Shown piece after piece: positions 1 to 64,000 of a stretch of 64,000 nt of DNA. The stretch covers positions 822,725 to 886,724 of the forward strand of contig NZ_FNWU01000001.1 in assembly GCF_900108505.1 (NCBI RefSeq). The letters run 5' to 3'. The notes beneath the pieces were generated by a model, which was given only the letters and a program-made list of their open reading frames with translations, was not told where the DNA came from and searched no databases. Positions within the stretch are counted from its first letter, which is position 1; the number at the start of each line of letters is the position of its first letter. A program made the translations under genes and the position numbers. The DNA is from Halopenitus malekzadehii (GTDB lineage Archaea > Halobacteriota > Halobacteria > Halobacteriales > Haloferacaceae).

Positions 1-1563
1 GTGCCCGATGAGGAAATCCCACCCGGTCATATGACTTCTGAACGAAATCCCGTTTTCGACCATGGGTTTGAAAAATGGGTTGACTTCTTCAATGATAGGC
101 AACTTCTAGTCTTGTCGAAACTATTGCGAAGTATATCTCAGGTAGAGGACCGCAACGTCCGTGAGTATCTACTACTTGCGTTCAGTGACTCTCTAAATTT
201 CAATAATTCACATACAGGGTATCAAGCGGCGATGAACAAAATCCAGCACCTGTTTAAAACCAATTCCTTCGACCCCCCACAAACCCCCTGTGAAAGTAAT
301 CTCTGGGGAACAAAATATGGGATGGGGAGTTTCACTAAGACATTTGAACTTGTCAAAAGGGGGGTCAATTATGCCCATGCACCTACGGAACGGTACGTTG
401 ATAATGGAGAAAGTAAAGAAACCGAGCCATTCTCACAGCCGATAGGTGGCGACTTTACTGTCAATCAGGGAGATATGCGGCAGATCAAGGCCACTGATGA
501 GTATGATGCAGTGATCACAGATCCACCATACTACGATAATATCATGTATTCCGAGGTGGCTGATTTCTACTATGTATGGCAGAAAATTCTACTTGAGGGG
601 AGTTACGATGGATTTAGTGAAGAGAAGACCCCTCGCGCGGAGTCAATCGTTACAAATCCCTATCTAGAAAAGACTGCTGAGGATTTCGAATCTGAATTGC
701 AGCAATCATTTTCAGTTATCCATCGTGCTCTCAAAAATGAGGGCACACTCGCTTTTACTTATCACCACAGCGACTCCGAATCCTGGGGTGAACTTCTCGA
801 ATCGCTCTGTGACGTTGGATTCGAAGTCACAGCCACCTATCCAATTACCGCTGACCTCCACAAGTTCATCTCCGGTGAAGCAGTCTCTTTCGACATCGTC
901 GTCGTCGCCCGCCCCATCGATGACACCGAACCCGCTTCGTGGAAGTCACTCCGCCGCGACATCTACCGCACGGCCCGGCGCACTCGCCAGCAACTCGAAG
1001 AAAACCGCGACCTCTCCCGCGGCGACATCGGCGTGATGGAGATGGGCGCGTGTTTCCGCGAGTACTCCAAGCATCACGGGAAGGTGCAACGCGACGGCGA
1101 GATCATGAGCGCGAAGGATGTCGTCCAGGAGATTTACGGCATCATCCAAGAGGCCAGCGACATCGGCGTCGAGGACGTGTTCATCGATCTCCTCGACACG
1201 TCGAACGTCTCCTACGACGACGTCAACAAGCTCTGCCGCGGGACGAACGCCACACCGGAGGACCTCAAGGGCACGCGCCTGTACAACCAGGACGACGGCT
1301 TCGAACTCGGCACCTGGGACAACGAGAAGCGCCAGGCGTACATCCAGGAGCGCGTCAACGGCGACGGCGGCGACCACCTCTCGAACCTCGACAAGCTCCA
1401 GTTCCTCCGCTACCGCTACGAGAAGGGGCAGGCGGTCCAGAACTACGTTGAGAAGTGGGACGTCGATGACGACCTGCGCGAACTCGCCGGTCGGCTCGCC
1501 GACGTGACCGGCGACGACACGTACACGCGGGTGCTCGGAGACCGGGATATCACGAGCTACTGA
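1..1563 (+). CDS. DUF1156-type DNA adenine methyltransferase, C-terminal part (cut by window edge)
   Basis: The open frame runs in from the left edge, so the first GTG is probably an internal valine. The visible 520 residues carry the amino-methyltransferase motif DPPYYDN near residue 174, placed as in the DUF1156/COG1743 adenine-specific methylases, which are usually about 900-1000 residues long; the N-terminal half is therefore missing. Family members are associated with archaeal anti-phage gene sets together with DUF499 and helicase proteins, and the VapBC-like and McrBC genes that follow fit a defence island. Base composition is odd: roughly the first 800 bases are AT-rich, while the rest is GC-rich with typical haloarchaeal codon use, which suggests a recombinant gene. 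The target sequence cannot be deduced. Confidence 0.8.
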   Translation: MPDEEIPPGHMTSERNPVFDHGFEKWVDFFNDRQLLVLSKLLRSISQVEDRNVREYLLLAFSDSLNFNNSHTGYQAAMNKIQHLFKTNSFDPPQTPCESNLWGTKYGMGSFTKTFELVKRGVNYAHAPTERYVDNGESKETEPFSQPIGGDFTVNQGDMRQIKATDEYDAVITDPPYYDNIMYSEVADFYYVWQKILLEGSYDGFSEEKTPRAESIVTNPYLEKTAEDFESELQQSFSVIHRALKNEGTLAFTYHHSDSESWGELLESLCDVGFEVTATYPITADLHKFISGEAVSFDIVVVARPIDDTEPASWKSLRRDIYRTARRTRQQLEENRDLSRGDIGVMEMGACFREYSKHHGKVQRDGEIMSAKDVVQEIYGIIQEASDIGVEDVFIDLLDTSNVSYDDVNKLCRGTNATPEDLKGTRLYNQDDGFELGTWDNEKRQAYIQERVNGDGGDHLSNLDKLQFLRYRYEKGQAVQNYVEKWDVDDDLRELAGRLADVTGDDTYTRVLGDRDITSY

Positions 1564-1652
1564 CAACGGTTGTAGCTCAGTATCTCCGATTCGGGTACGA
1601 CCGAAGGTTTTTGAGCCGGGACGAAGTACACGGTACTGTAGAGAGCTTGAGT

Positions 1653-1931
1653 ATGAGTAAGGAACTAGCCGACCGATTCGAACGCGATCTGTCCGCATCC
1701 GATGAGACAGCGGAGCGTGCACGTCGGGCACGCAGCCGCGGTGCAGCTCTCGACGTAGACTGGGAGCGAGCGTTCGAGGTCTACTATGCTCAAGCGAACC
1801 TGGATCCCAAGAAGTTCATCCGCTTTCCCGATAGGGAAATCGATTTTCCGGATCCAGTCGTAACTGGTCGAGACTTCGGTGACGCTTCGTCGGACGATGA
1901 CGAGCGGTACGAATCGGCCACACCTCGATAG
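1653..1931 (+). CDS. Putative antitoxin partner of the PIN-domain toxin
   Basis: A 92-residue charged protein starting MSKELADRFERDL, ending 11 nt before the PIN-domain gene. An in-frame TTG exists upstream at 1611, but the ATG at 1653 gives the more natural start. The N-terminal half is rich in Arg/Glu and helix-forming residues; the C-terminal part contains FIRFPDREIDFPDP and an acidic tail. No recognised DNA-binding fold can be assigned by eye. The antitoxin role is inferred only from size, order and spacing relative to the VapC-like gene. Confidence 0.6.
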   Translation: MSKELADRFERDLSASDETAERARRARSRGAALDVDWERAFEVYYAQANLDPKKFIRFPDREIDFPDPVVTGRDFGDASSDDDERYESATPR

Positions 1932-1942
1932 CTCGCTTTTCG

Positions 1943-2515
1943 ATGGAGGCTACGCTGGACGTTCTGGATACACAACTACTGGTCTATATGGCCAACGAGG
2001 CCGAGCCGTGGGCCGTTGATCTTCACGAAGAAATTCTTCAGGGTGAACGTATCGTGTTTCTCCCTCGGTACGTCGCAACTGAATTCTATCAAGTGATGGA
2101 ACGAAACCGAGGGGAGGAGGGCGCTGACATCGCTTGGGAGCATCTGACCACGTTAAGCGAGACTCCTGCTGCGGTTGTTCCCCATCCGAATCGGTTCCGG
2201 GTGGACGTACACGCAATTCGGAACCACGCGACGACGAGGACACTCGCAGCTGTCTGTGATATGGAACCGAAAGACGCGCCGATTCTCGCCACAGCGTACC
2301 GCCTCACAGAATTCATTGAGGCATATGATCCACCGAACCACTCGCAGGAGGCGATCCCGAACGATCCCGAGGAGTTCCGACTGAAGCGACTTCTCAACGA
2401 AGTTGGTGTCGATACTATCACCGCACGTATCTTGACCAACGAAACCAATTTCATTGGTGTCGATCCAGATTCAGTCGGACTTGATACTGTAGCAGTAAAA
2501 CAGATTCCCGAGTAG
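1943..2515 (+). CDS. PIN-domain protein, VapC-like toxin
   Basis: A 190-residue protein with the acidic-residue pattern of PIN endoribonucleases: DVLDTQLLVYMAN at the N-terminus (first Asp), a conserved Glu in YVATEFYQVM near residue 50, and DAPILATAYRL near residue 115. PIN toxins of VapBC systems cleave RNA and are held in check by an antitoxin encoded just upstream, which matches the 92-residue gene 11 nt before it. It is longer than classical VapC (about 130-140 residues), with an extra C-terminal segment of about 60 residues rich in Asn, Thr and Asp. The RNA target is unknown. Confidence 0.78.
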   Translation: MEATLDVLDTQLLVYMANEAEPWAVDLHEEILQGERIVFLPRYVATEFYQVMERNRGEEGADIAWEHLTTLSETPAAVVPHPNRFRVDVHAIRNHATTRTLAAVCDMEPKDAPILATAYRLTEFIEAYDPPNHSQEAIPNDPEEFRLKRLLNEVGVDTITARILTNETNFIGVDPDSVGLDTVAVKQIPE

Positions 2516-2544
2516 CGACCCTCAGTTATTGACTGAAGAACTCA

Positions 2545-2673
2545 ATGAACTGCCGAAGATCGTCTCCTCCCGAAATGTCCGCTGAGGAGGCCCGGCGGTA
2601 TCTCATCCGATTCCTCAGGCGGCAGGACCTCAGAGACCACGAGGAGATCTACGAGGAACTCGCCCACGAGTGA
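2545..2673 (+). CDS. Possible very small ORF (42 aa)
   Basis: A short frame starts at ATG 2545, with another in-frame ATG at 2575, and ends at 2673. The second half (RRYLIRFLRRQDLRD followed by HEEIYEELAHE) looks like a plausible amphipathic acidic peptide, but there is no clear promoter or ribosome binding site. It could equally be the remnant of a longer gene. Confidence 0.25.
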   Translation: MNCRRSSPPEMSAEEARRYLIRFLRRQDLRDHEEIYEELAHE

Positions 2674-2763
2674 TTCAGATAGACGGTACCGCCGACGTCA
2701 CGTTCGACAAATTCCGTTTTTACCAATTCCCTCCCGTGAACCGACAGGTGTGCCTACGGAAAG

Positions 2764-2961
2764 TCAGAGTACGTTTATGATCGCAGCACCGGCCGTGATA
2801 AGCAGACCGACGACGATTGCGGGTAGGGCGAGGGTCTGAACCACGTCCGAAATCCAGCTGATGTCGCCGCCGTTACCGCCGATCCAGACGGCAGCGACGA
2901 TTGCAAGGCCGACCACGATGATGAACGGGAGTGCAATCAGTTCCTCGGGCTCTGCCGACAT
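2764..2961 (-). CDS. Small two-helix membrane protein
   Basis: A 65-residue protein with two hydrophobic stretches, LPFIIVVGLAIVAAVWIGG and LALPAIVVGLLITAGAAI, separated by a short GDISWISD loop. The acidic N-terminus (MSAEPEEL) is probably cytoplasmic. It is transcribed away from the 127-residue gene that follows. No family was recognised; small hydrophobic proteins in defence islands can be membrane effectors, but that is speculation here. Confidence 0.65.
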   Translation of the reverse strand: MSAEPEELIALPFIIVVGLAIVAAVWIGGNGGDISWISDVVQTLALPAIVVGLLITAGAAIINVL

Positions 2962-3061
2962 ACGATTACAAACGTCAGTTCACGTTGAATACTTTCTCCC
3001 CCAGTTCGTGCGTCTGACAGCACAGTTACTTAATGAGCCGAGGAGAAACGTACTTCAACGA

Positions 3062-3445
3062 ATGGCAGGACCAGGCCAAATTCCCGGACGATACAACATC
3101 ATCGTCGAAGGGGAGTATAACGTGTTCGACCACCAGATGCCGGTCGAGGAGTTCATCAAGCGTCTCAAGGACGATGACGTACCAGACAAGGTGAGCGTCG
3201 TCGGACTGGGTGACGCGTTCGAGGACGGTGACGTAGCAGACGAACTCGCTCGTGCAATGGATCGACGAGCGAATGACCTGGAGTATCAAAGCCCGACCGT
3301 TCAGTTCGTCGTCGAAGGGTCGTTCCACCGAAGCGGGAAGACCTACGACCTCCGCTATAACGATGCGCTGCACTCTCTGCAGCAGGTATTCGGCCCACAA
3401 CTCGAACGAAAAGAAGAGGGAGACTGGCTCGTCGCTCCGTTCTAA
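3062..3445 (+). CDS. Conserved-looking hypothetical protein (127 aa)
   Basis: The start at ATG 3062 (MAGPGQIPGRYNIIVEGEY) is chosen because the in-frame sequence upstream overlaps the divergent membrane-protein gene. The protein mixes beta-like segments (YNIIVEGEYNVFD, VQFVVEGSFH) with acidic helices and ends WLVAPF. Its stop lies 4 nt from the end of mcrC, which runs convergently. I do not recognise the family. Because it is packed tail to tail against mcrBC it may be an accessory factor, but nothing in the sequence proves this. Confidence 0.65.
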   Translation: MAGPGQIPGRYNIIVEGEYNVFDHQMPVEEFIKRLKDDDVPDKVSVVGLGDAFEDGDVADELARAMDRRANDLEYQSPTVQFVVEGSFHRSGKTYDLRYNDALHSLQQVFGPQLERKEEGDWLVAPF

Positions 3446-3449
3446 CGAG

Positions 3450-5210
3450 CTAGAGCAGTTTCAGCGGGCCTTCTTTCTCCACTTCATCGGATCCGTTCTG
3501 GAGGAAGTAGAGGTCGATCCACTCCTGCCCGTGCTCGCGACAGAACACCGGTACGCACGTCGTCGTATGCTCGTAGCGCTGTTCACAGCGCGTCTCGATC
3601 TGTTCTCGCGTCCAGTCACCGTCCTGCTCTAGGTCGTACCGATTGCGAACTTCCCACGAGTGTTCGTCGGCAGCGGCCTTGAGAACACGAAGCGAGAAAT
3701 CTCGAGTATCTTTGAACGTAAACGGACCGCTCATCGATGTCGCTTCGCTCAGGGCAGTCTCTTCGACACCGTCGAGACACAGGCGATTCTCTGCGACAGC
3801 CCTGAAGGCTTCGAGTTCAGCAGATTTCTCGACGAAGACGTCGTGTAGGTAGTTGTGGACGACGTCGCCGTATCCATCCAGAGTGAACGACTGCTCGGGT
3901 GAGACGATCTGCAGTTCGGCTCCGGTCTGGGCGACTCGACGACGCTTCGGTTCGAGTAGCGGGCACAGGAATGCGAGCCGGTCAGCGTGGAGAAGGTAGG
4001 CGTAGCTGAACAACCGAGATCGGGACGGAGACTCCTTCACCGGGTCGTGGCCTTCTGCGTAGTATTTCGAGTCCAGTACAGCTAGAGTCTCGTCGCCCTC
4101 CTGTAGCGCGTGATCCGGTTCGTGGTAGATCTGGCCTTCACCCTCGAACGGATTCACGGAGGGTGACCGGACGGGCGTCACGTCGTCGAGGCCGCCGAGG
4201 TGGTCGTAAGACTTGATATACGAGAGTTCGCGCTCGATGACGACCTGTGAGTACTGCTCGAACAGCGACTCCATATTCAAGACGTAGTCTACGACCAGTT
4301 CCCGCGGGCCGTCTCTGAGTTGCTGTCCGAGTGACGACGACATCACCGCCTTGGCGACATCGAACGCCTTCTGGTAGTACCGGCGCTGCTTCGGGAGGTC
4401 GCTAAGCGAGAGGCGTCGATACGCGTCCATCCGGTCTAACCCGCTGCTAACACCCATACTCTCCAGGCGCTCCACCTCTCGGTGAACCTCTGAGAAGATT
4501 CGGTCGTATGCAGGGTGGTCATTCTCGTGAGAGTTCTGTCGGAAGAGCCGAAGCAGCGTCTTCCCCGCGTAGTGGAGCAGCGAGTTCGCGGCGTTGTCGT
4601 ACTCGGTCTCGTTGCGGATCCAGTGTGGCTCCAGTGTCCCGCGAGCGTGGTTCAAAAGTGTCTGTTCGACGTCGATCTCGCCCCGTCCATCCAGACTGTC
4701 GAGCCGACGGATGACCAAGTCGCGGATGTACCCCTGCCGGTGGATCGTCTCTAACCCATCGAGGTAGTTGATCGCCAGCACCACGAAGACGTCGTCAAGG
4801 TGAATGTCGTCGGAGAGGAAGTCCTGCAGCGGGATCCCGTGGTATTCGATTGAACGGTTCTGGTCGTAGACCGCCAGCAACATATCGAAGATGTGCTCCC
4901 AGTCGATCTTCGGATCGACCTGGACCTTCGACGACGGCGTAAGGCTCACGACGCCGATGATGTCCGTCGCCTCGACGTGGAGTATTTCGTTTTCGTCGCC
5001 GTCTACGGTGACCGTGACGACTTCGTACTCCTGATCGCCGTCGAGTGCCGCCTGACTCTTTGTGAAGACGCCGGGACTCTGCTGTGTGAACGACGCGCGA
5101 CGAAGCTGGTCCCCGATGGACGACGGACAGCCCTCTATCCGGATCTCTCCGCGCTCAGGGACGTTGAAGGTGTCTTGCCCGTACTCGTAAACTTCGTCAA
5201 CGGTGCTCAT
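3450..5210 (-). CDS. mcrC: McrC-like nuclease subunit of an McrBC-type modification-dependent restriction system
   Basis: A 586-residue protein following an McrB-type ATPase. The C-terminal region carries a PD-(D/E)xK nuclease core: EPDHAL at about residues 364-369 and LAVLDSKYYA at about 377-386, preceded by MESLFEQYSQVV, typical of McrC. McrC is the endonuclease that joins the McrB motor and cuts DNA containing modified bases. Its ATG overlaps the mcrB stop by one base (TAATG on the minus strand), implying translational coupling. The protein is longer than Escherichia coli McrC (about 350 residues); the extra N-terminal part may hold a specificity or assembly domain. Confidence 0.85.
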   Translation of the reverse strand: MSTVDEVYEYGQDTFNVPERGEIRIEGCPSSIGDQLRRASFTQQSPGVFTKSQAALDGDQEYEVVTVTVDGDENEILHVEATDIIGVVSLTPSSKVQVDPKIDWEHIFDMLLAVYDQNRSIEYHGIPLQDFLSDDIHLDDVFVVLAINYLDGLETIHRQGYIRDLVIRRLDSLDGRGEIDVEQTLLNHARGTLEPHWIRNETEYDNAANSLLHYAGKTLLRLFRQNSHENDHPAYDRIFSEVHREVERLESMGVSSGLDRMDAYRRLSLSDLPKQRRYYQKAFDVAKAVMSSSLGQQLRDGPRELVVDYVLNMESLFEQYSQVVIERELSYIKSYDHLGGLDDVTPVRSPSVNPFEGEGQIYHEPDHALQEGDETLAVLDSKYYAEGHDPVKESPSRSRLFSYAYLLHADRLAFLCPLLEPKRRRVAQTGAELQIVSPEQSFTLDGYGDVVHNYLHDVFVEKSAELEAFRAVAENRLCLDGVEETALSEATSMSGPFTFKDTRDFSLRVLKAAADEHSWEVRNRYDLEQDGDWTREQIETRCEQRYEHTTTCVPVFCREHGQEWIDLYFLQNGSDEVEKEGPLKLL

Positions 5211-6442
5211 TACTCGTAGGAGCCCATCTGGCGACGTTCCTGTTCGAGTTCCCGTTCGGCGAGCTCAGCTGCTGGGGCGAGATCGAACGCCTCGCACTCC
5301 CCGTTCATTGCGCGGTAGTGTTGTGCGATGCGCTCGATCTGTGGGAATGCGGCGGCGTTCAGGAGTCGCGGGACGATGTACGTCCGGAAGGCTTGTCCGA
5401 CCGCGTCCGCCTGGTCGTACTCGTACTCGCCACCCTCCCGACAGCCGACCCCGAGGAAGACGGCGACGTCGCGGTAATGCATCGGACCGAAGCGCATGAT
5501 CGACCCCTGCGACGTCGATTCGTGGCCGTGGTTAATCCCCTGGTAGTCCCGCTCGAACAGGCGGAGGATCTCGCTTTCGCTGAGGTCCGTGTGGTCGGTG
5601 ACGTGTGTGGTGATCCAGTCTTTGAACAGCCGTCGGCGCTTGTCCTCCTCGTACTCGTCGAGCTCGATCATCGCGAAGCGACGGGTGATCGCGTTGTCGA
5701 GTTCGTTCACCGTCCGATCGGACATGTTCATCGTACAGATGATGTTCACCCGTTCGTCGAGTTCGATCGTCTCCCCCTCGTCGGTCTCGAAGATGGTTTG
5801 GTGTGGGTTCTCGATGGCGGTGTAGAGTGGGCCGAAGATCTTCGAGATGTCCGCCCGCGTGATCTCGTCGAGGATGACGCCGTACTCGACATCGAACCGA
5901 CGAGCACGCTGAACGGCTTCGGACACGCAGCCGAGTTTCGTCCGGTAGCTCAGCGAGTCACCGGTGTAGTCCGGACTGATCCCGCCGATGATGTCCGATG
6001 GCGTCCACGAAGGTGTCGCGGTATTGAGCGTGTATCCGATTCCGGTCTCACGTGCGAGCTGCTTGGCGAAGGTCGTCTTCCCGGTTCCGGTCGGTCCGTA
6101 CAGGACGACCGGCTTCCCGGCTTCGAGCGCGACTTTCGCGTTCCGCTCGACGTCGTTCGGGACGAGTATCTCTTCGGGGGTTTCGTCGCCGCGGAGACTT
6201 ACGATACGCTTGAGGCCGTCTGACGCCAGTGGGGATTCGAGTACCGCACGTCGAACCCGTCCCAGACCACGCTCGCCGTCGTGAATCACATCGAGTTTCT
6301 CGTCTTCGATCAGAAACTCCAGTACGTCTTCGTTCTCTGCGCTTCGGATCGCTTCGACGACGTCGTCGGGTACACGGCGGAGAATCCCGACTTCACCTTT
6401 CGCGTTCGCTACCGTGTAGCCATCGTCCGACGAGTCACTCAT
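5210..6442 (-). CDS. mcrB: McrB-like AAA+ ATPase of the restriction system
   Basis: A 410-residue AAA+ protein with Walker A GPTGTGKT (about residues 116-123), Walker B VILDE (about 189-193), the McrB-type signature TMNMSDR (about 237-243) and an Arg-rich sensor segment ITRRFAMIEL. Its N-terminal 100 residues lack a recognisable modified-base reader, so target choice may lie in a partner or in McrC. I chose the start at 6442 rather than the upstream in-frame ATG because a TATA element at 6466-6475 sits about 28 nt before it, fitting a leaderless message. It is coupled to mcrC. Confidence 0.88.
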   Translation of the reverse strand: MSDSSDDGYTVANAKGEVGILRRVPDDVVEAIRSAENEDVLEFLIEDEKLDVIHDGERGLGRVRRAVLESPLASDGLKRIVSLRGDETPEEILVPNDVERNAKVALEAGKPVVLYGPTGTGKTTFAKQLARETGIGYTLNTATPSWTPSDIIGGISPDYTGDSLSYRTKLGCVSEAVQRARRFDVEYGVILDEITRADISKIFGPLYTAIENPHQTIFETDEGETIELDERVNIICTMNMSDRTVNELDNAITRRFAMIELDEYEEDKRRRLFKDWITTHVTDHTDLSESEILRLFERDYQGINHGHESTSQGSIMRFGPMHYRDVAVFLGVGCREGGEYEYDQADAVGQAFRTYIVPRLLNAAAFPQIERIAQHYRAMNGECEAFDLAPAAELAERELEQERRQMGSYE

Positions 6443-6465
6443 TATCGGATACAGGTGGTGGGGAG

Positions 6466-6475
6466 TATATAAAAT
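6466..6475 (-). promoter_or_regulatory. TATA box of mcrBC
   Basis: ATTTTATATA on the minus strand, centred about 28 nt before the mcrB ATG at 6442. The spacing predicts transcription starting at or next to the start codon. Confidence 0.65.
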
Positions 6476-6515
6476 CCCACTCACGATCGGGATTTGTGCC
6501 CGATAGAGACAACTC

Positions 6516-6524
6516 TTTTTATTA
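6516..6524 (+). promoter_or_regulatory. TATA box of the Bat-type regulator
   Basis: TTTTTATTA centred about 24 nt before ATG 6544. It lies only about 45 bp from the divergent mcrB TATA box, so regulator and restriction genes share a compact intergenic region. Confidence 0.55.
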
Positions 6525-6543
6525 ACTGTGATAATATATCTCT

Positions 6544-7218
6544 ATGGGATTGATCGCTGAATTCATCGTCGACACACCAATATTGCGTCAAGTGATGGCT
6601 GAAGTTCCTGATATGAAAATTCAGAATCCAGTCATCTATCCAGAAACGAACGGCGAATATAAATCAATGATCTGGGCATGGGGGGATGATTTTCAGTGTT
6701 TTGAAGAGGTTATGGACGAAAACCAATTCATCTGTGAGTATTCTACGCTCACCCAGGTCGGCAAGCGGCGTCTCTATTTAGTGACACTAGGAAACGGGGC
6801 GGAAGATCATCTTGCGTATCAGGTGGTATGGGATAACGACATTCTCACCTTTCATATGACTGGCACCAAGAAGGGCTTCGAAATGCGGGCGCTGTTCCCA
6901 AACAAGGATTCGCTGTCGGATTTTAGGAAAGACTGTCTCGCACGAGATATACCATTCCGGCTGTGCGCACTCTATCAAGAAGATAAATTCTCTGATAAAA
7001 ATAAGAAGAATTCACAACCGCTGACAGGCAAACAACGGGAAACTCTGCTTATAGCCCTCGAACAAGGATATTTTGACGTGCCTAGGGATACGACTCTGAA
7101 GGGCCTTGCAGATCAACTCGGTATCTCAACACAGGCGGTATCCACACGCCTCAGACGAGCACAGCAACGACTCATCCGTGCGTCGTTTGAACGGGATACG
7201 TCTGCCAACCGTGTCTGA
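6544..7218 (+). CDS. Bat-type helix-turn-helix regulator
   Basis: A 224-residue protein with a C-terminal HTH_10 (bacterio-opsin activator type) domain: LTGKQRETLLIALEQGYFDV, then a helix-turn-helix around ADQLGISTQAVSTRLRRAQ (about residues 190-208). The N-terminal 150 residues form an uncharacterised domain. Haloarchaeal Bat-family proteins act as single-component transcription regulators. The gene is noticeably AT-rich relative to the chromosome, suggesting recent transfer. It is divergent from mcrBC and upstream of the amidohydrolase, so either could be its target. Confidence 0.82.
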   Translation: MGLIAEFIVDTPILRQVMAEVPDMKIQNPVIYPETNGEYKSMIWAWGDDFQCFEEVMDENQFICEYSTLTQVGKRRLYLVTLGNGAEDHLAYQVVWDNDILTFHMTGTKKGFEMRALFPNKDSLSDFRKDCLARDIPFRLCALYQEDKFSDKNKKNSQPLTGKQRETLLIALEQGYFDVPRDTTLKGLADQLGISTQAVSTRLRRAQQRLIRASFERDTSANRV

Positions 7219-7334
7219 TACCAACTTTGCGATCAATATCCCTGATGGATCTGTGCTTTTCAACCGATCGACCATTTAAAATATTGAGCCTGTAAACGAG
7301 GTCACTCTTCTATGTTCTCCCAATTCGTGTACCT

Positions 7335-10300
7335 ATGCCTGACAAGAAGGCATCCCATAGGCAGTATCGGTTGACTCGGCGGCGACAGTTAGGACTACTC
7401 GGAACCGCACTCGGGGCATCAGTTGCCGGTTGCGGATCAACAAGTACACCGGCGGAACAGCCGACACGGAATAGTCCGACTGACACCGAGAATCCATCTG
7501 AAACGCCCAATACAAACGAACACGGAAACCAAGTCACAGTAACAAGTGGGACAAACATTGCGGTCACTGGTTCGCCTGACGGCGAGACGCTCATCCTCGA
7601 CCACGCCGGAATCCTATTTCGACTTCCGGGCGATGGTGGGGAAGCCGAACGGATCACCGATCTTGAACTGGAGCCAGCGTATCCTGCCTACGGTCCAGAC
7701 GGCGAGAGAGTTGCGTTCCAAGGGTATGCAGACGGTGTCTACGACATCTATACGATGGCACCGGACGGATCCAATATAGAACAACTAACCGATAACCCAC
7801 ATTGGGACGCACGGGAACCTGCGTGGTCAGCAGACGGGAGTACCATCGCATTTGCGTCGGATCAAGGAATGGGTTATGATATTTGGTTACTTGACGTTGC
7901 CACTGGTGAGGTTAGTCAACTGACCGACACGGACGCTGAAAATTATCTGCCGACGTGGTCACCTGATGGTTCGGAGATCGCATACATTACGGAGACCGGT
8001 AACACGATCAAAGCGGTCTCGATCGAGGAGAACACGTCAAGAACGCTCTACACTGCCGGGGAGGGAGAGAGATTCCGCGCGCTATCGTGGGGGCCGAATG
8101 GCGATCTGGCCTACGTCCAAGTCGCCGGGAGTGAGGCGGACCTACTGGTGGACGGGGAACAGGTTACTGCCAATGAAGACGTGTTTCCGTTACCCCCCCA
8201 CTGGCAGTCAGCAAACGAATTACTGTATACGGCGGATGGGAAGATTAAGACCAGAGACGTCACCGCAGAGTCCGGCGACGCCACGGACATCCCCTTCACA
8301 ACAACGTTCGATCTACCGACACTCGATTACGAGCGTAAGTCCTACGAGTTCGATCAACGGAACGAGCAAGCGGTCACGGGTATCCAGACACCTGCTTTAA
8401 GCCCCGACGGAGACCGAGTCGCGTTCATTGCGTTGAACGATCTCTGGACGATGGAGATCGGAGAGCAACCGACTCGTGTTACCGAAGACCAATATTATCA
8501 GACAGCTCCGGCTTGGCATCCTGATGGACGATTCCTTGCGTATTCATCCGACAAAGCAGGGACGGAGGATGTTTACGCATATGACACGGAAACGGACTCT
8601 CATCACAGGATAACCTCGCTGAAAGATGAAGCAGCTATCAAGGCAACGTGGGCGCCGGACGGTTCAGAACTCGCGTTTCAGAATCAGAACGGTGCCACGT
8701 TCACGATCGGTGTGAATGTTGACAACGATACCGTTGAAGCCGACGGAGAGCCACGTACTGTCTTGGGAGCCCAGTTCGCTCCGGGTGCACCCACTTGGTC
8801 GGCAAACGGGCAAACGCTCGCGATGACGGTAAACGTTCCATTCACCGAACGTTTCACACCAAGCGGTCGACTCTTCGGAACAAACCAAATCCTGACTGTC
8901 GACGTTGACTCTGGTGAGACCGACATTCATCCACCAGGTGAAGAGTTCGCGTCAGTTGCGACGAGAAATAACGATGGGCCGGTGTGGTCGCCGGATGGAC
9001 AGTATATGGCGTTCGTCGTTGAGAGTACGCTTCGGGTGATGCCAGTGGACGAAAACGGCGATCCAACTGGTCAAACGAGGGAGATCACGAACGAGGTGAC
9101 AGATGGTCCATCTTGGAGCGGTGACTCGGAGTGGTTACTGTACTTGAACAACGGACAGTTAAAGAAAGTCCGTTATGACGGCACTGAAACACAGGATATA
9201 CCTCTCCAACTTACGTATCAGCGCCAGCACCCAGATGGTCGAACGGTCGTCTATGTCGGGGGAATGTGGGATGGAAAGGATGCGGAGTTGAAAGAAGACG
9301 TTACCATCGAGATCGCCGGTAACCGGATCGAACGTGTTGAAACGGATACCGAACCACCGAACGGTCAGTACGTCGACGCATCCGAACTCACCGTTATTCC
9401 CGGATTATGGGACGGTCACAACCACCAAACCTACAGCGAGGAACTGTTCGGCGCCCGTCAGGGGCTCGTTAATCTTGCATATGGTGTGACGACAACCGTT
9501 GACCGGGCAGCATTCGCCTACCACGCGGTCCACGATCGCGAAGCGAACGCCGCCAACGAACGAATCGCGCCGCGGTACTTCATGACCGGTGAATTGCTCG
9601 ACGGATCGCGGACGATGTTCCCGACCAACCGAATGGTACGAAGTTCCGATCAGCTTGAGCTGGAACTGTCGCGAGCCAGAGAGCTCGAGTACGATTCGTT
9701 AAAGACCTACGAAAGACTGAACGCCACGCTGACGGACGATGTGGTAGAGTTTGCCCACGACGAACTCGGTGTCCCGGCCGGATCGCATTACGTTGTCCCG
9801 GGACTTCAACTTGGGCAGAACGGGACGACACATATGGATGAGTTCAGTCGGTTTGGGTTCTCACGTGCGGAGTCCGCGACGAACCAGTCGTATGAAGATT
9901 ATGTTCAGTTCCACACCACAGGAGATCGACGCTGGACCATCACCACGTTCTTCGATAACAGTTTCATCCTCAGCGAGGATCTCGAGGATGATCCGCGGCT
10001 TGAATTGTTCCCACCTTGGCGCCGTCAAGGACTGCTAGCAGCCACCGCGAACAATGAAGAATATCCAGACGATCCCGATTGCACTTCAGGTCTCTGCCGG
10101 AACGTGGGTGGAGCCAAGCGGATCATCGATAATGGAGGGTTAGTCGTCGCAGGAACTGACGTGCCGCTGACCTACAATGGTGTGGAATTACACGCGAACC
10201 TCCGACCGATGGTAGAGTATGGGCTCTCCGAGCACGAGGCGCTATTGACGGCTACCCGGTTCGCAGCCGAGCATCAAGGCGTTGATGATGATCTTGGTAC

Positions 10301-10454
10301 CATTGAGGCAGGAAAACTAGCCGATATGGTCTTTGTTGACGGCGATCCGTTGGAGGATATCAGTACGGCGATGAACGTACAAATGACGATGACCGACGGG
10401 GACCTGTACACGATTGACGATCTACTTGACCTCTTTGTATCGAATGATTCGTAG
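7335..10454 (+). CDS. Tat-exported lipoprotein with TolB-like propeller and amidohydrolase domain
   Basis: A 1039-residue protein. The N-terminus has a twin-arginine signal (RLTRRRQLGLLGTALG) ending in a lipobox VAGC, then a Thr/Pro/Asn linker, so it should be anchored outside the membrane. Residues of about 75-610 contain many propeller repeats of the type SPDG...IAF or SADGSTIAF. The C-terminal 420 residues are an amidohydrolase: VIPGLWDGHNHQ supplies the HxH metal site, further His residues occur in the middle, and VVAGTDVPL supplies the catalytic Asp. Similar proteins are annotated as TolB/imidazolonepropionase-like hydrolases. The substrate is unknown; a secreted peptide or cyclic amide is possible. 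Confidence 0.83.
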   Translation: MPDKKASHRQYRLTRRRQLGLLGTALGASVAGCGSTSTPAEQPTRNSPTDTENPSETPNTNEHGNQVTVTSGTNIAVTGSPDGETLILDHAGILFRLPGDGGEAERITDLELEPAYPAYGPDGERVAFQGYADGVYDIYTMAPDGSNIEQLTDNPHWDAREPAWSADGSTIAFASDQGMGYDIWLLDVATGEVSQLTDTDAENYLPTWSPDGSEIAYITETGNTIKAVSIEENTSRTLYTAGEGERFRALSWGPNGDLAYVQVAGSEADLLVDGEQVTANEDVFPLPPHWQSANELLYTADGKIKTRDVTAESGDATDIPFTTTFDLPTLDYERKSYEFDQRNEQAVTGIQTPALSPDGDRVAFIALNDLWTMEIGEQPTRVTEDQYYQTAPAWHPDGRFLAYSSDKAGTEDVYAYDTETDSHHRITSLKDEAAIKATWAPDGSELAFQNQNGATFTIGVNVDNDTVEADGEPRTVLGAQFAPGAPTWSANGQTLAMTVNVPFTERFTPSGRLFGTNQILTVDVDSGETDIHPPGEEFASVATRNNDGPVWSPDGQYMAFVVESTLRVMPVDENGDPTGQTREITNEVTDGPSWSGDSEWLLYLNNGQLKKVRYDGTETQDIPLQLTYQRQHPDGRTVVYVGGMWDGKDAELKEDVTIEIAGNRIERVETDTEPPNGQYVDASELTVIPGLWDGHNHQTYSEELFGARQGLVNLAYGVTTTVDRAAFAYHAVHDREANAANERIAPRYFMTGELLDGSRTMFPTNRMVRSSDQLELELSRARELEYDSLKTYERLNATLTDDVVEFAHDELGVPAGSHYVVPGLQLGQNGTTHMDEFSRFGFSRAESATNQSYEDYVQFHTTGDRRWTITTFFDNSFILSEDLEDDPRLELFPPWRRQGLLAATANNEEYPDDPDCTSGLCRNVGGAKRIIDNGGLVVAGTDVPLTYNGVELHANLRPMVEYGLSEHEALLTATRFAAEHQGVDDDLGTIEAGKLADMVFVDGDPLEDISTAMNVQMTMTDGDLYTIDDLLDLFVSNDS

Positions 10455-10532
10455 GTGAATGTACCCTAGCGGCCGGTCGGAGCGTCCCGGCGGTCGCAAC
10501 AGTTTTTTGAGCCCTTGTCCGTCAGCCTAGTA

Positions 10533-10821
10533 TGGTCGTCGTCGAGGAAGTTACCAAACTGAGCCAGCGCCGCGCCCAAACCTCGTCGAGGCGTTTCCGG
10601 GCGATTCGCTGTCGTCGGTTCGGGCGGCCTCGACGGCCGCCCCGGCAAGCGTCTTCGACGGCTCCACGGAGCACACGGAGGTCGGTGGGTTCGATGCTAC
10701 GATCGCCGACGGGCTCTCGCAGTACGAGTACGAAGGGGACGCCGCCAGCGGGTACTCATATAGCAAATACACAACCAATCAGTTCCCGACAGTCCAAACA
10801 CTCGTCTATTCGATCCGGTAG
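10533..10821 (+). pseudogene. Decayed gene fragment with an early frameshift
   Basis: A frame opens at ATG 10533 (MVVVEEVTKLSQ) but coding character continues in another frame from about 10575, reading NLVEAFPGDSLSSVRAAS and later GGFDATIADGLSQYEYEGD to a TAG at 10819-10821. The second part is acidic and haloarchaeal-looking, whereas the uninterrupted frame from the same ATG is Arg/Ser-rich and looks non-coding. I read this as one frameshifted gene remnant of unknown function. A T-rich stretch at 10501-10511 may be its old promoter. Confidence 0.5.
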
Positions 10822-11269
10822 CCGCTAACGCGGTCCCGTGCGATGGACATCGATCCGAGACCGACGAGACACGCGAACACGACCGAGATGACCGTTCCAA
10901 GAAGCCGATCAGGAACTGGTCGACGCCGGTGAACGAGGATATCGTATGGCTACCGATGCCTGAATGGGCGATCACGGTTGGAAGGGCAACGACGACGATC
11001 ACGATCGAATAGCCGACGAATCCCAAGACACTCGGCACGATAGCCTCCCTGCTTCGATAAACGTTAAAATCCCCGCGGAGACGCCACTGGAACGCCGTGC
11101 CGATCCAGTCGACGGCCAACAGAGCTTGGACGTGTCACATACCACGGATCCCGACGGCGTCGAGGGTGATTTCGGCCGGTTCCGCGACGGCAAGCACGGG
11201 AACCGAGGTCGAGATGCGCATCGATGGATCGAAACGCGTCGTGAGGAACCCTCCATCCCGGAGTACCAC
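10806..11269 (-). pseudogene. Decayed membrane-protein gene (internal stop and frameshift)
   Basis: On the minus strand, coding-like sequence starts at GTG 11269 (VLRDGGFLTTRFDPSMRIST), meets an in-frame TGA at 11135-11137, continues as AVDWIGTAFQWRLRGDFNVY with a hydrophobic helix SIVIVVVALPTVI, and then shifts frame near 10895 into LLGTVISVVFACLVGLGSM, ending DRVSGYRIE with a stop at 10806-10808. Two damaging changes in about 460 bases indicate a dead gene for a small membrane protein. Its tail overlaps that of the neighbouring plus-strand remnant. The family is not recognised. Confidence 0.55.
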
Positions 11270-11304
11270 TCAACCTTTTTGGGAGCCACGCGAGCAGTAC
11301 CACC

Positions 11305-13899
11305 GTGGCAGTCACACGGTCCCGATCCATCGACGCACTCTACGACGCGGTCGCCGACTACGATCTCGTGTTGACGACCGATTCCCCGCTCAGCCTTGCG
11401 TTGAACCGCCGCCTCGATCGGCCACGTCTCGGCCGCTTTGCGGCGACGCCGCGGATGCTGGCCTCGGGGGAACTCAACCCGCAGGACGACCGCTCGTTGT
11501 TCTTGCGACTGGTCAACGAGACGGATATACGCTACAAACACGCCGCCCATCTCCTCGAGAACGTCCTCGGTTGTTGGGAAGAAACCGGAGACCTGCGCGC
11601 GATTCTCGACTACGATCGGTTCGATGCCGAAGAGACGCGCCAAGCTATTTCGGTGGTCGAGTCCGCCGAGAGTTCCCATCGAGACCTCGCCGAGTATCGC
11701 ATCGAGGATGGAACGTCGGTCGCGGTCATCGGCGAGAAGCAGTTCACGGCGCTCGACAAGTCGGTGCTCCCGGACGACTACGACGCGATCGATCCGTTTG
11801 CTGACGACGAATTCGACTTGCCTGAGTTCCACGTCTTCGACGGCCCGACCGCGATCGTCGACGCCGTCGTCGAAAACGTCTCGCCCGAGACCGCCGACGA
11901 CGTCGCGATCATCATGGACGGCGGCGGGGAGTACCCCGCCCTCGTCGAATCCGCGTTCGAGGCGGCTGGCATCCCCTTCTACGGCGGGCCGGGATTCACC
12001 GACGACGAGACCATCCGCACGTACCTCAGGTTACTGCGCACGGCGCACAGCGATTCGCGGGCACGCGTCAGCGACGTTCGACCGATCCTCACCCATCTCG
12101 GTCGTCCGCCATCCGTCGTTGACGACGAGACGTTCCTCCACGAACTCGACCATGAGGATCTCCGTCCACTGCAAGAGTTCTGCCGAACCATCGGCGACTA
12201 CACGTTTGGCGAGACGGTGGCCACGTTCGAAGACTGGAGCGGGAAGTCGCTGGACGCGTTCCACGAGGAACTGCGGGCACTCGGACTCCACGATGATCGG
12301 GTGACGAGCGACTCGATTGATGACCTCGAGTTCTACCTTCAGTCGTTCGACGTGCCCGTCGACCACGACGACTCGGGCGTACTGCTGGCCGATGCCACCG
12401 CCGCGGCCTACGTCGACCGCCCGGTCGTGTTCTCCCTCGGGATGGACGTGGACTGGACGCATCGGATTCTCGACCGCCCGTGGATCGACGCCGACGCGAC
12501 GGACGAGCAGTACCTTCGACAGTTCCAAATTCTCCTCCAGAACGGTCGCGATCAGTACTATCTGGTACAGGAGACGAGTGCCGGCCAGCCCGTCACCCCG
12601 TGTCTCTACTTCCACGACCTCCTCGACGACGACTTCGAGACGATCGCAGACCTGCCACACATCTCCCACACTCGTCTCAGTGGTGACGGCGACGCCGGCT
12701 TCGAGAAGGAGGACATCGATGTCGCGCCAAGCGAGATCGATGTGGTCAGCCAGTCAAGCCTGAACACGTTCATCAACTGCCCGCGGGACTACTACTTCGA
12801 CAGGATCGTCGACAACCCCGACCGTGAGTACTTCCAGAAGGGGAATCTCTTCCACGACTACGCCGAATTCTACGTCAATCACCCCGACGTGATCGAGGGT
12901 GCCGACCGCTCGGCGCTGGTCGACCTGATGCTGGCGGAGATGCGACCATATGTCCCCGATGTCGAACTGGAACCGCTGGAGACCGAGTTCGAAATCGGCC
13001 TCGACACGATCGAGCAGTTCGTCGCCGCTGATCCACCTACTGACCGGGAGTACAGCCACTACGAACGACAGGAGGGGGACAACTTCTTCGCCGACCACTT
13101 CGGGAAGTCGATCGATTCGCCCATCACCGAGCGCTGGTTCGAGAATCCAGACCTCGGCGGCAAGGGGAAAGTCGACCTGATACACGCGCCGGACACGCTT
13201 CTCGACTACAAGAGCGGCGGCCGCACGTCGGCGTCCACGGTCGTCTCAGGGTCGGACATCGAGGCGATCAGCGACGAGCCCGACTTCCAAGCGCTGCTCT
13301 ATCTCGCCCACCATCGGCAGGAGCACCCGGATGAGCGCCTCGAGTTCGTCTTCTTCCACGTTCTGGAGCTGGTCGACGACGTCGTCGCCGGGGAGCCTGA
13401 TCTCGAGGACGCCCTCGTCCGGGTCACCTACCACCCGATGTCGTTCGGGACGTATGTCGGCAGTCGTGAGGCGTTCGATGCGCTCTGTGACGGCGTTGCC
13501 GAGAGCAACGACCGGCGAAAGACGCTGGAACGGTTGGGGTACGACGCATACAAATCCTTCTTCAAGCGACACGACTTCCCGGAGACCGACGATACCGACG
13601 AGTTGCTCGCCACCGAGTTCGCGGCCCGCTTCACCGAGTACGCGAAAGCGGAGGTCGGTGATTACGTCTACGTCGAAGACGGCACTGAGACCGCGCTCAA
13701 GAAGCTCGTGCGGATTCGCGGTCGCAACTACTTCGAGGACGAGGTCGACGCGTTCGAGGCGTTCCTCGACGCACAGATCGATCGAATCAACCAGTATCGT
13801 GCGTCGCAGTTCCCCGTCGAGGAACCGAATGTCGATCGAGTCACCCACCGCGACCTGATCCGAACCGATGACCGAGGACGACTCCACAACGATGACTGA
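11305..13899 (+). CDS. AddB-like PD-(D/E)xK nuclease family protein
   Basis: An 864-residue protein with GTG start at 11305, about 28 nt after a T-rich TATA-like element (11273-11281). The N-terminal two thirds resemble an inactivated SF1 helicase fold and have no Walker A motif. The C-terminal third is a RecB/AddB-type nuclease: NTFINCPRDYYFDRI opens the domain, and GKVDLIHAPDTLLDYKSG gives the D...DxK core (residues of about 620-640). Bacterial AddB holds an Fe-S cluster with four cysteines; here only the single Cys of INCPRDY is evident, so the cluster is probably absent. It overlaps the downstream UvrD/RecB-like gene, implying one complex. Confidence 0.78.
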   Translation: MAVTRSRSIDALYDAVADYDLVLTTDSPLSLALNRRLDRPRLGRFAATPRMLASGELNPQDDRSLFLRLVNETDIRYKHAAHLLENVLGCWEETGDLRAILDYDRFDAEETRQAISVVESAESSHRDLAEYRIEDGTSVAVIGEKQFTALDKSVLPDDYDAIDPFADDEFDLPEFHVFDGPTAIVDAVVENVSPETADDVAIIMDGGGEYPALVESAFEAAGIPFYGGPGFTDDETIRTYLRLLRTAHSDSRARVSDVRPILTHLGRPPSVVDDETFLHELDHEDLRPLQEFCRTIGDYTFGETVATFEDWSGKSLDAFHEELRALGLHDDRVTSDSIDDLEFYLQSFDVPVDHDDSGVLLADATAAAYVDRPVVFSLGMDVDWTHRILDRPWIDADATDEQYLRQFQILLQNGRDQYYLVQETSAGQPVTPCLYFHDLLDDDFETIADLPHISHTRLSGDGDAGFEKEDIDVAPSEIDVVSQSSLNTFINCPRDYYFDRIVDNPDREYFQKGNLFHDYAEFYVNHPDVIEGADRSALVDLMLAEMRPYVPDVELEPLETEFEIGLDTIEQFVAADPPTDREYSHYERQEGDNFFADHFGKSIDSPITERWFENPDLGGKGKVDLIHAPDTLLDYKSGGRTSASTVVSGSDIEAISDEPDFQALLYLAHHRQEHPDERLEFVFFHVLELVDDVVAGEPDLEDALVRVTYHPMSFGTYVGSREAFDALCDGVAESNDRRKTLERLGYDAYKSFFKRHDFPETDDTDELLATEFAARFTEYAKAEVGDYVYVEDGTETALKKLVRIRGRNYFEDEVDAFEAFLDAQIDRINQYRASQFPVEEPNVDRVTHRDLIRTDDRGRLHNDD

Positions 13900-16789
13900 G
13901 TACGAGCCGAACGACCGACAGCAGGAGCTGATCGACGCGACGAGCGGTATCCACGTCGTCGACGCCGGTGCCGGAACCGGCAAGACCTTCACCATCACTC
14001 GCCGCTACGCGAACCTCCTCGAACGGGGAGACGTCGAACCAGAGGACATCCTCCTGATCACGTTCACAAACAACGCGGCGGGCGAGATGAAGGAACGCGT
14101 CGTGGCCAATTGCGACTACTCGATGTCTGCGCTACGGGATGCACCCATCAACACGTTCCATGGGTACTGCCACGACCTGCTCATCCGCCATGGGTTCGAC
14201 GCGCCGACGCGTCTCGGCATCGACGACCGGATCACGTCGTCGACGCAGCTCCTCGAGAACGAAGTCATCGAGGAAGACCGCTTCCGCGAGTTCCTCGACC
14301 AGTTCATCGAGGCACACCCCGAGTATCACGACTCCTTCAGGACGCTCAACGACGCGACATCGCTCCTCGATCTGATCAAGGAGCTCGCCGCCAAGGGCGT
14401 CTTCCCGACCAACGAGGGCTGGTTTCGAGATGGGGAGTCCTTCCTTGATGGCGACTACGAGGAGTTCAAGACGCTCTTCGATGAGGCCAACGAGCCGAAC
14501 GAGGGCGCGAACGGCGCGACTCAGTCGGACTTGCGCGACGGTCTGAGCGGATTCGAGCGCGATCGTTGCTACGAGCCAGACGCACCCAGTGAGGGCAAAC
14601 TTCGGGACGGCTATCCGCAAATCGACGACGCGTGGGCCAGCCGAGCGTTTGACGAAGACCGTGACGACCTGAAGGCGTTCGTCCACGACATCTACCTCGA
14701 GTACATCGCGTTCGCGCTCCAGCGAAACTACCTGAACTTCAGTTTCCTGCTGATGTTCACCTTCGCGATGCTCTGCGAGGATCACTCGCTTCGAGAGTCG
14801 GTTCAGTTCGACCACGTGCTCGTCGACGAGTTTCAGGACACGAGCGAGATCCAGTTCAAGCTCGCGCTGTTGCTCGCCGGCACGGACAACCTCTGTGTCG
14901 TCGGCGACTGGAAGCAGAGCATCTACGGGTTCCAGTACGCCTCGGTCGACAACATCCGTCGCTTCGAGGAACGCCTCCGGACCTACAAGCGGGAGCTCAA
15001 CGGCGACCACACGCGGGTCGAGTTCCCCGTCGACGATGTGAACGAGATCGCGCTGGTCGAGAACTACCGATCGACGCAATCGATCCTCGACTTCTCCGAA
15101 CACAGCCTCACGCTCCCGGCGACGGGAAGCGAGGGGGTCGACCCGGAGATACGGGACGACATCACGTCGCTCGCAGCGACAACGGAGCACGACCACAGCA
15201 CCATTGAGGCGTTCACGGGCGAGGACGAGCAGGCGGCGATCCTGACGCGGATACAGGAGATCGTCGGCAATCGCGAGTACGCCGTCGAGGATGATGGAGA
15301 CGAGGCGGACGACGGCGACCTGCGAGCGCCGACATACGACGACGTTGCGGTGTTGACGCGGACGCGTGACTTCGGGCGCGAGTTACAGGCCTGTGCCGCG
15401 GACTACGGGATTCCCGTGGCGTACGAAGGCGGCGTCGAGCTGTTCGGAACCGAGCAGTCGATTCTCCTGCTCGCGTGGCTGCGCATCCTCGAACACGAGG
15501 ACTCCAAGCGCGGCTGGGCAGTCGTCCTCGAGGAGGCTGGCTACACGCTCGACGAGGTGAAGCACGTCCTCGATACCGGCGCGTATCCCACGAGTATGGT
15601 CGCGTTCCGCGACCGACTCGCGGCGGCGGAGACCATCGGCGGAATCGCGCGTCGGGTGTTCGATCGATACGGATTCGACGATGCGTACGCGGACGGGCTC
15701 GTCTCGCTGGTACAGGGCACCTTCGACAGCACCCACCACAACCGCGGCGATATCGTGCGATTCCTCGAACGGAGTCTCGACGCCGACGCTACCCACGAGG
15801 TGGCGGACAACCCCGGCGGCGACTCGGTGACGGTGCAGACCATTCACGCCGCCAAGGGCCTCGAACACCCCATCGTCATCATGGCGAACATGAACCAGCA
15901 CCGGTTCCCGCCGGCCGGTGGTGGCGCGGATCGGATTCGCTACGAGGAGCCGGTCGGTCTCCGACAGAGCAAGCGCTACACCGATGCGCACGGTCGGCCC
16001 CATCTCTACGATAGCTGGCGGTATCGGATCCTCTCGAGATGTCTGGGCCGAGAGTACGACGAGGAACGCAGACTGCTGTACGTCGCCATCACGCGTGCGG
16101 AGAGCCACGTGCTGTTCTCCGCTGGAGAGTCGCCGAGCCCGCTCTTCGAGAACCTCCCGCTCGAGCCGTCGGTGGTCGAGCCGGACGTCAAGGACGTCGC
16201 TGTGGGCGGAACGGAGCGGACCCAATTCCGGATTTCGGTACCGGTTCCGGAGATGCCGTCCGGCCAGTCCCCCCACTCGCTGATGGACGATCGCGTATTC
16301 AGCGACGTGGAGGACGGGAAGGGGATGGAGTTCGGCACACGCGTCCACGATTTCGCCGAACGATACGCGATGGGAGAGGCCGTCGAGCCAACCACTCCCG
16401 ACGAGCGGAACGTACAGACGTTCCTCGATTCGCTGCCCGGCGAGTTCCGCGTCGAGGAGCACGTCTCCCTCCCGGTGTCGGTTGATGGGCAGCAGGTAAC
16501 GATCGCCGGGATCGTCGATCTGCTTCACGTGACCGACGACCGCGTCGCGATCGTGGACTACAAAACCGACCGTGGCCGCCACGCGGAGGCCGAGTACCGG
16601 AAGCAGGTGAGCGTCTACTATCACGTCGTCCAGCACGCGTACCCCGACCGCGGAGTCACGACGACCATCTACTACACCGCCGACGGCGACCGCGTCGCGA
16701 TCGACCCGCTGTCGATCGCGGACCTCGAAGGACTCGTCGACGTCGGCGAAACGGACGACGACCGTGGTGACGATCCGCGGATCCGGTAA
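13868..16789 (+). CDS. UvrD/RecB-like helicase-nuclease (AddA-like)
   Basis: A 973-residue SF1A helicase: Walker A AGAGTGKT at about residues 33-40, motif Ia LLITFTNNAA, Walker B VLVDEFQDTS, motif III GDWKQSIYGFQ, motif V VQTIHAAKGLEHPIV and motif VI LLYVAITRAE. A C-terminal RecB nuclease domain follows, with GIVDLLHVTDDRVAIVDYKT and KQVSVYYHVV. This is the domain order of AddA/RecB, enzymes that unwind and degrade or resect DNA ends. ATG 13868 overlaps the upstream gene by 32 nt; ATG 13892 would overlap by 8 nt. Haloarchaea usually resect DNA with HerA-NurA and Mre11-Rad50, so this pair is accessory, either in repair or in defence. Confidence 0.85.
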   Translation: MTEDDSTTMTEYEPNDRQQELIDATSGIHVVDAGAGTGKTFTITRRYANLLERGDVEPEDILLITFTNNAAGEMKERVVANCDYSMSALRDAPINTFHGYCHDLLIRHGFDAPTRLGIDDRITSSTQLLENEVIEEDRFREFLDQFIEAHPEYHDSFRTLNDATSLLDLIKELAAKGVFPTNEGWFRDGESFLDGDYEEFKTLFDEANEPNEGANGATQSDLRDGLSGFERDRCYEPDAPSEGKLRDGYPQIDDAWASRAFDEDRDDLKAFVHDIYLEYIAFALQRNYLNFSFLLMFTFAMLCEDHSLRESVQFDHVLVDEFQDTSEIQFKLALLLAGTDNLCVVGDWKQSIYGFQYASVDNIRRFEERLRTYKRELNGDHTRVEFPVDDVNEIALVENYRSTQSILDFSEHSLTLPATGSEGVDPEIRDDITSLAATTEHDHSTIEAFTGEDEQAAILTRIQEIVGNREYAVEDDGDEADDGDLRAPTYDDVAVLTRTRDFGRELQACAADYGIPVAYEGGVELFGTEQSILLLAWLRILEHEDSKRGWAVVLEEAGYTLDEVKHVLDTGAYPTSMVAFRDRLAAAETIGGIARRVFDRYGFDDAYADGLVSLVQGTFDSTHHNRGDIVRFLERSLDADATHEVADNPGGDSVTVQTIHAAKGLEHPIVIMANMNQHRFPPAGGGADRIRYEEPVGLRQSKRYTDAHGRPHLYDSWRYRILSRCLGREYDEERRLLYVAITRAESHVLFSAGESPSPLFENLPLEPSVVEPDVKDVAVGGTERTQFRISVPVPEMPSGQSPHSLMDDRVFSDVEDGKGMEFGTRVHDFAERYAMGEAVEPTTPDERNVQTFLDSLPGEFRVEEHVSLPVSVDGQQVTIAGIVDLLHVTDDRVAIVDYKTDRGRHAEAEYRKQVSVYYHVVQHAYPDRGVTTTIYYTADGDRVAIDPLSIADLEGLVDVGETDDDRGDDPRIR

Positions 16790-16982
16790 CTGCGAGGGCG
16801 TCGAGGCCACGAGGCCATCTCGAAGCGTTTCGCGAGGAGTTCGTCGCGATGGCATTCGGTTTTCGCCGCCGAAACCTCCACGGACGAACCGGAGGCTCCG
16901 TTTCGATCGTGTGACGCCTCGTATCGGTCGAACGAACGAGTTCGGGGAGAGACCCACCAGCGGTGCCCCCGTATCGTCACGT

Positions 16983-17456
16983 ATGTCGTTCGACACTGGG
17001 ACGCGATCTGTGCCGTCGTCGATGTCGACGCTCCCGGAGATGGAGCGGCGGGGTGTACACTATCTCCTCGCCGTCGCCGTTCTCTCGGACGCCGACGACG
17101 AGGAACGGGTGCCGACCGGCGAGATCCGGTCCGTCCTGGACGTGGCCCCCGCGACCGTGACCGAAATGGTCTCGAAACTCGACGATCGGGGACTGGTTGA
17201 CCACGAGAAGTACCACGGGGTGACCCTCACCCGCCACGGGGACGCGATCGCGTCGGACCTCGCCGCCCGGGTCTGCGTCGTATCGACCTACTTCGAGTCG
17301 GAGTTCGCGGCGGAGCTGGACCACCGGGCCGCGATCGACATCGCGTTCACGCTTCCGGCCGACGGAATCTCCACGATCCGGGAGGTGACGGATTCGCCCT
17401 GTCTCGACCTGTGCCCGGAGGCGGACGGAACGGCCGAGAACCGAGCGGATCGTTGA
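16983..17456 (+). CDS. DtxR/MntR-family metal-dependent regulator
   Basis: A 157-residue protein. The N-terminal winged helix reads VPTGEIRSVLDVAPATVTEM then SKLDDRGLVDHEKYHGVTLT, the usual DtxR/SirR layout, followed by a shortened dimerisation and metal region and a C-terminal CLDLC motif. Family members sense Fe or Mn and repress uptake genes. I start it at ATG 16983; ATG 17022 (MSTLPEMERRG) is also possible. There is no metal-transport gene beside it, so its targets lie elsewhere or are cryptic. Confidence 0.78.
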   Translation: MSFDTGTRSVPSSMSTLPEMERRGVHYLLAVAVLSDADDEERVPTGEIRSVLDVAPATVTEMVSKLDDRGLVDHEKYHGVTLTRHGDAIASDLAARVCVVSTYFESEFAAELDHRAAIDIAFTLPADGISTIREVTDSPCLDLCPEADGTAENRADR

Positions 17457-17631
17457 TCCGTGATGAGGATGCGGGATCGGGATCGTCAGCCGTCGCCGCT
17501 CGGCCGCCGGTTTCGAACCCGATCGTCGCCGTTCGGTCCGTCAATGTCGAACCCGATCGTTTGGCCTTGTTGAAACCCACAGCAATTGATAGTTCCACAC
17601 CACCAATCGTTCAGTACAGGAGGTGGTCGCA

Positions 17632-17844
17632 TCAGTCCGTGTTATTCGGGTCAAAAGCGTAGTAGACGACAGCCATTGTTATTCCCATTACTACCGGTCC
17701 AAAACTGCCATCATCAGACAGTAGGAGCCCCACAACAAATACGCCCACGGCAGAGACGAATCCAACGAGAAGAGCGTAGGAAACACGAGAGAGGTCACGA
17801 ACTCGATCATCAAGCTGCTCGTACAGACCTCGTAGAGGGTCCAT
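17632..17844 (-). CDS. Small membrane protein (70 aa)
   Basis: A 70-residue protein with a charged N-terminus (MDPLRGLYEQLDDRVRDLSR) and two hydrophobic segments, YALLVGFVSAVGVFVVGLLL and VVMGITMAVVYYAF. Its size and two-helix layout resemble small haloarchaeal membrane proteins of unknown role. It stands alone between the DtxR-type regulator and the histidine kinase. Confidence 0.65.
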   Translation of the reverse strand: MDPLRGLYEQLDDRVRDLSRVSYALLVGFVSAVGVFVVGLLLSDDGSFGPVVMGITMAVVYYAFDPNNTD

Positions 17845-17976
17845 ACGAACGATTATCGAAGACGGACGAATGTGTGTTTCCTTTAGAACATCTGCGTGTC
17901 ATAGAACGATTAGCATACGTGTGTTGCTCCCCCGAGAATCGCCCAGTACAGGCGAACGCTGTATCACATCTGGCTG

Positions 17977-19533
17977 TCATCTACTCCCTGATGGTGTCGG
18001 CAGATGAACCTCGATTGTTGTCCCTCGATCGAATTCTGTGACTTCGATTGTCCCATCTAACGTCGTGATGATCCAATAACACAGCCACAGTCCAAGCCCC
18101 TGTCCGTGGACGAGTGGTGTCTCTTCGCCTGTCTCTAAGACACCCCGTTCTGCATTCGGAAGTCCCGGTCCGTCATCGCGTATTTGACAGATCACCTGTA
18201 GATCGGACACATATACATCAATTTCGATAAATGCAGGACTCCCCCCATGCTTCGCGGCGTTGTCCACAAGTTCAAATAACGCCACTTCGACGCGTGGAAG
18301 CGTCTCCGCGATCGCTTTGTCCGGCGCGTCAACAGTTATTGAGACATCCGAATACCGTGTTTCACACTCAGTGACGATACGATCGACCAGCGGTATGATG
18401 TCCGTCGGTTCCAACTCGGGCGAAATATCGCGGTTTTCTTCTATTTGCTGTGCGGATTCTGTCAGGTCAAGCAACCGCGTCGCAGCTGCCCTGATAACTG
18501 TCGCTTTGGTAGCCTGCTCTCCGTCCATGTCTTCGGCAAGCATATCGGCCCAACCTCGGATCACAGTCATCTCGTTTCGTACGTTGTGCCGGAGCACTCG
18601 GTTGATCACGCTGATGAGTCCTTCGCGCTGACGACGTTCCGTTGCATCACGGATCAGTAGCTGTATCCCGACGATGTCGTCCTCTGAGCGTTCCGACTCG
18701 GGTACGCCCCCGTCGTAGACTGGGACACCGCGAATATCCGTGTAGACGATGTCACCCGATTTCGTTTGTAGTGGCAGATCTCGAGCTTCGGCCGGCTCCC
18801 CGCTCAGTATCTGTGAGCGACTTTTCAACGCCCGCTCGCTGGTCTGTGCGTCCGGATGGGTGATCGTTATCGGTTGACCGATCAGTTCCGCCGGCGAATA
18901 GCCCAACAGGTCCCGGACGCTTTCAGAGGCATACGTGAACATTCCGTCGGTATCGAAGCGAAAGACGGAATCAAAATTGGCGTCGATGACGGCTCGGTAT
19001 ATCTCTCGCTGTTCGTTCAACCGTTCTTCGCGCTGTGTGAGTTCTCGTTCGTATCGTCGTCGTTCGATGGCTTGCCCACCGAGTCGCGCGACCAGTTCGA
19101 CGAAGAACCGTTCTGCGTCAACGAAGGGATCGTCGCGTGGCTCCGTATCGGCAAAGCACGCCGTCCCATACACCTCACCATCGACGATGACTTTTGCGCC
19201 GATGTACGCGCCTAAATCAAACGTCTCAATAGCGGTGTCGGAGATCTCTGGGGACGCATAAGCGTCTTCGATGGCGAGTTGGCTATCGATTTCAATGGTT
19301 CGACGACAGTACGCTTCGTTGAGCGGACAGCTCTCGCCGGGCTGGATCAACGGGTGATCTCCAGTCGCGTGAAGGATTTTCTGCGTACCGTCAATAATAC
19401 GCGTAAAAAAGCCCACAGAGAGGTCGAGAAATTCAGTACCCGTAGAGAGTGCCTGCGTAATTTGAGTCTCAAATTCGGTGTTCGGATCGGCAAATATCTC
19501 GTAGATTTGGTCTCGATACGCAACGGACTCCAT
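17977..19533 (-). CDS. GAF-PAS sensor histidine kinase
   Basis: A 518-residue soluble sensor kinase. An N-terminal GAF domain (about residues 25-165, with LGAYIGAKVIVDGEVYGTAC) is followed by a short coiled linker, a PAS domain (about 195-315, FDSVFRFDTDGMFTYASESV) and a haloarchaeal HisKA core with the H-box NRVLRHNVRNEMTVI. The ATPase domain has the N-box FELVDNAAKHGG and G-boxes DDGPGLP and GLGLWLCYWI. There are no membrane helices, so it senses an internal cue. No response regulator lies beside it. G+C is somewhat lower than in the neighbouring ppc gene. Confidence 0.85.
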   Translation of the reverse strand: MESVAYRDQIYEIFADPNTEFETQITQALSTGTEFLDLSVGFFTRIIDGTQKILHATGDHPLIQPGESCPLNEAYCRRTIEIDSQLAIEDAYASPEISDTAIETFDLGAYIGAKVIVDGEVYGTACFADTEPRDDPFVDAERFFVELVARLGGQAIERRRYERELTQREERLNEQREIYRAVIDANFDSVFRFDTDGMFTYASESVRDLLGYSPAELIGQPITITHPDAQTSERALKSRSQILSGEPAEARDLPLQTKSGDIVYTDIRGVPVYDGGVPESERSEDDIVGIQLLIRDATERRQREGLISVINRVLRHNVRNEMTVIRGWADMLAEDMDGEQATKATVIRAAATRLLDLTESAQQIEENRDISPELEPTDIIPLVDRIVTECETRYSDVSITVDAPDKAIAETLPRVEVALFELVDNAAKHGGSPAFIEIDVYVSDLQVICQIRDDGPGLPNAERGVLETGEETPLVHGQGLGLWLCYWIITTLDGTIEVTEFDRGTTIEVHLPTPSGSR

Positions 19534-19580
19534 ATCGGAACGTCCTCAGTCAACTCGTATGAAAGTTGTGTGGCCCATTG

Positions 19581-19750
19581 ACCTCCTCCTCCGCGTAAAC
19601 GCGGAGGAATCCCACCACGGGATTTCAGGCCGAGCGAAGCGGCCTGTTGGTTTCAAGACGCATACGTTCCATGCGTCACTTGCTGGTTTTCAGCATCGTC
19701 CCCAGAAATCTTTGATTTCTGGTGTGCGAACGAATCTCGAAGCGATTCGT
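19581..19750 (-). ncRNA. Possible omega-RNA / right-end hairpin array
   Basis: Successive inverted repeats, given as plus-strand arm positions: 19587-19595/19600-19608 (9 bp), 19608-19613/19619-19624, 19628-19632/19640-19644, 19657-19663/19671-19677 (7 bp), 19681-19685/19691-19695, 19702-19710/19714-19722 (9 bp, loop TTT) and 19730-19736/19744-19750 (7 bp). They overlap the end of the tnpB remnant, as guide RNAs of TnpB systems do. Whether it is still transcribed is unknown. Confidence 0.45.
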
Positions 19751-19883
19751 TAACGGCTTGGCTGTCTTGTGGCCCGGTCAAAGAGGCCCCATCCGTAGCC
19801 GAGTCATCGTCACCGGTCTTTTGCCGGGAAGTCCGGTCGCTTCGGCGGTGAGTCTCTCCACTACGGTAGCGGTCTGCAATGTT
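19653..19883 (-). pseudogene. tnpB: tnpB C-terminal remnant
   Basis: An uninterrupted minus-strand frame of 76 codons without a start begins NIADRYRSGETHRRSD and ends QQVTHGTYAS, with its stop at 19653-19655. NIADRY matches the residues just after the last zinc-ribbon Cys pair of TnpB proteins (usually AxNIAxRY), and the acidic low-complexity tail is typical of haloarchaeal TnpB. A TGA lies just upstream in frame, so no functional protein can be made. TnpB is the RNA-guided nuclease of these elements. Confidence 0.6.
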
Positions 19884-20261
19884 TATTCATATTATTAAAT
19901 ATAAGTTATTATTATATTTTCCATCTTCCGCTCGATGGTTATTAGTATTACTTTAGTATTTTATATACTAGAATGTCAATTTATCCAAAATATTTGGAAT
20001 ATAGGGGTCATTTAATCAATAATTCACGCAATAGAGTGTGGGGCATACAGTAAATATAGTATAAATGATAGTATACAACCAAATACATAAATATTTACTG
20101 ACATACTCCTGCGGGTCGTCCCCGTCGGCGTCGACGACCACGAGATGGGCCGAGCGCTGCCTCCATCACGGCCACGATCCGGGGCGCTCGCGCTCGTCTC
20201 GTCACCACGACCAACGATACTGAACGTCGCGACCAATGATGCCGAACTCCCGAGTACGGCC
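19884..20261. other. AT-rich intergenic spacer
   Basis: Bases of about 19884-20105 are about three quarters A+T, in sharp contrast to the flanks, and contain the near-palindrome CCAAAATATTTGG at 19985-19997. Bases 20106-20261 return to high G+C but hold no convincing gene; the tail of ppc begins at 20262. No origin-type repeats were recognised. Confidence 0.6.
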
Positions 20262-22952
20262 TCACCCCGTGTTCTTCATCCCGGCGGCGATTCCCTTAAC
20301 GGTCAACCGGAGCGTGCGCTCCTCGATGTCGGTCCGATCGTCCTGGTCAAGGAGATGGACCTGCAGGACGTGCAGCGGATCGACGTAGGGGTTTCGGAGC
20401 TCGAGGCTTTCGCCGAGCCACTCACGGGTGTAGAGGGTCTCACGCCGGCCGATCTCGGTGATCAGTTCGGTCGCTCGATCGTACTCGGTGGTGAGACGCG
20501 GGAGGAACCGATCGCGGAGATCCGCGTCGGCCATCTCCGCGTATCGGGTGGCGATCTCGGGATCGGTCCGGGCCAGCGCGAGGGCGGCGTTATCGAGCGT
20601 CGTCCGGAAGAACGGCCACTCGTCGTACATCTCCTGGAGCGTCTCGACGGACCCGCCGTCCTCGAGGTACGCATCGATCCCGGTCGCGAGCGCGTACCAC
20701 CCCGGCAGGATACACCGCGATTGGGTCCACGAAAACACCCACGGGATCGCCCGGAGGTCCTCGACGGTGCGCTCGCCGCTTCTGGAGGCCGGCCGTGACC
20801 CCAGATCGAGGTCCTCGATCACCGTGATCGGCGTCGCCTGCTCGAAGTAGCGGACGAATCCCTCACTCTCGAGCAGGTCGCGGTACTCCGCTCTGGCGGC
20901 GTCGGCCATCGTCTCCATCGCGTCGATCCACTCCTCGCGAACCGGCTCGGTGGGCCGTTCGATCGCCTGTTTGCGTGCCCGAAGCTGTGCGTTCAGCATC
21001 TGTTCGATGTTGCGCTCGGCGATCCGGGGGTTGGCGTACTTTTCGGCGATCGCCTCCCCCTGCTCGGTGAACTTGACCTGTCCCGTCACGGTCGCGTTCG
21101 GCAGGGCCAAAAGCGCCTCGTTCATCGGTCCGCCGCCGCGGGAGATCGACCCGCCCCGGCCGTGAAAGAGCCGCATCGTCACGTCGTGGTCGGCACAGAT
21201 GTCTCCGAGTCGGCGCTGATTGCGGTACAGCGACCAGTTCGCGGCCAAAAACCCGTTCTCCTTGTTCGAATCCGAGTACCCCAACATAATCTCCTGGGTC
21301 CGCCCGCGGGCGTCGAGCGCCTGCGCGTAGGCCTCGTTCTCGAACAGCGTGCCCATAATGCGACGGGCACCAGAGAGGGCGGATTCGGTCTCAAGCAGCG
21401 GCACGACGTCGAGGCCCGAGTGGTCCGGCAGCGAGATGACGCCGGCTTGGTCGGCCAGGAAGAGCACCTCGAGCACGTGGCTCGGTTCCTCGGTCATCGA
21501 GATGCAGTACGTGTCGATCGCCTGGGTGCCGTACTCGTCCTGCCAGTCGGCGAGCCTGTCGAAGCGCGTGAACACCCGGGCTGCCGCCGCCGAGAGGGAC
21601 TCGGTCCGGCCGAGATCGAGAACGGGATCGTCCTGGAGGATGGCGTCCGTCAGGAACTCGACGCGTTCCGTCTCCGAGCGATCGCGATAGTCGATCCCGT
21701 TTGACTCCAGCGCTTCCGCGATCGCGTCGGTGTGTTTCCGTCGATGATCCCGCAGATCCAGACTCGCCAGCGAGAACCCGAACGTCTCGATCCGCCGACG
21801 AAGCGGCTCGATGTGCGTCTCCACGATGCTGTCGGCACCGGCGGTTCGGAGACTCTCCGCGATGGTCTCCACGTCGGCCAGGAACTCCTCGGCGTCCGCG
21901 TAGCCCCCCGGTCGAACGTCGTCGACGCGGCGGAGCCGCTCGTGCATCAGCTTCAGCTTCTGCCGGTAGGGTTCATTGGGGTAGCGCTCGGCGGCGGTCC
22001 GGGCGCTGTCCGGGAGCCGGTCGCGATCCGCCTCGAGCGACGAACGGAACGTCTCACCCACGTCTATCCGGCTCCCGTCCTGGCTCAACACGCCCGCGAG
22101 ACGTTCGAGCTGCTCCCGGTACCGGTCGAGGACCACCGACCGCTGTCGCCGTAAGGTGGCGTCGGTCACGGATGGGGTCACGTACGGGTTCCCATCGCGG
22201 TCGCTTCCCGCCCACGATCGGAACTCGAAGAGTTTCGGCACGTCGATCTCCTCGGGGAACTCGGCCTCGATGGCGTCGTCAAGCGCGTCGTAGACGTCGC
22301 CGACGACGTCGAAGAGCGTGTTCTCGAGGTACCACTGGACGTTGCGCGCCTCGTCTTCGGGCTCCGGCTGTCGGTTGCGGACCTGCGGCGTCTGCCAGAG
22401 GCTCGTCACCTCGGCCTCGATCTCCCGCCAGACCCGGTCCCGCTCGTCGTCGGTGAGGGTTCGTTCGTCGAGGGTTTCCAGGGCGGTCGCGATCGTTCGA
22501 AGCTTCGACTTCACGGTCTTGCGACGTGCCTCCGTCGGGTGGGCCGTGAAGGTCGGCTCGATGAGGACGTCGTCGAGGATATCGCGGCCGAGCTCCTCGT
22601 CGGCCGCTGCCAGTTCGGCGACCGCGGCTTCGATGCCGTCCTCGACGGGACCCTCCTGTGCGGCCGTTCGGACGGTTCGGATCCGTTCGCGCTCCTCCGC
22701 GAGGTTGATCAGCTCGAAGTACGTCGTGAACGCGCGTGCGACGACGCGCTGATCGTCCGTCGAGAGCCCGGTGAGGTCGTCGACGAGCGGGGTACGCGAC
22801 TCCAGATCGCCGTTGCGGTAGTCGATCGCCGCGCGGCGACACGACTCGACCGTGTCGAACGTCTCGGCGGACGTCTGATCCTCGAGGATGTCCCCCAACA
22901 GCGTGCCGAGTTCACGAACGTCTCGGCTAACGCTCCTGTTATGGAGTCCCAT
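20262..22952 (-). CDS. ppc: Phosphoenolpyruvate carboxylase
   Basis: An 896-residue bacterial-type PEP carboxylase, which makes oxaloacetate from PEP and bicarbonate to refill the citric acid cycle. The catalytic His segment FTAHPTEARRKTVKSKL, the loop FHGRGGSISRGGGPMNEA, the segment LGYSDSNKENG and the invariant C-terminal end MKNTG are all present. Length is normal for the family. The ATG at 22952 is about 28 nt after a TATA element, indicating a leaderless message. It is divergent from the aldo/keto reductase gene. Confidence 0.95.
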   Translation of the reverse strand: MGLHNRSVSRDVRELGTLLGDILEDQTSAETFDTVESCRRAAIDYRNGDLESRTPLVDDLTGLSTDDQRVVARAFTTYFELINLAEERERIRTVRTAAQEGPVEDGIEAAVAELAAADEELGRDILDDVLIEPTFTAHPTEARRKTVKSKLRTIATALETLDERTLTDDERDRVWREIEAEVTSLWQTPQVRNRQPEPEDEARNVQWYLENTLFDVVGDVYDALDDAIEAEFPEEIDVPKLFEFRSWAGSDRDGNPYVTPSVTDATLRRQRSVVLDRYREQLERLAGVLSQDGSRIDVGETFRSSLEADRDRLPDSARTAAERYPNEPYRQKLKLMHERLRRVDDVRPGGYADAEEFLADVETIAESLRTAGADSIVETHIEPLRRRIETFGFSLASLDLRDHRRKHTDAIAEALESNGIDYRDRSETERVEFLTDAILQDDPVLDLGRTESLSAAAARVFTRFDRLADWQDEYGTQAIDTYCISMTEEPSHVLEVLFLADQAGVISLPDHSGLDVVPLLETESALSGARRIMGTLFENEAYAQALDARGRTQEIMLGYSDSNKENGFLAANWSLYRNQRRLGDICADHDVTMRLFHGRGGSISRGGGPMNEALLALPNATVTGQVKFTEQGEAIAEKYANPRIAERNIEQMLNAQLRARKQAIERPTEPVREEWIDAMETMADAARAEYRDLLESEGFVRYFEQATPITVIEDLDLGSRPASRSGERTVEDLRAIPWVFSWTQSRCILPGWYALATGIDAYLEDGGSVETLQEMYDEWPFFRTTLDNAALALARTDPEIATRYAEMADADLRDRFLPRLTTEYDRATELITEIGRRETLYTREWLGESLELRNPYVDPLHVLQVHLLDQDDRTDIEERTLRLTVKGIAAGMKNTG

Positions 22953-22976
22953 ATCATAGATGATCCCGAGTATACG

Positions 22977-22984
22977 TTATAAAT
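22977..22984 (-). promoter_or_regulatory. TATA box of ppc
   Basis: ATTTATAA on the minus strand, centred about 28 nt before the ppc ATG at 22952. Confidence 0.6.
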
Positions 22985-23207
22985 CCTTTGTCCATCGGGA
23001 CGTCGTGGATCCGCCGACTGCCCAATTCAGTTTGTTTCTCACGAACGATGGGCCGACCTCGGTCACGATCGGGCGGCTCACGCGGTCGAGACACGACATA
23101 GCTTACAAGATTATGTGTGTAACGAGACGTGGACGAGCGTGACGTCCCGTTCGACGGAGAACCGTCCGCCGATCGGCCCACGCCACCGACGTTCGGCGAT
23201 GAATTGT

Positions 23208-23224
23208 GTTTGTATCTCCCAAAC
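23208..23224. promoter_or_regulatory. Palindrome GTTTG-N7-CAAAC, copy 1
   Basis: GTTTGTATCTCCCAAAC lies in the 413-bp spacer between divergent ppc and the aldo/keto reductase gene. It shares the core ATCTCC with the copy at 33364-33380 and the same 5-7-5 geometry with two further copies in the island. It is a candidate operator. The rest of the spacer shows only the two promoters. Confidence 0.5.
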
Positions 23225-23333
23225 TGTTGGCAGCGGTGGTCTCGTGCCCCGGAACGCGTCGATCGAACCACGGCAGCCGAACACGGCAGCGATCGTCGTC
23301 CCTCCCGCTGGCCGGCGGGGCGAGAGACGGGAA

Positions 23334-23342
23334 GGTATAAGG
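23334..23342 (+). promoter_or_regulatory. TATA box of the first aldo/keto reductase gene
   Basis: GGTATAAGG centred about 28 nt before ATG 23366. It decides that start over in-frame upstream candidates and predicts a leaderless transcript. Confidence 0.6.
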
Positions 23343-23365
23343 ATGACTCGACCGTCCCGTCACGT

Positions 23366-24172
23366 ATGCTGGATGAAGACGCATACGGACTCGGATTCGG
23401 GACGTACAGCCTCACGGACGAGGACGGGATCGACGCGCTCGTGACGGCGATCGAGGCGGGCTATCGGCACCTCGATACGGCCCGCCTCTACGGGAACGAG
23501 GAGGAGGTCGGCGAAGCCATCGATCGGGCCGACGTCGATCGGGACGAACTGTTCGTCGCCACCAAGATCGCCCACTTCGAGGAGCCGGAGCCGACGCCGA
23601 CGTACGTTCGTGAGGGGGTTGCCGAGAGCTGTGACCGGTTGGGGATCGATACGATCGACCTCCTGTATCACCACTGGCCCGGCGGCTCGGAGGACATCGA
23701 GGCCGTCCTGCCGGTCCTCGACGATCTCCGGGCGTCGGGGCCCGTCGAGCGCCTCGGCGTCAGCAACTACACGCCCGCCGACCTGGAGCTCGCCGACGAC
23801 CTTCTCGACGCCCCGCCGTACGCGGTTCAAGCCGAGATGCACCCGTTCTTGCCACAGGAGGAGCTTCGTGGTGCCGTTCGGGACCGCGACGCGTACTTCG
23901 TGGCCTACTCGCCGATCGCCCAGGGCGAGGTGTTCGACTCGCCCGTGATCGCCGAGATCGCGGAGAAGCACGGCGTGAACGAGGCGATCGTGACGCTGGC
24001 CTGGCATCGCTCGAAGGACGTCGTCCCGATTCCACGTTCGAAGACGCCCGCCCACATCCGGAGCAACCGCGACGCACTCACGCTCGAACTCGACGCGGAA
24101 GACGTCGAGCGGATCGACGCCATCGATCGACGACTCCGCTGTGAGGACCCCGACTGGATGGAGTGGTCGTAA
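23366..24172 (+). CDS. Aldo/keto reductase
   Basis: A 268-residue NADPH-type aldo/keto reductase. It shows the family signature GYRHLDTARLYGNEEEVGEA, the catalytic tetrad Asp-Tyr-Lys-His (D and Y in HLDTARLYG, Lys in ATKIAH, His in YHHWPG), VGVSNY-like LGVSNYTP, and the cofactor-binding IPRSKTPAHI near the C-terminus. It reduces sugar or other aldehydes in the cytoplasm. It opens the carbohydrate island and has the GTTTG-N7-CAAAC palindrome about 110 bp before its TATA box. Confidence 0.88.
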   Translation: MLDEDAYGLGFGTYSLTDEDGIDALVTAIEAGYRHLDTARLYGNEEEVGEAIDRADVDRDELFVATKIAHFEEPEPTPTYVREGVAESCDRLGIDTIDLLYHHWPGGSEDIEAVLPVLDDLRASGPVERLGVSNYTPADLELADDLLDAPPYAVQAEMHPFLPQEELRGAVRDRDAYFVAYSPIAQGEVFDSPVIAEIAEKHGVNEAIVTLAWHRSKDVVPIPRSKTPAHIRSNRDALTLELDAEDVERIDAIDRRLRCEDPDWMEWS

Positions 24173-24357
24173 CGAACGTGGCCGGAACGGCCGTCCCGAC
24201 GCGTCGGATCGGGTCCCGGTACCTATTTGCACATCGGGGCGGATCGGGTCCATATGTGGCTTCCACGCCCATCCGAGGGACTGCTCGGTAACGGCGCCGT
24301 GAACGAGCTGACGGGGGCAGCGACCACGACCCAGGGTCCGCCACGGAGGCGGTCACG

Positions 24358-25467
24358 ATGACGCTGCAGGCCGGTTTCATCGGATACGGTTTCATGGGGA
24401 AGGCCCACGCGAACGCGCTCGCACGCCTGCCGATGTTCTTCCCCGACGTGCCCGCGGTCGAACGGCACATGCTCTGTGGGCGCAACGAGGAACGCGTCAA
24501 GGCGGCCGCGGACCGATTCGGGTTCACACACACCACCGACGACTGGGAAACGCTGGTCGAGTCGGTGGACGTGTTGTACAACCTCGGACCGAACGGCCTC
24601 CACGCCGACCCGTCGATCGCCGCCCTTGAGCGGGACGTCCACGTTCTGTGTGAGAAGCCGCTGGCGTCGACCCTCGAGAACGCGGAGCGAATGGTCGAGG
24701 CCGCACGCGACAGCGACGCGGTCGCCGCCTGCGCGTTCAACTATCGGTACGTGCCGGCGCTCCGTCTCGCGAAGGATCTCATCGATCGGGGCGCGCTCGG
24801 CGACGTCCGACACGTCCGCGGGAGCTACCTCGGCGACTGGCAGGCCGACGCCGACCACCCCTGGACGTGGCGAAACGACGCCGACCTGGCTGGGTACGGA
24901 CAGGTCGCCGACGTCGGATCGCACACGATCGACCTGGTCCGGTGGCTCGTTGGCGGGATCGACGACGTCAGCGGTCGTCTCGCCACACAGGTTGCGGAAC
25001 GACCCGCACCGGACGGTGACGGATCCCGGCCGGTAACGACCGACGACGCCTACGTCGCGACCGTTTCGTTCGAATCTGGCGCGATCGGCGTCCTGGAGGG
25101 GTCAAGCGTCGCCACGGGGCACAAGGCGTCGAACACCATTGAGGTCATCGGGTCCGACGGCGCGATCCGGTTCGACCTCGAGCGACTCAACGAGCTCGAG
25201 GTCCACGATGCCGACGGCCGCGGCTACGAGCGGATCCTCGTCACCGACGAGGACGATCCCTACGGTGACCGGTGGTGGCCGGCCGGCCATACGATCGGCT
25301 GGGAACACACGGTGGTTCACGAGAACTACGAGTTCTGCCGGGCGATCGCCGGCGATGGTGGCGACGTGGTTCCCTTTTCGGAGGCGTTCGAGGTCCTGCG
25401 GATCGTCGATGCGCTCGTGGAGAGCGACGCGCACGGCGAACGCCGCTCACTCCACGTCGACGATTGA
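24358..25467 (+). CDS. Gfo/Idh/MocA-family oxidoreductase
   Basis: A 369-residue NAD(P)-dependent sugar oxidoreductase. The Rossmann segment GFIGYGFMGKAHANAL is at the N-terminus, CEKPLAST carries the family EKP motif near residue 100, and DVGSHTIDLVRWLVGG supplies the conserved Asp/His of the active site. The family oxidises or reduces sugars, inositols and their phosphates. No TATA element is obvious close to the ATG, and it may be read through from the aldo/keto reductase gene 185 bp upstream. The substrate is not deducible. Confidence 0.88.
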   Translation: MTLQAGFIGYGFMGKAHANALARLPMFFPDVPAVERHMLCGRNEERVKAAADRFGFTHTTDDWETLVESVDVLYNLGPNGLHADPSIAALERDVHVLCEKPLASTLENAERMVEAARDSDAVAACAFNYRYVPALRLAKDLIDRGALGDVRHVRGSYLGDWQADADHPWTWRNDADLAGYGQVADVGSHTIDLVRWLVGGIDDVSGRLATQVAERPAPDGDGSRPVTTDDAYVATVSFESGAIGVLEGSSVATGHKASNTIEVIGSDGAIRFDLERLNELEVHDADGRGYERILVTDEDDPYGDRWWPAGHTIGWEHTVVHENYEFCRAIAGDGGDVVPFSEAFEVLRIVDALVESDAHGERRSLHVDD

Positions 25468-25563
25468 TGACGTCTCGGCGGGTGAGAGCGTCTCGGCGTC
25501 TGCAGTCGTGAGCTGACGATCGACTCGTCCTCGACGACCGACTCCGCCCCCGATGACCGACGA

Positions 25564-26718
25564 TCAGACCTCGATCAGCACTTTCCCGTCGACGCGGTCG
25601 GCCGCTTGCCGAACCGCGTCGTCGGCGTCCGCGAGGTCGAACGTCGAGGTGATGATCGATCGGTTATCCAGCCGTCCGGCAGCCATCAGCCGGATCACCC
25701 GCGGGTAGACCTGGTGGCCGGTATGTCCCTCCGAGCCGTAGAGCTGTGCGCCGTTCCCCTGGTACTTCCGCAGGGCGAGATCGGGGTCGGCGCCGGCGTT
25801 GCTGATGTGGACGACGGCGGCGTCCTCCGCCAGCGTGTCCTCGATGACCGGGTAGGTCTGGGTCACGGCGCCGGCGGTCTCAACGTGGACGTCCGCGCCC
25901 TCGCCGTCGGTGATCGAGGTGACCGTCTCGACCGGGTCGCACTCGATCGGGTTATAGACGTGTTCGTAGCCGAGATCCCGGGCGATCTCTCGGCGCTCGG
26001 GCGAGGGTTCGAAGGCGATCACCGCGCCGGCGCCGGCGGCCCGGGAGACGTTCATTCCGGTGAGTCCGATCGGTCCCGCCCCGTGGTAGACGTGGTGGTC
26101 CCCGGGTATGATCCCGTCCGCCCGGACGAACAGGCCGTGATAGGTGATCGTGCTCGGTTCGATCGTCGCCGCGGCTCGCAACGCCTCGTCCTCCGTCTCG
26201 TAGGTCTCCCGTAACGCCGAGACGTCCCAACAGAGCTTCTCGGGGACGGCGACGTACTCGGCGAACGCGCCGGGTATCGTGAACCCGATCTGTTCGAAGT
26301 TCACACAGTGGCCGTGAAAGCCCTGCCGGCAGGTGTTACACCGGCCGCAGTAGTCGGTGACCTCGGCGGTGACCAGATCCCCCGGCTCGAACAGCCGCGC
26401 GTCGTCGCCCGTCTCGACGATCTCGCCGGCGAACTCGTGACCGGTCACGTTCGGAAGCCCGAGATACGCCGAGTAATGAACGTAGCCGTCCTCGTCCGTC
26501 TCGATCATCGAGACGTCGCTGCCGCAGACCCCGGCATACCGAACTCGAACGAGCACCTCGTCGTCGTCGGGCGTCGGTCGCTCCCGGTCGACCACCCGCA
26601 ATTCGGGGTCACGCCACACCTGTGAGGCGTTCATCGCGGTCCGTGACTCGCGCTCGTCGTCCGACACGTCGTAGTCCGGCCGTGGGTCCCACTCGGCGTC
26701 CACTATAAGGGATCGCAT
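25564..26718 (-). CDS. Zinc-dependent alcohol/sugar dehydrogenase
   Basis: A 384-residue medium-chain dehydrogenase. The catalytic zinc site is shown by YAGVCGSDVSMIE and the GHEFAGEI segment; the structural zinc site is the four Cys of DYCGRCNTCRQGFHGHC; the cofactor site is GAGPIGLTG. The layout resembles threonine/sorbitol/glucose dehydrogenases. The start at 26718 (MRSLIVDAEWDP) is about 27 nt after a TATA-like element at 26741-26750, so the longer in-frame extension is rejected. It is probably the oxidation step of a sugar pathway together with the neighbouring ThDP enzyme and dehydratase. Confidence 0.88.
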   Translation of the reverse strand: MRSLIVDAEWDPRPDYDVSDDERESRTAMNASQVWRDPELRVVDRERPTPDDDEVLVRVRYAGVCGSDVSMIETDEDGYVHYSAYLGLPNVTGHEFAGEIVETGDDARLFEPGDLVTAEVTDYCGRCNTCRQGFHGHCVNFEQIGFTIPGAFAEYVAVPEKLCWDVSALRETYETEDEALRAAATIEPSTITYHGLFVRADGIIPGDHHVYHGAGPIGLTGMNVSRAAGAGAVIAFEPSPERREIARDLGYEHVYNPIECDPVETVTSITDGEGADVHVETAGAVTQTYPVIEDTLAEDAAVVHISNAGADPDLALRKYQGNGAQLYGSEGHTGHQVYPRVIRLMAAGRLDNRSIITSTFDLADADDAVRQAADRVDGKVLIEV

Positions 26719-26841
26719 ACCACGGGGTTCATCACAACCAATCATAAGAATACCGAATCCGGATCGCGGTCGATCCCGGGACGGCCGGGCTCCGGCGAGC
26801 GCGTCGCCCACGACGGTCGATCGGCGACCGGCTCGTCGCTC

Positions 26842-28584
26842 TCAGTCGTCCGCCTCGAGGTCCGCCAGGTCCCACTCGCCGGTGATGATCGCGCCGGAGT
26901 CGGGGTTGTCCGGTTCGACGACGGCCTCGACGAACGCGGGACCGTCGTGATCGATCGCGGCCTCGAGCGTCTCGGCGAGGTTCTCGGGTTTGACGACTCG
27001 CTCGACGAACCCGACGCTGAACGCCTCGGCCATCGCCACGAAGTCGACGTCGTCCTCCGTATCGAACTCCGTGTTGAGGACGCGGTCCCAGCCGTACTTG
27101 TCGACCTGGAGATTCCGGATCGACTTCCAGCCGTTGTTGTTGACGACCAACCAGGTGACGTCGATGTCGTGTTCGACCGCACAGGCGACCTCCTGGTTGC
27201 ACATCAGGAAGCTCCCGTCGCCCTCGATGTTCACGACCGGGCGGTCGGGCTCGGCGAGCTTCGCGCCGATGGCGGCGGAGACGCCGAATCCCATCGTCGA
27301 GAACCCGCCACAGGAGATGTTCGTCCGGGGATCGTACACCGGGAACTCGGGGTTCGTGACCTCCTGTGGCTGCCCCGCGCTCGAGACGATCAGTCCCTCA
27401 CGCGGTAGCACGTCGCGGAGCCCCGCGAGCACGCGGGAGATGCTCATCGGGACCTCGTCGGTGTGGCGCTCCTCAACCCGGTCCTGCCAGTCGTTCCACA
27501 GGCGCTGGATCTCCTCGTAGTACTCGTTGTCCTCGGTCGTCACCGGCTCGAGCCGCTCGGAGACGGCCTCGTACAGCTGATCGGTGACGACCTTGGCGTC
27601 GCCGAGTATCCCGACATCCACGGGATAGTTCTTGCCGATCTCCGTGTTGTCGATGTCGACGTGGATCAGCTTGCTCGGCGGGATCTCGAAGCTGACCCCC
27701 TGCTCGAAGGAGGACGTGTGGAGGTCCGAGAATCGGCAGCCGATCGCGAGGACCACGTCGGCGTTGCTCGCGAGTTCGTTGCCGGCGGTGGAGCCGATCC
27801 ATCCTGCATAGCCGACGAAGAGGTCGTGGTCCTCCGGGATGATCCCCTTCGCCTGAAAGGTCGGGATGACGGGCGCCTGCAGGTGTTCGGCCAGCGCCTG
27901 GACCTCGTCCCAGGCCTCGCCGAGCATACAGCCGCCGCCGGGGACGATCACCGGTCGATCCGCCTCGGCGAGTAGGTCCGCCGCCTCCGCGATCGATCCG
28001 GGATCGCCGCCCGGCCGACTGTGCGTGCGTGTCTCCGCCGGATCGGGAATCTCGACGTCGGCCGCGGCACCCTGGACGTCCATCGGCACGTCGACGTGGA
28101 CCGGACCGGGCCGTCCCGTCACCGCGATCTGGAACGCGCGCCGCAGGATTCGGGGCAACCGTTCGACGTCGTCCGCGACGAAGCTCCGCTTGGTGACGGG
28201 CTCCATCACGCTCGGGAAGTCCCCCGGTTTCTGTCGGTCCAGCTCCTGGAGGATACCCTCGCCGTACTCGTGGGTCTGTGGCGCACCGGTGAAGATCACC
28301 ATCGGGATCGAGTCGACGTAGGCCGTCGCCGCGCCGGTCACCGTGTTGGTCGCGCCGGGACCGATCGAGGTGAACACGGCGAGGGGCTCGCCGGACGCGC
28401 GAGCGTACCCGTCCGCGAGGTGGGTCGCACCCTGTTCGTGTCGCGGCTGTATCACCTCGACGTCGGACTCGTTGAACGCATCGAGTAGGTTCGTGCTGCC
28501 GTGGCCCGGAATGCCGACGAGATATTCGACGCCCTCTTTTTCGAGATACTCGGCGATGATCTCGCCACCAGTACGCATAGGCAT
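26842..28584 (-). CDS. Thiamine-diphosphate-dependent enzyme, acetolactate synthase-like
   Basis: A 580-residue ThDP enzyme with the three usual domains. The catalytic Glu is in QPRHEQGATHLADGYAR near residue 50, and the ThDP/Mg motif is GDGSFLMCNQE followed by VVNNNGW. It resembles acetolactate synthase large subunits, glyoxylate carboligase and related decarboxylases. In this context, next to sugar-acid enzymes and a hydroxypyruvate isomerase-like protein, a 2-oxoacid carboligase or decarboxylase role is more likely than branched-chain amino acid synthesis, and no small regulatory subunit is present. ATG 28584 fits the TATA spacing better than ATG 28578. Confidence 0.83.
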   Translation of the reverse strand: MPMRTGGEIIAEYLEKEGVEYLVGIPGHGSTNLLDAFNESDVEVIQPRHEQGATHLADGYARASGEPLAVFTSIGPGATNTVTGAATAYVDSIPMVIFTGAPQTHEYGEGILQELDRQKPGDFPSVMEPVTKRSFVADDVERLPRILRRAFQIAVTGRPGPVHVDVPMDVQGAAADVEIPDPAETRTHSRPGGDPGSIAEAADLLAEADRPVIVPGGGCMLGEAWDEVQALAEHLQAPVIPTFQAKGIIPEDHDLFVGYAGWIGSTAGNELASNADVVLAIGCRFSDLHTSSFEQGVSFEIPPSKLIHVDIDNTEIGKNYPVDVGILGDAKVVTDQLYEAVSERLEPVTTEDNEYYEEIQRLWNDWQDRVEERHTDEVPMSISRVLAGLRDVLPREGLIVSSAGQPQEVTNPEFPVYDPRTNISCGGFSTMGFGVSAAIGAKLAEPDRPVVNIEGDGSFLMCNQEVACAVEHDIDVTWLVVNNNGWKSIRNLQVDKYGWDRVLNTEFDTEDDVDFVAMAEAFSVGFVERVVKPENLAETLEAAIDHDGPAFVEAVVEPDNPDSGAIITGEWDLADLEADD

Positions 28585-28585
28585 A

Positions 28586-28599
28586 CCTGATCGATCAGG
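28586..28599. promoter_or_regulatory. Perfect 14-bp palindrome at the ThDP-enzyme transcription start
   Basis: CCTGATCGATCAGG lies between the TATA element (28606-28615, minus strand GTTTATAATA) and the ATG at 28584, where a bound repressor would block initiation. Its sequence differs from the GTTTG-N7-CAAAC sites, so a second regulator may be involved. Confidence 0.45.
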
Positions 28600-28605
28600 A
28601 CGGTG

Positions 28606-28615
28606 TATTATAAAC
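28606..28615 (-). promoter_or_regulatory. TATA box of the ThDP-enzyme gene
   Basis: GTTTATAATA on the minus strand, centred 26 nt before ATG 28584. Confidence 0.6.
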
Positions 28616-28699
28616 ATTCGCCCTCGCCGGTTCGGCACCGATGCAGCATCGTGATGGGTTCTCGGCTTGAACCCCGACCCACGGAACCGATACACTCTT

Positions 28700-28708
28700 G
28701 CTTATAAC
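28700..28708 (+). promoter_or_regulatory. TATA box of the UlaG-like hydrolase gene
   Basis: GCTTATAAC about 22 nt before ATG 28726, on the opposite strand from the ThDP-enzyme promoter about 95 bp away. Confidence 0.55.
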
Positions 28709-28725
28709 CGATCACACGTTCGGAT

Positions 28726-29562
28726 ATGGCCGTTCATAGCGACTGGGGGGACTGGCTGCCGCAGGCGATCGCGGACAGCGACCCCGAGGGCGTCGCCGTC
28801 TGGTACCTCGGCTGTAACGGGTTCGTCCTCCGGGATGGGGAGGGAACGACGATCTTCATCGATCCGTATCTCGGAACCGGCGATCCGCCGCGAACGATCC
28901 GGATGATCCCGGTTCCGTTCGATCCGACCGACGTCGAGCACGCGGACGCGATCCTCGCGACCCACGAACACGTCGACCACGTTCACGGTCCCTCGCAAGC
29001 ACCGATCCTGGAGAGGACCGACGCCACGTTCTACGGCCCCGACGACGCCGTCGCCGTGGCTCGTGAGGAGGAGGCGTGGCCGGAGACGTACGACGTCGCG
29101 GCGGAGCAGTTGGTGTCCGTTGTGGAGGGCGACGCCATCGAGATCGACGCGTTCACCGTCCACGTCGAGCCCGCGACCGACCCCGACGCCAGCCACCCGG
29201 TCACCTACGTCATCGACCACCCGGCCGGAACGATGTTCCACGGCGGCGATTCGAAACCGGATCCCGAATTCGCCGACATCGGATCACGGTACGACATCGA
29301 TCTCGGGGTGTTGGCCGTCGGAACCGTCGGGATGATTCCGGATCGTGAGACTCGAGTTCCGTCCGTCACGAAATGGTACAACGACGAGAACCAATGTCTG
29401 GAGGCTGCACGAGACCTACAGCTCGATCGACTGTTACCGAGCCACTGGGACATGTGGAAGCGGCTGACCGCGGATCCGGCTTCCCTGCACCAGCACGCAC
29501 GCGGCTTCGAGTACCCACGTCGCCTCGAGATCGTCGAGATCGGCGACCGTATCCGTTTATAA
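28726..29562 (+). CDS. UlaG-like metallo-beta-lactamase-fold hydrolase
   Basis: A 278-residue MBL-fold protein. The metal motif HxHxDH is THEHVDHVHG near residue 85; later ligands are the Asp of FHGGDSKPDP and the His of LPSHWDMWKR. The length, WYLGCNGFVL start and GGDS segment resemble L-ascorbate-6-phosphate lactonase (UlaG) and relatives, which hydrolyse lactones or phosphodiesters. In this cluster a sugar-lactone hydrolase acting between a dehydrogenase and the dehydratase is a sensible inference. It is monocistronic with its own TATA box. Confidence 0.8.
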   Translation: MAVHSDWGDWLPQAIADSDPEGVAVWYLGCNGFVLRDGEGTTIFIDPYLGTGDPPRTIRMIPVPFDPTDVEHADAILATHEHVDHVHGPSQAPILERTDATFYGPDDAVAVAREEEAWPETYDVAAEQLVSVVEGDAIEIDAFTVHVEPATDPDASHPVTYVIDHPAGTMFHGGDSKPDPEFADIGSRYDIDLGVLAVGTVGMIPDRETRVPSVTKWYNDENQCLEAARDLQLDRLLPSHWDMWKRLTADPASLHQHARGFEYPRRLEIVEIGDRIRL

Positions 29563-29608
29563 ACGATCCGCCGTCAAATCGTGATCCGACGGTTCGCGTC
29601 GCGGTCGA

Positions 29609-30628
29609 TCACAGCGACGGAATGACCTCGTCGTGCATCACGTCGAACAGCCGTTCGGGCTCCGGGCTGGTGTTGCCGACGGCGATCCGGTCGAATCCCA
29701 TCTCGGCGTACTCCTCGAGTTGCGCCGCGATCGCCGACGGATCATCGGCGATCAGGAACTTCTCCTCGATCTCCTCGCGGGTCGCCTGCTCGCCTTCCGC
29801 CTCGATCTCCTTCGGGTTCGCCATCGCCCGGTCGAAGACGTTCTGCGTGGTCGCCCACCACGGTCGCGTCGCCTCGAGGGCGCGTTCGTACTCGGGATGG
29901 TACGAGGCGGTCACGAGCAGCGTCGTCTCGATCGCGTCCGGGTCGTTCCCCTCCTCCTCGGCGTATCGTCGGATCGCCGGGTAGAGCCGGTCGGTGTACT
30001 CCTCGCCCTTCTTGACCGTAATGAAACCGTCGGCGTATCGTGCCGCCAGTCGGGCGGTGCTCGGGCCGTTCGCCGCGATGTGCAGCTCCGGCGACCTGTC
30101 AGCGGTCGTGTACAGCTTCGCCTCGTCGAGGTCGAACCGATCGCCGTCGTAGCTGACGAATCCCTCCTCGTCGATCCGGTCGCGGACCGCGTCGCTGACC
30201 CACTCCTCGTCGCCCCACAGCGCGCGAATGATCTGGATCGCCTCCTCGAGGCGGTCACGGCGTTCCGGATACTCGGGCCAGTCGAACCCAAGCGGCGTCT
30301 CGTTCATCGCCTCCCCGGTCGAGAGGCCAAGGAGCACCGGATCGTCGTGAAGCTGCTGCAGCGTCGCGAACGCCTGGGCGATCATTCCCGGGTGATAATG
30401 GCCCGTCGCCGGCGTGACGCACGTGCCGATCGGGCCGTCGAGCCGTTCCGTGGCGGCGCCGAGCCAGGACCACGCGAATCCGGACTCCGCATCCGTATGG
30501 AACCACGGGTGGAAGTGGTCCGACGTCCAGACGGTCTCATAGCCGCTGTCGATGGCGTGCTCGCCGTAGTCCAACAGCGTCGTCGGGTCGTACTGCTCCT
30601 GATGTGCCATATAGTCGATGCGAACCAT
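29609..30628 (-). CDS. F420-dependent LLM-class oxidoreductase
   Basis: A 339-residue luciferase-like flavin/F420 enzyme with the TIM-barrel motifs WTSDHFHPWF, GTCVTPATGHYHPG, LGLSTGEAMNE and HIAANGPSTARLAA. It is close to the F420-dependent glucose-6-phosphate dehydrogenase family (TIGR03557-type). It likely transfers hydride between F420 and a sugar or alcohol. I use ATG 30628 (MVRIDYMAHQEQ); an in-frame start at 30658 is less likely. It follows the dehydratase gene by 122 nt on the same strand and may be cotranscribed. Confidence 0.85.
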   Translation of the reverse strand: MVRIDYMAHQEQYDPTTLLDYGEHAIDSGYETVWTSDHFHPWFHTDAESGFAWSWLGAATERLDGPIGTCVTPATGHYHPGMIAQAFATLQQLHDDPVLLGLSTGEAMNETPLGFDWPEYPERRDRLEEAIQIIRALWGDEEWVSDAVRDRIDEEGFVSYDGDRFDLDEAKLYTTADRSPELHIAANGPSTARLAARYADGFITVKKGEEYTDRLYPAIRRYAEEEGNDPDAIETTLLVTASYHPEYERALEATRPWWATTQNVFDRAMANPKEIEAEGEQATREEIEEKFLIADDPSAIAAQLEEYAEMGFDRIAVGNTSPEPERLFDVMHDEVIPSL

Positions 30629-30750
30629 CGTCGTCCGCCGGTAGGAACGGCCCTGCATTAGGTGTTGTGCTCGATCGGCCGCCGAGTCGGCCGATCGTCA
30701 CTGCCCAATACGGGAGCGAATCAGCGTCGAACCGCCTGCTATCGTGGCGG

Positions 30751-31989
30751 TCACGATCGTGTCTTTCGATGCTCCTCGACGACGTCCCAGTCCAGTTCGA
30801 TCCCGAGTCCCGGGCCATCCGGAACCGTGATCCGGCCGTTCTGGATCAGCTGCTCGTCCCGCGCGAGGAGGTCGTCCCACCAGGAGACCTCCCGGGCGTG
30901 GTACTCAAGGGCGACGAAGTTCGGAACCGTCGCGCCCACGTGTGCAGTCGCGACCGTGGCAACCGGGCTGCCGATGTTGTGGGGGACGAGCGCCTGGTAG
31001 TAGGCTTCGGCCATCTCGGCGATCTTTTTCGTCTCCGCGATGCCGCCGGTTTTGGGCACGTCCGGCGCGAGGAAGTCCACGGCCTGGTCCTCGATCAGAT
31101 CCCGGAAGCCGTGTCGGCCGTATCGGTTTTCCCCGGTCAGCAGGGTCTGGTCCGTCGACCGCTGCAGCTCCCGCATCGCGTCGGTGTTCTCCGGCGGGAG
31201 TGGGTCTTCGACCCACGCGAGGTCGTATGGCTCGATCGCCTGACAGAGCCGTTTGGCGGTTTCGGGACTGAAGTTCCAGTGAAGGTCGACTGCAACCTCG
31301 GCGTCGTCGCCGACTTCCTCGGTGACGGCCTCGACGATCGATCGTTTGTGCTCGATCTCCGGTGGGTCGAAGTGGCGGGAGAGCGTGTCGATGTCCCGGC
31401 CGGACGGGACATCCAGATCGAATTTGACTGCGTCGAACCCGTCATCGACCGCCATCCGGGCGGCCTGGGCGTACGCCTCGGGCTCGTAGGTCGCTTCCTC
31501 CTGTCCCTCCTCGGCGGAGGCGACCATCGCCTCCCCAGCGTGACAGTCCGCATAGACGCGGACCTCCTCGCGGGTTTTCCCACCGAGGAGCTGGTAGACC
31601 GGCTGATCGAGGATCTTTCCGGCCGCGTCCCACAGGGCGATCTCGACGCCGCTTATCGCGATCGTCCCAACCCCCCATTGTGAACCCCGGCCGGAGAGGC
31701 TCCCACGCATCAGGTTGTAGAGCCGCTCGACGTCGAGCGGATTCTCCCCAACGAGTACGGGCCGCAGGTAGTCCGTCACGATCTCGTGGACGCCTGGCGA
31801 CGGATACGCTTCCCCGATCCCGGTCACGCCCTGGTCGGTTTCGAGCGTGACGATCGTCCACGGGAAGTTCCCGTCGATGACGATCGTGTCGATGTCGGTT
31901 ATCTCGGGCGTGGGCCCGTCTCGATCCGGCGTCTCATCGAAGTCGGTCCACATCGTCGCTGCAAGTGTGGATGCAAAGTCCTCGTACAT
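30751..31989 (-). CDS. Gluconate/xylonate dehydratase-like enolase-superfamily enzyme
   Basis: A 412-residue mandelate racemase/muconate lactonizing family protein resembling haloarchaeal GnaD/XacD in length and landmarks: VIDGNFPWTIVTLET, GENPLDVERLY, LWDAAGKILDQPVYQLLGGK and KFDLDVPSG. Metal ligands appear as the Asp of VAVDLHWNFS, the Glu of WVEDPLPPEN and the Glu of TGENRYG; LVPHNIGSP supplies the catalytic His. It should dehydrate an aldonic or aldaric acid to a 2-keto-3-deoxy acid, which the HpcH/HpaI aldolase at 44.5 kb could cleave. The exact sugar acid is unknown. No clear TATA box precedes it. Confidence 0.83.
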   Translation of the reverse strand: MYEDFASTLAATMWTDFDETPDRDGPTPEITDIDTIVIDGNFPWTIVTLETDQGVTGIGEAYPSPGVHEIVTDYLRPVLVGENPLDVERLYNLMRGSLSGRGSQWGVGTIAISGVEIALWDAAGKILDQPVYQLLGGKTREEVRVYADCHAGEAMVASAEEGQEEATYEPEAYAQAARMAVDDGFDAVKFDLDVPSGRDIDTLSRHFDPPEIEHKRSIVEAVTEEVGDDAEVAVDLHWNFSPETAKRLCQAIEPYDLAWVEDPLPPENTDAMRELQRSTDQTLLTGENRYGRHGFRDLIEDQAVDFLAPDVPKTGGIAETKKIAEMAEAYYQALVPHNIGSPVATVATAHVGATVPNFVALEYHAREVSWWDDLLARDEQLIQNGRITVPDGPGLGIELDWDVVEEHRKTRS

Positions 31990-32245
31990 GGTGTGTGAAT
32001 CTGATGTCGCTGTCGTCGACTCCCACGTCGGTCGATCCGGACGATTCCTCCCACGTCCGGAGGGTCGATTCCGTGATGGGCGGCCGTGCGACCAGCCATC
32101 GATCGCATCGGATCACGCGTCGCGTCGACGGCGGACACGGGCGCGTTCGAGGCGGGTCGCATTATCAGGTCGATTGCGGAGATGGCTGTTATAACTTCCG
32201 GTGACAAGCCCGGATCGAGACGATCCGGATCCCGTCTGCGTCTCC

Positions 32246-32262
32246 GTTTGGAGCACACAAAC
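32246..32262. promoter_or_regulatory. Palindrome GTTTG-N7-CAAAC, copy 2, against the iclR TATA box
   Basis: GTTTGGAGCACACAAAC ends immediately before the AATTTAGTA element (32263-32271), which sits about 27 nt before the iclR ATG. A protein bound here would cover the TFB site. It is also in the divergent spacer toward the dehydratase gene. The position suggests autoregulation and control of both directions. Confidence 0.6.
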
Positions 32263-32293
32263 AATTTAGTATGTGCGGGTACGTGCTGCAGGT

Positions 32294-33061
32294 ATGACGC
32301 CGAAAACGAACCCCAGAACGATCCAGGCAGTCGGGATCACCCTCGAAGTCATCGACTATCTTCACGAACACGATCGGGCACGTGTTACCGAGATCGCGGA
32401 CGCGCTCGACCGATCGAAGGGAACGATACACTGCCATCTCGCGACGTTGCTCGAGAAGGAACACGTCGTGAAGGACGGCGACGACTACCAGCTCAGTCTC
32501 CGGTATCTCGAACTCGGTGAACGGGTGAAGGACCGGTTGGGGATCTACGACGTGGTGACCGACGAGCTGTCGGACCTCGCCGAACAGTCCAACGAGTTGG
32601 TCCAGTTTGCAACCGAGGAACACGGTAAGGGGGTCTATCTGTACAAGAAGGGCGGCGAGCGAGCCGTTCAGACGGCCTCCTCGATCGGCAAACGTGAATA
32701 CCTCCACTGCACCTCGCTGGGGAAGTCGATCCTGGCCCACTACCCGCGCGAGCGTGTCGAAGCGATCATCGATCGACACGGCCTGCCCGGATACACGCCG
32801 AACACGACCACGAGCAGCACGGAACTCTTCGAGGAGCTCGAGACGATCCGGGATCGCGGGTACGCCTTCGACGACGAGGAGAAGATAGAGGGGTTACGGT
32901 GTGTCGCTGCGCCCGTGAAGGCCGGCGAGGACGAAGTTCTGGGTGCCGTCAGCATTTCGGGCCCCTCGAGCCGGATGACGGGTGATCGATACCGAGAGGA
33001 GTTACCGGACATGGTCTCCCGATCCGCGAACGTGATCGAGATCAACGCCAAGTTCTCCTGA
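32294..33061 (+). CDS. IclR-family transcriptional regulator
   Basis: A 255-residue regulator. The N-terminal winged helix is RVTEIADALDRSKGTIHCHL (about residues 32-51); the C-terminal ligand-binding domain contains LYKKGGERAVQTASSIG, LHCTSLGKSILAHYP and LRCVAAPVKAGEDEVLGAVS, the normal IclR landmarks. Haloarchaeal relatives such as XacR control sugar-acid catabolism. Located centrally in the island and divergent from the dehydratase, it is the prime candidate for regulating the cluster. The start at 32294 fits the TATA-like element at 32263-32271. Confidence 0.9.
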   Translation: MTPKTNPRTIQAVGITLEVIDYLHEHDRARVTEIADALDRSKGTIHCHLATLLEKEHVVKDGDDYQLSLRYLELGERVKDRLGIYDVVTDELSDLAEQSNELVQFATEEHGKGVYLYKKGGERAVQTASSIGKREYLHCTSLGKSILAHYPRERVEAIIDRHGLPGYTPNTTTSSTELFEELETIRDRGYAFDDEEKIEGLRCVAAPVKAGEDEVLGAVSISGPSSRMTGDRYREELPDMVSRSANVIEINAKFS

Positions 33062-33577
33062 TCGGTGAGGCTGCTCCGGTTGCAGTTCCCCTACTGTTCG
33101 TCGTATGCAAACGTCGATCTGTTGTTTGGGCGGCCGTTCCATCCGTAATCGGTAACGCGACCAAAACTGGCCGTTGAAGGGATTATAACCGCGGTTTGAT
33201 CGTATCGGTCGGTCGAGACGACGTCGCTCCCCACCCACCGAAGGTGAAACGGCGGTCGGGATCATATCGAACCCACCATTGGACTTACAGTAGTATGTTT
33301 GTTAGTGCTATTGGGCCAGAGCCGTACGCTGGTGGAGATCCGTCCCGTCTCCCGCCACCATCAGTTTGCATCTCCCAAACGTTCGTATGATGCGTGAAAT
33401 CACGACAGACGACGGTGACGACGACATACGGTGACGGAGTGGGCGCACGGCCCCGGCCGATGCGCGCTGTGAAGTCGCCATCCGCCGCACAGCCGATCCC
33501 ACGGCGCAGCCAGGCAGTCGGACGGGACGAGCCGGCTGACCAAAAGCTATTTCTCACGGACCGTACTTCGCCGTACC
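33062..33577. other. Intergenic region with candidate control sites
   Basis: There is no convincing gene in these 516 bases. It holds a TATA-like GGGATTATAACC near 33180, spaced inverted arms CAAAC...GTTTG near 33107-33128, and the palindrome at 33364-33380. A weaker element (GCTATTTCTC near 33546-33555) lies about 27 nt before the next gene. Confidence 0.5.
33364..33380. promoter_or_regulatory. Palindrome GTTTG-N7-CAAAC, copy 3
   Basis: GTTTGCATCTCCCAAAC, differing by only one base from copy 1 at 23208-23224. It lies about 200 bp upstream of the sugar isomerase gene. Confidence 0.5.
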
Positions 33578-34393
33578 ATGGGAACTGGGTACACCACCGT
33601 TATGTATGACGCCGAGGACGTCGAGACCGCGCTCACCGACATCCTGGCCTGTCGATACGACGGCGTCGAGATCGGGGTCGAGAAGATCCGTTCGATCGGG
33701 TTCGACACGCTTTCCGCGTGGCTCACGAAGTACGACCTCGATCTCTACCTGGCGATGAGCGAGTGGATCGAAAGCGAGGACGCGGTCGATCGGATGGTTG
33801 AGGAGATGCCCGCTATCGCCGGTCTCGACGCCGAATTCGTCGGACTACTGCCGCCACAGCGGGGACGGTACGAGACCGAGACCGTCGAGAACTGGCTGGG
33901 GCGGCTCGCCGACGCGGCCCTCGATGCCGGCGTCCAACCCCTCGTTCACCACCACGGCGCGACGGCCGTCGAGCAGCCCGAGGAGATTCGCCACTATCTC
34001 GACGCGGTCGACGGGCTCGAACTCGTCTTCGATACGGCCCACTACTACCCGTACGGTGAGAACTTCCCCGACGGCGACGTCACCGACGGGATCGAACGGT
34101 TCGCCGACGACATCGCCTACGTCCACCTCAAGGACGTCGAACCGGTCAAGGATTTCGCGGCAAACCGGGACGCGCTCACCGCGGGCGACTTCCACCTCGA
34201 CAACGTCATCAACTACTTCCGATCGTTTACCGATCTCGGCGACGGCATTCTCGATCTCGAGGGCGCCTACGGGGCGTTCCAGAAGGTCGGGTACGAGGGC
34301 CACTTCACGATCGAGATCGAGAACCAAACAGATCGGCCGCTCCTGCACGCCAAGGAGAACTACGACTACTGGTCGTCGGTGACTGACGCATAG
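33578..34393 (+). CDS. Sugar phosphate isomerase/epimerase-like TIM barrel
   Basis: A 271-residue xylose-isomerase-like TIM-barrel protein. Metal-site type segments are YDGVEIGVEKI, PLVHHHGA, LVFDTAHYYPYG, YVHLKDVEPV and HFTIEIEN, as in IolE/inosose dehydratase and sugar epimerases. It acts on a sugar or keto-sugar in the cytoplasm. The IclR operator-like site upstream links it to the island. Whether it is an epimerase or a dehydratase is undecided. Confidence 0.82.
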   Translation: MGTGYTTVMYDAEDVETALTDILACRYDGVEIGVEKIRSIGFDTLSAWLTKYDLDLYLAMSEWIESEDAVDRMVEEMPAIAGLDAEFVGLLPPQRGRYETETVENWLGRLADAALDAGVQPLVHHHGATAVEQPEEIRHYLDAVDGLELVFDTAHYYPYGENFPDGDVTDGIERFADDIAYVHLKDVEPVKDFAANRDALTAGDFHLDNVINYFRSFTDLGDGILDLEGAYGAFQKVGYEGHFTIEIENQTDRPLLHAKENYDYWSSVTDA

Positions 34394-34434
34394 ACCGCCG
34401 ATCGCCGGCCTTCCTGCCGTCCTCCCTCAGGGGG

Positions 34435-35364
34435 TCACCCTATCTGCATCAACGACGCGCCGAGGACGACGCTGACGATCCCGCTCAGAATGCGCGGCGA
34501 CCGTGGCACCTGTCTCACGAGCACGTACGAGATCACGACGACGACGAGCGGTGCGACGTTCGAGAGCGGGATGACCGTGATCACCGTCCCGAGCTGAAGC
34601 GCCGAAAACCACGCGAGCCAATTTCCCGCGACGAAGACGCCCGCAAGCGTGAACGCGGCGAGCGCGAGCGGATCGCGGACCTGAACCCCGGATCGCGCCG
34701 CTCCCGAAACGCCGAAGAGCGCCAGAAACGCCACCAACGCGGCGGTCTGTCCCACGGCGGTGCCGAACAGCGGATCGTCGATCCGGTTCAGCCCGATCGC
34801 GACCAGCACGAACGAGACGCCGAGAAGCACCATCGCGACGACCGGGAACAGGAGGTCACGCACGTTCACTCGCGAGAACTCCTCGATGAGGAGGTCCTCC
34901 GAGGCAGCCTCGTCCGTTCGGGCCCCCTGTAGCACGATGCCGCCGATGACGATACAGCTCAGCCCGATCCCGGTGGCCGGTGTGAACGATTCGCCGAGTA
35001 GCGGAACCGCAAGCAGCGCGGCAACAGCGGGGTTCGCCCCCACGACCGCGGCGGCGACGCGGGCACCGACGCGGCCGATCCCGCGGAAGTAGAGCACGCG
35101 GAACGCCGCCGGGTTCAACAGTCCCGCGACCACGAACGGCGCCATCCCCCGGATGGAGACGCCCGCAAGCTCGACGCCGCGAACGGCCAGGAGGATCCAG
35201 AACACGACGACGCTAACGACAATCGTGACCACGGTCGCGGCCAGCGCCGGCGATTCACGGCCGGTGTACTCCCCGTTCTCCAGTCCGTACTCGACCGACA
35301 GGGTCTGAAGGGCCGAACACACCGACGCCAGCAACGCCAGGGCCGCGCTCAGCTCGATGAACAT
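34435..35364 (-). CDS. EamA/DMT-superfamily transporter
   Basis: A 309-residue membrane protein with about ten hydrophobic helices in two EamA halves, for example LAATVVTIVVSVVVFWILLA, AGLLNPAAFRVLYFRGIGRV and GNWLAWFSALQLGTVITVIP. A central acidic loop (ARTDEAASEDLLIEEFSR) separates the halves. DMT transporters export or import metabolites such as amino acids or sugars. I prefer the ATG at 35364 (MFIELSAAL); an in-frame upstream start at 35409 would add 15 residues. Confidence 0.85.
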   Translation of the reverse strand: MFIELSAALALLASVCSALQTLSVEYGLENGEYTGRESPALAATVVTIVVSVVVFWILLAVRGVELAGVSIRGMAPFVVAGLLNPAAFRVLYFRGIGRVGARVAAAVVGANPAVAALLAVPLLGESFTPATGIGLSCIVIGGIVLQGARTDEAASEDLLIEEFSRVNVRDLLFPVVAMVLLGVSFVLVAIGLNRIDDPLFGTAVGQTAALVAFLALFGVSGAARSGVQVRDPLALAAFTLAGVFVAGNWLAWFSALQLGTVITVIPLSNVAPLVVVVISYVLVRQVPRSPRILSGIVSVVLGASLMQIG

Positions 35365-35556
35365 CCGTGGGACGACGTCGTGGCCGGTCGTCGGGGTACG
35401 GGCGTCCACGGACGGCGGAATCGAACCGACTGACGGGGGCAGGGTTCCGATGTCAACATAATTCTTCCTGTGGCGTCGGGTGACATAGTGGTGTCGGTGC
35501 CGGGCTCGATCGGGGGAACACTCTTTGAGACGCGTCGTGAACGACGACCGAGGAGA

Positions 35557-36633
35557 ATGACGGGAGCTTCATCCACACCGATAGTCGGCGTGACGGCCGG
35601 GAGCGCGTTCGATCTCGACATCGAGCGGGAGGTGTTCGACGATATGGACGTCCGGTTTCATCCGGTCGACGTCGAGACGACCGACGATCTGATCGCGGAG
35701 CTTGCGGACGCCGACGCCGTGATCGACCGGCTGCTGTCCGCCCCCTACACCGCGGCGGTGATCGATGCCCTGGAGAACTGCCGGATCATCGCCCGGTGTG
35801 GGATCGGCGTCGACGCCATCGATATCGACCGGGCCGCGGCGGCCGGAACCTACGTCGTCAACGTCCCCTCGTACTGTCAAGACGAGGTGTCCGAACACAC
35901 GATGCTGCTGTTGCTTGCGCTGGAACGAAACCTCACGGACTACGACGCCGCCCTGAAGGACGGTGTCTGGGCCAGAGACGTGACGGCCGCCGAAGTCCAT
36001 CGGTTGCGGGGGCGTACGCTCGGCCTCATCGGGTTCGGAACGATCGCGCGGCTCGTAGCCGAGAAAGCACGCGCGTTCGGACTGGACGTGATGGCCGCCG
36101 ATCCGTACGTTGATGCGGAGACGATGGCCGAGGCGGACGTGGAGAAGGTCCCCTTCGAGACGGTTCTGGAAACCGCCGACGCCGTCTCGCTGCACGCACC
36201 CCTCATCGAGGACACACGGGGGATGATGGACGCCGACGCGTTCGCCCGAATGAAGGAATCAGCGGTCCTGATCAACGTCGCCCGCGGAGGACTCGTCGTC
36301 ACCGAGGACCTCGTGGATGCGCTTCGAACCGGTCAGATAGCCGGCGCGGGCCTGGACGTGTTCGACGTCGAGCCGTCGGGACAGGGAGGGGCCGACCCGC
36401 CCTTCGAGAGCCCGCTCCGCGAGTTCGACACCGTCGTTCTCACGCCCCACGTCGCGTGGTTCTCACGGGAAGCGAACGACGAGCGACGACGAACCGCGGC
36501 ACGGGACGTTCGACGCGTCCTCGAGGGGAGACCGCCGACGAACGCCGTGAACGATCCCGAGGGAGCGAACGGAACCTCCGCTGTTGACGCCGCTGACGAC
36601 GCTGATACCGCTGACGACGCTGACGACGCTTGA
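35557..36633 (+). CDS. D-2-hydroxyacid dehydrogenase
   Basis: A 358-residue NAD-dependent hydroxyacid dehydrogenase of the phosphoglycerate/glyoxylate reductase type. It has the Rossmann motif GFGTIARLVAEKARAFG, substrate Arg in NVARGGLV, the Glu of LDVFDVEP and the catalytic His of LTPHVAWFS. In a sugar-acid island it could reduce glyoxylate, hydroxypyruvate or tartronate semialdehyde. The C-terminus carries an unusual repetitive acidic tail (DAADDADTADDADDA) encoded by short GCTGACGAC-type repeats. I start at ATG 35557 (MTGASSTPIVG). Confidence 0.87.
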   Translation: MTGASSTPIVGVTAGSAFDLDIEREVFDDMDVRFHPVDVETTDDLIAELADADAVIDRLLSAPYTAAVIDALENCRIIARCGIGVDAIDIDRAAAAGTYVVNVPSYCQDEVSEHTMLLLLALERNLTDYDAALKDGVWARDVTAAEVHRLRGRTLGLIGFGTIARLVAEKARAFGLDVMAADPYVDAETMAEADVEKVPFETVLETADAVSLHAPLIEDTRGMMDADAFARMKESAVLINVARGGLVVTEDLVDALRTGQIAGAGLDVFDVEPSGQGGADPPFESPLREFDTVVLTPHVAWFSREANDERRRTAARDVRRVLEGRPPTNAVNDPEGANGTSAVDAADDADTADDADDA

Positions 36634-36706
36634 CGCCGCTGCCGACGGGGCCGACGCGACTGAGAGCGGGTAAACCGCGTGGCGTCGCACCGTTACGACC
36701 CGACCA

Positions 36707-36715
36707 CCTTTATGC
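36707..36715 (+). promoter_or_regulatory. TATA box of the second aldo/keto reductase gene
   Basis: CCTTTATGC about 25 nt before ATG 36736; it supports that start over upstream in-frame ones. Confidence 0.5.
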
Positions 36716-36735
36716 CCGGTCCACGATGGATCGCT

Positions 36736-37725
36736 ATGGAGCGACACCGACTCGGAACGACCGATCATCGGGTGACCGAGATCGGGCTCGGTACGTGGGA
36801 GATCGGCGGCGACTGGGGCGACGTGAGTGAGGAGACGGGACGGACCGCCATCCGAACCGCGCTCAAGGGGGGCGTCGACTTCCTGGATACGGCGGACGTC
36901 TACGGGGACGGCCGGTCCGAACGGATCATCGGCGAGACCCTTTCGGATCACCCCGCCGGCGAGGAGGTGACCGTGGCCACAAAGGTCGGTCGCCGTCTCG
37001 ATCCGCACACCGCGGACGGGTACACGCACGAGAATCTCGAACGGTTCGTCGAGCGATCGCGAACGAACCTGGGCGTCGAGTCACTCGATCTGGTCCAGCT
37101 CCACTGTCCGCCCACGTCGGTGTACTACCGGCCCGAGACGTTCGCGGTCCTGGAGTCGCTGCGGGAGGACGGGCTGATCGATGCCTACGGCGTCAGCGTC
37201 GAGCGCGTCGAGGAGGGGCTCAAGGCGATCGAATACGGCGGCGTGGAGACCGTCCAGGTCGTCTTCAACCCGTTCCGCCAGCGTCCCGCGGAGCTGTTCT
37301 TTCGCGAGGCGGCCCGTCGAAACGTCGGCGTCATCGTCCGCGTCCCACTGGCGTCGGGACTACTGACTGGGACGATGTCCGCCGACGCGTCCTTCCCGGA
37401 AAACGACCACCGCAACTTCAACCGCGAGGGTGACGCCTTCGACGTCGGCGAGACGTTCGCGGGCGTTCCCCTCTCGGTCGGCGTGGAGGCGGCCGAACGA
37501 CTTCGGCCGGCGGTGCCGGAGGACGCCACGCTCGCACAGTTCGCGTTACGATGGATCCTGTCGTTTGATGCCGTCACGACGGTCATACCTGGATCGACAT
37601 CCCCCGAGCACATCCGTGACAACGTTGCTGCCGCCGATCTGCCGGCACCATCCGGTGAGGACCACGCGCTCGTCGATGCCGTCTACGAATCAGTCATTCG
37701 TGACCACGTTCACCATCGGTGGTAA
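36736..37725 (+). CDS. Aldo/keto reductase (second copy, different subfamily)
   Basis: A 329-residue aldo/keto reductase with VDFLDTADVYGDGRSERIIG, TVATKVGRR, LVQLHCPP (the His of the tetrad) and VIPGSTSPEHIRDNVAA for cofactor binding. It belongs to the longer, L-glyceraldehyde-3-phosphate reductase/voltage-channel-beta-like branch, distinct from the 268-residue protein at 23.4 kb. It may reduce a sugar-derived aldehyde released by aldol cleavage. Confidence 0.87.
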   Translation: MERHRLGTTDHRVTEIGLGTWEIGGDWGDVSEETGRTAIRTALKGGVDFLDTADVYGDGRSERIIGETLSDHPAGEEVTVATKVGRRLDPHTADGYTHENLERFVERSRTNLGVESLDLVQLHCPPTSVYYRPETFAVLESLREDGLIDAYGVSVERVEEGLKAIEYGGVETVQVVFNPFRQRPAELFFREAARRNVGVIVRVPLASGLLTGTMSADASFPENDHRNFNREGDAFDVGETFAGVPLSVGVEAAERLRPAVPEDATLAQFALRWILSFDAVTTVIPGSTSPEHIRDNVAAADLPAPSGEDHALVDAVYESVIRDHVHHRW

Positions 37726-37781
37726 CGCCAACGGGCTCGGAACTGCGCGGCCGCCGATCGGAGGCACCGACGACCAAAACG

Positions 37782-37788
37782 ATATATA
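37782..37788 (+). promoter_or_regulatory. TATA box of the universal stress protein gene
   Basis: ATATATA about 26 nt before ATG 37811. Confidence 0.6.
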
Positions 37789-37810
37789 GGTGCGAACAGA
37801 TGGATCCGGT

Positions 37811-38263
37811 ATGACGAACGAGATCGACGATGTGCTACTCGCCGTAGGGCCGAACGACCGTGACCACGTCACGACGATCCTCGATGCGGCGCTCGGCGTC
37901 GTGGTTCCGACGGGGGCATCGGTTACCCTGCTCCACGTGTTCCCCCGCAGCGAGTACGAATCCCTGCTCGAGAAGATCGAGTCCGGAACCGGGACCCTCG
38001 ATCCCGACGAACTCGCGGCACGACACGAGGGCATCAACACGCCGGTCGCACGCCTTGAGGATGCGGGAATCGACTACGATATCCGGGGCGTGATCGGCGA
38101 TCCGGACGTCGAAATCGTCCGAATGGCGGATGACCTCGACGTTGACCGGATCTTCATCGGCGGATCAAGCCGGTCGCCGACGGGGAAGGCGGTCTTCGGC
38201 GATCACGCACAACAGGTCCTGCTTAACGCGTCCTGTCCGGTAACGTACGTTCAGCGGGAGTGA
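37811..38263 (+). CDS. UspA-family universal stress protein
   Basis: A 150-residue UspA-fold protein. The start DDVLLAVGPNDRDHV, the segment VTLLHVFPRSEYE, and the C-terminal ATP-binding motif IFIGGSSRSPTGKAVFGDHA then VLLNASCPVTYVQ are standard. These proteins bind nucleotides and respond to stress. It is monocistronic with its own strong TATA box. Confidence 0.88.
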   Translation: MTNEIDDVLLAVGPNDRDHVTTILDAALGVVVPTGASVTLLHVFPRSEYESLLEKIESGTGTLDPDELAARHEGINTPVARLEDAGIDYDIRGVIGDPDVEIVRMADDLDVDRIFIGGSSRSPTGKAVFGDHAQQVLLNASCPVTYVQRE

Positions 38264-38384
38264 GGCACGAGAGCCGAAGATAGATTTCGAGGCTCAACGA
38301 TGAGCGTCGACCGAACCCTGATAACTGCAATGGCGATGTTCTCCGCACGTATCCGAGCGAAAATGAGCGACGACGTCGTCGATA

Positions 38385-39512
38385 TCAGGCGACGCCGAAC
38401 GTTTCGATCTGCTTTTCGACCGCGCCGACGTTGCTTGCATCGACGAACGTTGGGCCAGTCGGTGTATGCGTCGGCGTGAGGATTCCGGATCCAACCTGCG
38501 TAGTGAGGTAGTGAGCTGCTAGGTACGCCTGCAGCGCCGGCTGCTGGATAACTGCTGCCAGGTTGTACCCCTCGTTGATGGCCTCAGCCTGGCTCTGGGA
38601 GATGTCACAGCCCGCGTGGAACACCTCGCCCTCAAGCCCCTCGTTGGTGATGTAGTCGATCGCCGGGTTGCCGGCGGTCGGGCCGAGGGTGAAGACCAGA
38701 CTCGTGTCGGGGTTGCTGGACCGGAAGCTGGCAAGCCTGCTGATCACGCCGGACGGATCGCCACCAGGGACCTCGATCCAGTCGTGGGGGACGCCTTGGT
38801 CGTTCAGCACTTGCTCGATACCGTCCTGTCGCATAGACAGCGCCGAGTGACCGGGATCGTGGTTGAGGATGACGGCACGGCTCGGCTGGGAGCCGAGCTC
38901 CTCCTCGATCAGCGGCAGCGTGTTGCTGGCCAGCGTCGATCCCACTGCCGCCTCGTTCTGGCCCACGTAGCCGTGGTAGGGCATGCTCTGCTCCCCGCTT
39001 TCGAGGAAGCTCTGCTCGGTGACGTTCGTGACGATGACGTACACGCCCTCCTCGGCGGCGCGCTGGAGTGCCTCCTGGAACAGATCCGGATCGGGGAGGG
39101 TCACTGCGATCGCGTCGGCACCGGAGTCGATCGCCGTCTCGACGTTACTGACCTGCTGGGTGAAGTTCGACGATGAGTCGGGACCCTGGTAGGCCGCGTC
39201 GACGCCGAGTTGATCGACGGCCATCTCCCAGCCCTCACTCTGTGCCGACCAGAACGGGTCCTGACCCGGCGCCCCGTGTGGGATATACCGGATCGAGATG
39301 TCCTGATTTTCCACTTGGTTGGTCGTGCCTGTACCGCCGCCGTTACCGTTGCCACCGCCGTTACCGTTGCCACCGCCGTTACCGTTACCGCTACAGCCGG
39401 CGATACCGGCCGCGCCGATCGTTCCGGTCGCTGCCAGCATATGGCGTCGGCTCACCGTTTCGAACTCGACAGTGTTGTCGGTTGACTTTCGGGTCATTCG
39501 CGTATGTGCCAT
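38385..39512 (-). CDS. Sugar ABC transporter substrate-binding lipoprotein (RbsB-like)
   Basis: A 375-residue type-1 periplasmic-binding protein. A twin-arginine signal (SRRHMLAATGTIGAAG) ends in lipobox IAGC, then a flexible Gly/Asn linker encoded by 18-bp tandem repeats. The body has RbsB landmarks such as GADAIAVTLPDPDLFQ, VYVIVTNVTEQSF, VGQNEAAVGSTLASN and HAGCDISQSQAEAINEG. It captures a sugar outside the cell for the permease and ATPase encoded at 40.4-42.1 kb on the same strand, although a VOC gene lies between. Its own TATA element is at 39527-39535. Confidence 0.88.
   Translation of the reverse strand: MAHTRMTRKSTDNTVEFETVSRRHMLAATGTIGAAGIAGCSGNGNGGGNGNGGGNGNGGGTGTTNQVENQDISIRYIPHGAPGQDPFWSAQSEGWEMAVDQLGVDAAYQGPDSSSNFTQQVSNVETAIDSGADAIAVTLPDPDLFQEALQRAAEEGVYVIVTNVTEQSFLESGEQSMPYHGYVGQNEAAVGSTLASNTLPLIEEELGSQPSRAVILNHDPGHSALSMRQDGIEQVLNDQGVPHDWIEVPGGDPSGVISRLASFRSSNPDTSLVFTLGPTAGNPAIDYITNEGLEGEVFHAGCDISQSQAEAINEGYNLAAVIQQPALQAYLAAHYLTTQVGSGILTPTHTPTGPTFVDASNVGAVEKQIETFGVA
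39323..39380. repeat. 18-bp tandem repeats coding a Gly/Asn linker
   Basis: About three units of an 18-bp sequence of the form GCCGTTACCGTTGCCACC, inside the substrate-binding protein gene. They encode the GNGNGG linker after the lipobox, so their number may vary between strains without loss of function. Confidence 0.6.
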
Positions 39513-39651
39513 ATTGATACTATTACATAAATATAACGGTTATTGGTACCAGATGTCACGTTAGCGGCGTCGCTCGAAACGAACGCTCCGTGTGTCGGTC
39601 CCATCTTGCCGAGCGTGGCGAGTGGATACGGCCGCATCGAAACGGTTGATT

Positions 39652-40182
39652 CTACTCCGAATCCGTCGGGCCCGCCGCGGTCTCGGATGGATACACGTAG
39701 TCCGGACCCGGATCGTATTCCCCGCCGGCCAGCGTCTCGAAGTAGACGCCGTTCATCCGGTCCCTCGTATCGAAGTAGAGGTAGTGTGTGTCGTGCCACG
39801 TGCCGCTCTGAACGACGGGGATCCCGGCGTTCTCGAACGACTCGACGACGTCATAAACGTCATCGAAGGCGAAACACGCGAGATGATGAATCCCTTCGCC
39901 CCGTTCGTCGAGGAAATCTCGGTGCACGCTGTTCCCCTCGATCGGTTCGATGATCTCGATCTCGAGATCGCCGAGGTATGCGTACCCGATCTCGAAGGCC
40001 GCCTCCGTCGGCTCGCCGTAGTAGGTGGCCTCCTCCTGTTCGGGCGGGCCGACGTAGTAGACGTCCCACGGTTCGATGCCGAGGATCCGGCGATACCGTT
40101 CCATCGCGTCCTCGAGGTCCTCGACGACGAGCGCGACCTGGCTGATCTCGGGAACGTCGATCCCGACGTCCGGAACGTCCAT
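39652..40182 (-). CDS. VOC-family (glyoxalase/dioxygenase-like) protein
   Basis: A 176-residue vicinal-oxygen-chelate protein: EISQVALVVEDLEDAMERY opens the first module, HHLACFAFDDVYDVVESFEN the second, with putative metal ligands His and Glu in GIHHLACFAF and VYFETLAGG. It resembles methylmalonyl-CoA epimerase-like and lactoylglutathione lyase-like proteins. It sits between the transporter genes with its own TATA box (40203-40213, 26 nt before ATG 40182). It may epimerise or isomerise an imported sugar product. Confidence 0.8.
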   Translation of the reverse strand: MDVPDVGIDVPEISQVALVVEDLEDAMERYRRILGIEPWDVYYVGPPEQEEATYYGEPTEAAFEIGYAYLGDLEIEIIEPIEGNSVHRDFLDERGEGIHHLACFAFDDVYDVVESFENAGIPVVQSGTWHDTHYLYFDTRDRMNGVYFETLAGGEYDPGPDYVYPSETAAGPTDSE

Positions 40183-40202
40183 ACGCACCGACGGTCGTAG
40201 TC

Positions 40203-40213
40203 GTATATAAATT
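40203..40213 (-). promoter_or_regulatory. TATA box of the VOC gene
   Basis: GAATTTATATAC on the minus strand, centred 26 nt before ATG 40182, which selects that ATG over the upstream in-frame GTG at 40188. Confidence 0.6.
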
Positions 40214-40353
40214 CACACGGTATGAAAACGGATACCTCGTGAACTGTAGCCTCACTGGATGGATAGCGATGTGTTATTGATCGTCGCAAGCCGAGATCAA
40301 ACACGAAACACGAGGATTCGAAGGGCGTCAGAATTACGACGACGCCGACGCGA

Positions 40354-41112
40354 CTACTCGGCCTCTTGCCCGGCGACCAGCTTCATTCGGTCGATCAGCT
40401 CCTTGGGTCCCTCGATGTCATCCTTGGTGAATTCGTCGATCGTCGCACCGGAATCCAGGAGATGGAACCGATCAGCGACCTCGTAGGCGTTGAAGATGTT
40501 GTGGGAGATGTATATCGTCCCGATTCCCTGCTCTTTCGTCCGCTCGACCGTCTCGAGCACCTTTTCGGACTCCTTTACCGAGAGGTTTCGAAGCGGTTCA
40601 TCGAGGATCAACAGATCCGCATCGAAGTGGAGTGCCCGGCCGATCTTGATACTCTGTGACTCACCGCCGGAAAGGTTCTCCGCCGGAAGGTTCGGATCGT
40701 TCAGCGATCCCAATCCGATGTCGTCAAGCACCTCCTTGGTTTCCTCGTACATCAGATCGGAATCGAGGTTCCCGAACCGATCGGTCGGCTCCTTGCCGAG
40801 GAACAGGTTCCGCGCGACCGTCAGGGACGGGATCAACTCCATATCCTGATAGACCACGCTGATCCCCTGTTCGAGGGCCTCGTCCGGATTCTTAAACGTG
40901 ACCTGTTCGCCCTTCCAGTGAATCTCGCCCGCATCTGGTTGGTGGTAGCCGACGATGTTCTTGATCAGGGTACTCTTGCCGGCGCCGTTGTCGCCGACGA
41001 GCGCGAGTACCTCACCCTCGTTCACGTCCAGGGAGACGCCCTTGAGCGCCTGGATCGACCCGAAGCTCTTTTCGATTCCTTTCAGTCGCAATAGGTTGTT
41101 GGTATCACTCAT
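40354..41112 (-). CDS. Sugar ABC transporter ATP-binding protein (single-domain)
   Basis: A 252-residue ABC ATPase: Walker A GDNGAGKST, Q-loop VVYQDMELIP, signature LSGGESQSI, Walker B LLILDEPL and H-loop IYISHN. RbsA-type ATPases usually have two fused domains (about 500 residues); this one has a single domain, like FrcA-type proteins, so it probably works as a homodimer. The D-loop region reads DEPLRNLSVKES instead of the common DEPTAALGVKES, an uncommon change of the residue after Pro. It starts 6 nt after the permease stop, so the two are one operon. Confidence 0.88.
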   Translation of the reverse strand: MSDTNNLLRLKGIEKSFGSIQALKGVSLDVNEGEVLALVGDNGAGKSTLIKNIVGYHQPDAGEIHWKGEQVTFKNPDEALEQGISVVYQDMELIPSLTVARNLFLGKEPTDRFGNLDSDLMYEETKEVLDDIGLGSLNDPNLPAENLSGGESQSIKIGRALHFDADLLILDEPLRNLSVKESEKVLETVERTKEQGIGTIYISHNIFNAYEVADRFHLLDSGATIDEFTKDDIEGPKELIDRMKLVAGQEAE

Positions 41113-41118
41113 AGTGAA

Positions 41119-42120
41119 TCACCGCTTCTCCTGTCGAAGCGTGTTGATGTGGCGGTTGAAGACCACTGCAGCCACGAGGACGACGCCGACGAAGAACTGG
41201 TACCACGCCGAGTTCGCGCCGGCCGCGATCAGGCCCGCACCGAACGTTCCGAAGGTCAACGCGCCGAAGAACCCGGCGTTCGGGCTTCCTCGGCCGCCGA
41301 ACAGCGCACAGCCGCCGAGGACGGCGGCGGCGATCGCCATCAAGGGCAGTTCCGTCTGGAGGATCGGTCGTGCGGTGCCGAACCGGGCGACGTGCATCAG
41401 GGAGGCGAAGGCGGCCGACATCCCGGTCAGCGTGAACGCGACGAGTCGCGTCCTGGTGACCCGAATACCGCGGGCCCGTGCTGCGTCCCGATCGCTACCG
41501 ACTGCGTACAGATGGTTTCCGTAGGCCGTCCGATGCACCAGGTACAACGCGCCAAAGAGGATGAGGAACATCCAGAGCACCAACGCCTCGAAGTTGGCGC
41601 CGAACTCGTAGCTGAAGATCTGCAACAACGAGACGTCAGTGTTCAAACTCGCACTCCCGCTGAATATCAACAACAGGGCACCCCGGATGGAGAACCAGCC
41701 GCCGAGCGTGATGATGAACGAGTGAATGCCGGTAAAGGTCACGAGTGCGCCGTTCATCAATCCGACTGCGCCGCCCAACGCGAGGGTTGCAAGGATGGCG
41801 ACGATCGGCGGGATCCCCTGGTTGACGATGGTGATGAAGAACATCGCCGACATCGCGTAGTTGGCACCGACGGTCATATCGAAGTCGCCGCCGATCATCA
41901 ACACTGCAACCATGATGGCTACCGGGCCCATAAGCGCCGTTTCCCGGAAGATGTTCCCCCAAATGTTCGGTCGAGACATCACACCAGGGTTCAACACGAA
42001 GAACAGTGCGGTGACGCCGAGCCACGTCAGAACTGCTACCAGAACCGGATGTTTGATGATGGCGTTAAGTATCGGACCGGTTACTCTATCGAGTCCTGTG
42101 GACCTCGTTTCCACACTCAT
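41119..42120 (-). CDS. Sugar ABC transporter permease (RbsC-like)
   Basis: A 333-residue permease of the BPD_transp_2 family with about ten membrane helices, and the family segments GGDFDMTVGANYAMSAM, TLGGWFSIRGALLLIFSGS and GNHLYAVGSDRDAARARGIR. The TATA element at 42143-42155 lies about 28 nt before the ATG at 42120 but only 13 nt from the ATG at 42135, so I choose 42120 (MSVETRSTG). It forms an operon with the ATPase and should work with the RbsB-like lipoprotein to import a monosaccharide. Confidence 0.87.
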   Translation of the reverse strand: MSVETRSTGLDRVTGPILNAIIKHPVLVAVLTWLGVTALFFVLNPGVMSRPNIWGNIFRETALMGPVAIMVAVLMIGGDFDMTVGANYAMSAMFFITIVNQGIPPIVAILATLALGGAVGLMNGALVTFTGIHSFIITLGGWFSIRGALLLIFSGSASLNTDVSLLQIFSYEFGANFEALVLWMFLILFGALYLVHRTAYGNHLYAVGSDRDAARARGIRVTRTRLVAFTLTGMSAAFASLMHVARFGTARPILQTELPLMAIAAAVLGGCALFGGRGSPNAGFFGALTFGTFGAGLIAAGANSAWYQFFVGVVLVAAVVFNRHINTLRQEKR

Positions 42121-42142
42121 AATTGTGACACTCATTCCTACA

Positions 42143-42155
42143 ATATATAAATTTT
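42143..42155 (-). promoter_or_regulatory. TATA box of the ABC permease-ATPase operon
   Basis: AAATTTATATATT on the minus strand. The spacing decides the permease start at 42120. Confidence 0.6.
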
Positions 42156-42234
42156 TCCATTACCAAGAGGTTTGTTGACGAGCGACGCACCCTATCGTGT
42201 GGCTGATCGTCCCGTTCGGTGACCGATCGCGTCG

Positions 42235-43023
42235 TTACGCAGTGACGAGGTCTTGGATCGTCTCCAGAGCCACATCGTCATCGTCGGCAGCGATGTACTC
42301 GAATCCGACGTACTCCTCATACCCCGACTCATCGATCGCCGTCAGAATGTTTGGATAGTGAAGCTCTCCAGTTCCAGGTTCGTGACGTCCCGGTACATCC
42401 GCAATATGGATGTGACCGATCGCATCAACGTTGTTCGTGATCGTGTCGATGATATTTCCTTCGGAGATCTGCTGATGGTAGATATCGAAGTTGATTCGTA
42501 CGGCAGGGCTGTCGACCTCGGCGACGATGTCGAAGGCGGGTGCTGATCGTTCAAGGTAGTACCCACTGTGATCGACAGCACGATTCAGTGGCTCGACGAT
42601 CAGCGTCACCCCTGCTTCGGCTGCCACCGGTGCGACTTCACGCAAGCACGCGATCACGCTTTCACGCGCCTCCGCACGCGTGTACTCGTTCGGTTTGGGA
42701 CCGACGAGGACGATGAGGTTTGGACAGTCGAATCGGTCTGCGACGGCGATCGACTCAGTGATATCGTCGACAACGTCCCGACGCTTCGCTGGATCGGTCA
42801 GGGGGCGTTCGAGCGCTTCGGGGCGTCGGGGCTCAGTGTTTGCGGCCATCCCTGCGACGGAGAGGTCGTGTGTCTCCAAGCGATCGGCGATCGCGTCGAG
42901 ATCTTTGTCCGGCCACGTCCAGAACTCGATCGTTTCGAACCCGTGTGCAGCCACACGGTCGAGACGATCGACGAACGGCCGATCGTCGTAGATCATCTCG
43001 ACGCAGATGGACGGCCGAACCAT
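42235..43023 (-). CDS. Hydroxypyruvate isomerase-family TIM barrel
   Basis: A 262-residue protein matching the Hyi/OtnI layout: FETIEFWTWPDKDLDAI, LIVLVGPKPNEYTRAEA, VTLIVEPLNRAVDHSGYYL, INFDIYHQQISEGNIIDTI, IGHIHIADVPGRHEPGTGEL and YVGFEYIAADDD. The two Glu (VEP, FEY), Asp (FDIYH) and His residues form the metal site. Relatives interconvert hydroxypyruvate and tartronate semialdehyde or 2-oxo-tetronates. It precedes the transporter genes on the same strand and is divergent from nothing obvious. Confidence 0.85.
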   Translation of the reverse strand: MVRPSICVEMIYDDRPFVDRLDRVAAHGFETIEFWTWPDKDLDAIADRLETHDLSVAGMAANTEPRRPEALERPLTDPAKRRDVVDDITESIAVADRFDCPNLIVLVGPKPNEYTRAEARESVIACLREVAPVAAEAGVTLIVEPLNRAVDHSGYYLERSAPAFDIVAEVDSPAVRINFDIYHQQISEGNIIDTITNNVDAIGHIHIADVPGRHEPGTGELHYPNILTAIDESGYEEYVGFEYIAADDDDVALETIQDLVTA

Positions 43024-43150
43024 CAGTAGCTCACCTGCACTTCGGATTTGATGATCGATCGGGATGTTCGCTGTATGGGTTGGAGAGGTGTACCCTGCAT
43101 ATCGGGAATGGGTTGGGAATTCAGTATCATCTGCGGTGCTCTCGGGAGTA

Positions 43151-44221
43151 TTATGGTTTCACGAGGATTTTCACGTGGGACGTTTCGGGATCGAGTAGCG
43201 CCTCAAATCCGTCCTCGACGATATCGTCGAGTTCGATCTGACCAGTAACGAATGGGTCGGTGTCGATATCACCAGCTGCCAACGATTGAATGATCGCATC
43301 AAATTCAGTGCGGAATGACTGTGGCGGGAACCCATAGCAGTTCGTCCCGATGACGGTCCGCTCGGTTGTAACGACGTCGTTGAGATCGGTGGTGATCGGA
43401 TCATCACTGACACTGCCGACGGTGATCGTTCCACCGCGTTTGGTGCTTTGAACGGCCGTGTTGAATGCGGGACCGATCCCGGCAAACTCGAAGGCAACAT
43501 CCACGCCACCTGACGTCGCCGATGTGATTACGTCGACAGCATCCTCATCGATCGGATCGATCGCGACATCGGCACCGAGCTCGCGTGCAACCGCTCGTCG
43601 AGCGTCGTTTGGTTCCGACACGAAGATGCGCTTGGCGCCAGCGTCGACCGCGGCCCGAACGACGGTGAGTCCGATCGGTCCGCAGCCGACGACGCAGGCG
43701 GTGTCGCCGACCTGCAACCCCGACTGTCGGACCGCATGTAGACCGACGGCAAGTGGTTCGACGAGTGAGCCGTCTTCGAGCGAGACCGAATCCGGAAGTG
43801 TATGAACGTGGTCTACGGGAGCCACAACGTTCTCCGCGAACCCACCGGATCCGGTGTGGAAACCGATCGCGACGGAGTCGGGACACAGGTTGTAGTCACC
43901 ATCCTCACAGTACCGACACTCACCGCAGGGGATGTTCGGCTCGACCGTGACGCGGTCACCAACAGCGACCCCTGACACCGCCGATCCCACCTCGCTGACG
44001 ACGCCACTCAACTCGTGGCCCATCGTCATTGGAAGCTGTGCGCCCGTTCGGGGATGCGGTTCCTCTGGAGTGAAGTGCGGCCCTGCTCGATACTCGTGAA
44101 GGTCTGATCCACAGATGCCACAAACCTCGATATCGATGCGGACATCCGAGTCACCCAGTGGGCTTTGGTCAACGTCCTCAACGTGAACCTCTTCGGTACC
44201 GTGGAAACGTGCTGCTTTCAT
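43151..44221 (-). CDS. Zinc-dependent dehydrogenase (butanediol/sorbitol dehydrogenase-like)
   Basis: A 356-residue medium-chain dehydrogenase: catalytic zinc CGICGSDLHEYRAG and MTMGHELSGVVSEVG, structural zinc NIPCGECRYCEDGDYNLC, cofactor site VVGCGPIGLTVVRAA. It resembles (R,R)-butanediol and L-threonine/sorbitol dehydrogenases, and is only distantly similar to the enzyme at 25.6 kb. I choose ATG 44221 (MKAARFHGTEE). It is separated by 127 bp from the hydroxypyruvate isomerase-like gene on the same strand and may be cotranscribed with it. Confidence 0.87.
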   Translation of the reverse strand: MKAARFHGTEEVHVEDVDQSPLGDSDVRIDIEVCGICGSDLHEYRAGPHFTPEEPHPRTGAQLPMTMGHELSGVVSEVGSAVSGVAVGDRVTVEPNIPCGECRYCEDGDYNLCPDSVAIGFHTGSGGFAENVVAPVDHVHTLPDSVSLEDGSLVEPLAVGLHAVRQSGLQVGDTACVVGCGPIGLTVVRAAVDAGAKRIFVSEPNDARRAVARELGADVAIDPIDEDAVDVITSATSGGVDVAFEFAGIGPAFNTAVQSTKRGGTITVGSVSDDPITTDLNDVVTTERTVIGTNCYGFPPQSFRTEFDAIIQSLAAGDIDTDPFVTGQIELDDIVEDGFEALLDPETSHVKILVKP

Positions 44222-44402
44222 GAGTCGTGTAGTCTCCGGATTCGCCGACCGCGAATCATTTGAGTCAATACACCGGGACATTAAATCAGTTTCTCCCAGG
44301 TTGGGACACCACATACTGGGAACGTTCGGATCGCGACAGGGACATCACGTTTCGAGCGATACCCACCAATATGGCTTCGATAGTGCCCCGAATTAGGGAC
44401 AA

Positions 44403-44413
44403 GTATTTATATC
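44403..44413 (+). promoter_or_regulatory. TATA box upstream of the aldolase gene
   Basis: GTATTTATATC about 105 nt before ATG 44515, implying a 5' leader of about 80-85 nt, unusual here where most genes look leaderless. The leader could carry post-transcriptional control. Confidence 0.45.
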
Positions 44414-44514
44414 TATTCTCCCAATCGGACTCACACGAGACGATTACGCACCCCGGACTGCATTGACGGCGATCGACTCGATCGACTGCGTCAGGGGATG
44501 ATGCCCTACCAACA

Positions 44515-45312
44515 ATGACTGGCCTCAAACAACGTTTCCAAACCGAACCGAACCTCGCCGGTGCGTGGCTGTCGATCGGCCATCCCACCGTCGCGGAAGT
44601 GACAGCAACGCACGGTTTCGATTTCGTGCTCATCGATACCGAACACACGCCGTTAACCTTGGAGACGGTCGAGAACATGTCCCGTGCTGTCGACGCCGCG
44701 GACGGCGACACGGAAACGCTCGTCCGTGTCCCGTCCGATGACCCCGTCCGGATCAAACGCGTCCTGGATATCGGCGTCGCCGGTATTATGGTTCCACGCG
44801 TGGAAACCGCGGCGGCGGCCCGCGACGTGATCGACGCGGTCCGGTACCCACCGGAGGGTATGCGTGGTGTCGCATCCGGCCGCGCGGCGACGTACGGCGA
44901 TGATTTTCAGCAGTACGTCGAGACGGCTGATGAGGAGATTACGACCGTCGTCCAGATCGAGACGCCAACTGGCCTCGAGAACGTCCGTGAGATCGCGGCC
45001 GTCGAGGGGATCGACGCCGTCTTCGTCGGCCCCGCCGATCTCTCGGCGAACCTCGGGATCTTCGCGGAGTGGGAAAACGATCGCCTCGACGCCGCGATCG
45101 ATCAGGTCGTCACCGCTGGGGCGGCTGCGGATATCCCGGTCGGCACACTCGTCGTGAATCCGGACGATATCGAGATGCGCGTCCAGCAGGACTTCGACTT
45201 CCTCATCGTCGGTAAGGACACGAGCCACCTATCGGCAGCCAACGATCGCATCCGGTCCCGCTATGAGGATGCGGTCACCCGCCACACGGCCCCCACGTCA
45301 CACGAAGACTGA
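44515..45312 (+). CDS. HpcH/HpaI-family aldolase
   Basis: A 265-residue class II pyruvate aldolase of the 2-dehydro-3-deoxyglucarate (GarL/HpaI) type. Landmarks are GFDFVLIDTEHTPLTLET (catalytic His), RVPSDDPVRIKRVLDIGVAG, VVQIETPTGLENV (metal Glu) and FVGPADLSANLG (metal Asp). It cleaves a 2-keto-3-deoxy acid to pyruvate plus an aldehyde, the step expected after the GnaD/XacD-like dehydratase at 30.8 kb. It is the likely end point of the pathway in this island. Confidence 0.9.
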   Translation: MTGLKQRFQTEPNLAGAWLSIGHPTVAEVTATHGFDFVLIDTEHTPLTLETVENMSRAVDAADGDTETLVRVPSDDPVRIKRVLDIGVAGIMVPRVETAAAARDVIDAVRYPPEGMRGVASGRAATYGDDFQQYVETADEEITTVVQIETPTGLENVREIAAVEGIDAVFVGPADLSANLGIFAEWENDRLDAAIDQVVTAGAAADIPVGTLVVNPDDIEMRVQQDFDFLIVGKDTSHLSAANDRIRSRYEDAVTRHTAPTSHED

Positions 45313-45351
45313 GTGTCTCTCCCGGGTTTCGGTGCCTCGGCTTCCGTGTAC

Positions 45352-46419
45352 TTACGCGTCGGCGTGATCGAACAGCGACGCGATCACCGCGACATCGGTT
45401 GCCGCATCAGCGATCGGGGTCGGGACCGGCGCCTCACCACGCACGCACTGCATAAACTGTCGGAGTTCCCGCTTGAAGCTCTCCTCACGCGTCGGTGTGT
45501 ATGTCCGATCGACGGTTTCGGTCGTTCCGTCACGGATCGACAGGGTTGCCGCGTTGTACTTGATGAACGGATGGTCGAACTCGAGTCGGAGCATCCGGTC
45601 GGGTGCATCCACCCGGAAGAACTGCTCGTGCCAGTGGCGATCTGAATCGCCCGTCTGCAGGACGCATCGCTCTCCGCCCTCGAACGTGAGGTGAGCGGTC
45701 CCGAAGTAGCCGTCACGGACGAAGTCGACGTGGTCGATGGACGTGACGTCGCCGAACAACCCCCGAAGCGCGTTCACGTCGTGGCAGACGTGTTCGAGCT
45801 GGAAGTCGTAGGCCGCGGCGAGGTTCTCGTCGTCAGTCCCGATGGCTTGCTTGCATTGCTCGCGTCGGCGTTCCGTGCTTCGTTCGATGAACGCCTCCGA
45901 GAGCTCCGGCTGAACGAGGTCGTACACGTCCGGCAGCGATCGGGAGAAGTCCGCATCGACCGCGTACGCGGTGATGCTGTCGACCTGATCGACGTCGGCC
46001 AACTCGCGTGCAAGCCGTTCGTAGGCCAGCTCGAACCGGCGGTTGTACGCGACCATCGCCGTGGCGTCGCTGTCGGCCGCCACCGTGGCCAGCCGGTCGG
46101 CATCCGACGGCGTGACCGCTAGCGGCTTCTCCACGAGAGTGTTCACCCCGGCCGTTAGCGCCCGTTCCACGATGTCGGCGTGGGTCTGCATCGGCGTCGT
46201 GACGATGACCGCATCGAGCTCGTCTCCGACGTCGTCGATCAACCCCTCCGGCTCGGCGTACCGCCGGTCGTCTGGCACGTTGTACCGATCGCCGAGCGTC
46301 GCCGTCACGTTCTCGGCGGGGTCACAGATCGCCGCGAGTTCCGCGTCGGGGATCTCGACGACGTTCGGGATATGCATAATCTGTGCAATGGTTCCGCAGC
46401 CAATGATTCCGAATCGCAT
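45352..46419 (-). CDS. Gfo/Idh/MocA-family oxidoreductase (second)
   Basis: A 355-residue oxidoreductase: FGIIGCGTIAQIMHIPNVV for cofactor binding, NTLVEKPLAVT with the EKP motif, VAYNRRFELAYERLA, and LEHVCHDVNALRGLFG for the conserved His/Asp. It belongs to a different branch from the protein at 24.4 kb. The TATA-like element at 46443-46451 sits 28 nt before ATG 46419. A GTTTG-N7-CAAAC palindrome lies about 150 bp upstream. Confidence 0.88.
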   Translation of the reverse strand: MRFGIIGCGTIAQIMHIPNVVEIPDAELAAICDPAENVTATLGDRYNVPDDRRYAEPEGLIDDVGDELDAVIVTTPMQTHADIVERALTAGVNTLVEKPLAVTPSDADRLATVAADSDATAMVAYNRRFELAYERLARELADVDQVDSITAYAVDADFSRSLPDVYDLVQPELSEAFIERSTERRREQCKQAIGTDDENLAAAYDFQLEHVCHDVNALRGLFGDVTSIDHVDFVRDGYFGTAHLTFEGGERCVLQTGDSDRHWHEQFFRVDAPDRMLRLEFDHPFIKYNAATLSIRDGTTETVDRTYTPTREESFKRELRQFMQCVRGEAPVPTPIADAATDVAVIASLFDHADA

Positions 46420-46567
46420 ATCGCTGGGTTCGACAAGTGACGACTAAAAGGTTCCTCTCCGGATCCCGTCGGTCGGTTTTGCTGTCTCGTGCCGTATTCA
46501 GCCGCTGTGTCGCGGCATATTCCGGCGTGTTCACGTTGCGGGTAGGGCTGTCGATTCACCGACCAGC

Positions 46568-46584
46568 GTTTGACACTCACAAAC
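46568..46584. promoter_or_regulatory. Palindrome GTTTG-N7-CAAAC, copy 4
   Basis: GTTTGACACTCACAAAC, upstream of the second Gfo/Idh/MocA gene (minus strand). Confidence 0.5.
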
Positions 46585-46626
46585 AAAAGTCGATGATCAG
46601 CACCGTCATCGACCTCACGAGATCGA

Positions 46627-46917
46627 ATGGCAGGTCACTCAGACGCGGTGGCGGGAGCGGCAACCGAGGATATCGCGCCAGGTCAGCCGATGCGACACCA
46701 GTCGCCTGAAAACGCACGACTGATCGGAACGAAACGCTGGGATAGGCATCGGACACGGGTGATGGAACACGTCGACGGGGAGCGTCTGCCCCGTGCTGGA
46801 ACCAACCATCCCAGCCCCGCTGATGCGGCACCGTCGATCCGTCCCGCCATCGACAGCCCCGCGATCGTCGCAGAAACCGTGTGGCGGTTCGTTCGTAACA
46901 CTCAAACACACGAGTAA
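46627..46917 (+). CDS. Doubtful small ORF (96 aa)
   Basis: An open frame starting MAGHSDAVAGAATED with moderate GC3 and no recognised domain, no TATA box and no ribosome binding site. Amino acid composition is only mildly acidic. It may be a remnant or chance frame; I list it because nothing else explains this stretch. Confidence 0.2.
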   Translation: MAGHSDAVAGAATEDIAPGQPMRHQSPENARLIGTKRWDRHRTRVMEHVDGERLPRAGTNHPSPADAAPSIRPAIDSPAIVAETVWRFVRNTQTHE

Positions 46918-47204
46918 CGAGGTCCAAACAGTGACCGTGAGCCGACGACTCAGAAAAACGGCGGTCGTTGCTGATGAGGGCGACGGGTAACTATTCGGTA
47001 CTTGGCGATCGTAACGACGTCGATCGGGACGTTTCCGGATGATAATTACACTAGTATTGTTGTTATCCTGTGTTCCACAGCGACGATGAGACAGGTGTTT
47101 GAGAGAAACGAACGAGCTGGCGAATGAGCCGTCTCTCAAAGATTCAACATTGATGATTCGGGCAGTGACGGCACGATATTCGTTACGTGATAGAACTATC
47201 ATCA

Positions 47205-47440
47205 CAATAAACATATTTTTATCTTCTATTCTATATTATTTATAAATTTTATATATCATTAAATTCATCATTATATACGTGATAGGATTTCAATGAATAA
47301 TCACTTCATATACCATACATCCACTTATATACTATATTTCTATATTCTATAGAATATTTGGAGAATAATCATAATATACGCAATATATTAAATAAAGTAG
47401 TATTATGCATATACATAAAATATATTGTATATTTTACCGG
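47205..47440. other. Extremely AT-rich island with a 16-bp palindrome
   Basis: About 235 bases at roughly 80% A+T inside a GC-rich chromosome, including the perfect palindrome ATATTCTATAGAATAT at 47342-47357. No coding sequence is visible. It resembles the AT-rich spacer at 19.9-20.1 kb. Confidence 0.55.
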
Positions 47441-47558
47441 AGCTACCCACTGAACGAACCGATTTCGGACAACGGGACGGTTCGGCTGTGGAGTATCGAC
47501 ATACGGCGCTCCCATCGCTCACACACAGCCTGCGAGATCGGTCCTGACCGAGCAATCG

Positions 47559-48158
47559 CTACAGATTCTCCGATTCGTCCGGGAGGAGGCGTGCGTCGAC
47601 GTATCCGGTCACCGTTTCCATCGACTGCTGGGGGGGCTCGTCGATCGTCACTTGACGCGTGAAGGCGCCCGTCGTGGCCGACACGAGGAACTCGGCCGCG
47701 AGATCGGGGTCGACGGCGTCGTCGAACTCCCCCGTCTCAACGCCGGTCGAGACGATCGCGTGGACGCGCTCGAAGAGCACCTCGTCGAAGGTCACCATCC
47801 GATCCCGGATCGCCTCGTTGTACGGCGCCTGGGCGATCACCTCGAGCATCGCGGTTCGGAACTCCCGTCCCGTGGCCTCCGCGTCGTCATCCAACACGAC
47901 CGCCAACAGCGCGAGGAGCCGCTGGCGCGCACCGTCGGTGTCGTCGTCGTCGATCGACGCGAGTCGATCGGTGTAGCGGTCGGAGAGGTACTCCAGAAAC
48001 TCGATGAAGAGAGTCTCCTTGTCGTCGAAGTAGTAATGGATGGACGCCGTGCTGCGGTCCGCCTCGGCGGCGATGTCCTCGATCGTGAGGTCGGCGTAGC
48101 CGTGTCTACTGAGGGCGCGATACGTCGCCTCGAGGATCTCCGTGGCGGTGTCGTCCAT
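47559..48158 (-). CDS. TetR/AcrR-family regulator
   Basis: A 199-residue regulator with the N-terminal TetR helix-turn-helix: HGYADLTIEDIAAEADRST then ASIHYYFDDKETLFIEFLEY (residues of about 19-60), followed by a helical ligand domain. It likely represses an export or stress gene. A near-palindrome covers its own TATA region at 48178-48191, suggesting autorepression. The DoxX-like gene lies upstream on the same strand and is a candidate partner. Confidence 0.88.
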   Translation of the reverse strand: MDDTATEILEATYRALSRHGYADLTIEDIAAEADRSTASIHYYFDDKETLFIEFLEYLSDRYTDRLASIDDDDTDGARQRLLALLAVVLDDDAEATGREFRTAMLEVIAQAPYNEAIRDRMVTFDEVLFERVHAIVSTGVETGEFDDAVDPDLAAEFLVSATTGAFTRQVTIDEPPQQSMETVTGYVDARLLPDESENL

Positions 48159-48177
48159 CGCAGTCGCTGTCGGGCTT

Positions 48178-48191
48178 ACTGATTAATTAGT
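48178..48191. promoter_or_regulatory. Near-palindrome over the tetR promoter
   Basis: ACTGATTAATTAGT, symmetric except for one pair, coincides with the TATA-like AATTAA about 28 nt before the tetR ATG at 48158. It is the expected place for a TetR autorepression operator. Confidence 0.45.
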
Positions 48192-48283
48192 CAAAAGCCT
48201 TTGGAAGCCACGGCGACGATCGGGGAGACGGTCGCCAGTTATGACGGCCGTAATCCCGGGGTTTCTCGCTCGGTGCCCCGATC

Positions 48284-48691
48284 TCAGTCGTCGCCGTGTC
48301 GGCGTGCACGGTCGAAGAACGCGATCGCGGCGCCCAGTAGCGCGAGGTTCTGGAGGAACGAGGTGAGTTCCTCCCCACGAGCATCCTCATCGACCGCCCA
48401 GAAGTCGTGGATCGTCGGCGTCACGCCGACGAAGAACGCCGCGACGCTGGTTGCGGCCAGTCGTGGCGCCTTCCAACTGCCGATTCCCAGACCGCCGCCG
48501 AGCAGGAGCCCGCTTGCGGCTGGAACGAGTGTCTCTGCCTGTGGAACTCCTTTCGCGTCTGCATACGCGATCCGACCGTCGAGGTTCGTGAGGTTTCGCA
48601 CCGCCAAGGCGACCAGTCCGCCCGCAAACAGCAGTCGCCCGACAAGCGACGGCGTGTCGTCGGCTGTCGAGTCAGCTGATGATGAAGCCAT
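48284..48691 (-). CDS. DoxX-like membrane protein
   Basis: A 135-residue protein with about four hydrophobic segments (LVGRLLFAGGLVALAVRNL, LVPAASGLLLGGGLGIGSW, LAATSVAAFFVGVTPTIHDF and LQNLALLGAAIAFF) in the DoxX pattern. The start at 48691 is supported by a GGAGG ribosome binding site at 48703-48707, one of the few clear Shine-Dalgarno sequences here. DoxX-family proteins are linked to redox or stress functions in the membrane. It is 125 bp upstream of the tetR gene on the same strand. Confidence 0.8.
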   Translation of the reverse strand: MASSSADSTADDTPSLVGRLLFAGGLVALAVRNLTNLDGRIAYADAKGVPQAETLVPAASGLLLGGGLGIGSWKAPRLAATSVAAFFVGVTPTIHDFWAVDEDARGEELTSFLQNLALLGAAIAFFDRARRHGDD

Positions 48692-48835
48692 TATCTGCAG
48701 TTTCCTCCCCAGATTGGTAACGTCCGCGATTCGTCGCCGGTGTGTCACGCCGAGACGGGGAACTGATCGACGGACGCTCGCCACAGGCGCGCCCCGAGCA
48801 GACAGATTGAAAGCCGCGCCACACCGACTCGCTGT

Positions 48836-49606
48836 ATGTACCTCGCCGAGGAAGCGTGGCCGGACCTCGAGACGTACTTCGAGAACGAGTCCCTGGCACT
48901 CGTGCCGCTCGGGTCGACCGAACAGCACGGGCCACACCTCCCGCTGGCAACCGATCACCTGATAGCGGAGGGGTTCGCGACGGCGGCCGCCGACCGAACC
49001 GGCTTCCTTAGGACACCGACGATCGATATCGGCGTAAGCCCACACCACCGGCAGTTTTCGGGCACGATGTGGGTCGACGCGCCCGTCTTCCGGGACTACG
49101 TCGAGTCGTTCACCCGGAACCTGGCGTATCACGGGATCGACCGCGTGATCTACGTGAACGCCCACGGCGGGAACGTCGAACACCTCCGGGAGGTCGGTCG
49201 CCGTCTCCACGACGACGAGGACGTCTACGCCATCGAGTGGATGTGGAACGACTCCATCCCCGATCTGGTCGACGAGCTCTTCGAGCACAACGGCCCCCAC
49301 GGCGGCCCCAAGGAGACGGCGCTGATCCAACACCTCCAGTCGGAGCTCGTCCACGACGACCGGCTCGCGGACGCACGCGACGGCGGCTTTCCGGAGTTCG
49401 AGGCCTCGGATCCGACCCACCACGGTGCTCGGACCTTCTACGACGCCATCGACAACACGGATAACGGCGTCTTCGGCGATCAAACCGACGCGACCGCCGA
49501 GAAAGGCGAACGGATGTTCGAGGAAGCCACCGCACAGCTCGTCCAGCTGTGCAACTGGCTCGACGACCAGCCCTTCGCGGACCTCCTACCGAAGGATCAC
49601 GTCTGA
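48836..49606 (+). CDS. Creatininase-family amidohydrolase (possible ArfB)
   Basis: A 256-residue creatininase-fold metal enzyme: LVPLGSTEQHGPHLPLATDH supplies Glu, His and Asp ligands, and YVNAHGGNVEHLREV another conserved segment; NGPHGGPKETALIQH supplies a further Glu. In archaea this family includes ArfB, the formamide hydrolase that acts after GTP cyclohydrolase III in riboflavin/F420 synthesis. The GTP cyclohydrolase III gene is only 3 kb away, which makes ArfB a good guess, though not proven. The next gene (HD protein) starts 21 nt after its stop, suggesting an operon. Confidence 0.8.
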   Translation: MYLAEEAWPDLETYFENESLALVPLGSTEQHGPHLPLATDHLIAEGFATAAADRTGFLRTPTIDIGVSPHHRQFSGTMWVDAPVFRDYVESFTRNLAYHGIDRVIYVNAHGGNVEHLREVGRRLHDDEDVYAIEWMWNDSIPDLVDELFEHNGPHGGPKETALIQHLQSELVHDDRLADARDGGFPEFEASDPTHHGARTFYDAIDNTDNGVFGDQTDATAEKGERMFEEATAQLVQLCNWLDDQPFADLLPKDHV

Positions 49607-49627
49607 GCTTTTTGTACTGCGGCGCGA

Positions 49628-50194
49628 ATGGAGCGTATGATCACGGACCAGATCCGAACGACGTTCCCGGAACTCGACGCGATCGACGACGAGACGCTTC
49701 GTGACGGCGTGATCGAGGCGTGGCGGACCGCGATGGCGGATCACGGCGTCGACGACCTCGCCGCGGTGCCGTGGCTGCCGCCGACACAGCGGGATCTCGG
49801 GCTTCCCGACGAGACGCTCGTCGATCACGTTCGCGACGTGACCGCCTGTAGCGTCGGGCTCGCCGAGACCCTCACGGAGCGACGGCCCGATACCCTGGCG
49901 GTCGATATGGACACCGTCCTCGCCGGCGCGCTCGTCCACGACGTGAGCAAGCTTGCCGAGTTCGACGGGATGGCTGAGACGGACGTCTACAGACTGTTGG
50001 GTCATCCGTACTACGGCGTCCACGCGATCGCGCGAGCGGGGCTTCCCGTCGAACTCGCGCACATCGTGCTGTCCCACACCAACCGCACGGCGGTCGAGCC
50101 CGCGACGATCGAGGCGACGATCGTTCGGCGGGCCGACGAGGCCGCGGCCGCAGCCGTTCGGTGGCGGGCGACCGACGACCTCCGGACCGTCTAA
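49628..50194 (+). CDS. HD-domain phosphohydrolase
   Basis: A 188-residue protein with HD-superfamily metal residues: DHVRDVTACSVGLAE (first His), GALVHDVSKLAEFDG (His-Asp), HPYYGVHAIAR and IVLSHTNRT. HD proteins hydrolyse phosphate esters of nucleotides. It follows the creatininase-like gene by 21 nt and is likely cotranscribed. The substrate could be a nucleotide intermediate, but this is a guess. Confidence 0.83.
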   Translation: MERMITDQIRTTFPELDAIDDETLRDGVIEAWRTAMADHGVDDLAAVPWLPPTQRDLGLPDETLVDHVRDVTACSVGLAETLTERRPDTLAVDMDTVLAGALVHDVSKLAEFDGMAETDVYRLLGHPYYGVHAIARAGLPVELAHIVLSHTNRTAVEPATIEATIVRRADEAAAAAVRWRATDDLRTV

Positions 50195-50278
50195 CCGCGA
50201 CCGCTGACGTCTCCCACCACCCACTTCTCGTCTCGCCGCATCCCAAGGGATAATTGTCTGTATCACCGACGACGGCGT

Positions 50279-51871
50279 ATGTCAACGCCGGAGGCCGATG
50301 CTCGTTCGTCCGCAGTCGAGACGGACGCGCTCCGGTATGAATCGTTGCGGGCCGCGTTCGACCGCGAGGAACTCGGCCGGCATCTCGCGCTGTTTTACGA
50401 GACGACCGACGCCCAGCTACGGGCGAGCGCGGCCTTCATCGACGCGGCGCTCGCGAACGACCAGCGGTGTCTCTACCTCGCGGACGCGAACGACCCGTCG
50501 ACGATCGAGGACGCCCTGGCCTCGGTCGGCATCGACGTCGACCGACGTCTGGCCGACGGCGATCTGGAGATCTATCCGGCGAGCGACCTCTATGCGACCG
50601 ACGCGTTCGACCCGGAGCGAAGCATCGATCTGTTGGCGGATCGAGCACAGGCGACCGCCGAAACCGATCGCTACGCGGGACTGGCCGTCGCCGGCGAGAA
50701 CACCTGGAGCTTCCGGACCGGATCGGAGTTCGGGGAGGTCCTTGAGTTCGAGGTCGGCTTCGACGACCGGTGCCCCGACCTCCCGCTGACCGCGATGTGT
50801 CAGTACGACCTCGACCGCTTCACGAACGACGCGATCGCCGCCGCCGTCTGGACGCACAAGCGGATCGTGTACCGGGACACGCTCTGTGAGAACCCATTCT
50901 ACGTGCCCCCGGCTGACCGGCACGACCACGTCGACGCCCCGGCCACGGAGGACGGAGGAACGGATCCGGACGGGACGGGGCGTTCGGCGGGGACGACGGA
51001 CACGGATGCGGCCGGCGATCCCGGGATGGACGTCCGGTTGATGCTCGAACAGACCTTGGAACTCACGCACGCCCGCCGACAGATCGCCCGGCGCGAACAG
51101 CGTCTGTCGGTGGTCGATCGCGCCCTCAGACACAACATCCGAAACGAGTTGAACGTCGTTCTCGGCTACCTCGAGTTGTTGCGGACGGAATCCAACCTCG
51201 ATCGGCGGACGCGTGAGTACGTCGACACCTGTCTCGAGTACACCGAGCGCGTCGTCGACCGCTCGGAGAAGGCCCGCCACATTCAGGGCACCCTCGAGGA
51301 CGAATCGGTCGTTCCGGTGGACCCCCTTGCCGAGGTGGGTGCCGCGATCGGGCGCGTTCGCGACCGCTACCCGGAGGCGGCGATCTCGCTGACCGTCGAG
51401 GGGCAGTCACTACCGATTGATCAGACCGCGGCGGGCCATCCACGACCCGAACCCGACGGCGGCAGCGACGCCGCGGGTGACTCGGACGGCCTGATCGACG
51501 ACGCTCCGAGTACCGACTCTCTCGGCCGGGTCATCGCCCACGAGCGCCTCGACATTGCGATCGTCGAACTGCTTGTGAACGCCATCACCCATCAGGACGA
51601 CGCCACGAAGCAACCGGTCGTAGCCATCGATCTCTCGACCACCGGGGGCGGCTACCTCGATCTGTCCGTCTCCAACCCCGGACCGCCGATCCCGAACGAC
51701 GACCGGCGCGCGCTGCTGTCGGGAACCGAGACGCCGCTCGAACACGGCGGTGGGATCGGGCTCTGGCTCGTCAAGTGGATCGTCGACGCCTCATACGGCG
51801 AGTTGTCGTTTCCCGACGACGGACCCGACGTCTCGACCGTCACCCTCACGCTACCACACGCCGATCGGTGA
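50279..51871 (+). CDS. MEDS-domain sensor histidine kinase
   Basis: A 530-residue kinase. The N-terminal MEDS (DcmR-type) sensory domain covers about residues 30-215: ELGRHLALFYETTDAQLRAS, RCLYLADANDPSTIEDALAS and CQYDLDRFTNDAIAAAVW. After an acidic linker comes the haloarchaeal H-box VVDRALRHNIRNELNVVLGY (about residue 280), and an ATPase domain with N-box VELLVNAITH and G-boxes SNPGPPIPN and GGGIGLWLVKWI. An acidic Asp/Gly insertion sits between HisKA and ATPase. MEDS domains are proposed to sense methanogenic or hydrocarbon derivatives. No regulator gene is adjacent. Confidence 0.86.
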   Translation: MSTPEADARSSAVETDALRYESLRAAFDREELGRHLALFYETTDAQLRASAAFIDAALANDQRCLYLADANDPSTIEDALASVGIDVDRRLADGDLEIYPASDLYATDAFDPERSIDLLADRAQATAETDRYAGLAVAGENTWSFRTGSEFGEVLEFEVGFDDRCPDLPLTAMCQYDLDRFTNDAIAAAVWTHKRIVYRDTLCENPFYVPPADRHDHVDAPATEDGGTDPDGTGRSAGTTDTDAAGDPGMDVRLMLEQTLELTHARRQIARREQRLSVVDRALRHNIRNELNVVLGYLELLRTESNLDRRTREYVDTCLEYTERVVDRSEKARHIQGTLEDESVVPVDPLAEVGAAIGRVRDRYPEAAISLTVEGQSLPIDQTAAGHPRPEPDGGSDAAGDSDGLIDDAPSTDSLGRVIAHERLDIAIVELLVNAITHQDDATKQPVVAIDLSTTGGGYLDLSVSNPGPPIPNDDRRALLSGTETPLEHGGGIGLWLVKWIVDASYGELSFPDDGPDVSTVTLTLPHADR

Positions 51872-51872
51872 G

Positions 51873-51936
51873 TGAGGGATGCACCTGGGTGAGGAATACA
51901 CTCGGGTGAGAAATACACTTGGGTGAGGTATGCAAC
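51873..51936. repeat. 17-bp tandem repeat between convergent genes
   Basis: Three full and one partial unit of the form TGAGGAATACACTCGGG (starts at 51873, 51890, 51907 and 51924), with few differences. It begins at the stop codon of the histidine kinase gene and ends just before the tail of the GTP cyclohydrolase gene. Confidence 0.65.
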
Positions 51937-51948
51937 CGTCCCTCAGGG

Positions 51949-52722
51949 TCACCGCGTGACCGCTGTCGGCGCGGCGAACTCGACGGTCGTCCCCTCGTAC
52001 CGGCAGTCCTCGAGGGCGTGTTTGGCCGCGAAGCCGGCCTCGTGGGCCGACCGGCCGCGACCGACGCCGACCTTGAAGTCGACGTCGGCCGCCTCGCTGA
52101 CGTGGTCGATCGTCGCCCGGTAGTCGGCCTCGGTCATGTCGGGGCAGATGGAGATGATGTTGTCGCCGCCGACGAAAAACGAGAGCGCTCCGTGTTCCTC
52201 ACGCAGACGCTTCATCAGGGCCGCATACCCCTGCTCGATCCGGATGAACGAGTCGAACTCGTTGAGCTGGTCGGTGTACTTGCCGGTCGCGTCGTTGACA
52301 TCGAAGTGCGCGATCGAGAGGTCGTCGTCGCCGGGCGCGTCGACGTACTCGCCGGCCAGCACCTCGGTCCGGCTGTGGTCCTGTGCGCTGCCGGCCGCCT
52401 GGATCCGCCCGGTCGCGTCCTCGAGCGCGTCGATCGGACGTTCTGCGACGGAGACGCCGAGGCTGACGGTAACGGGGTACCGGTTCCGGATCGTCGCCTG
52501 CAGCCGTTCGTGGTCGCGGTCGTCGAGGCCGTTCGTCACCGCGACCATGTTGTCGAACCGGGTGAAGAAGGCGTAGCCGTCCCGGGATCCGACGAACTGG
52601 GCGATGTCGGCGAACAGCCGCGACTGCATCGTCTGGAGGTCCATCTCGCGCCGCGGCTCGGGTGTGACCGTCCACGGGCCGTAGTTATCGATCTGAACGA
52701 GCGTTACCTGGGTGGTCGTCAC
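51949..52722 (-). CDS. arfA: GTP cyclohydrolase III
   Basis: A 257-residue GTP cyclohydrolase III (ArfA/Gch3), which opens GTP to the formylamino-pyrimidine used for riboflavin and F420 in archaea. The start region TTTQVTLVQIDNYGPWTVTP and the segments FTRFDNMVAVTNGLDDRDHE, LSFFVGGDNIISICPDM and VGVGRGRSAHEAGFAAKHAL are characteristic. I choose the GTG at 52722, because family members begin immediately before TQ(V/L)TLVQIDNYGPW; the longer ATG extension to 52782 is unlike the family. F420 made here could serve the LLM enzyme at 29.6 kb. Confidence 0.92.
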   Translation of the reverse strand: MTTTQVTLVQIDNYGPWTVTPEPRREMDLQTMQSRLFADIAQFVGSRDGYAFFTRFDNMVAVTNGLDDRDHERLQATIRNRYPVTVSLGVSVAERPIDALEDATGRIQAAGSAQDHSRTEVLAGEYVDAPGDDDLSIAHFDVNDATGKYTDQLNEFDSFIRIEQGYAALMKRLREEHGALSFFVGGDNIISICPDMTEADYRATIDHVSEAADVDFKVGVGRGRSAHEAGFAAKHALEDCRYEGTTVEFAAPTAVTR

Positions 52723-52837
52723 GATGTCCGTGTATGCGTGCCGGGGTCGTTTGAGGGTTCCGTTATCCACAGAATGGGCCACATCACGAAATCGTGACGA
52801 TTCGGGCCCTCACGACCGCGCCGGGAAGCACCCCCCG

Positions 52838-52912
52838 ACGCCGAGCGAGAGACCGCCACCACGACGCCGAACGAGAGATACCGACCCCATGACGCCGAGC
52901 AAGAGGTCCGCC
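52838..52912. repeat. Imperfect repeats of GACGCCGARCGAGAG
   Basis: Three copies (starting near 52838, 52863 and 52891), spaced 25-28 bp, lie between divergent GTP cyclohydrolase III and HAD genes. They may be repeat slippage or binding sites. Confidence 0.4.
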
Positions 52913-52952
52913 CGGGCACAACCCCTACTACGTCGGCGTTCCTGTGACCGAT

Positions 52953-53750
52953 ATGGACTACGACGGAGCGGTCCTCGACGTCGACGGGACGGTGGTTCGC
53001 GGGGACGACCCGATTCCCGGCGCCGCCGAGGGATACCGCCGGATCCGGGCGGCCGGGATCGATCCGCTGTTCGTCTCGAACAACCCGACGAAGGCTCCAC
53101 CAGCATACGCTGATCGGCTCGCTGCGGCCGGTTTCACGGTCGATCCGAACCGGATCGTCACCGCGGGCACGGTTACGGTCGGCTACCTCCGGGAGCGACA
53201 CCCCGACGCGGACCACTTCGTGATCGGTGAGTCCGGACTCTTCGAACAGCTGGCCGGGGCCGACCTCGGGACAACCGACGACGTGGAGACGGCGGACGTG
53301 CTCGTCGCGTCGATCGACCGCGAGTTCGATTATGGGGACCTCCGGGACGCGCTGTGGGCGCTCGAGCGCGACATCCCGTTCATCGGGACCGATCCGGACG
53401 TCGTCATCCCGGCTGCCGAACGGAACGTCCCCGGATCGGGAGCCGTGATCAACGCGATCGCGGGCGTTGCCGAGCGGGACCCCGACATCACGCTGGGCAA
53501 GCCCTCACAGCCGGCGGTCGATCTCGTCCGGGAGCGTCTCGGCGTCGATCCCGAGCGCTGTCTCGTCGTGGGCGACCGGCTCGACACCGACATCGCCTTC
53601 GGCGAGCGCGCCGGGATGACCACCGTCCTCGTACGGACCGGAATCACCGACGACGCGCGGCTGGCTGCGACTTCCTACGAGCCGGATTACGTCCTCGACT
53701 CGCTTGCGGAGATCGACCGGGTGCTCGCGGACGGCGCGAAAACGCGATAA
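52953..53750 (+). CDS. HAD-IIA family phosphatase (NagD/PGP-like)
   Basis: A 265-residue HAD hydrolase: motif I GAVLDVDGTVVRGDDPIPG, motif II FVSNNPTKAPPAYA, a C2 cap, and motif III/IV GKPSQPAVDLV with VVGDRLDTDIAFGERAG. It dephosphorylates small metabolites such as phosphoglycolate or p-nitrophenyl phosphate analogues. The start is ATG 52953; a GTG at 52944 in the same frame would add three residues. Confidence 0.87.
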   Translation: MDYDGAVLDVDGTVVRGDDPIPGAAEGYRRIRAAGIDPLFVSNNPTKAPPAYADRLAAAGFTVDPNRIVTAGTVTVGYLRERHPDADHFVIGESGLFEQLAGADLGTTDDVETADVLVASIDREFDYGDLRDALWALERDIPFIGTDPDVVIPAAERNVPGSGAVINAIAGVAERDPDITLGKPSQPAVDLVRERLGVDPERCLVVGDRLDTDIAFGERAGMTTVLVRTGITDDARLAATSYEPDYVLDSLAEIDRVLADGAKTR

Positions 53751-53768
53751 CGATGGACGACTGACGGC

Positions 53769-54167
53769 TCAGAACGCGTCGCCGTACGCCGAGATGTCGG
53801 CCTGCAGTTCCTCACGCAGCGCCGAGTGGACGTGACAGATGTCCTCGCCGCGCTCGACGATCTCGGCCAGATCGTCCTCGTCGACGTCGGCCTCGACGTA
53901 CAGGTCGAAGACGATGGACGACAGGTCGTCGTCATCGTCGAGCTCCGCGGAGGCATCGATCTGGACCGTCCCGAGGTCCTCGATCCCGCGCTGCTGGGCG
54001 CCAACGCGGAACGCTGGGATGTAACAGGAGGCGTACGTCGCCACGAGCGCGGTGTTCGGGTCCGGGCCGGTCTCGCCGGTGGCGTCGATCTGGAGGTCGA
54101 AATCGCCGACCTGGCTGGTGGACGCGTACCCCTCGTCGCTGACCGTCGTGGTTTCGATGTCGGACAT
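53769..54167 (-). CDS. OsmC-family peroxidase-like protein
   Basis: A 132-residue OsmC/Ohr protein. The two redox cysteines are visible in VATYASCYIPAFRVGAQQRG and GEDICHVHSALREEL, and the N-terminal strand region reads DFDLQIDATGETGPDPN. Members reduce organic hydroperoxides. It is convergent with the HAD gene and monocistronic. Confidence 0.88.
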   Translation of the reverse strand: MSDIETTTVSDEGYASTSQVGDFDLQIDATGETGPDPNTALVATYASCYIPAFRVGAQQRGIEDLGTVQIDASAELDDDDDLSSIVFDLYVEADVDEDDLAEIVERGEDICHVHSALREELQADISAYGDAF

Positions 54168-54273
54168 ATCACCTCGACATCCTCGCGAGACGGCCTAAAG
54201 GGTATCGGCCTCTGTCGCCGACCGGCCCGGGTCGAGTCGGGACCGCAACCCCGTGGATCTAGATCCCGTAGAC

Positions 54274-54993
54274 CTAGATCTCGTAGCTCTCGTCGCCCTC
54301 GAGGACGACCGGCTCGCTCGGACCGGCGGTCGCCTCGACCTCACGGACGAAGTCGTCGGTGTCGATCTCGATCGGCGGGAAGCTGTCGTAGTGCATCGGG
54401 ATGGCGACGTCCGCGCCGACCCAGTCGGCGGCGATCGCGGCCTGGGCCGGCCCCATCGTGAAGTGGTCGCCGGCGGGCAGGGCGGCGACGTCCGGTTCGA
54501 GGAACGGACCGATGACCTCACGCATCTCGACCATCAGACTCGTGTCGCCGGCGTGATAGAACGTCGACGATTCGGCGTCGGACTCCTGGGTCGGCTTCGA
54601 GTCCGAGACCACGAAGCCGGCCGGCATCCCGGCGGAGGTGCCGTAGCCCGTGTCGATCCCGTTCGAGTGGTCCGCCCGCACCATCGTCACGAAGGCGTCG
54701 CCGCACTCGACGGTACCGCCGAGGTTCATCCCCATCCCGCCGACGGCGCTGTCGTGGCCGAAGGTGTCCTGGACGTAGCCGACCAGCTCGGGCGTGGCGA
54801 CGAGGGTGGCGTCCTCGTAGCGGTCGACGTCGCCGATGTGGTCGGCGTGACCGTGGGTCAAGAGCAGATAATCCGGATCCAGTTCCTCCGGCGAGACGTC
54901 CGTCTTCGGGTTGTCGAAGAAGGGGTCGATGAGCAGGTCCGTCTCGCCGACCGAAACGTGCCACGTGGAGTGGCCGTGCCAGGTGAGTTCCAT
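54274..54993 (-). CDS. UPF0173-type metallo-beta-lactamase-fold hydrolase
   Basis: A 239-residue MBL protein: [18 protein letters not shown] at the start, metal motif [12 protein letters not shown] (HxHxDH), YHAGDTSLM and [11 protein letters not shown]. This is the widespread UPF0173/YtkL-like metal-dependent hydrolase. The ATG at 54993 lies about 31 nt after a TATA element at 55019-55029. A perfect 12-bp palindrome GGATCTAGATCC just beyond its stop (54255-54266) may be part of a termination signal. Confidence 0.85.
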
Positions 54994-55153
54994 ATGCGTT
55001 CGTGTCATCGGTCGGATGACTAATAAAGGTCGCCGCCCGGGCCATGAGCGTAACCGAAAAGCGGCACGATCACGTAGTGGCGTCTCTCCGACCGTCGGGA
55101 TCGCGGGAGCCGGAAGCTGTAGTCTTAAGGCTGCCGCCCACGGACGGGGTCGT

Positions 55154-56248
55154 ATGCACACACGGGACCTCTCCGACCACTCCCCGTACGTTCCCGGTCG
55201 CGGCGACGAGGAGGTCGCCCGCGAGCTCGGGATCGATCCGGCGGAACTCATCACCCTCTCCTCGAACGAGAACCCCCACGGCGCGAGCCCCGACGCCGTC
55301 GAGGCGATCCGGGAGAGCGCCGAGTCGATCAGCGTCTATCCCAAGTCCTCACACGCCGACCTCATCGCGGGACTCGCCGAGGAGTGGGACCTCGCGGAGG
55401 AACAGGTGTGGCTCTCGGCCGGGGCCGACGGATCGATCGACTACCTCTCTCGGGCGATGCTCGAGCCGGACGACCGGATCCTGATCCCCGACCCGGGATT
55501 CGCCTACTACGGAATGTCGGCGCGGTACCATCACGGCGAGGTCGCGACCTACGACCTCGACCCTGCGGACGACTTCGAGCAAACGGCCGAGTCGATTCTC
55601 GACGCCTACGCCGGCGAGCGGATGATCTACGTCACCTCGCCGCACAACCCCTCCGGCTCCGTGATGGATCTCTCCGAGGTCCGGCTGCTCGCGGATGCGA
55701 CCGCCGAGGAGACGCTCGTCGTGGTCGACGAGGCCTACGGCGAGTTCGCCGAGACGCCATCGGCGGTCGAGCTCTTCGAGGAACGCGACGACGTCGCCGT
55801 CCTCCGAACGTTCTCGAAGGCCTACGGGCTCGCGGGGCTGCGCGTGGGATACGCCCTCGTTCCCGAGGACTGGGCGGACGCCTACGCCCGCGTGAACACG
55901 CCGTTCGCCGCCAGCGAGCTGGCCTGCCGCGCGGCGCTGGCCGCCCTGGTGGACGACGAGCATGTCGAGCGCTCGATCGAGTCGGCGCGATGGGGCCGCG
56001 AGTACGTCCGCGAGCACGTCGACGCGCCGACCGTCGAGTCGGCCGGCAACTTCGTGCTGATCGAGGTCGGCGACGCCGAGGCGGTGACCGAGGCGCTCCA
56101 ACACGAGGGGATCATCGTCCGTGACTGCACGTCCTTCGGTCTGCCCGAACACGTCCGGGTCACGACCGGCACGCGCGAGGAGACGCGGGCGGCGGTCGAG
56201 GCCATCAACGACGTACTCGCGCGGCTCGAACCGGGTGTGTCGGCGTGA
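55154..56248 (+). CDS. hisC: Histidinol-phosphate aminotransferase
   Basis: A 364-residue fold-type I PLP aminotransferase in the HisC family: [20 protein letters not shown] at the N-terminus, [25 protein letters not shown], the PLP lysine in [17 protein letters not shown], and a C-terminal Arg in [10 protein letters not shown]. It converts imidazole-acetol phosphate to histidinol phosphate in histidine synthesis. The TATA-like GTCTTAAGG at 55122-55130 gives a leaderless start at 55154. Its stop overlaps the next gene (TGATG), so it heads a three-gene operon. Confidence 0.92.
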
Positions 56249-56778
56249 TGCGCGTCGCCGTCACCGGAACGCCCGGAACTGGAAAGACGTCCGCGACGCG
56301 GCTGCTCGAGGGTGAAGACGTGGACGAAGACGGGGGCACCCACTCGGTCATCCACCTCAACGAGCTGATCGAGTCGGACGAGGGCCTCTGGACCGAGCGC
56401 GACGACGACCGGGGCTCGCTCGTCGCCGACCTCGAGGCGATCGCCGACCGGATCGGCGACTGGGACGGGATCCTCGAGTCACACCTCGCGCACCACTTCG
56501 AGGCCGATCGGGTCGTCGTGCTCCGGTGTGCCCCCGAGCTCCTCGAGGACCGGCTGATCGAGCGGGGCGAGCCCCCGGCGACGGCGCGTGAGAACGCAGA
56601 GAGCGAGGCGCTGGACGTGATCCTCTCGGAGGCCGTCGAGCGGTTCGGGCGCGAGAACATCTACGAGATCGATACGACCGACGCGGAACCCGACGCGGTC
56701 GCCGACGCGATCCGGGCGGTCATCGACGGCGACCGCGAGCCCAGCGCCGGAACGGTCGACTTCACGGGGTACTTATAA
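56248..56778 (+). CDS. Adenylate kinase family protein (Fap7/hCINAP-like)
   Basis: A 176-residue NMP-kinase-type protein: P-loop VAVTGTPGTGKTSATRLLEG, ESHLAHHFEADRVVVLRCAP, and RLIERGEPPATARENAESEA as lid-like region. Archaeal members belong to the Fap7-type adenylate kinases implicated in small-subunit ribosome maturation. Its ATG overlaps the hisC stop, and the next gene follows 4 nt after its own stop, so the three are coupled. Confidence 0.88.
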   Translation: MRVAVTGTPGTGKTSATRLLEGEDVDEDGGTHSVIHLNELIESDEGLWTERDDDRGSLVADLEAIADRIGDWDGILESHLAHHFEADRVVVLRCAPELLEDRLIERGEPPATARENAESEALDVILSEAVERFGRENIYEIDTTDAEPDAVADAIRAVIDGDREPSAGTVDFTGYL

Positions 56779-56782
56779 ACCG

Positions 56783-57442
56783 ATGACGCTCGACCGCCTG
56801 CGACCGCTCGCGGACCGGCTGCTCAGTCCGTGGGTGGCGGCGGCCGACCGGCTGGGGATGAGCCCGGACGGGGTGAGCGTCGCGGCGTTTCTTGCGGCGA
56901 TCGCCGCCGGGGTGGCGTTCGCCCTCGCGACGCCGGCCGGCTACCTCGCCGGCGCCGTCCTCGTGTTCGGGAACGGCTGGCTCGATCTCGTCGATGGCGC
57001 GCTGGCTCGCGAGCAGGGCGTCGAATCCTCGGGCGGCGATCTCCTCGACCACGTCCTCGACCGATACGCCGACATCGCGATCCTTGCCGGACTGGCGGCC
57101 GGGATCGGCCGGTACGGACTCGGGCTCGCGGCAGTGACGGGCGTGTTGATGACCTCCTACCTCGGCACGCAGATACAGGCGGTCGGGCTGGGTCGGGAGT
57201 ACGGCGGACTGCTCGGGCGCGCCGACCGGCTCGCGCTCGTGGGCGTGACGGGTGTCCTCGCGGCGATCGCTCCCGGCCCGGTCGTGTCGACGACCGTGCT
57301 TCCGGACGCGATCCTCGACCTCGTCGGCCCCGCGATCGGCCCGACCGGGATCGGGATCGTGGCGATCCTCCTGGCGCTGTTCGCCGTCGTTGGCCATCTC
57401 ACCGCACTCCAGCGGTTTATGGGTGCCTGGGCCGATCTGTAG
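56783..57442 (+). CDS. CDP-alcohol phosphatidyltransferase family protein (archaetidylinositol-phosphate synthase-like)
   Basis: A 219-residue membrane enzyme with several hydrophobic helices and the CDP-alcohol transferase motif spread over LDLVDGALAREQG and GGDLLDHVLDRYAD (D-x2-DG-x2-AR...G-x3-D-x3-D). In archaea this gene neighbourhood (hisC, adenylate kinase) usually contains archaetidylinositol-phosphate synthase, which links CDP-archaeol to inositol phosphate. Substrate assignment is by family and context. Confidence 0.85.
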   Translation: MTLDRLRPLADRLLSPWVAAADRLGMSPDGVSVAAFLAAIAAGVAFALATPAGYLAGAVLVFGNGWLDLVDGALAREQGVESSGGDLLDHVLDRYADIAILAGLAAGIGRYGLGLAAVTGVLMTSYLGTQIQAVGLGREYGGLLGRADRLALVGVTGVLAAIAPGPVVSTTVLPDAILDLVGPAIGPTGIGIVAILLALFAVVGHLTALQRFMGAWADL

Positions 57443-57472
57443 CCGGATGGAGGCGCGTCACCCCAACCCTGG

Positions 57473-57482
57473 TCCTTAAAAG
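57473..57482 (+). promoter_or_regulatory. TATA box of the CopG-like small protein gene
   Basis: TCCTTAAAAG centred about 27 nt before ATG 57505. Confidence 0.5.
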
Positions 57483-57504
57483 CCTCGGCGAAATACGTGG
57501 CGAT

Positions 57505-57741
57505 ATGCCGACCTTCGAACTGTCGCTGTCCGACGACGTGTACTCCGAGTTCCAGCAGCTGGCCGACCAGGAGTTCGTCAGCGAGGAGCAGGCCGCCGAG
57601 GAGCTCATCGCCTCGGGGATCGAGGCGTACAACGTCACGATCGTCGACGAGGAGCCCCGTGACGAGATGATGGAGAGCGCCGAGAACAACATGTTCGACA
57701 CCGCCGAGGATCCCGGCAGCATCGAGGACGATCGGCTCTGA
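57505..57741 (+). CDS. Small acidic protein, ribbon-helix-helix-like
   Basis: A 78-residue protein starting MPTFELSLSDDVYSEFQQLA, reminiscent of a CopG-type strand-helix start, followed by a helix around EEQAAEELIASGIEAYNV and an acidic tail. Such proteins are common and conserved in haloarchaea; some are DNA-binding, but the acidity here makes that uncertain. Confidence 0.75.
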   Translation: MPTFELSLSDDVYSEFQQLADQEFVSEEQAAEELIASGIEAYNVTIVDEEPRDEMMESAENNMFDTAEDPGSIEDDRL

Positions 57742-57767
57742 CGTTCTGCCACGGAGTGACCGATGTT

Positions 57768-58022
57768 CTACTCGCCGTCGTCGTCGGCTTCTTGAAGCAG
57801 GGATAGTTCACCCTGTACTGAGCGAATGATGGGCTGTATACCACGATATAGGTGAGATAGCGGTGTATGGATGGAATATCGGTGACCGGAAGCCGTCTTC
57901 CAGTTGCGACTGGATCGAGCGACGTCGTCGAGCGATCGGATCTCGAACGGTGACGTTCGGCGACGTCGATCAGCGCTCTCGGCCGTCGCGTCGCTACACT
58001 CATCAGTCGTCCCTTCCACCAT
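57768..58022 (-). CDS. Possible small protein (84 aa)
   Basis: A frame starting MVEGTTDECSDATAESADRR and ending SLLQEADDDGE. A TATA element shared with the divergent gene (58068-58078) lies about 50 nt upstream, allowing a short leader. Composition is plausible but no domain is recognised. Without it, this region of about 350 bases would be empty. Confidence 0.4.
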   Translation of the reverse strand: MVEGTTDECSDATAESADRRRRTSPFEIRSLDDVARSSRNWKTASGHRYSIHTPLSHLYRGIQPIIRSVQGELSLLQEADDDGE

Positions 58023-58067
58023 TCGTCCCTTCCTCGCGTCGATCGGATGATGTTACTGACTACCACA

Positions 58068-58078
58068 GATATATAACC
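58068..58078. promoter_or_regulatory. Symmetric TATA element between divergent small genes
   Basis: GATATATAACC reads as a TATA box in both directions. In plus orientation it is 23 nt before GTG 58096; in minus orientation it would initiate about 25 nt before ATG 58022. Confidence 0.45.
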
Positions 58079-58095
58079 ACCCCGTAACCTATTCC

Positions 58096-58314
58096 GTGAC
58101 AGGAGGCACCACGGTGCACGACTCAATGTGGACTGACGGCGGCGCACGGACCGAGACCGACCGCGCGGCGGAAGCGGAGGCGGTCGTCGAGGCGTTCCTC
58201 GATCGTGACCTCGTGGACGGTGACACACGGTCGGAGCTCCGCCGGCTGCTCGCGGCGGATCGGCCCGTGGAGGCGCTGCGGATCGCGACGCGGCAGCGAC
58301 GAAAGGGCCGGTGA
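58096..58314 (+). CDS. Small acidic protein (72 aa)
   Basis: A frame from GTG 58096 with strong GC3 bias, containing ETDRAAEAEAVVEAFLDRDL and SELRRLLAADRPVEALRIAT: two amphipathic helices and a basic C-terminus RQRRKGR. The TATA spacing fits a leaderless GTG start; GTG 58114, preceded by GGAGG, is an alternative. No family is recognised. It ends just before the hairpin-rich spacer upstream of trpB. Confidence 0.6.
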   Translation: MTGGTTVHDSMWTDGGARTETDRAAEAEAVVEAFLDRDLVDGDTRSELRRLLAADRPVEALRIATRQRRKGR

Positions 58315-58674
58315 ACCGCCTCGGGGTCAAGTGGGTCGAGACGCCGAGCGTCTCGTCATCACGGAAGACAACGTCTTCCGTACGACCCCGAGGCTTCCCG
58401 TGGGTTAGTCGGACACTCCCACGATACCATCGGCCTGATAACCTCGAACGGCGTCGTGGGTCACGGTCGGGGCGTCCACGGCCCCCGATGCCTGCCGTCG
58501 TCGTCCGAAAATCGGAGATTTCCGGACGACCCCGAGGCACTCGGCCTGCTCAGCCTGTAGATCGGATCACCTCACCGCTGCGACTACCCGACTGGCCAGC
58601 AGCCCAAGAGGGACGCCAGACGGGGGGATGCCGGATGGCGGTGACACTTTTAAGCAGCCTTCCCGAAGGGACCG
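58315..58674. ncRNA. Strongly structured spacer before trpB, candidate structured RNA
   Basis: A 10-bp outer stem (58319-58328 with 58384-58393) encloses two hairpins: 58337-58343/58349-58355 (7 bp) and 58361-58369/58373-58381 (9 bp, loop AAC), a cloverleaf-like three-way junction. Further stems are 58399-58404/58418-58423, 58467-58472/58483-58488 and 58500-58513/58517-58530 (14 bp with one mismatch, loop GGA). The sequence GACCCCGAGG follows the 9-bp hairpin and occurs again at the end of the 14-bp hairpin. Because the trpB TATA box is downstream (58646-58655), this is not simply a trpB leader; it may be a separate RNA or the end of a lost mobile element. Confidence 0.5.
58646..58655 (+). 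promoter_or_regulatory. TATA box of trpB
   Basis: ACTTTTAAGC centred 25 nt before ATG 58675; indicates a leaderless trpB transcript that starts downstream of the hairpin array. Confidence 0.6.
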
Positions 58675-59829
58675 ATGATGACGACCGGAGATTTCGCTGG
58701 ATACGGCGGACGCCACGTCCCCGACCCCCTTGAAGAACCGCTCGACCGGCTCGCGACCGCCTACGACGAGATCGCCGACACGGAGTCGTTCCAGGCCGAG
58801 CTCCGTCGCCTGTTGGAGGAGTACGCGGGACGATCGACGCCCCTCCATCACGCGGCACGCCTCTCGGAGCGCTACGGCGCGGACATCTACCTCAAACGGG
58901 AGGACCTGCTCCACGGCGGCGCCCACAAGATCAACAACGCGCTCGGGCAGGCCCTGCTCGCCAAGCAGGCGGGCAAGGACCGGCTGATCGCCGAGACGGG
59001 CGCGGGCCAACACGGCACCGCGACCGCGATGGTCGGCGCGCTGTTGGACCTGGACACGGAGATCTACATGGGCGCGAAGGACGTCGAGCGCCAGCGGATG
59101 AACGTCTTCCGGATGCGCCTGATGGGCGCCGAGGTGAACGAGGTGACCCGCGGCGGGGCCGGACTCGCGGACGCCGTGGACGCCGCTCTCGAGGACTTCG
59201 CGGGCACCGTCGCCGACACCCACTACCTCGTCGGCAGCGTCGTCGGTCCCAACCCGTTCCCGCGGATGGTCCGCGACTTCCAGTCGGTCATCGGCCGGGA
59301 GGCCCGCGAGCAGTTCCTGGACCGAACCGGCGAACTGCCGGACGCGGCGGTCGCCTGCGTCGGCGGCGGCTCGAACGCGATCGGCCTGTTCCACGCGTTC
59401 GGCGACGACGACGTCGCCTTTTACGGTGCCGAGGGTGGCGGCGAGGGCACCGATTCGACGCGACACGCGGCGCCGCTGGCCAGCGGCCACGACGACGTCA
59501 TTCACGGGATGAAAACGCGCGTCATCGACGAGGACGTCGAGGTGCATTCGGTCTCCGCCGGGCTCGATTACCCCGGCGTCGGCCCCGAACACGCGATGTT
59601 CCGGGAGCTGGGCCGGGCCGAGTACGTCGGCGTCGACGACGACGCCGCGCTCGCCGCCTTCCGCGAACTGAGCGAGACGGAGGGGATCATCCCGGCGCTG
59701 GAGTCGAGCCACGCGATCGCCCGCGCGATCGAGCTCGCGGAAGCCGGCGACCACGAGACGATCCTCGTGAACCTCTCTGGGCGCGGCGACAAGGACATGG
59801 AAACCGCCGCCGAACGATTCGACCTCTGA
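58675..59829 (+). CDS. trpB: Tryptophan synthase beta chain
   Basis: A 384-residue TrpB1-type enzyme: [20 protein letters not shown] at the start, the PLP lysine in [45 protein letters not shown] and [13 protein letters not shown]. It joins indole (normally tunnelled from TrpA) with serine. It stands alone here: haloarchaeal trpB is usually in a trpCBA operon, but neither trpC nor trpA is adjacent. ATG 58675 is favoured over 58678 by TATA spacing. Confidence 0.93.
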
Positions 59830-59993
59830 GAACGGACGCACGGTCACCGGTCACCGGCGGTACCGGGGCTCAACGCCGGCGGCAGAATGATGCAACGCCC
59901 GCCGCTCGTGACCCGTCGCCGACGGTCCCGTGACTCAAGCGGTCGTTTGTGTCTTTGGAAGGTACTTAGCGGCGGGGTGAGAACCCTCGGTCG

Positions 59994-61271
59994 ATGACCG
60001 ATCCGACGCGACGCAACGCCCTTCTCGGGATCGGAACGATCGCCGCCGGAATCGGGGTCACCGGCTGTCTCGACGCGCCGGCCGACGGAACCGGCAACGG
60101 GACGGACGAGCCTCCGAGGACCGATCCCGGCGAGACGCCCGGTGGGGAAACGCCGACCGACCAGCCGGATCCGCCGAGTGACGGCCCGGTCGAACGCGTC
60201 AGCGCGAACGCGGTCGCGATCGGGTTGCCGGCGGAGAGCGCCGCCCCACGCTGGGCGAGGGGTTCGACCTCGGGATCGGGACAGCCGGTGGGATACGTGA
60301 CTCGGTTCGACTCGCCCGCCGGGGCCCAGTGGGTGCTTGAGGACCTTCCCGAGGGACCCGAGCGGAGCGCGGCGGTCCGGGCGTTCGTCGAGAACACCGA
60401 CTTCGGTGAGGCGACGTTGCTGTACGTCGGCAGCGTGGGGCCGAACACGTGCTACGCCAGACTCGAGGTCCAGGACGTCCGGACCGAGGCGGAGGCGATC
60501 GCCGGCACCGCGACGGCGGCCGACACGAGCCGGGGCGACGTCGGCTGCGGGGAGGCCATCACCTATCCCGCCGCGCTCGTCCGGGTCACGGGGGACGATC
60601 TCCCGGCCGGCACCGCGTTCACCGTCACGAACGGCTGGGGCGACGCCGCGACTCTCGATGCGACGGCGCCGCTCATCGATCCGGCAACGCTTTCGGGGCG
60701 GGTTCGCCCGGCGACCGACCCGCCGGCGGAACCGGACGCGCTGGACTGCCCGGCCGACGACTTCGAGCGACATCCCGCGTGGTTCGACGAGGCCGACGTC
60801 ACGTACGGATCGATCGGCGCCGGCGACGCCGACGAGACCCACGGCGACGCCTCGGGTCCGGACCCGGCCGTCGCCCTTCGCGCACGTGGTCCCGAGGGGT
60901 CGGACGATTCGCTCCGGTTCGAACGGGGCGAGACCGTCGCGATCGATCTAGTGAACGTCGCGGGTCGAACCCTCTCGACCGGGAACCGGCACAAATACGC
61001 GCTCGAGGTCCGAACGACCGACGGCTGGACCGACGTCCGCGGCGCGCGCGGCGACCCGGCGCGGTTCGAGTACACCGACGAGGCGATCGGGCACCCACCC
61101 GGCGAAGGGTTCGAGTGGTCGTTCGATCTGACCGAGGAGGGGCTCCTCGAGGGGCACCCGCTCGCGGATCGGCTCACGGTCTGTCCAGATCTCCAGCCCG
61201 GCCGCTACCGATTCGTCTACTGGGGCGTCCCGACCGACCCGATCGCCGTCGCATTCGACCTGCGTGGGTAG
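59994..61271 (+). CDS. Tat lipoprotein of unknown function
   Basis: A 425-residue exported protein. The twin-arginine signal PTRRNALLGIGTIAAGIG ends in lipobox VTGC, followed by a low-complexity Thr/Pro/Gly/Asp linker to about residue 65. The body shows beta-rich segments such as ATLLYVGSVGPNTCYARLEV, YALEVRTTDGWTDVRGA and LQPGRYRFVYWGV, compatible with one or two immunoglobulin-like domains. Cys residues in NTCYAR, GDVGCGEA, ALDCPAD and TVCPDL might form disulfides. No enzymatic motif was found. Confidence 0.8.
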   Translation: MTDPTRRNALLGIGTIAAGIGVTGCLDAPADGTGNGTDEPPRTDPGETPGGETPTDQPDPPSDGPVERVSANAVAIGLPAESAAPRWARGSTSGSGQPVGYVTRFDSPAGAQWVLEDLPEGPERSAAVRAFVENTDFGEATLLYVGSVGPNTCYARLEVQDVRTEAEAIAGTATAADTSRGDVGCGEAITYPAALVRVTGDDLPAGTAFTVTNGWGDAATLDATAPLIDPATLSGRVRPATDPPAEPDALDCPADDFERHPAWFDEADVTYGSIGAGDADETHGDASGPDPAVALRARGPEGSDDSLRFERGETVAIDLVNVAGRTLSTGNRHKYALEVRTTDGWTDVRGARGDPARFEYTDEAIGHPPGEGFEWSFDLTEEGLLEGHPLADRLTVCPDLQPGRYRFVYWGVPTDPIAVAFDLRG

Positions 61272-61305
61272 CGTGTTGGGTGTCTCGCCCGCACGCAGCT
61301 CGCGG

Positions 61306-62799
61306 TTAGCAGCGGTTGGCCTCCGGAACCGACATCGACGACGTCCCGGCGCCGGTGATCTCAAAACGCGCGCCGCCGTCGGGGCTCTCCGTGACTCGAA
61401 CGTCCCAGTCGTGAGCGTCGACGACCTGCTTGACGATGCTCAACCCGAAACCCGTTCCGTCATCGGCCGTCGAGTACCCGGCGTCGAACACCGCGTCACG
61501 TTCCTCGGGCGGGATTCCGGGGCCGTCGTCGGCGACGACGAAGCCGTCCGCGAGGACGTCGACGGTGACGGTCACGTCTGGACCCGCGTGCTCGACCGAA
61601 TTGTGGTAGAGGTTCTCGAGCAGCTGACGGAGCCGGTCCGGGTCGGCCTCGACGGTTCGACCCTCGTCGACACGGACCGAAAGCGTCGCGCTTTCGGTGC
61701 CGTCGGCGACCAGCGACCACGCTCGACGTGCGACCGCCGCGAGCGGGACCGGCTCGAGCGCGCCGATCCGTCGTCCCTCCCGAGCGAGCCAGAGCATATC
61801 GTCGATGATGCGCTCCATCCGTCCGAGGGCATCGCCGATCGTCTCGTAGTGGTCGGGGTCGACGGTACCGTCTCCGTCGTCGTATTCCTCGTGCGCGAGA
61901 TCCAGCCGCCCGGCGGCCACGTTCAGGGGGTTGCGGAGGTCGTGTGAGACGACGCTCGCGAAGCGGTCGAGTCGCTCGTTCTGTCGCTCGATCTCGCGTT
62001 CGTACTCGTAGGTCTCCGTGATGTCGGCGTTGATCGCGACGAAGTGGGTGATCTTCCCGTCCGCGTTCTCGACCGGCGCGATGGTCTGGTCCGCGATGTA
62101 CCGCTCGCCGTCCTTCGTTTCGTTGACGATCTCGCTTCGCCACGTCTCCCCCGCCAGAATGGTGTCCCACAACTCCGCGTAGAACGCGGTCGTGTGTTCG
62201 CCCGACTTGAGGATCCGCGGAGTCATTCCGACCGCATCGGCGGCCGTATAGCCGCTTATGTCCTCGAAGGCTGGGTTGACGTACTCGATGACGCCGTTGC
62301 TGTCGGTGAAGTAGATCGAATGGCCGGACGCCTCGACCGCGCGGCGAAAGAGTTGGTGTGGCGGGTGCTCCTGGCTCCGGGACGACTGCGGGAGCCCGGT
62401 CTCGACGGCTGATCCGTCGCCGTCGACGGCGTTCGTGATCCGGTGGGCAAGCAGCCGGTGATCGTCGGTATCGCTCTCCCGCGTGAGGTAGTCGGTCGCG
62501 CCAGCAGCGAGGGCGGCATCGACGAGCGCGTCCGTCCCCGTCTCCGGGTAGACGATGATCGGAAGGGTGTGCCAGGTGCGGTGCACCTGCTCGAGGAAGG
62601 CCAGTCCGTTACGGTCCGGCAGCTCGAGAGCGGTCACAAGACAGTCGATCGTGGCCTCCGAGAGGACGTCGATCCCGGTCGCAGCGGAACCCGCGGTCCG
62701 AACCGTAAGCCGGTCCGACCCCCGTTCGAGCGACGTCGCGACGCCCTCGGCGACGTCCGGATCGGGGTCGACGTACAGGACACACACCTCGCCAGTCAT
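61306..62799 (-). CDS. Receiver-PAS hybrid histidine kinase with degenerate receiver
   Basis: A 497-residue protein. An N-terminal response-regulator-like domain (CVLYVDPDPDVAEGVATSLE) lacks the phosphorylatable Asp: the usual VxSDYDMP segment reads VTALELPDRNGL. A PAS domain follows (SGHSIYFTDSNGVIEYVNPA), then HisKA with FASVVSHDLRNPLNVAAGRL and an ATPase domain with N-box LENLYHNSVEHAG and G-boxes DDGPGIPP and GTGFGLSIV. The ATG at 62799 lies about 27 nt after a TATA-like element (62822-62830), so the longer frame to 62967 is rejected. The signal sensed is unknown. Confidence 0.86.
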   Translation of the reverse strand: MTGEVCVLYVDPDPDVAEGVATSLERGSDRLTVRTAGSAATGIDVLSEATIDCLVTALELPDRNGLAFLEQVHRTWHTLPIIVYPETGTDALVDAALAAGATDYLTRESDTDDHRLLAHRITNAVDGDGSAVETGLPQSSRSQEHPPHQLFRRAVEASGHSIYFTDSNGVIEYVNPAFEDISGYTAADAVGMTPRILKSGEHTTAFYAELWDTILAGETWRSEIVNETKDGERYIADQTIAPVENADGKITHFVAINADITETYEYEREIERQNERLDRFASVVSHDLRNPLNVAAGRLDLAHEEYDDGDGTVDPDHYETIGDALGRMERIIDDMLWLAREGRRIGALEPVPLAAVARRAWSLVADGTESATLSVRVDEGRTVEADPDRLRQLLENLYHNSVEHAGPDVTVTVDVLADGFVVADDGPGIPPEERDAVFDAGYSTADDGTGFGLSIVKQVVDAHDWDVRVTESPDGGARFEITGAGTSSMSVPEANRC

Positions 62800-62932
62800 A
62801 CGATGGGTGTGCATACCATTCAAGTAAAGCGTTGTGTTGTTCGTCTGTCGGGATTCAACACCGTGCACGTCGGGTCGTGGTACCGCGACCCTCGCAACCC
62901 TTATCCGGCAACGGGGTGTATGTTTGGTTGCA

Positions 62933-63142
62933 ATGGCAAACGGTAAGGTTGACTTCTTCAACGACACTGGCGGCTACGGTTTCATTTCGACTGACGCGGA
63001 CGACGTGGACGACGACGAGGACGTCTTCTTCCACATGGAGGACGTCGGCGGTCCCGACCTCGAAGAGGGTCAGGAAGTCGAGTTCGACATCGAATCATCC
63101 CCCAAGGGACCCCGCGCGACGAACCTCGTCCGAACCGAGTAA
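62933..63142 (+). CDS. cspA: Cold shock protein
   Basis: A 69-residue OB-fold cold shock domain protein with RNP1-like GGYGFISTD and RNP2-like DVFFHMED, highly acidic as usual in haloarchaea. It binds single-stranded nucleic acid and helps RNA folding. A TATA-like element ACCCTTATCC at 62897-62906 lies about 31 nt before the ATG. Confidence 0.92.
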   Translation: MANGKVDFFNDTGGYGFISTDADDVDDDEDVFFHMEDVGGPDLEEGQEVEFDIESSPKGPRATNLVRTE

Positions 63143-63181
63143 CTCCGCGCAGCCGCGTCAGCGGCGCTGATGCGTTTTTCA

Positions 63182-63373
63182 CTATTCATTCCGACGAGTC
63201 GCGACGATCCGCCTTGATCGGCCATCTTCGACGTCGACGCTCCAGCCGTCGTCGTCAGTCGTACCGTCGATCGCCTCCGCACGATCGGTGACGTCCGTCT
63301 CGAGAGTAGCGTTCGCGTAACCGGCGTGATCCGCGAGGTGTGCCGTCAGGACTCGCGCCACTTGTGGCCGCAT
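63182..63373 (-). CDS. Small protein overlapping the TFS-like gene end (63 aa or less)
   Basis: A frame with clear GC3 bias containing VLTAHLADHAGYANATLETD then DRAEAIDG and WSVDVEDGRSRRIVATRRNE. The ATG at 63373 overlaps the end of the upstream TFS-like gene by 28 nt; a GTG at 63361 is an alternative start with shorter overlap. The overlap suggests translational coupling with the TFS paralogue. No family was recognised. Confidence 0.55.
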   Translation of the reverse strand: MRPQVARVLTAHLADHAGYANATLETDVTDRAEAIDGTTDDDGWSVDVEDGRSRRIVATRRNE

Positions 63374-63663
63374 GCGACACAGGTGAACAGCCGAACCTCG
63401 TAGGACCCGCCCGGTTTCGGCATCATCTCGGAGTAGGCCCGGTCGCTGTCGCAGTCGTCCGCCGGACAGGGCTCCTGCATCGTCTCGGTGGTGCCCTGGG
63501 TCGCGTCGGCGATGTCGGGTGCCCCGTCGTCCCGCTGTCCATCCTGGGTCGCCATCGCCGCCTCCGCTTGCGGGTCCCGCGGCTCCTCGTTCTCACAGGA
63601 TCGACACACCCACGTGTCGCCCTCCGTGTGCATCATCGTACCACACTCGTCACAGAACTGCAT
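63346..63663 (-). CDS. TFS/RPA12-like zinc-ribbon protein lacking the catalytic acidic pair
   Basis: A 105-residue protein with two zinc ribbons: N-terminal CDECGTMMHTEGDTWVCRSC and C-terminal CPADDC ... CVACGHKW. Transcription factor S stimulates RNA cleavage by RNA polymerase through an Asp-Glu pair at the tip of the C-terminal ribbon (usually ...ADEPPTRF). Here the corresponding loop reads EMMPKPGGSYEV, with no Asp-Glu pair, so this is a paralogue that may bind polymerase without cleavage, perhaps as an inhibitor. A TATA element at 63688-63698 precedes ATG 63663. A small gene overlaps its end. Confidence 0.82.
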   Translation of the reverse strand: MQFCDECGTMMHTEGDTWVCRSCENEEPRDPQAEAAMATQDGQRDDGAPDIADATQGTTETMQEPCPADDCDSDRAYSEMMPKPGGSYEVRLFTCVACGHKWRES

Positions 63664-63695
63664 ATGACGTCGGAAGACACGAGTGTCGGATATAT

Positions 63696-63931
63696 GTGTC
63701 AATTTCCGATCCGTCGTGGATTCAAGCAACCGCGTACGTTGAAACGAGCGTGACGACCCAGGGGAACTCACGCGATGCCGCGTTGGCGACCCTCGACGAA
63801 GCGGTGCCATTCCACGACGAGTGCGGATCGGAACGCTTCGCGAGATTGCGGATGAAGCCGGTGCACGAGAGTTCGACGCCTTCTGCGACTGGATCGACGG
63901 AAACGCGCCGGTAGTAAAGACGGTCTCATAG
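63696..63931 (+). pseudogene. Fused and frameshifted hicB/hicA toxin-antitoxin remnant
   Basis: From GTG 63696 the frame reads IQATAYVETSVTTQGNSRD then AALATLDEAV, the middle of a HicB antitoxin, and joins directly to PFHDE, part of a HicA toxin. One missing base right after the GAG of PFHDE shifts the frame; in the next frame HicA continues as IGTLREIADEAGAREF and DAFCDWIDGN, ending at TAG 63929-63931. So an internal deletion fused hicB to hicA, and a one-base loss then broke it. The last 69 bases of the window contain nothing I can name. Confidence 0.6.
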
Positions 63932-64000
63932 CGCTCGTCTCACGGTTTCGTTTCGATGGGAAAGACACGAATCACCGCTTTCTAGATCTGCGTATGGGAC

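Follow-up and report, generated by a model that had tools for sequence, protein, structure and literature searches.

The spacer in front of trpB raises the question of why so short a stretch of haloarchaeal DNA should fold into so many hairpins. In the window, by which we mean the whole stretch of 64,000 nucleotides that was analysed, an initial annotation had described a cloverleaf-like array at 58315-58540, and its impression of an unusual density was correct. The cluster has 43 bp in perfect stems of at least 7 bp, compared to 11.1 ± 7.4 bp (maximum 31) in 300 dinucleotide shuffles, and 2 of 565 segments of equal size across the 64 kb reach this density, one of which overlaps the cluster itself. 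Its folding z against shuffles was -3.3 on the plus strand and -4.0 on the minus strand. The enclosing stem is perfect and measures 11 bp (58318-58328 with 58384-58394) instead of the 10 bp first given; the larger enclosed hairpin has the 9 bp described (58361-58369 with 58373-58381), and the smaller one has 8 bp (58337-58344 with 58348-58355) instead of 7. The 14-bp hairpin (58500-58513 with 58517-58530) is 93% complementary with one mismatch. The sequence GACCCCGAGG occurs twice as reported (58384-58393 and 58528-58537), both times as part of a 19-nt direct repeat whose copies differ at one position. The cluster had no match in Rfam at gathering or permissive thresholds, ARAGORN found no tRNA or tmRNA in it, and phage records gave no match to it.

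We consider, with a probability of about 0.92, that the cluster is a 246-bp non-autonomous, core-deleted derivative of an IS200/IS605 transposon (a PATE) on the minus strand, with a two-hairpin repeat nested in one of its end hairpins. An element end had been one of the two possibilities raised at first, and it is the one that held. The other, a free-standing small RNA, found no support, since Rfam had no match and the conserved RNA structure is that of the omega-RNA and right end of a tnpB transposon. The true extent of the feature, 58311-58556, is slightly longer than was first described and was set by full-length and minimal copies and by sister species without the element. The search for other genomic copies that had been proposed was positive: a DNA search of the genome set, from which the counts for the own genome are taken, detected copies in 51 of its 60 genomes, the own genome accounting for 14 matches. 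Because these copies, once read, showed so, the minus strand is taken as the relevant one.

Full-length relatives occur in the own genome and in other haloarchaea. On contig C25 of the own genome (L031), the ends of the window element flank both tnpA (PF01797, Y1_Tnp, E 2.4e-39) and tnpB (NF040570, E 2.3e-39), and in L040 (genome G046) they flank tnpB. The canonical left end reads CTAC, followed across the junction by AGGCnnAGCAGGCCGAGTG and the hairpin CCTCGGGG-CTTGA-CCCCGAGG, and nearly all copies have (T)CTACAG or close variants at this end. The canonical right end reads CCACGGGAAG, the hairpin CCTCGGGG-CTTGA-CCCCGAGG and then CGGTTCAC, after which unique sequence follows. In the shortest form, L028 of about 50 nt, both ends are fused on one shared hairpin.

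Along the minus strand, the window element begins beside a probable CTAC target tetranucleotide (58557-58560; GTAG on the plus strand), as indicated by the left ends of the copies and the empty site of the sister species G001. The left end (58530-58556) includes the 5' arm of the end palindrome, CCTCGGGG, at 58530-58537 and matches the left ends of L031, L040 and L048. It is followed by the 14-bp hairpin (58501-58529) and by the last 32 codons of tnpB (58405-58500, RRQASGAVDAPTVT to GVSD-stop), which overlap the omega-RNA scaffold region and were recognized by comparison and covarying stems, the GVSD-stop C-terminus being judged against the annotated TnpB of H. salinarum R1. The right end (58311-58393), delimited by copy comparison, has the arms of the end palindrome, CCTCGGGG and CCCCGAGG, at 58386-58393 and 58319-58326, a remnant of the CTTGA loop at 58327-58331 and the terminal CGGTTCAC at 58311-58318. 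If an RNA were made, the TnpB guide would lie just beyond this end, at 58291-58310, judging from the omega-RNA anatomy of IS200/IS605 elements.

PATEs were described in Haloquadratum walsbyi by Dyall-Smith and colleagues, together with repeat-mediated core deletions and insertions into palindromes (PMC3119063). In all the features tested, the host element agrees with the definition of a PATE. Its ends are related to those of an IS605-type transposon and have near-terminal palindromes, and with 246 bp and 32 tnpB codons it is too short for a transposase. The termini differ and form no inverted repeats, and the flanks GGGCCG and GTAGATC have no repeat in common that would indicate a target duplication. 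Its presence and absence at one site, a sign of mobility, was seen at the level of species rather than strains, the element being missing in the sisters G001 and G002. The published PATEs likewise derive from IS605 elements, have near-terminal palindromes without terminal inverted repeats or target duplication, are too short for a transposase, have lost the core between direct repeats, and include 52-bp terminal-only forms, represented here by L028 (PMC3119063). Unlike them, the window copy keeps the tnpB 3' and omega-RNA region and has a 54-nt repeat in its end palindrome.

How the core was lost may be recorded in the 14-bp hairpin, which is best read as a deletion scar. Judging from copies of the module and from the tnpB 3' inserts of L031 and L040, its first half corresponds to the beginning of a repeat lying in a left-end hairpin, and the second half matches the repeat at the tnpB 3' end; the two source repeats have a common AAATC-loop-GATTT stretch. 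Such a joint would agree with the published cases of PATEs that lost their core through repeats. A second core-deleted copy (L050 1708-1918, genome G016) has a different joint and also keeps the tnpB 3' and right-end region. We name no direct parent of the window element, because its right end is nearer to a copy in genome G045 (95% over 189 nt) than to the IS of the own genome (88%).

The insertion site was examined in the two sister species of the same genus, whose spacers before trpB are without the element. In the window, a small ORF of 66 aa (58114-58314, plus strand) runs into the right end of the element. This ORF is conserved in both sister species and has no Pfam match. Its end reads GGC CGG TGA, the TGA coming from the terminal TTCAC of the element (complement GTGAA), and GTAG stands at the far side (58557-58560). 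Both G001 and G002 have the stop TAG, the ORF ending in CGGTAGACG or CGATAGTCG, of which CGGTAGACG is the G001 sequence at the site corresponding to the CTAC/GTAG side of the element. In the simplest reading, the element would have inserted beside CTAC (minus strand) at the very position of the stop codon, its TGA replacing TAG; the allele before insertion would have been GGGCCG-GTAG-ATC, written out as GGGCCGGTAGATC. This joint is proposed rather than proven, because the flanks of the sisters have otherwise diverged.

The same comparison bears on trpB (58675-59829, plus strand; TIGR00263, E 1.2e-160), which lies downstream and outside the element. The position of the cluster and its strong hairpins would suit a trp leader, an attenuator or another cis-regulator of trpB, but neither sister species has the element in its trpB spacer, copies of it lie at many unrelated loci, and its conserved strand is antisense to trpB. 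A regulatory role of this kind is therefore extremely improbable; the doubt about an attenuator voiced in the initial annotation was justified, and the trp leader was rejected after both G001 and G002 had been examined. No trpA ORF lies directly downstream of trpB in the window, and the own genome has a second trpB-like sequence (G000 C27:259269-259875) with 74% DNA identity.

The three-way junction behind the cloverleaf is real; what escaped the first reading is that a second repeat is nested in the end hairpin. The junction arises because a 54-nt two-hairpin repeat (58332-58385, hairpins at 58361-58381 and 58337-58355) sits in the CTTGA loop. Comparison of IS copies showed that the loop is split by a clean 54-nt insert, arranged as TCGT, hairpin, TGATGA, hairpin and GAACCA, without target duplication, and the unit was also recognized by covariance model hits and by covariation. 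A relative of the repeat, with its best match in the reversed direction, splits the 3' end of tnpB in both L031 and L040 and cuts the protein off at ..STERRSLS, so that the TnpB of the C25 IS is itself shortened by a copy of the repeat. Elements were found with neither insert (L048), with the tnpB insert only (L031), with the right-end insert only (L045 and L043) and with both (L040). Since all four combinations exist, the repeat comes and goes independently of the IS.

Other copies sit in quite different places. In L099 (616-2001, contig C10 of the own genome), the repeat is in frame inside another TnpB and adds 18 residues, and the same repeat is present in L100 and L101. On a plasmid of Halobacterium hubeiense, adjoining an ISHhu1-family tnpA, lies a TnpB of 96% identity without exactly those 18 residues, and Salinigranum marinum has the insert at the same TnpB position as L099. 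This resembles the in-frame REP insertions known from bacteria. In genomes G018 and G044, the left-end hairpin contains the repeat in 20 copies at dispersed loci (L242-L261). A compensatory change distinguishes the palindrome CCTCGGGG/CCCCGAGG from CCACGGGG/CCCCGTGG. Because the sequences upstream of the left end differ among the copies in G018 and G044, the elements carrying the repeat have most likely spread by transposition. Copies of the 54-nt unit are found in the hairpins of both ends, at the 3' end of tnpB, within the reading frame of a TnpB and outside IS sequences; with its imperfect GTsGTTCG terminal inverted repeat, the unit behaves as a short mobile repeat in its own right.

One might suppose instead that the two hairpins belonged to the IS right end from the start and have disappeared from some copies, as they occupy one exact position in many IS ends. 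We regard this as very unlikely, because the repeat is also found reversed at the tnpB 3' end, in left ends, and in frame in a TnpB whose close relative is precisely without it. It is also found outside IS sequences, and the IS605 palindrome holds 22 of 81 parsed copies of one subtype, compared to 59 elsewhere. These 81 public copies, whose start was set by a regular expression with 2 unparsed copies left out, are mostly 54-62 nt long, and they are preceded by G in 77 cases and followed by C in 80. Non-IS copies (L077, L078, L082 and L083; public copies such as L112, L138 and L156) often lie after CTCGCTG and before sequence of the CGCTCCTC type, as if placed in another GC-rich dispersed repeat.

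A covariance model recognised the mobile repeat in 51 of the 60 genomes; the highest number in one genome was 64 matches, a maximum that counts both strands of some quasi-palindromic copies. The own genome has 14 strong places, several of which are identical copies near contig ends. Copies of the repeat or the IS lie near the ends of contigs C10, C16, C21, C24, C37 and C39 of the own genome (G000), so that the true copy number here may deviate from the one counted. Of 197 genomes drawn across the phylum, 32 matched the repeat, all of one order, and no match was listed outside this haloarchaeal order. In an exact pattern scan of public genomes, the titled records among the matches listed were haloarchaea or archaea of hypersaline metagenomes.

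Two known kinds of repeat are close in character. SMR-A of Haloquadratum also sits in near-terminal palindromes of IS605 elements and PATEs, with inverted terminal repeats, no target duplication and no mobiliser identified (PMC3119063). However, SMR-A is about 110 bp long, while our repeat mostly has 54-62 nt with two hairpins around TGATGA and also occurs in tnpB and non-IS sequence. As the length differs, and the comparison covered the published description of SMRs, we withheld this assignment. The head-to-head dimers of bacterial CGTC-tagged REPs share two short palindromes with 8-9 bp stems and a CCA tail; some families lie within palindromes and some in frame in genes, and no dedicated transposase is known (PMC3733652). 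Our repeat has these stems, the tail, the dimeric form and loops of 3-5 nt, but its spacer is TGATGA without the unpaired CGTC head, and it is haloarchaeal whereas those REPs come from bacterial phyla; its assignment as a CGTC REP was rejected because the tag is missing. We thus report it as REP-dimer-like or SMR-like in its features, not as a member of either. Literature searches with strings of the repeat sequence returned unrelated papers only, which is weak evidence of novelty given their partial coverage. Our tentative proposal, for which we claim somewhat less than even odds, is a haloarchaea-specific, REP-dimer-like mobile family, undescribed in the literature found, that would insert between G and C, often in IS605-end palindromes and tnpB, including in frame and within omega-RNA scaffolds, and would reshape or disarm TnpB elements while moving with them.

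Compensatory changes, the other check proposed initially, were present in both hairpins of the repeat and in the omega-RNA stems. In an alignment of 23 copies, the three helices were paired in 95.6% of cells and 12 pairs had changed on both sides; cells with two-sided changes numbered 48, compared to 16.5 ± 3.4 in column shuffles, a count that is not a probability because the copies are related, and at most 10 in slid controls, which preserve this relatedness. In the tnpB-overlapping region, two helices covary in 19 copies, with two-sided changes in 10 of 18 pairs. Such paired changes are not expected from coding constraint alone, and the helices look as expected of an omega-RNA scaffold. As in the omega-RNAs (sotRNAs) of Halobacterium salinarum TnpB, where the tnpB 3' end overlaps a structured RNA with the right-end hairpin (PMC12558985), the window has a structured region over the tnpB 3' end together with a right-end hairpin, and this region is 91.5% identical to a tnpB locus on plasmid PHS2 of H. 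salinarum R1. In contrast to that system, the element has no tnpB gene, its right-end hairpin is enlarged by the repeat, and the RNA is a putative one.

Could the element have been kept as an omega-RNA gene in its own right, with transcription from the minus strand, a TnpB acting in trans and the flank as guide? The complete tnpB 3' and right-end region with its covarying stems would allow it, omega-RNAs of Halobacterium tnpB loci are expressed and processed (PMC12558985), and the second core-deleted copy, L050, keeps the same region. However, the insertion is species-specific and missing from both sisters, the main scaffold stem of the window has one C-A mismatch, and the genome's one closely related TnpB is truncated at its C-terminus. 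We consider such a function unlikely and prefer to see the region as a remnant in a core-deleted PATE.

In IS200/IS605 biology, the transposase TnpA acts on single-stranded hairpin ends. We suggest that the element descends from a full-length TnpA/TnpB transposon whose core was deleted, so that the two ends remained and, between them, the last 32 tnpB codons with the scaffold region of the omega-RNA. The element would have inserted beside the CTAC target between the small ORF and trpB, and a separate 54-nt repeat, by whatever means it is mobilised, would have inserted in the end-hairpin loop and produced the three-way junction. Most likely, a Y1 transposase (TnpA) acting in trans would recognise the subterminal hairpins on single-stranded DNA and move the element. 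The element may tolerate the nested repeat because this folds by itself and does not disturb the terminal stem.

An unexplained hairpin cluster can in this way be dissected into two layers of mobile DNA: a TnpB transposon without its core, and a repeat for which the end hairpin serves as landing site. This repeat shows covariation and occurs in most of the haloarchaeal genomes searched, yet Rfam has no match for it, and screens of haloarchaeal spacers for regulatory RNAs should mask or annotate it. Its presence in tnpB and in the right-end hairpin of omega-RNA loci offers a natural test of how far a TnpA-recognised end or an omega-RNA scaffold tolerates insertions. A variant of the repeat was also seen in genome G007, where 11 copies (L228-L238) share one homologous context with flanks resembling tnpB-derived sequence; its spacer is mostly TGATCACGA, and both ends read TCGTTCG/CGGACGA.
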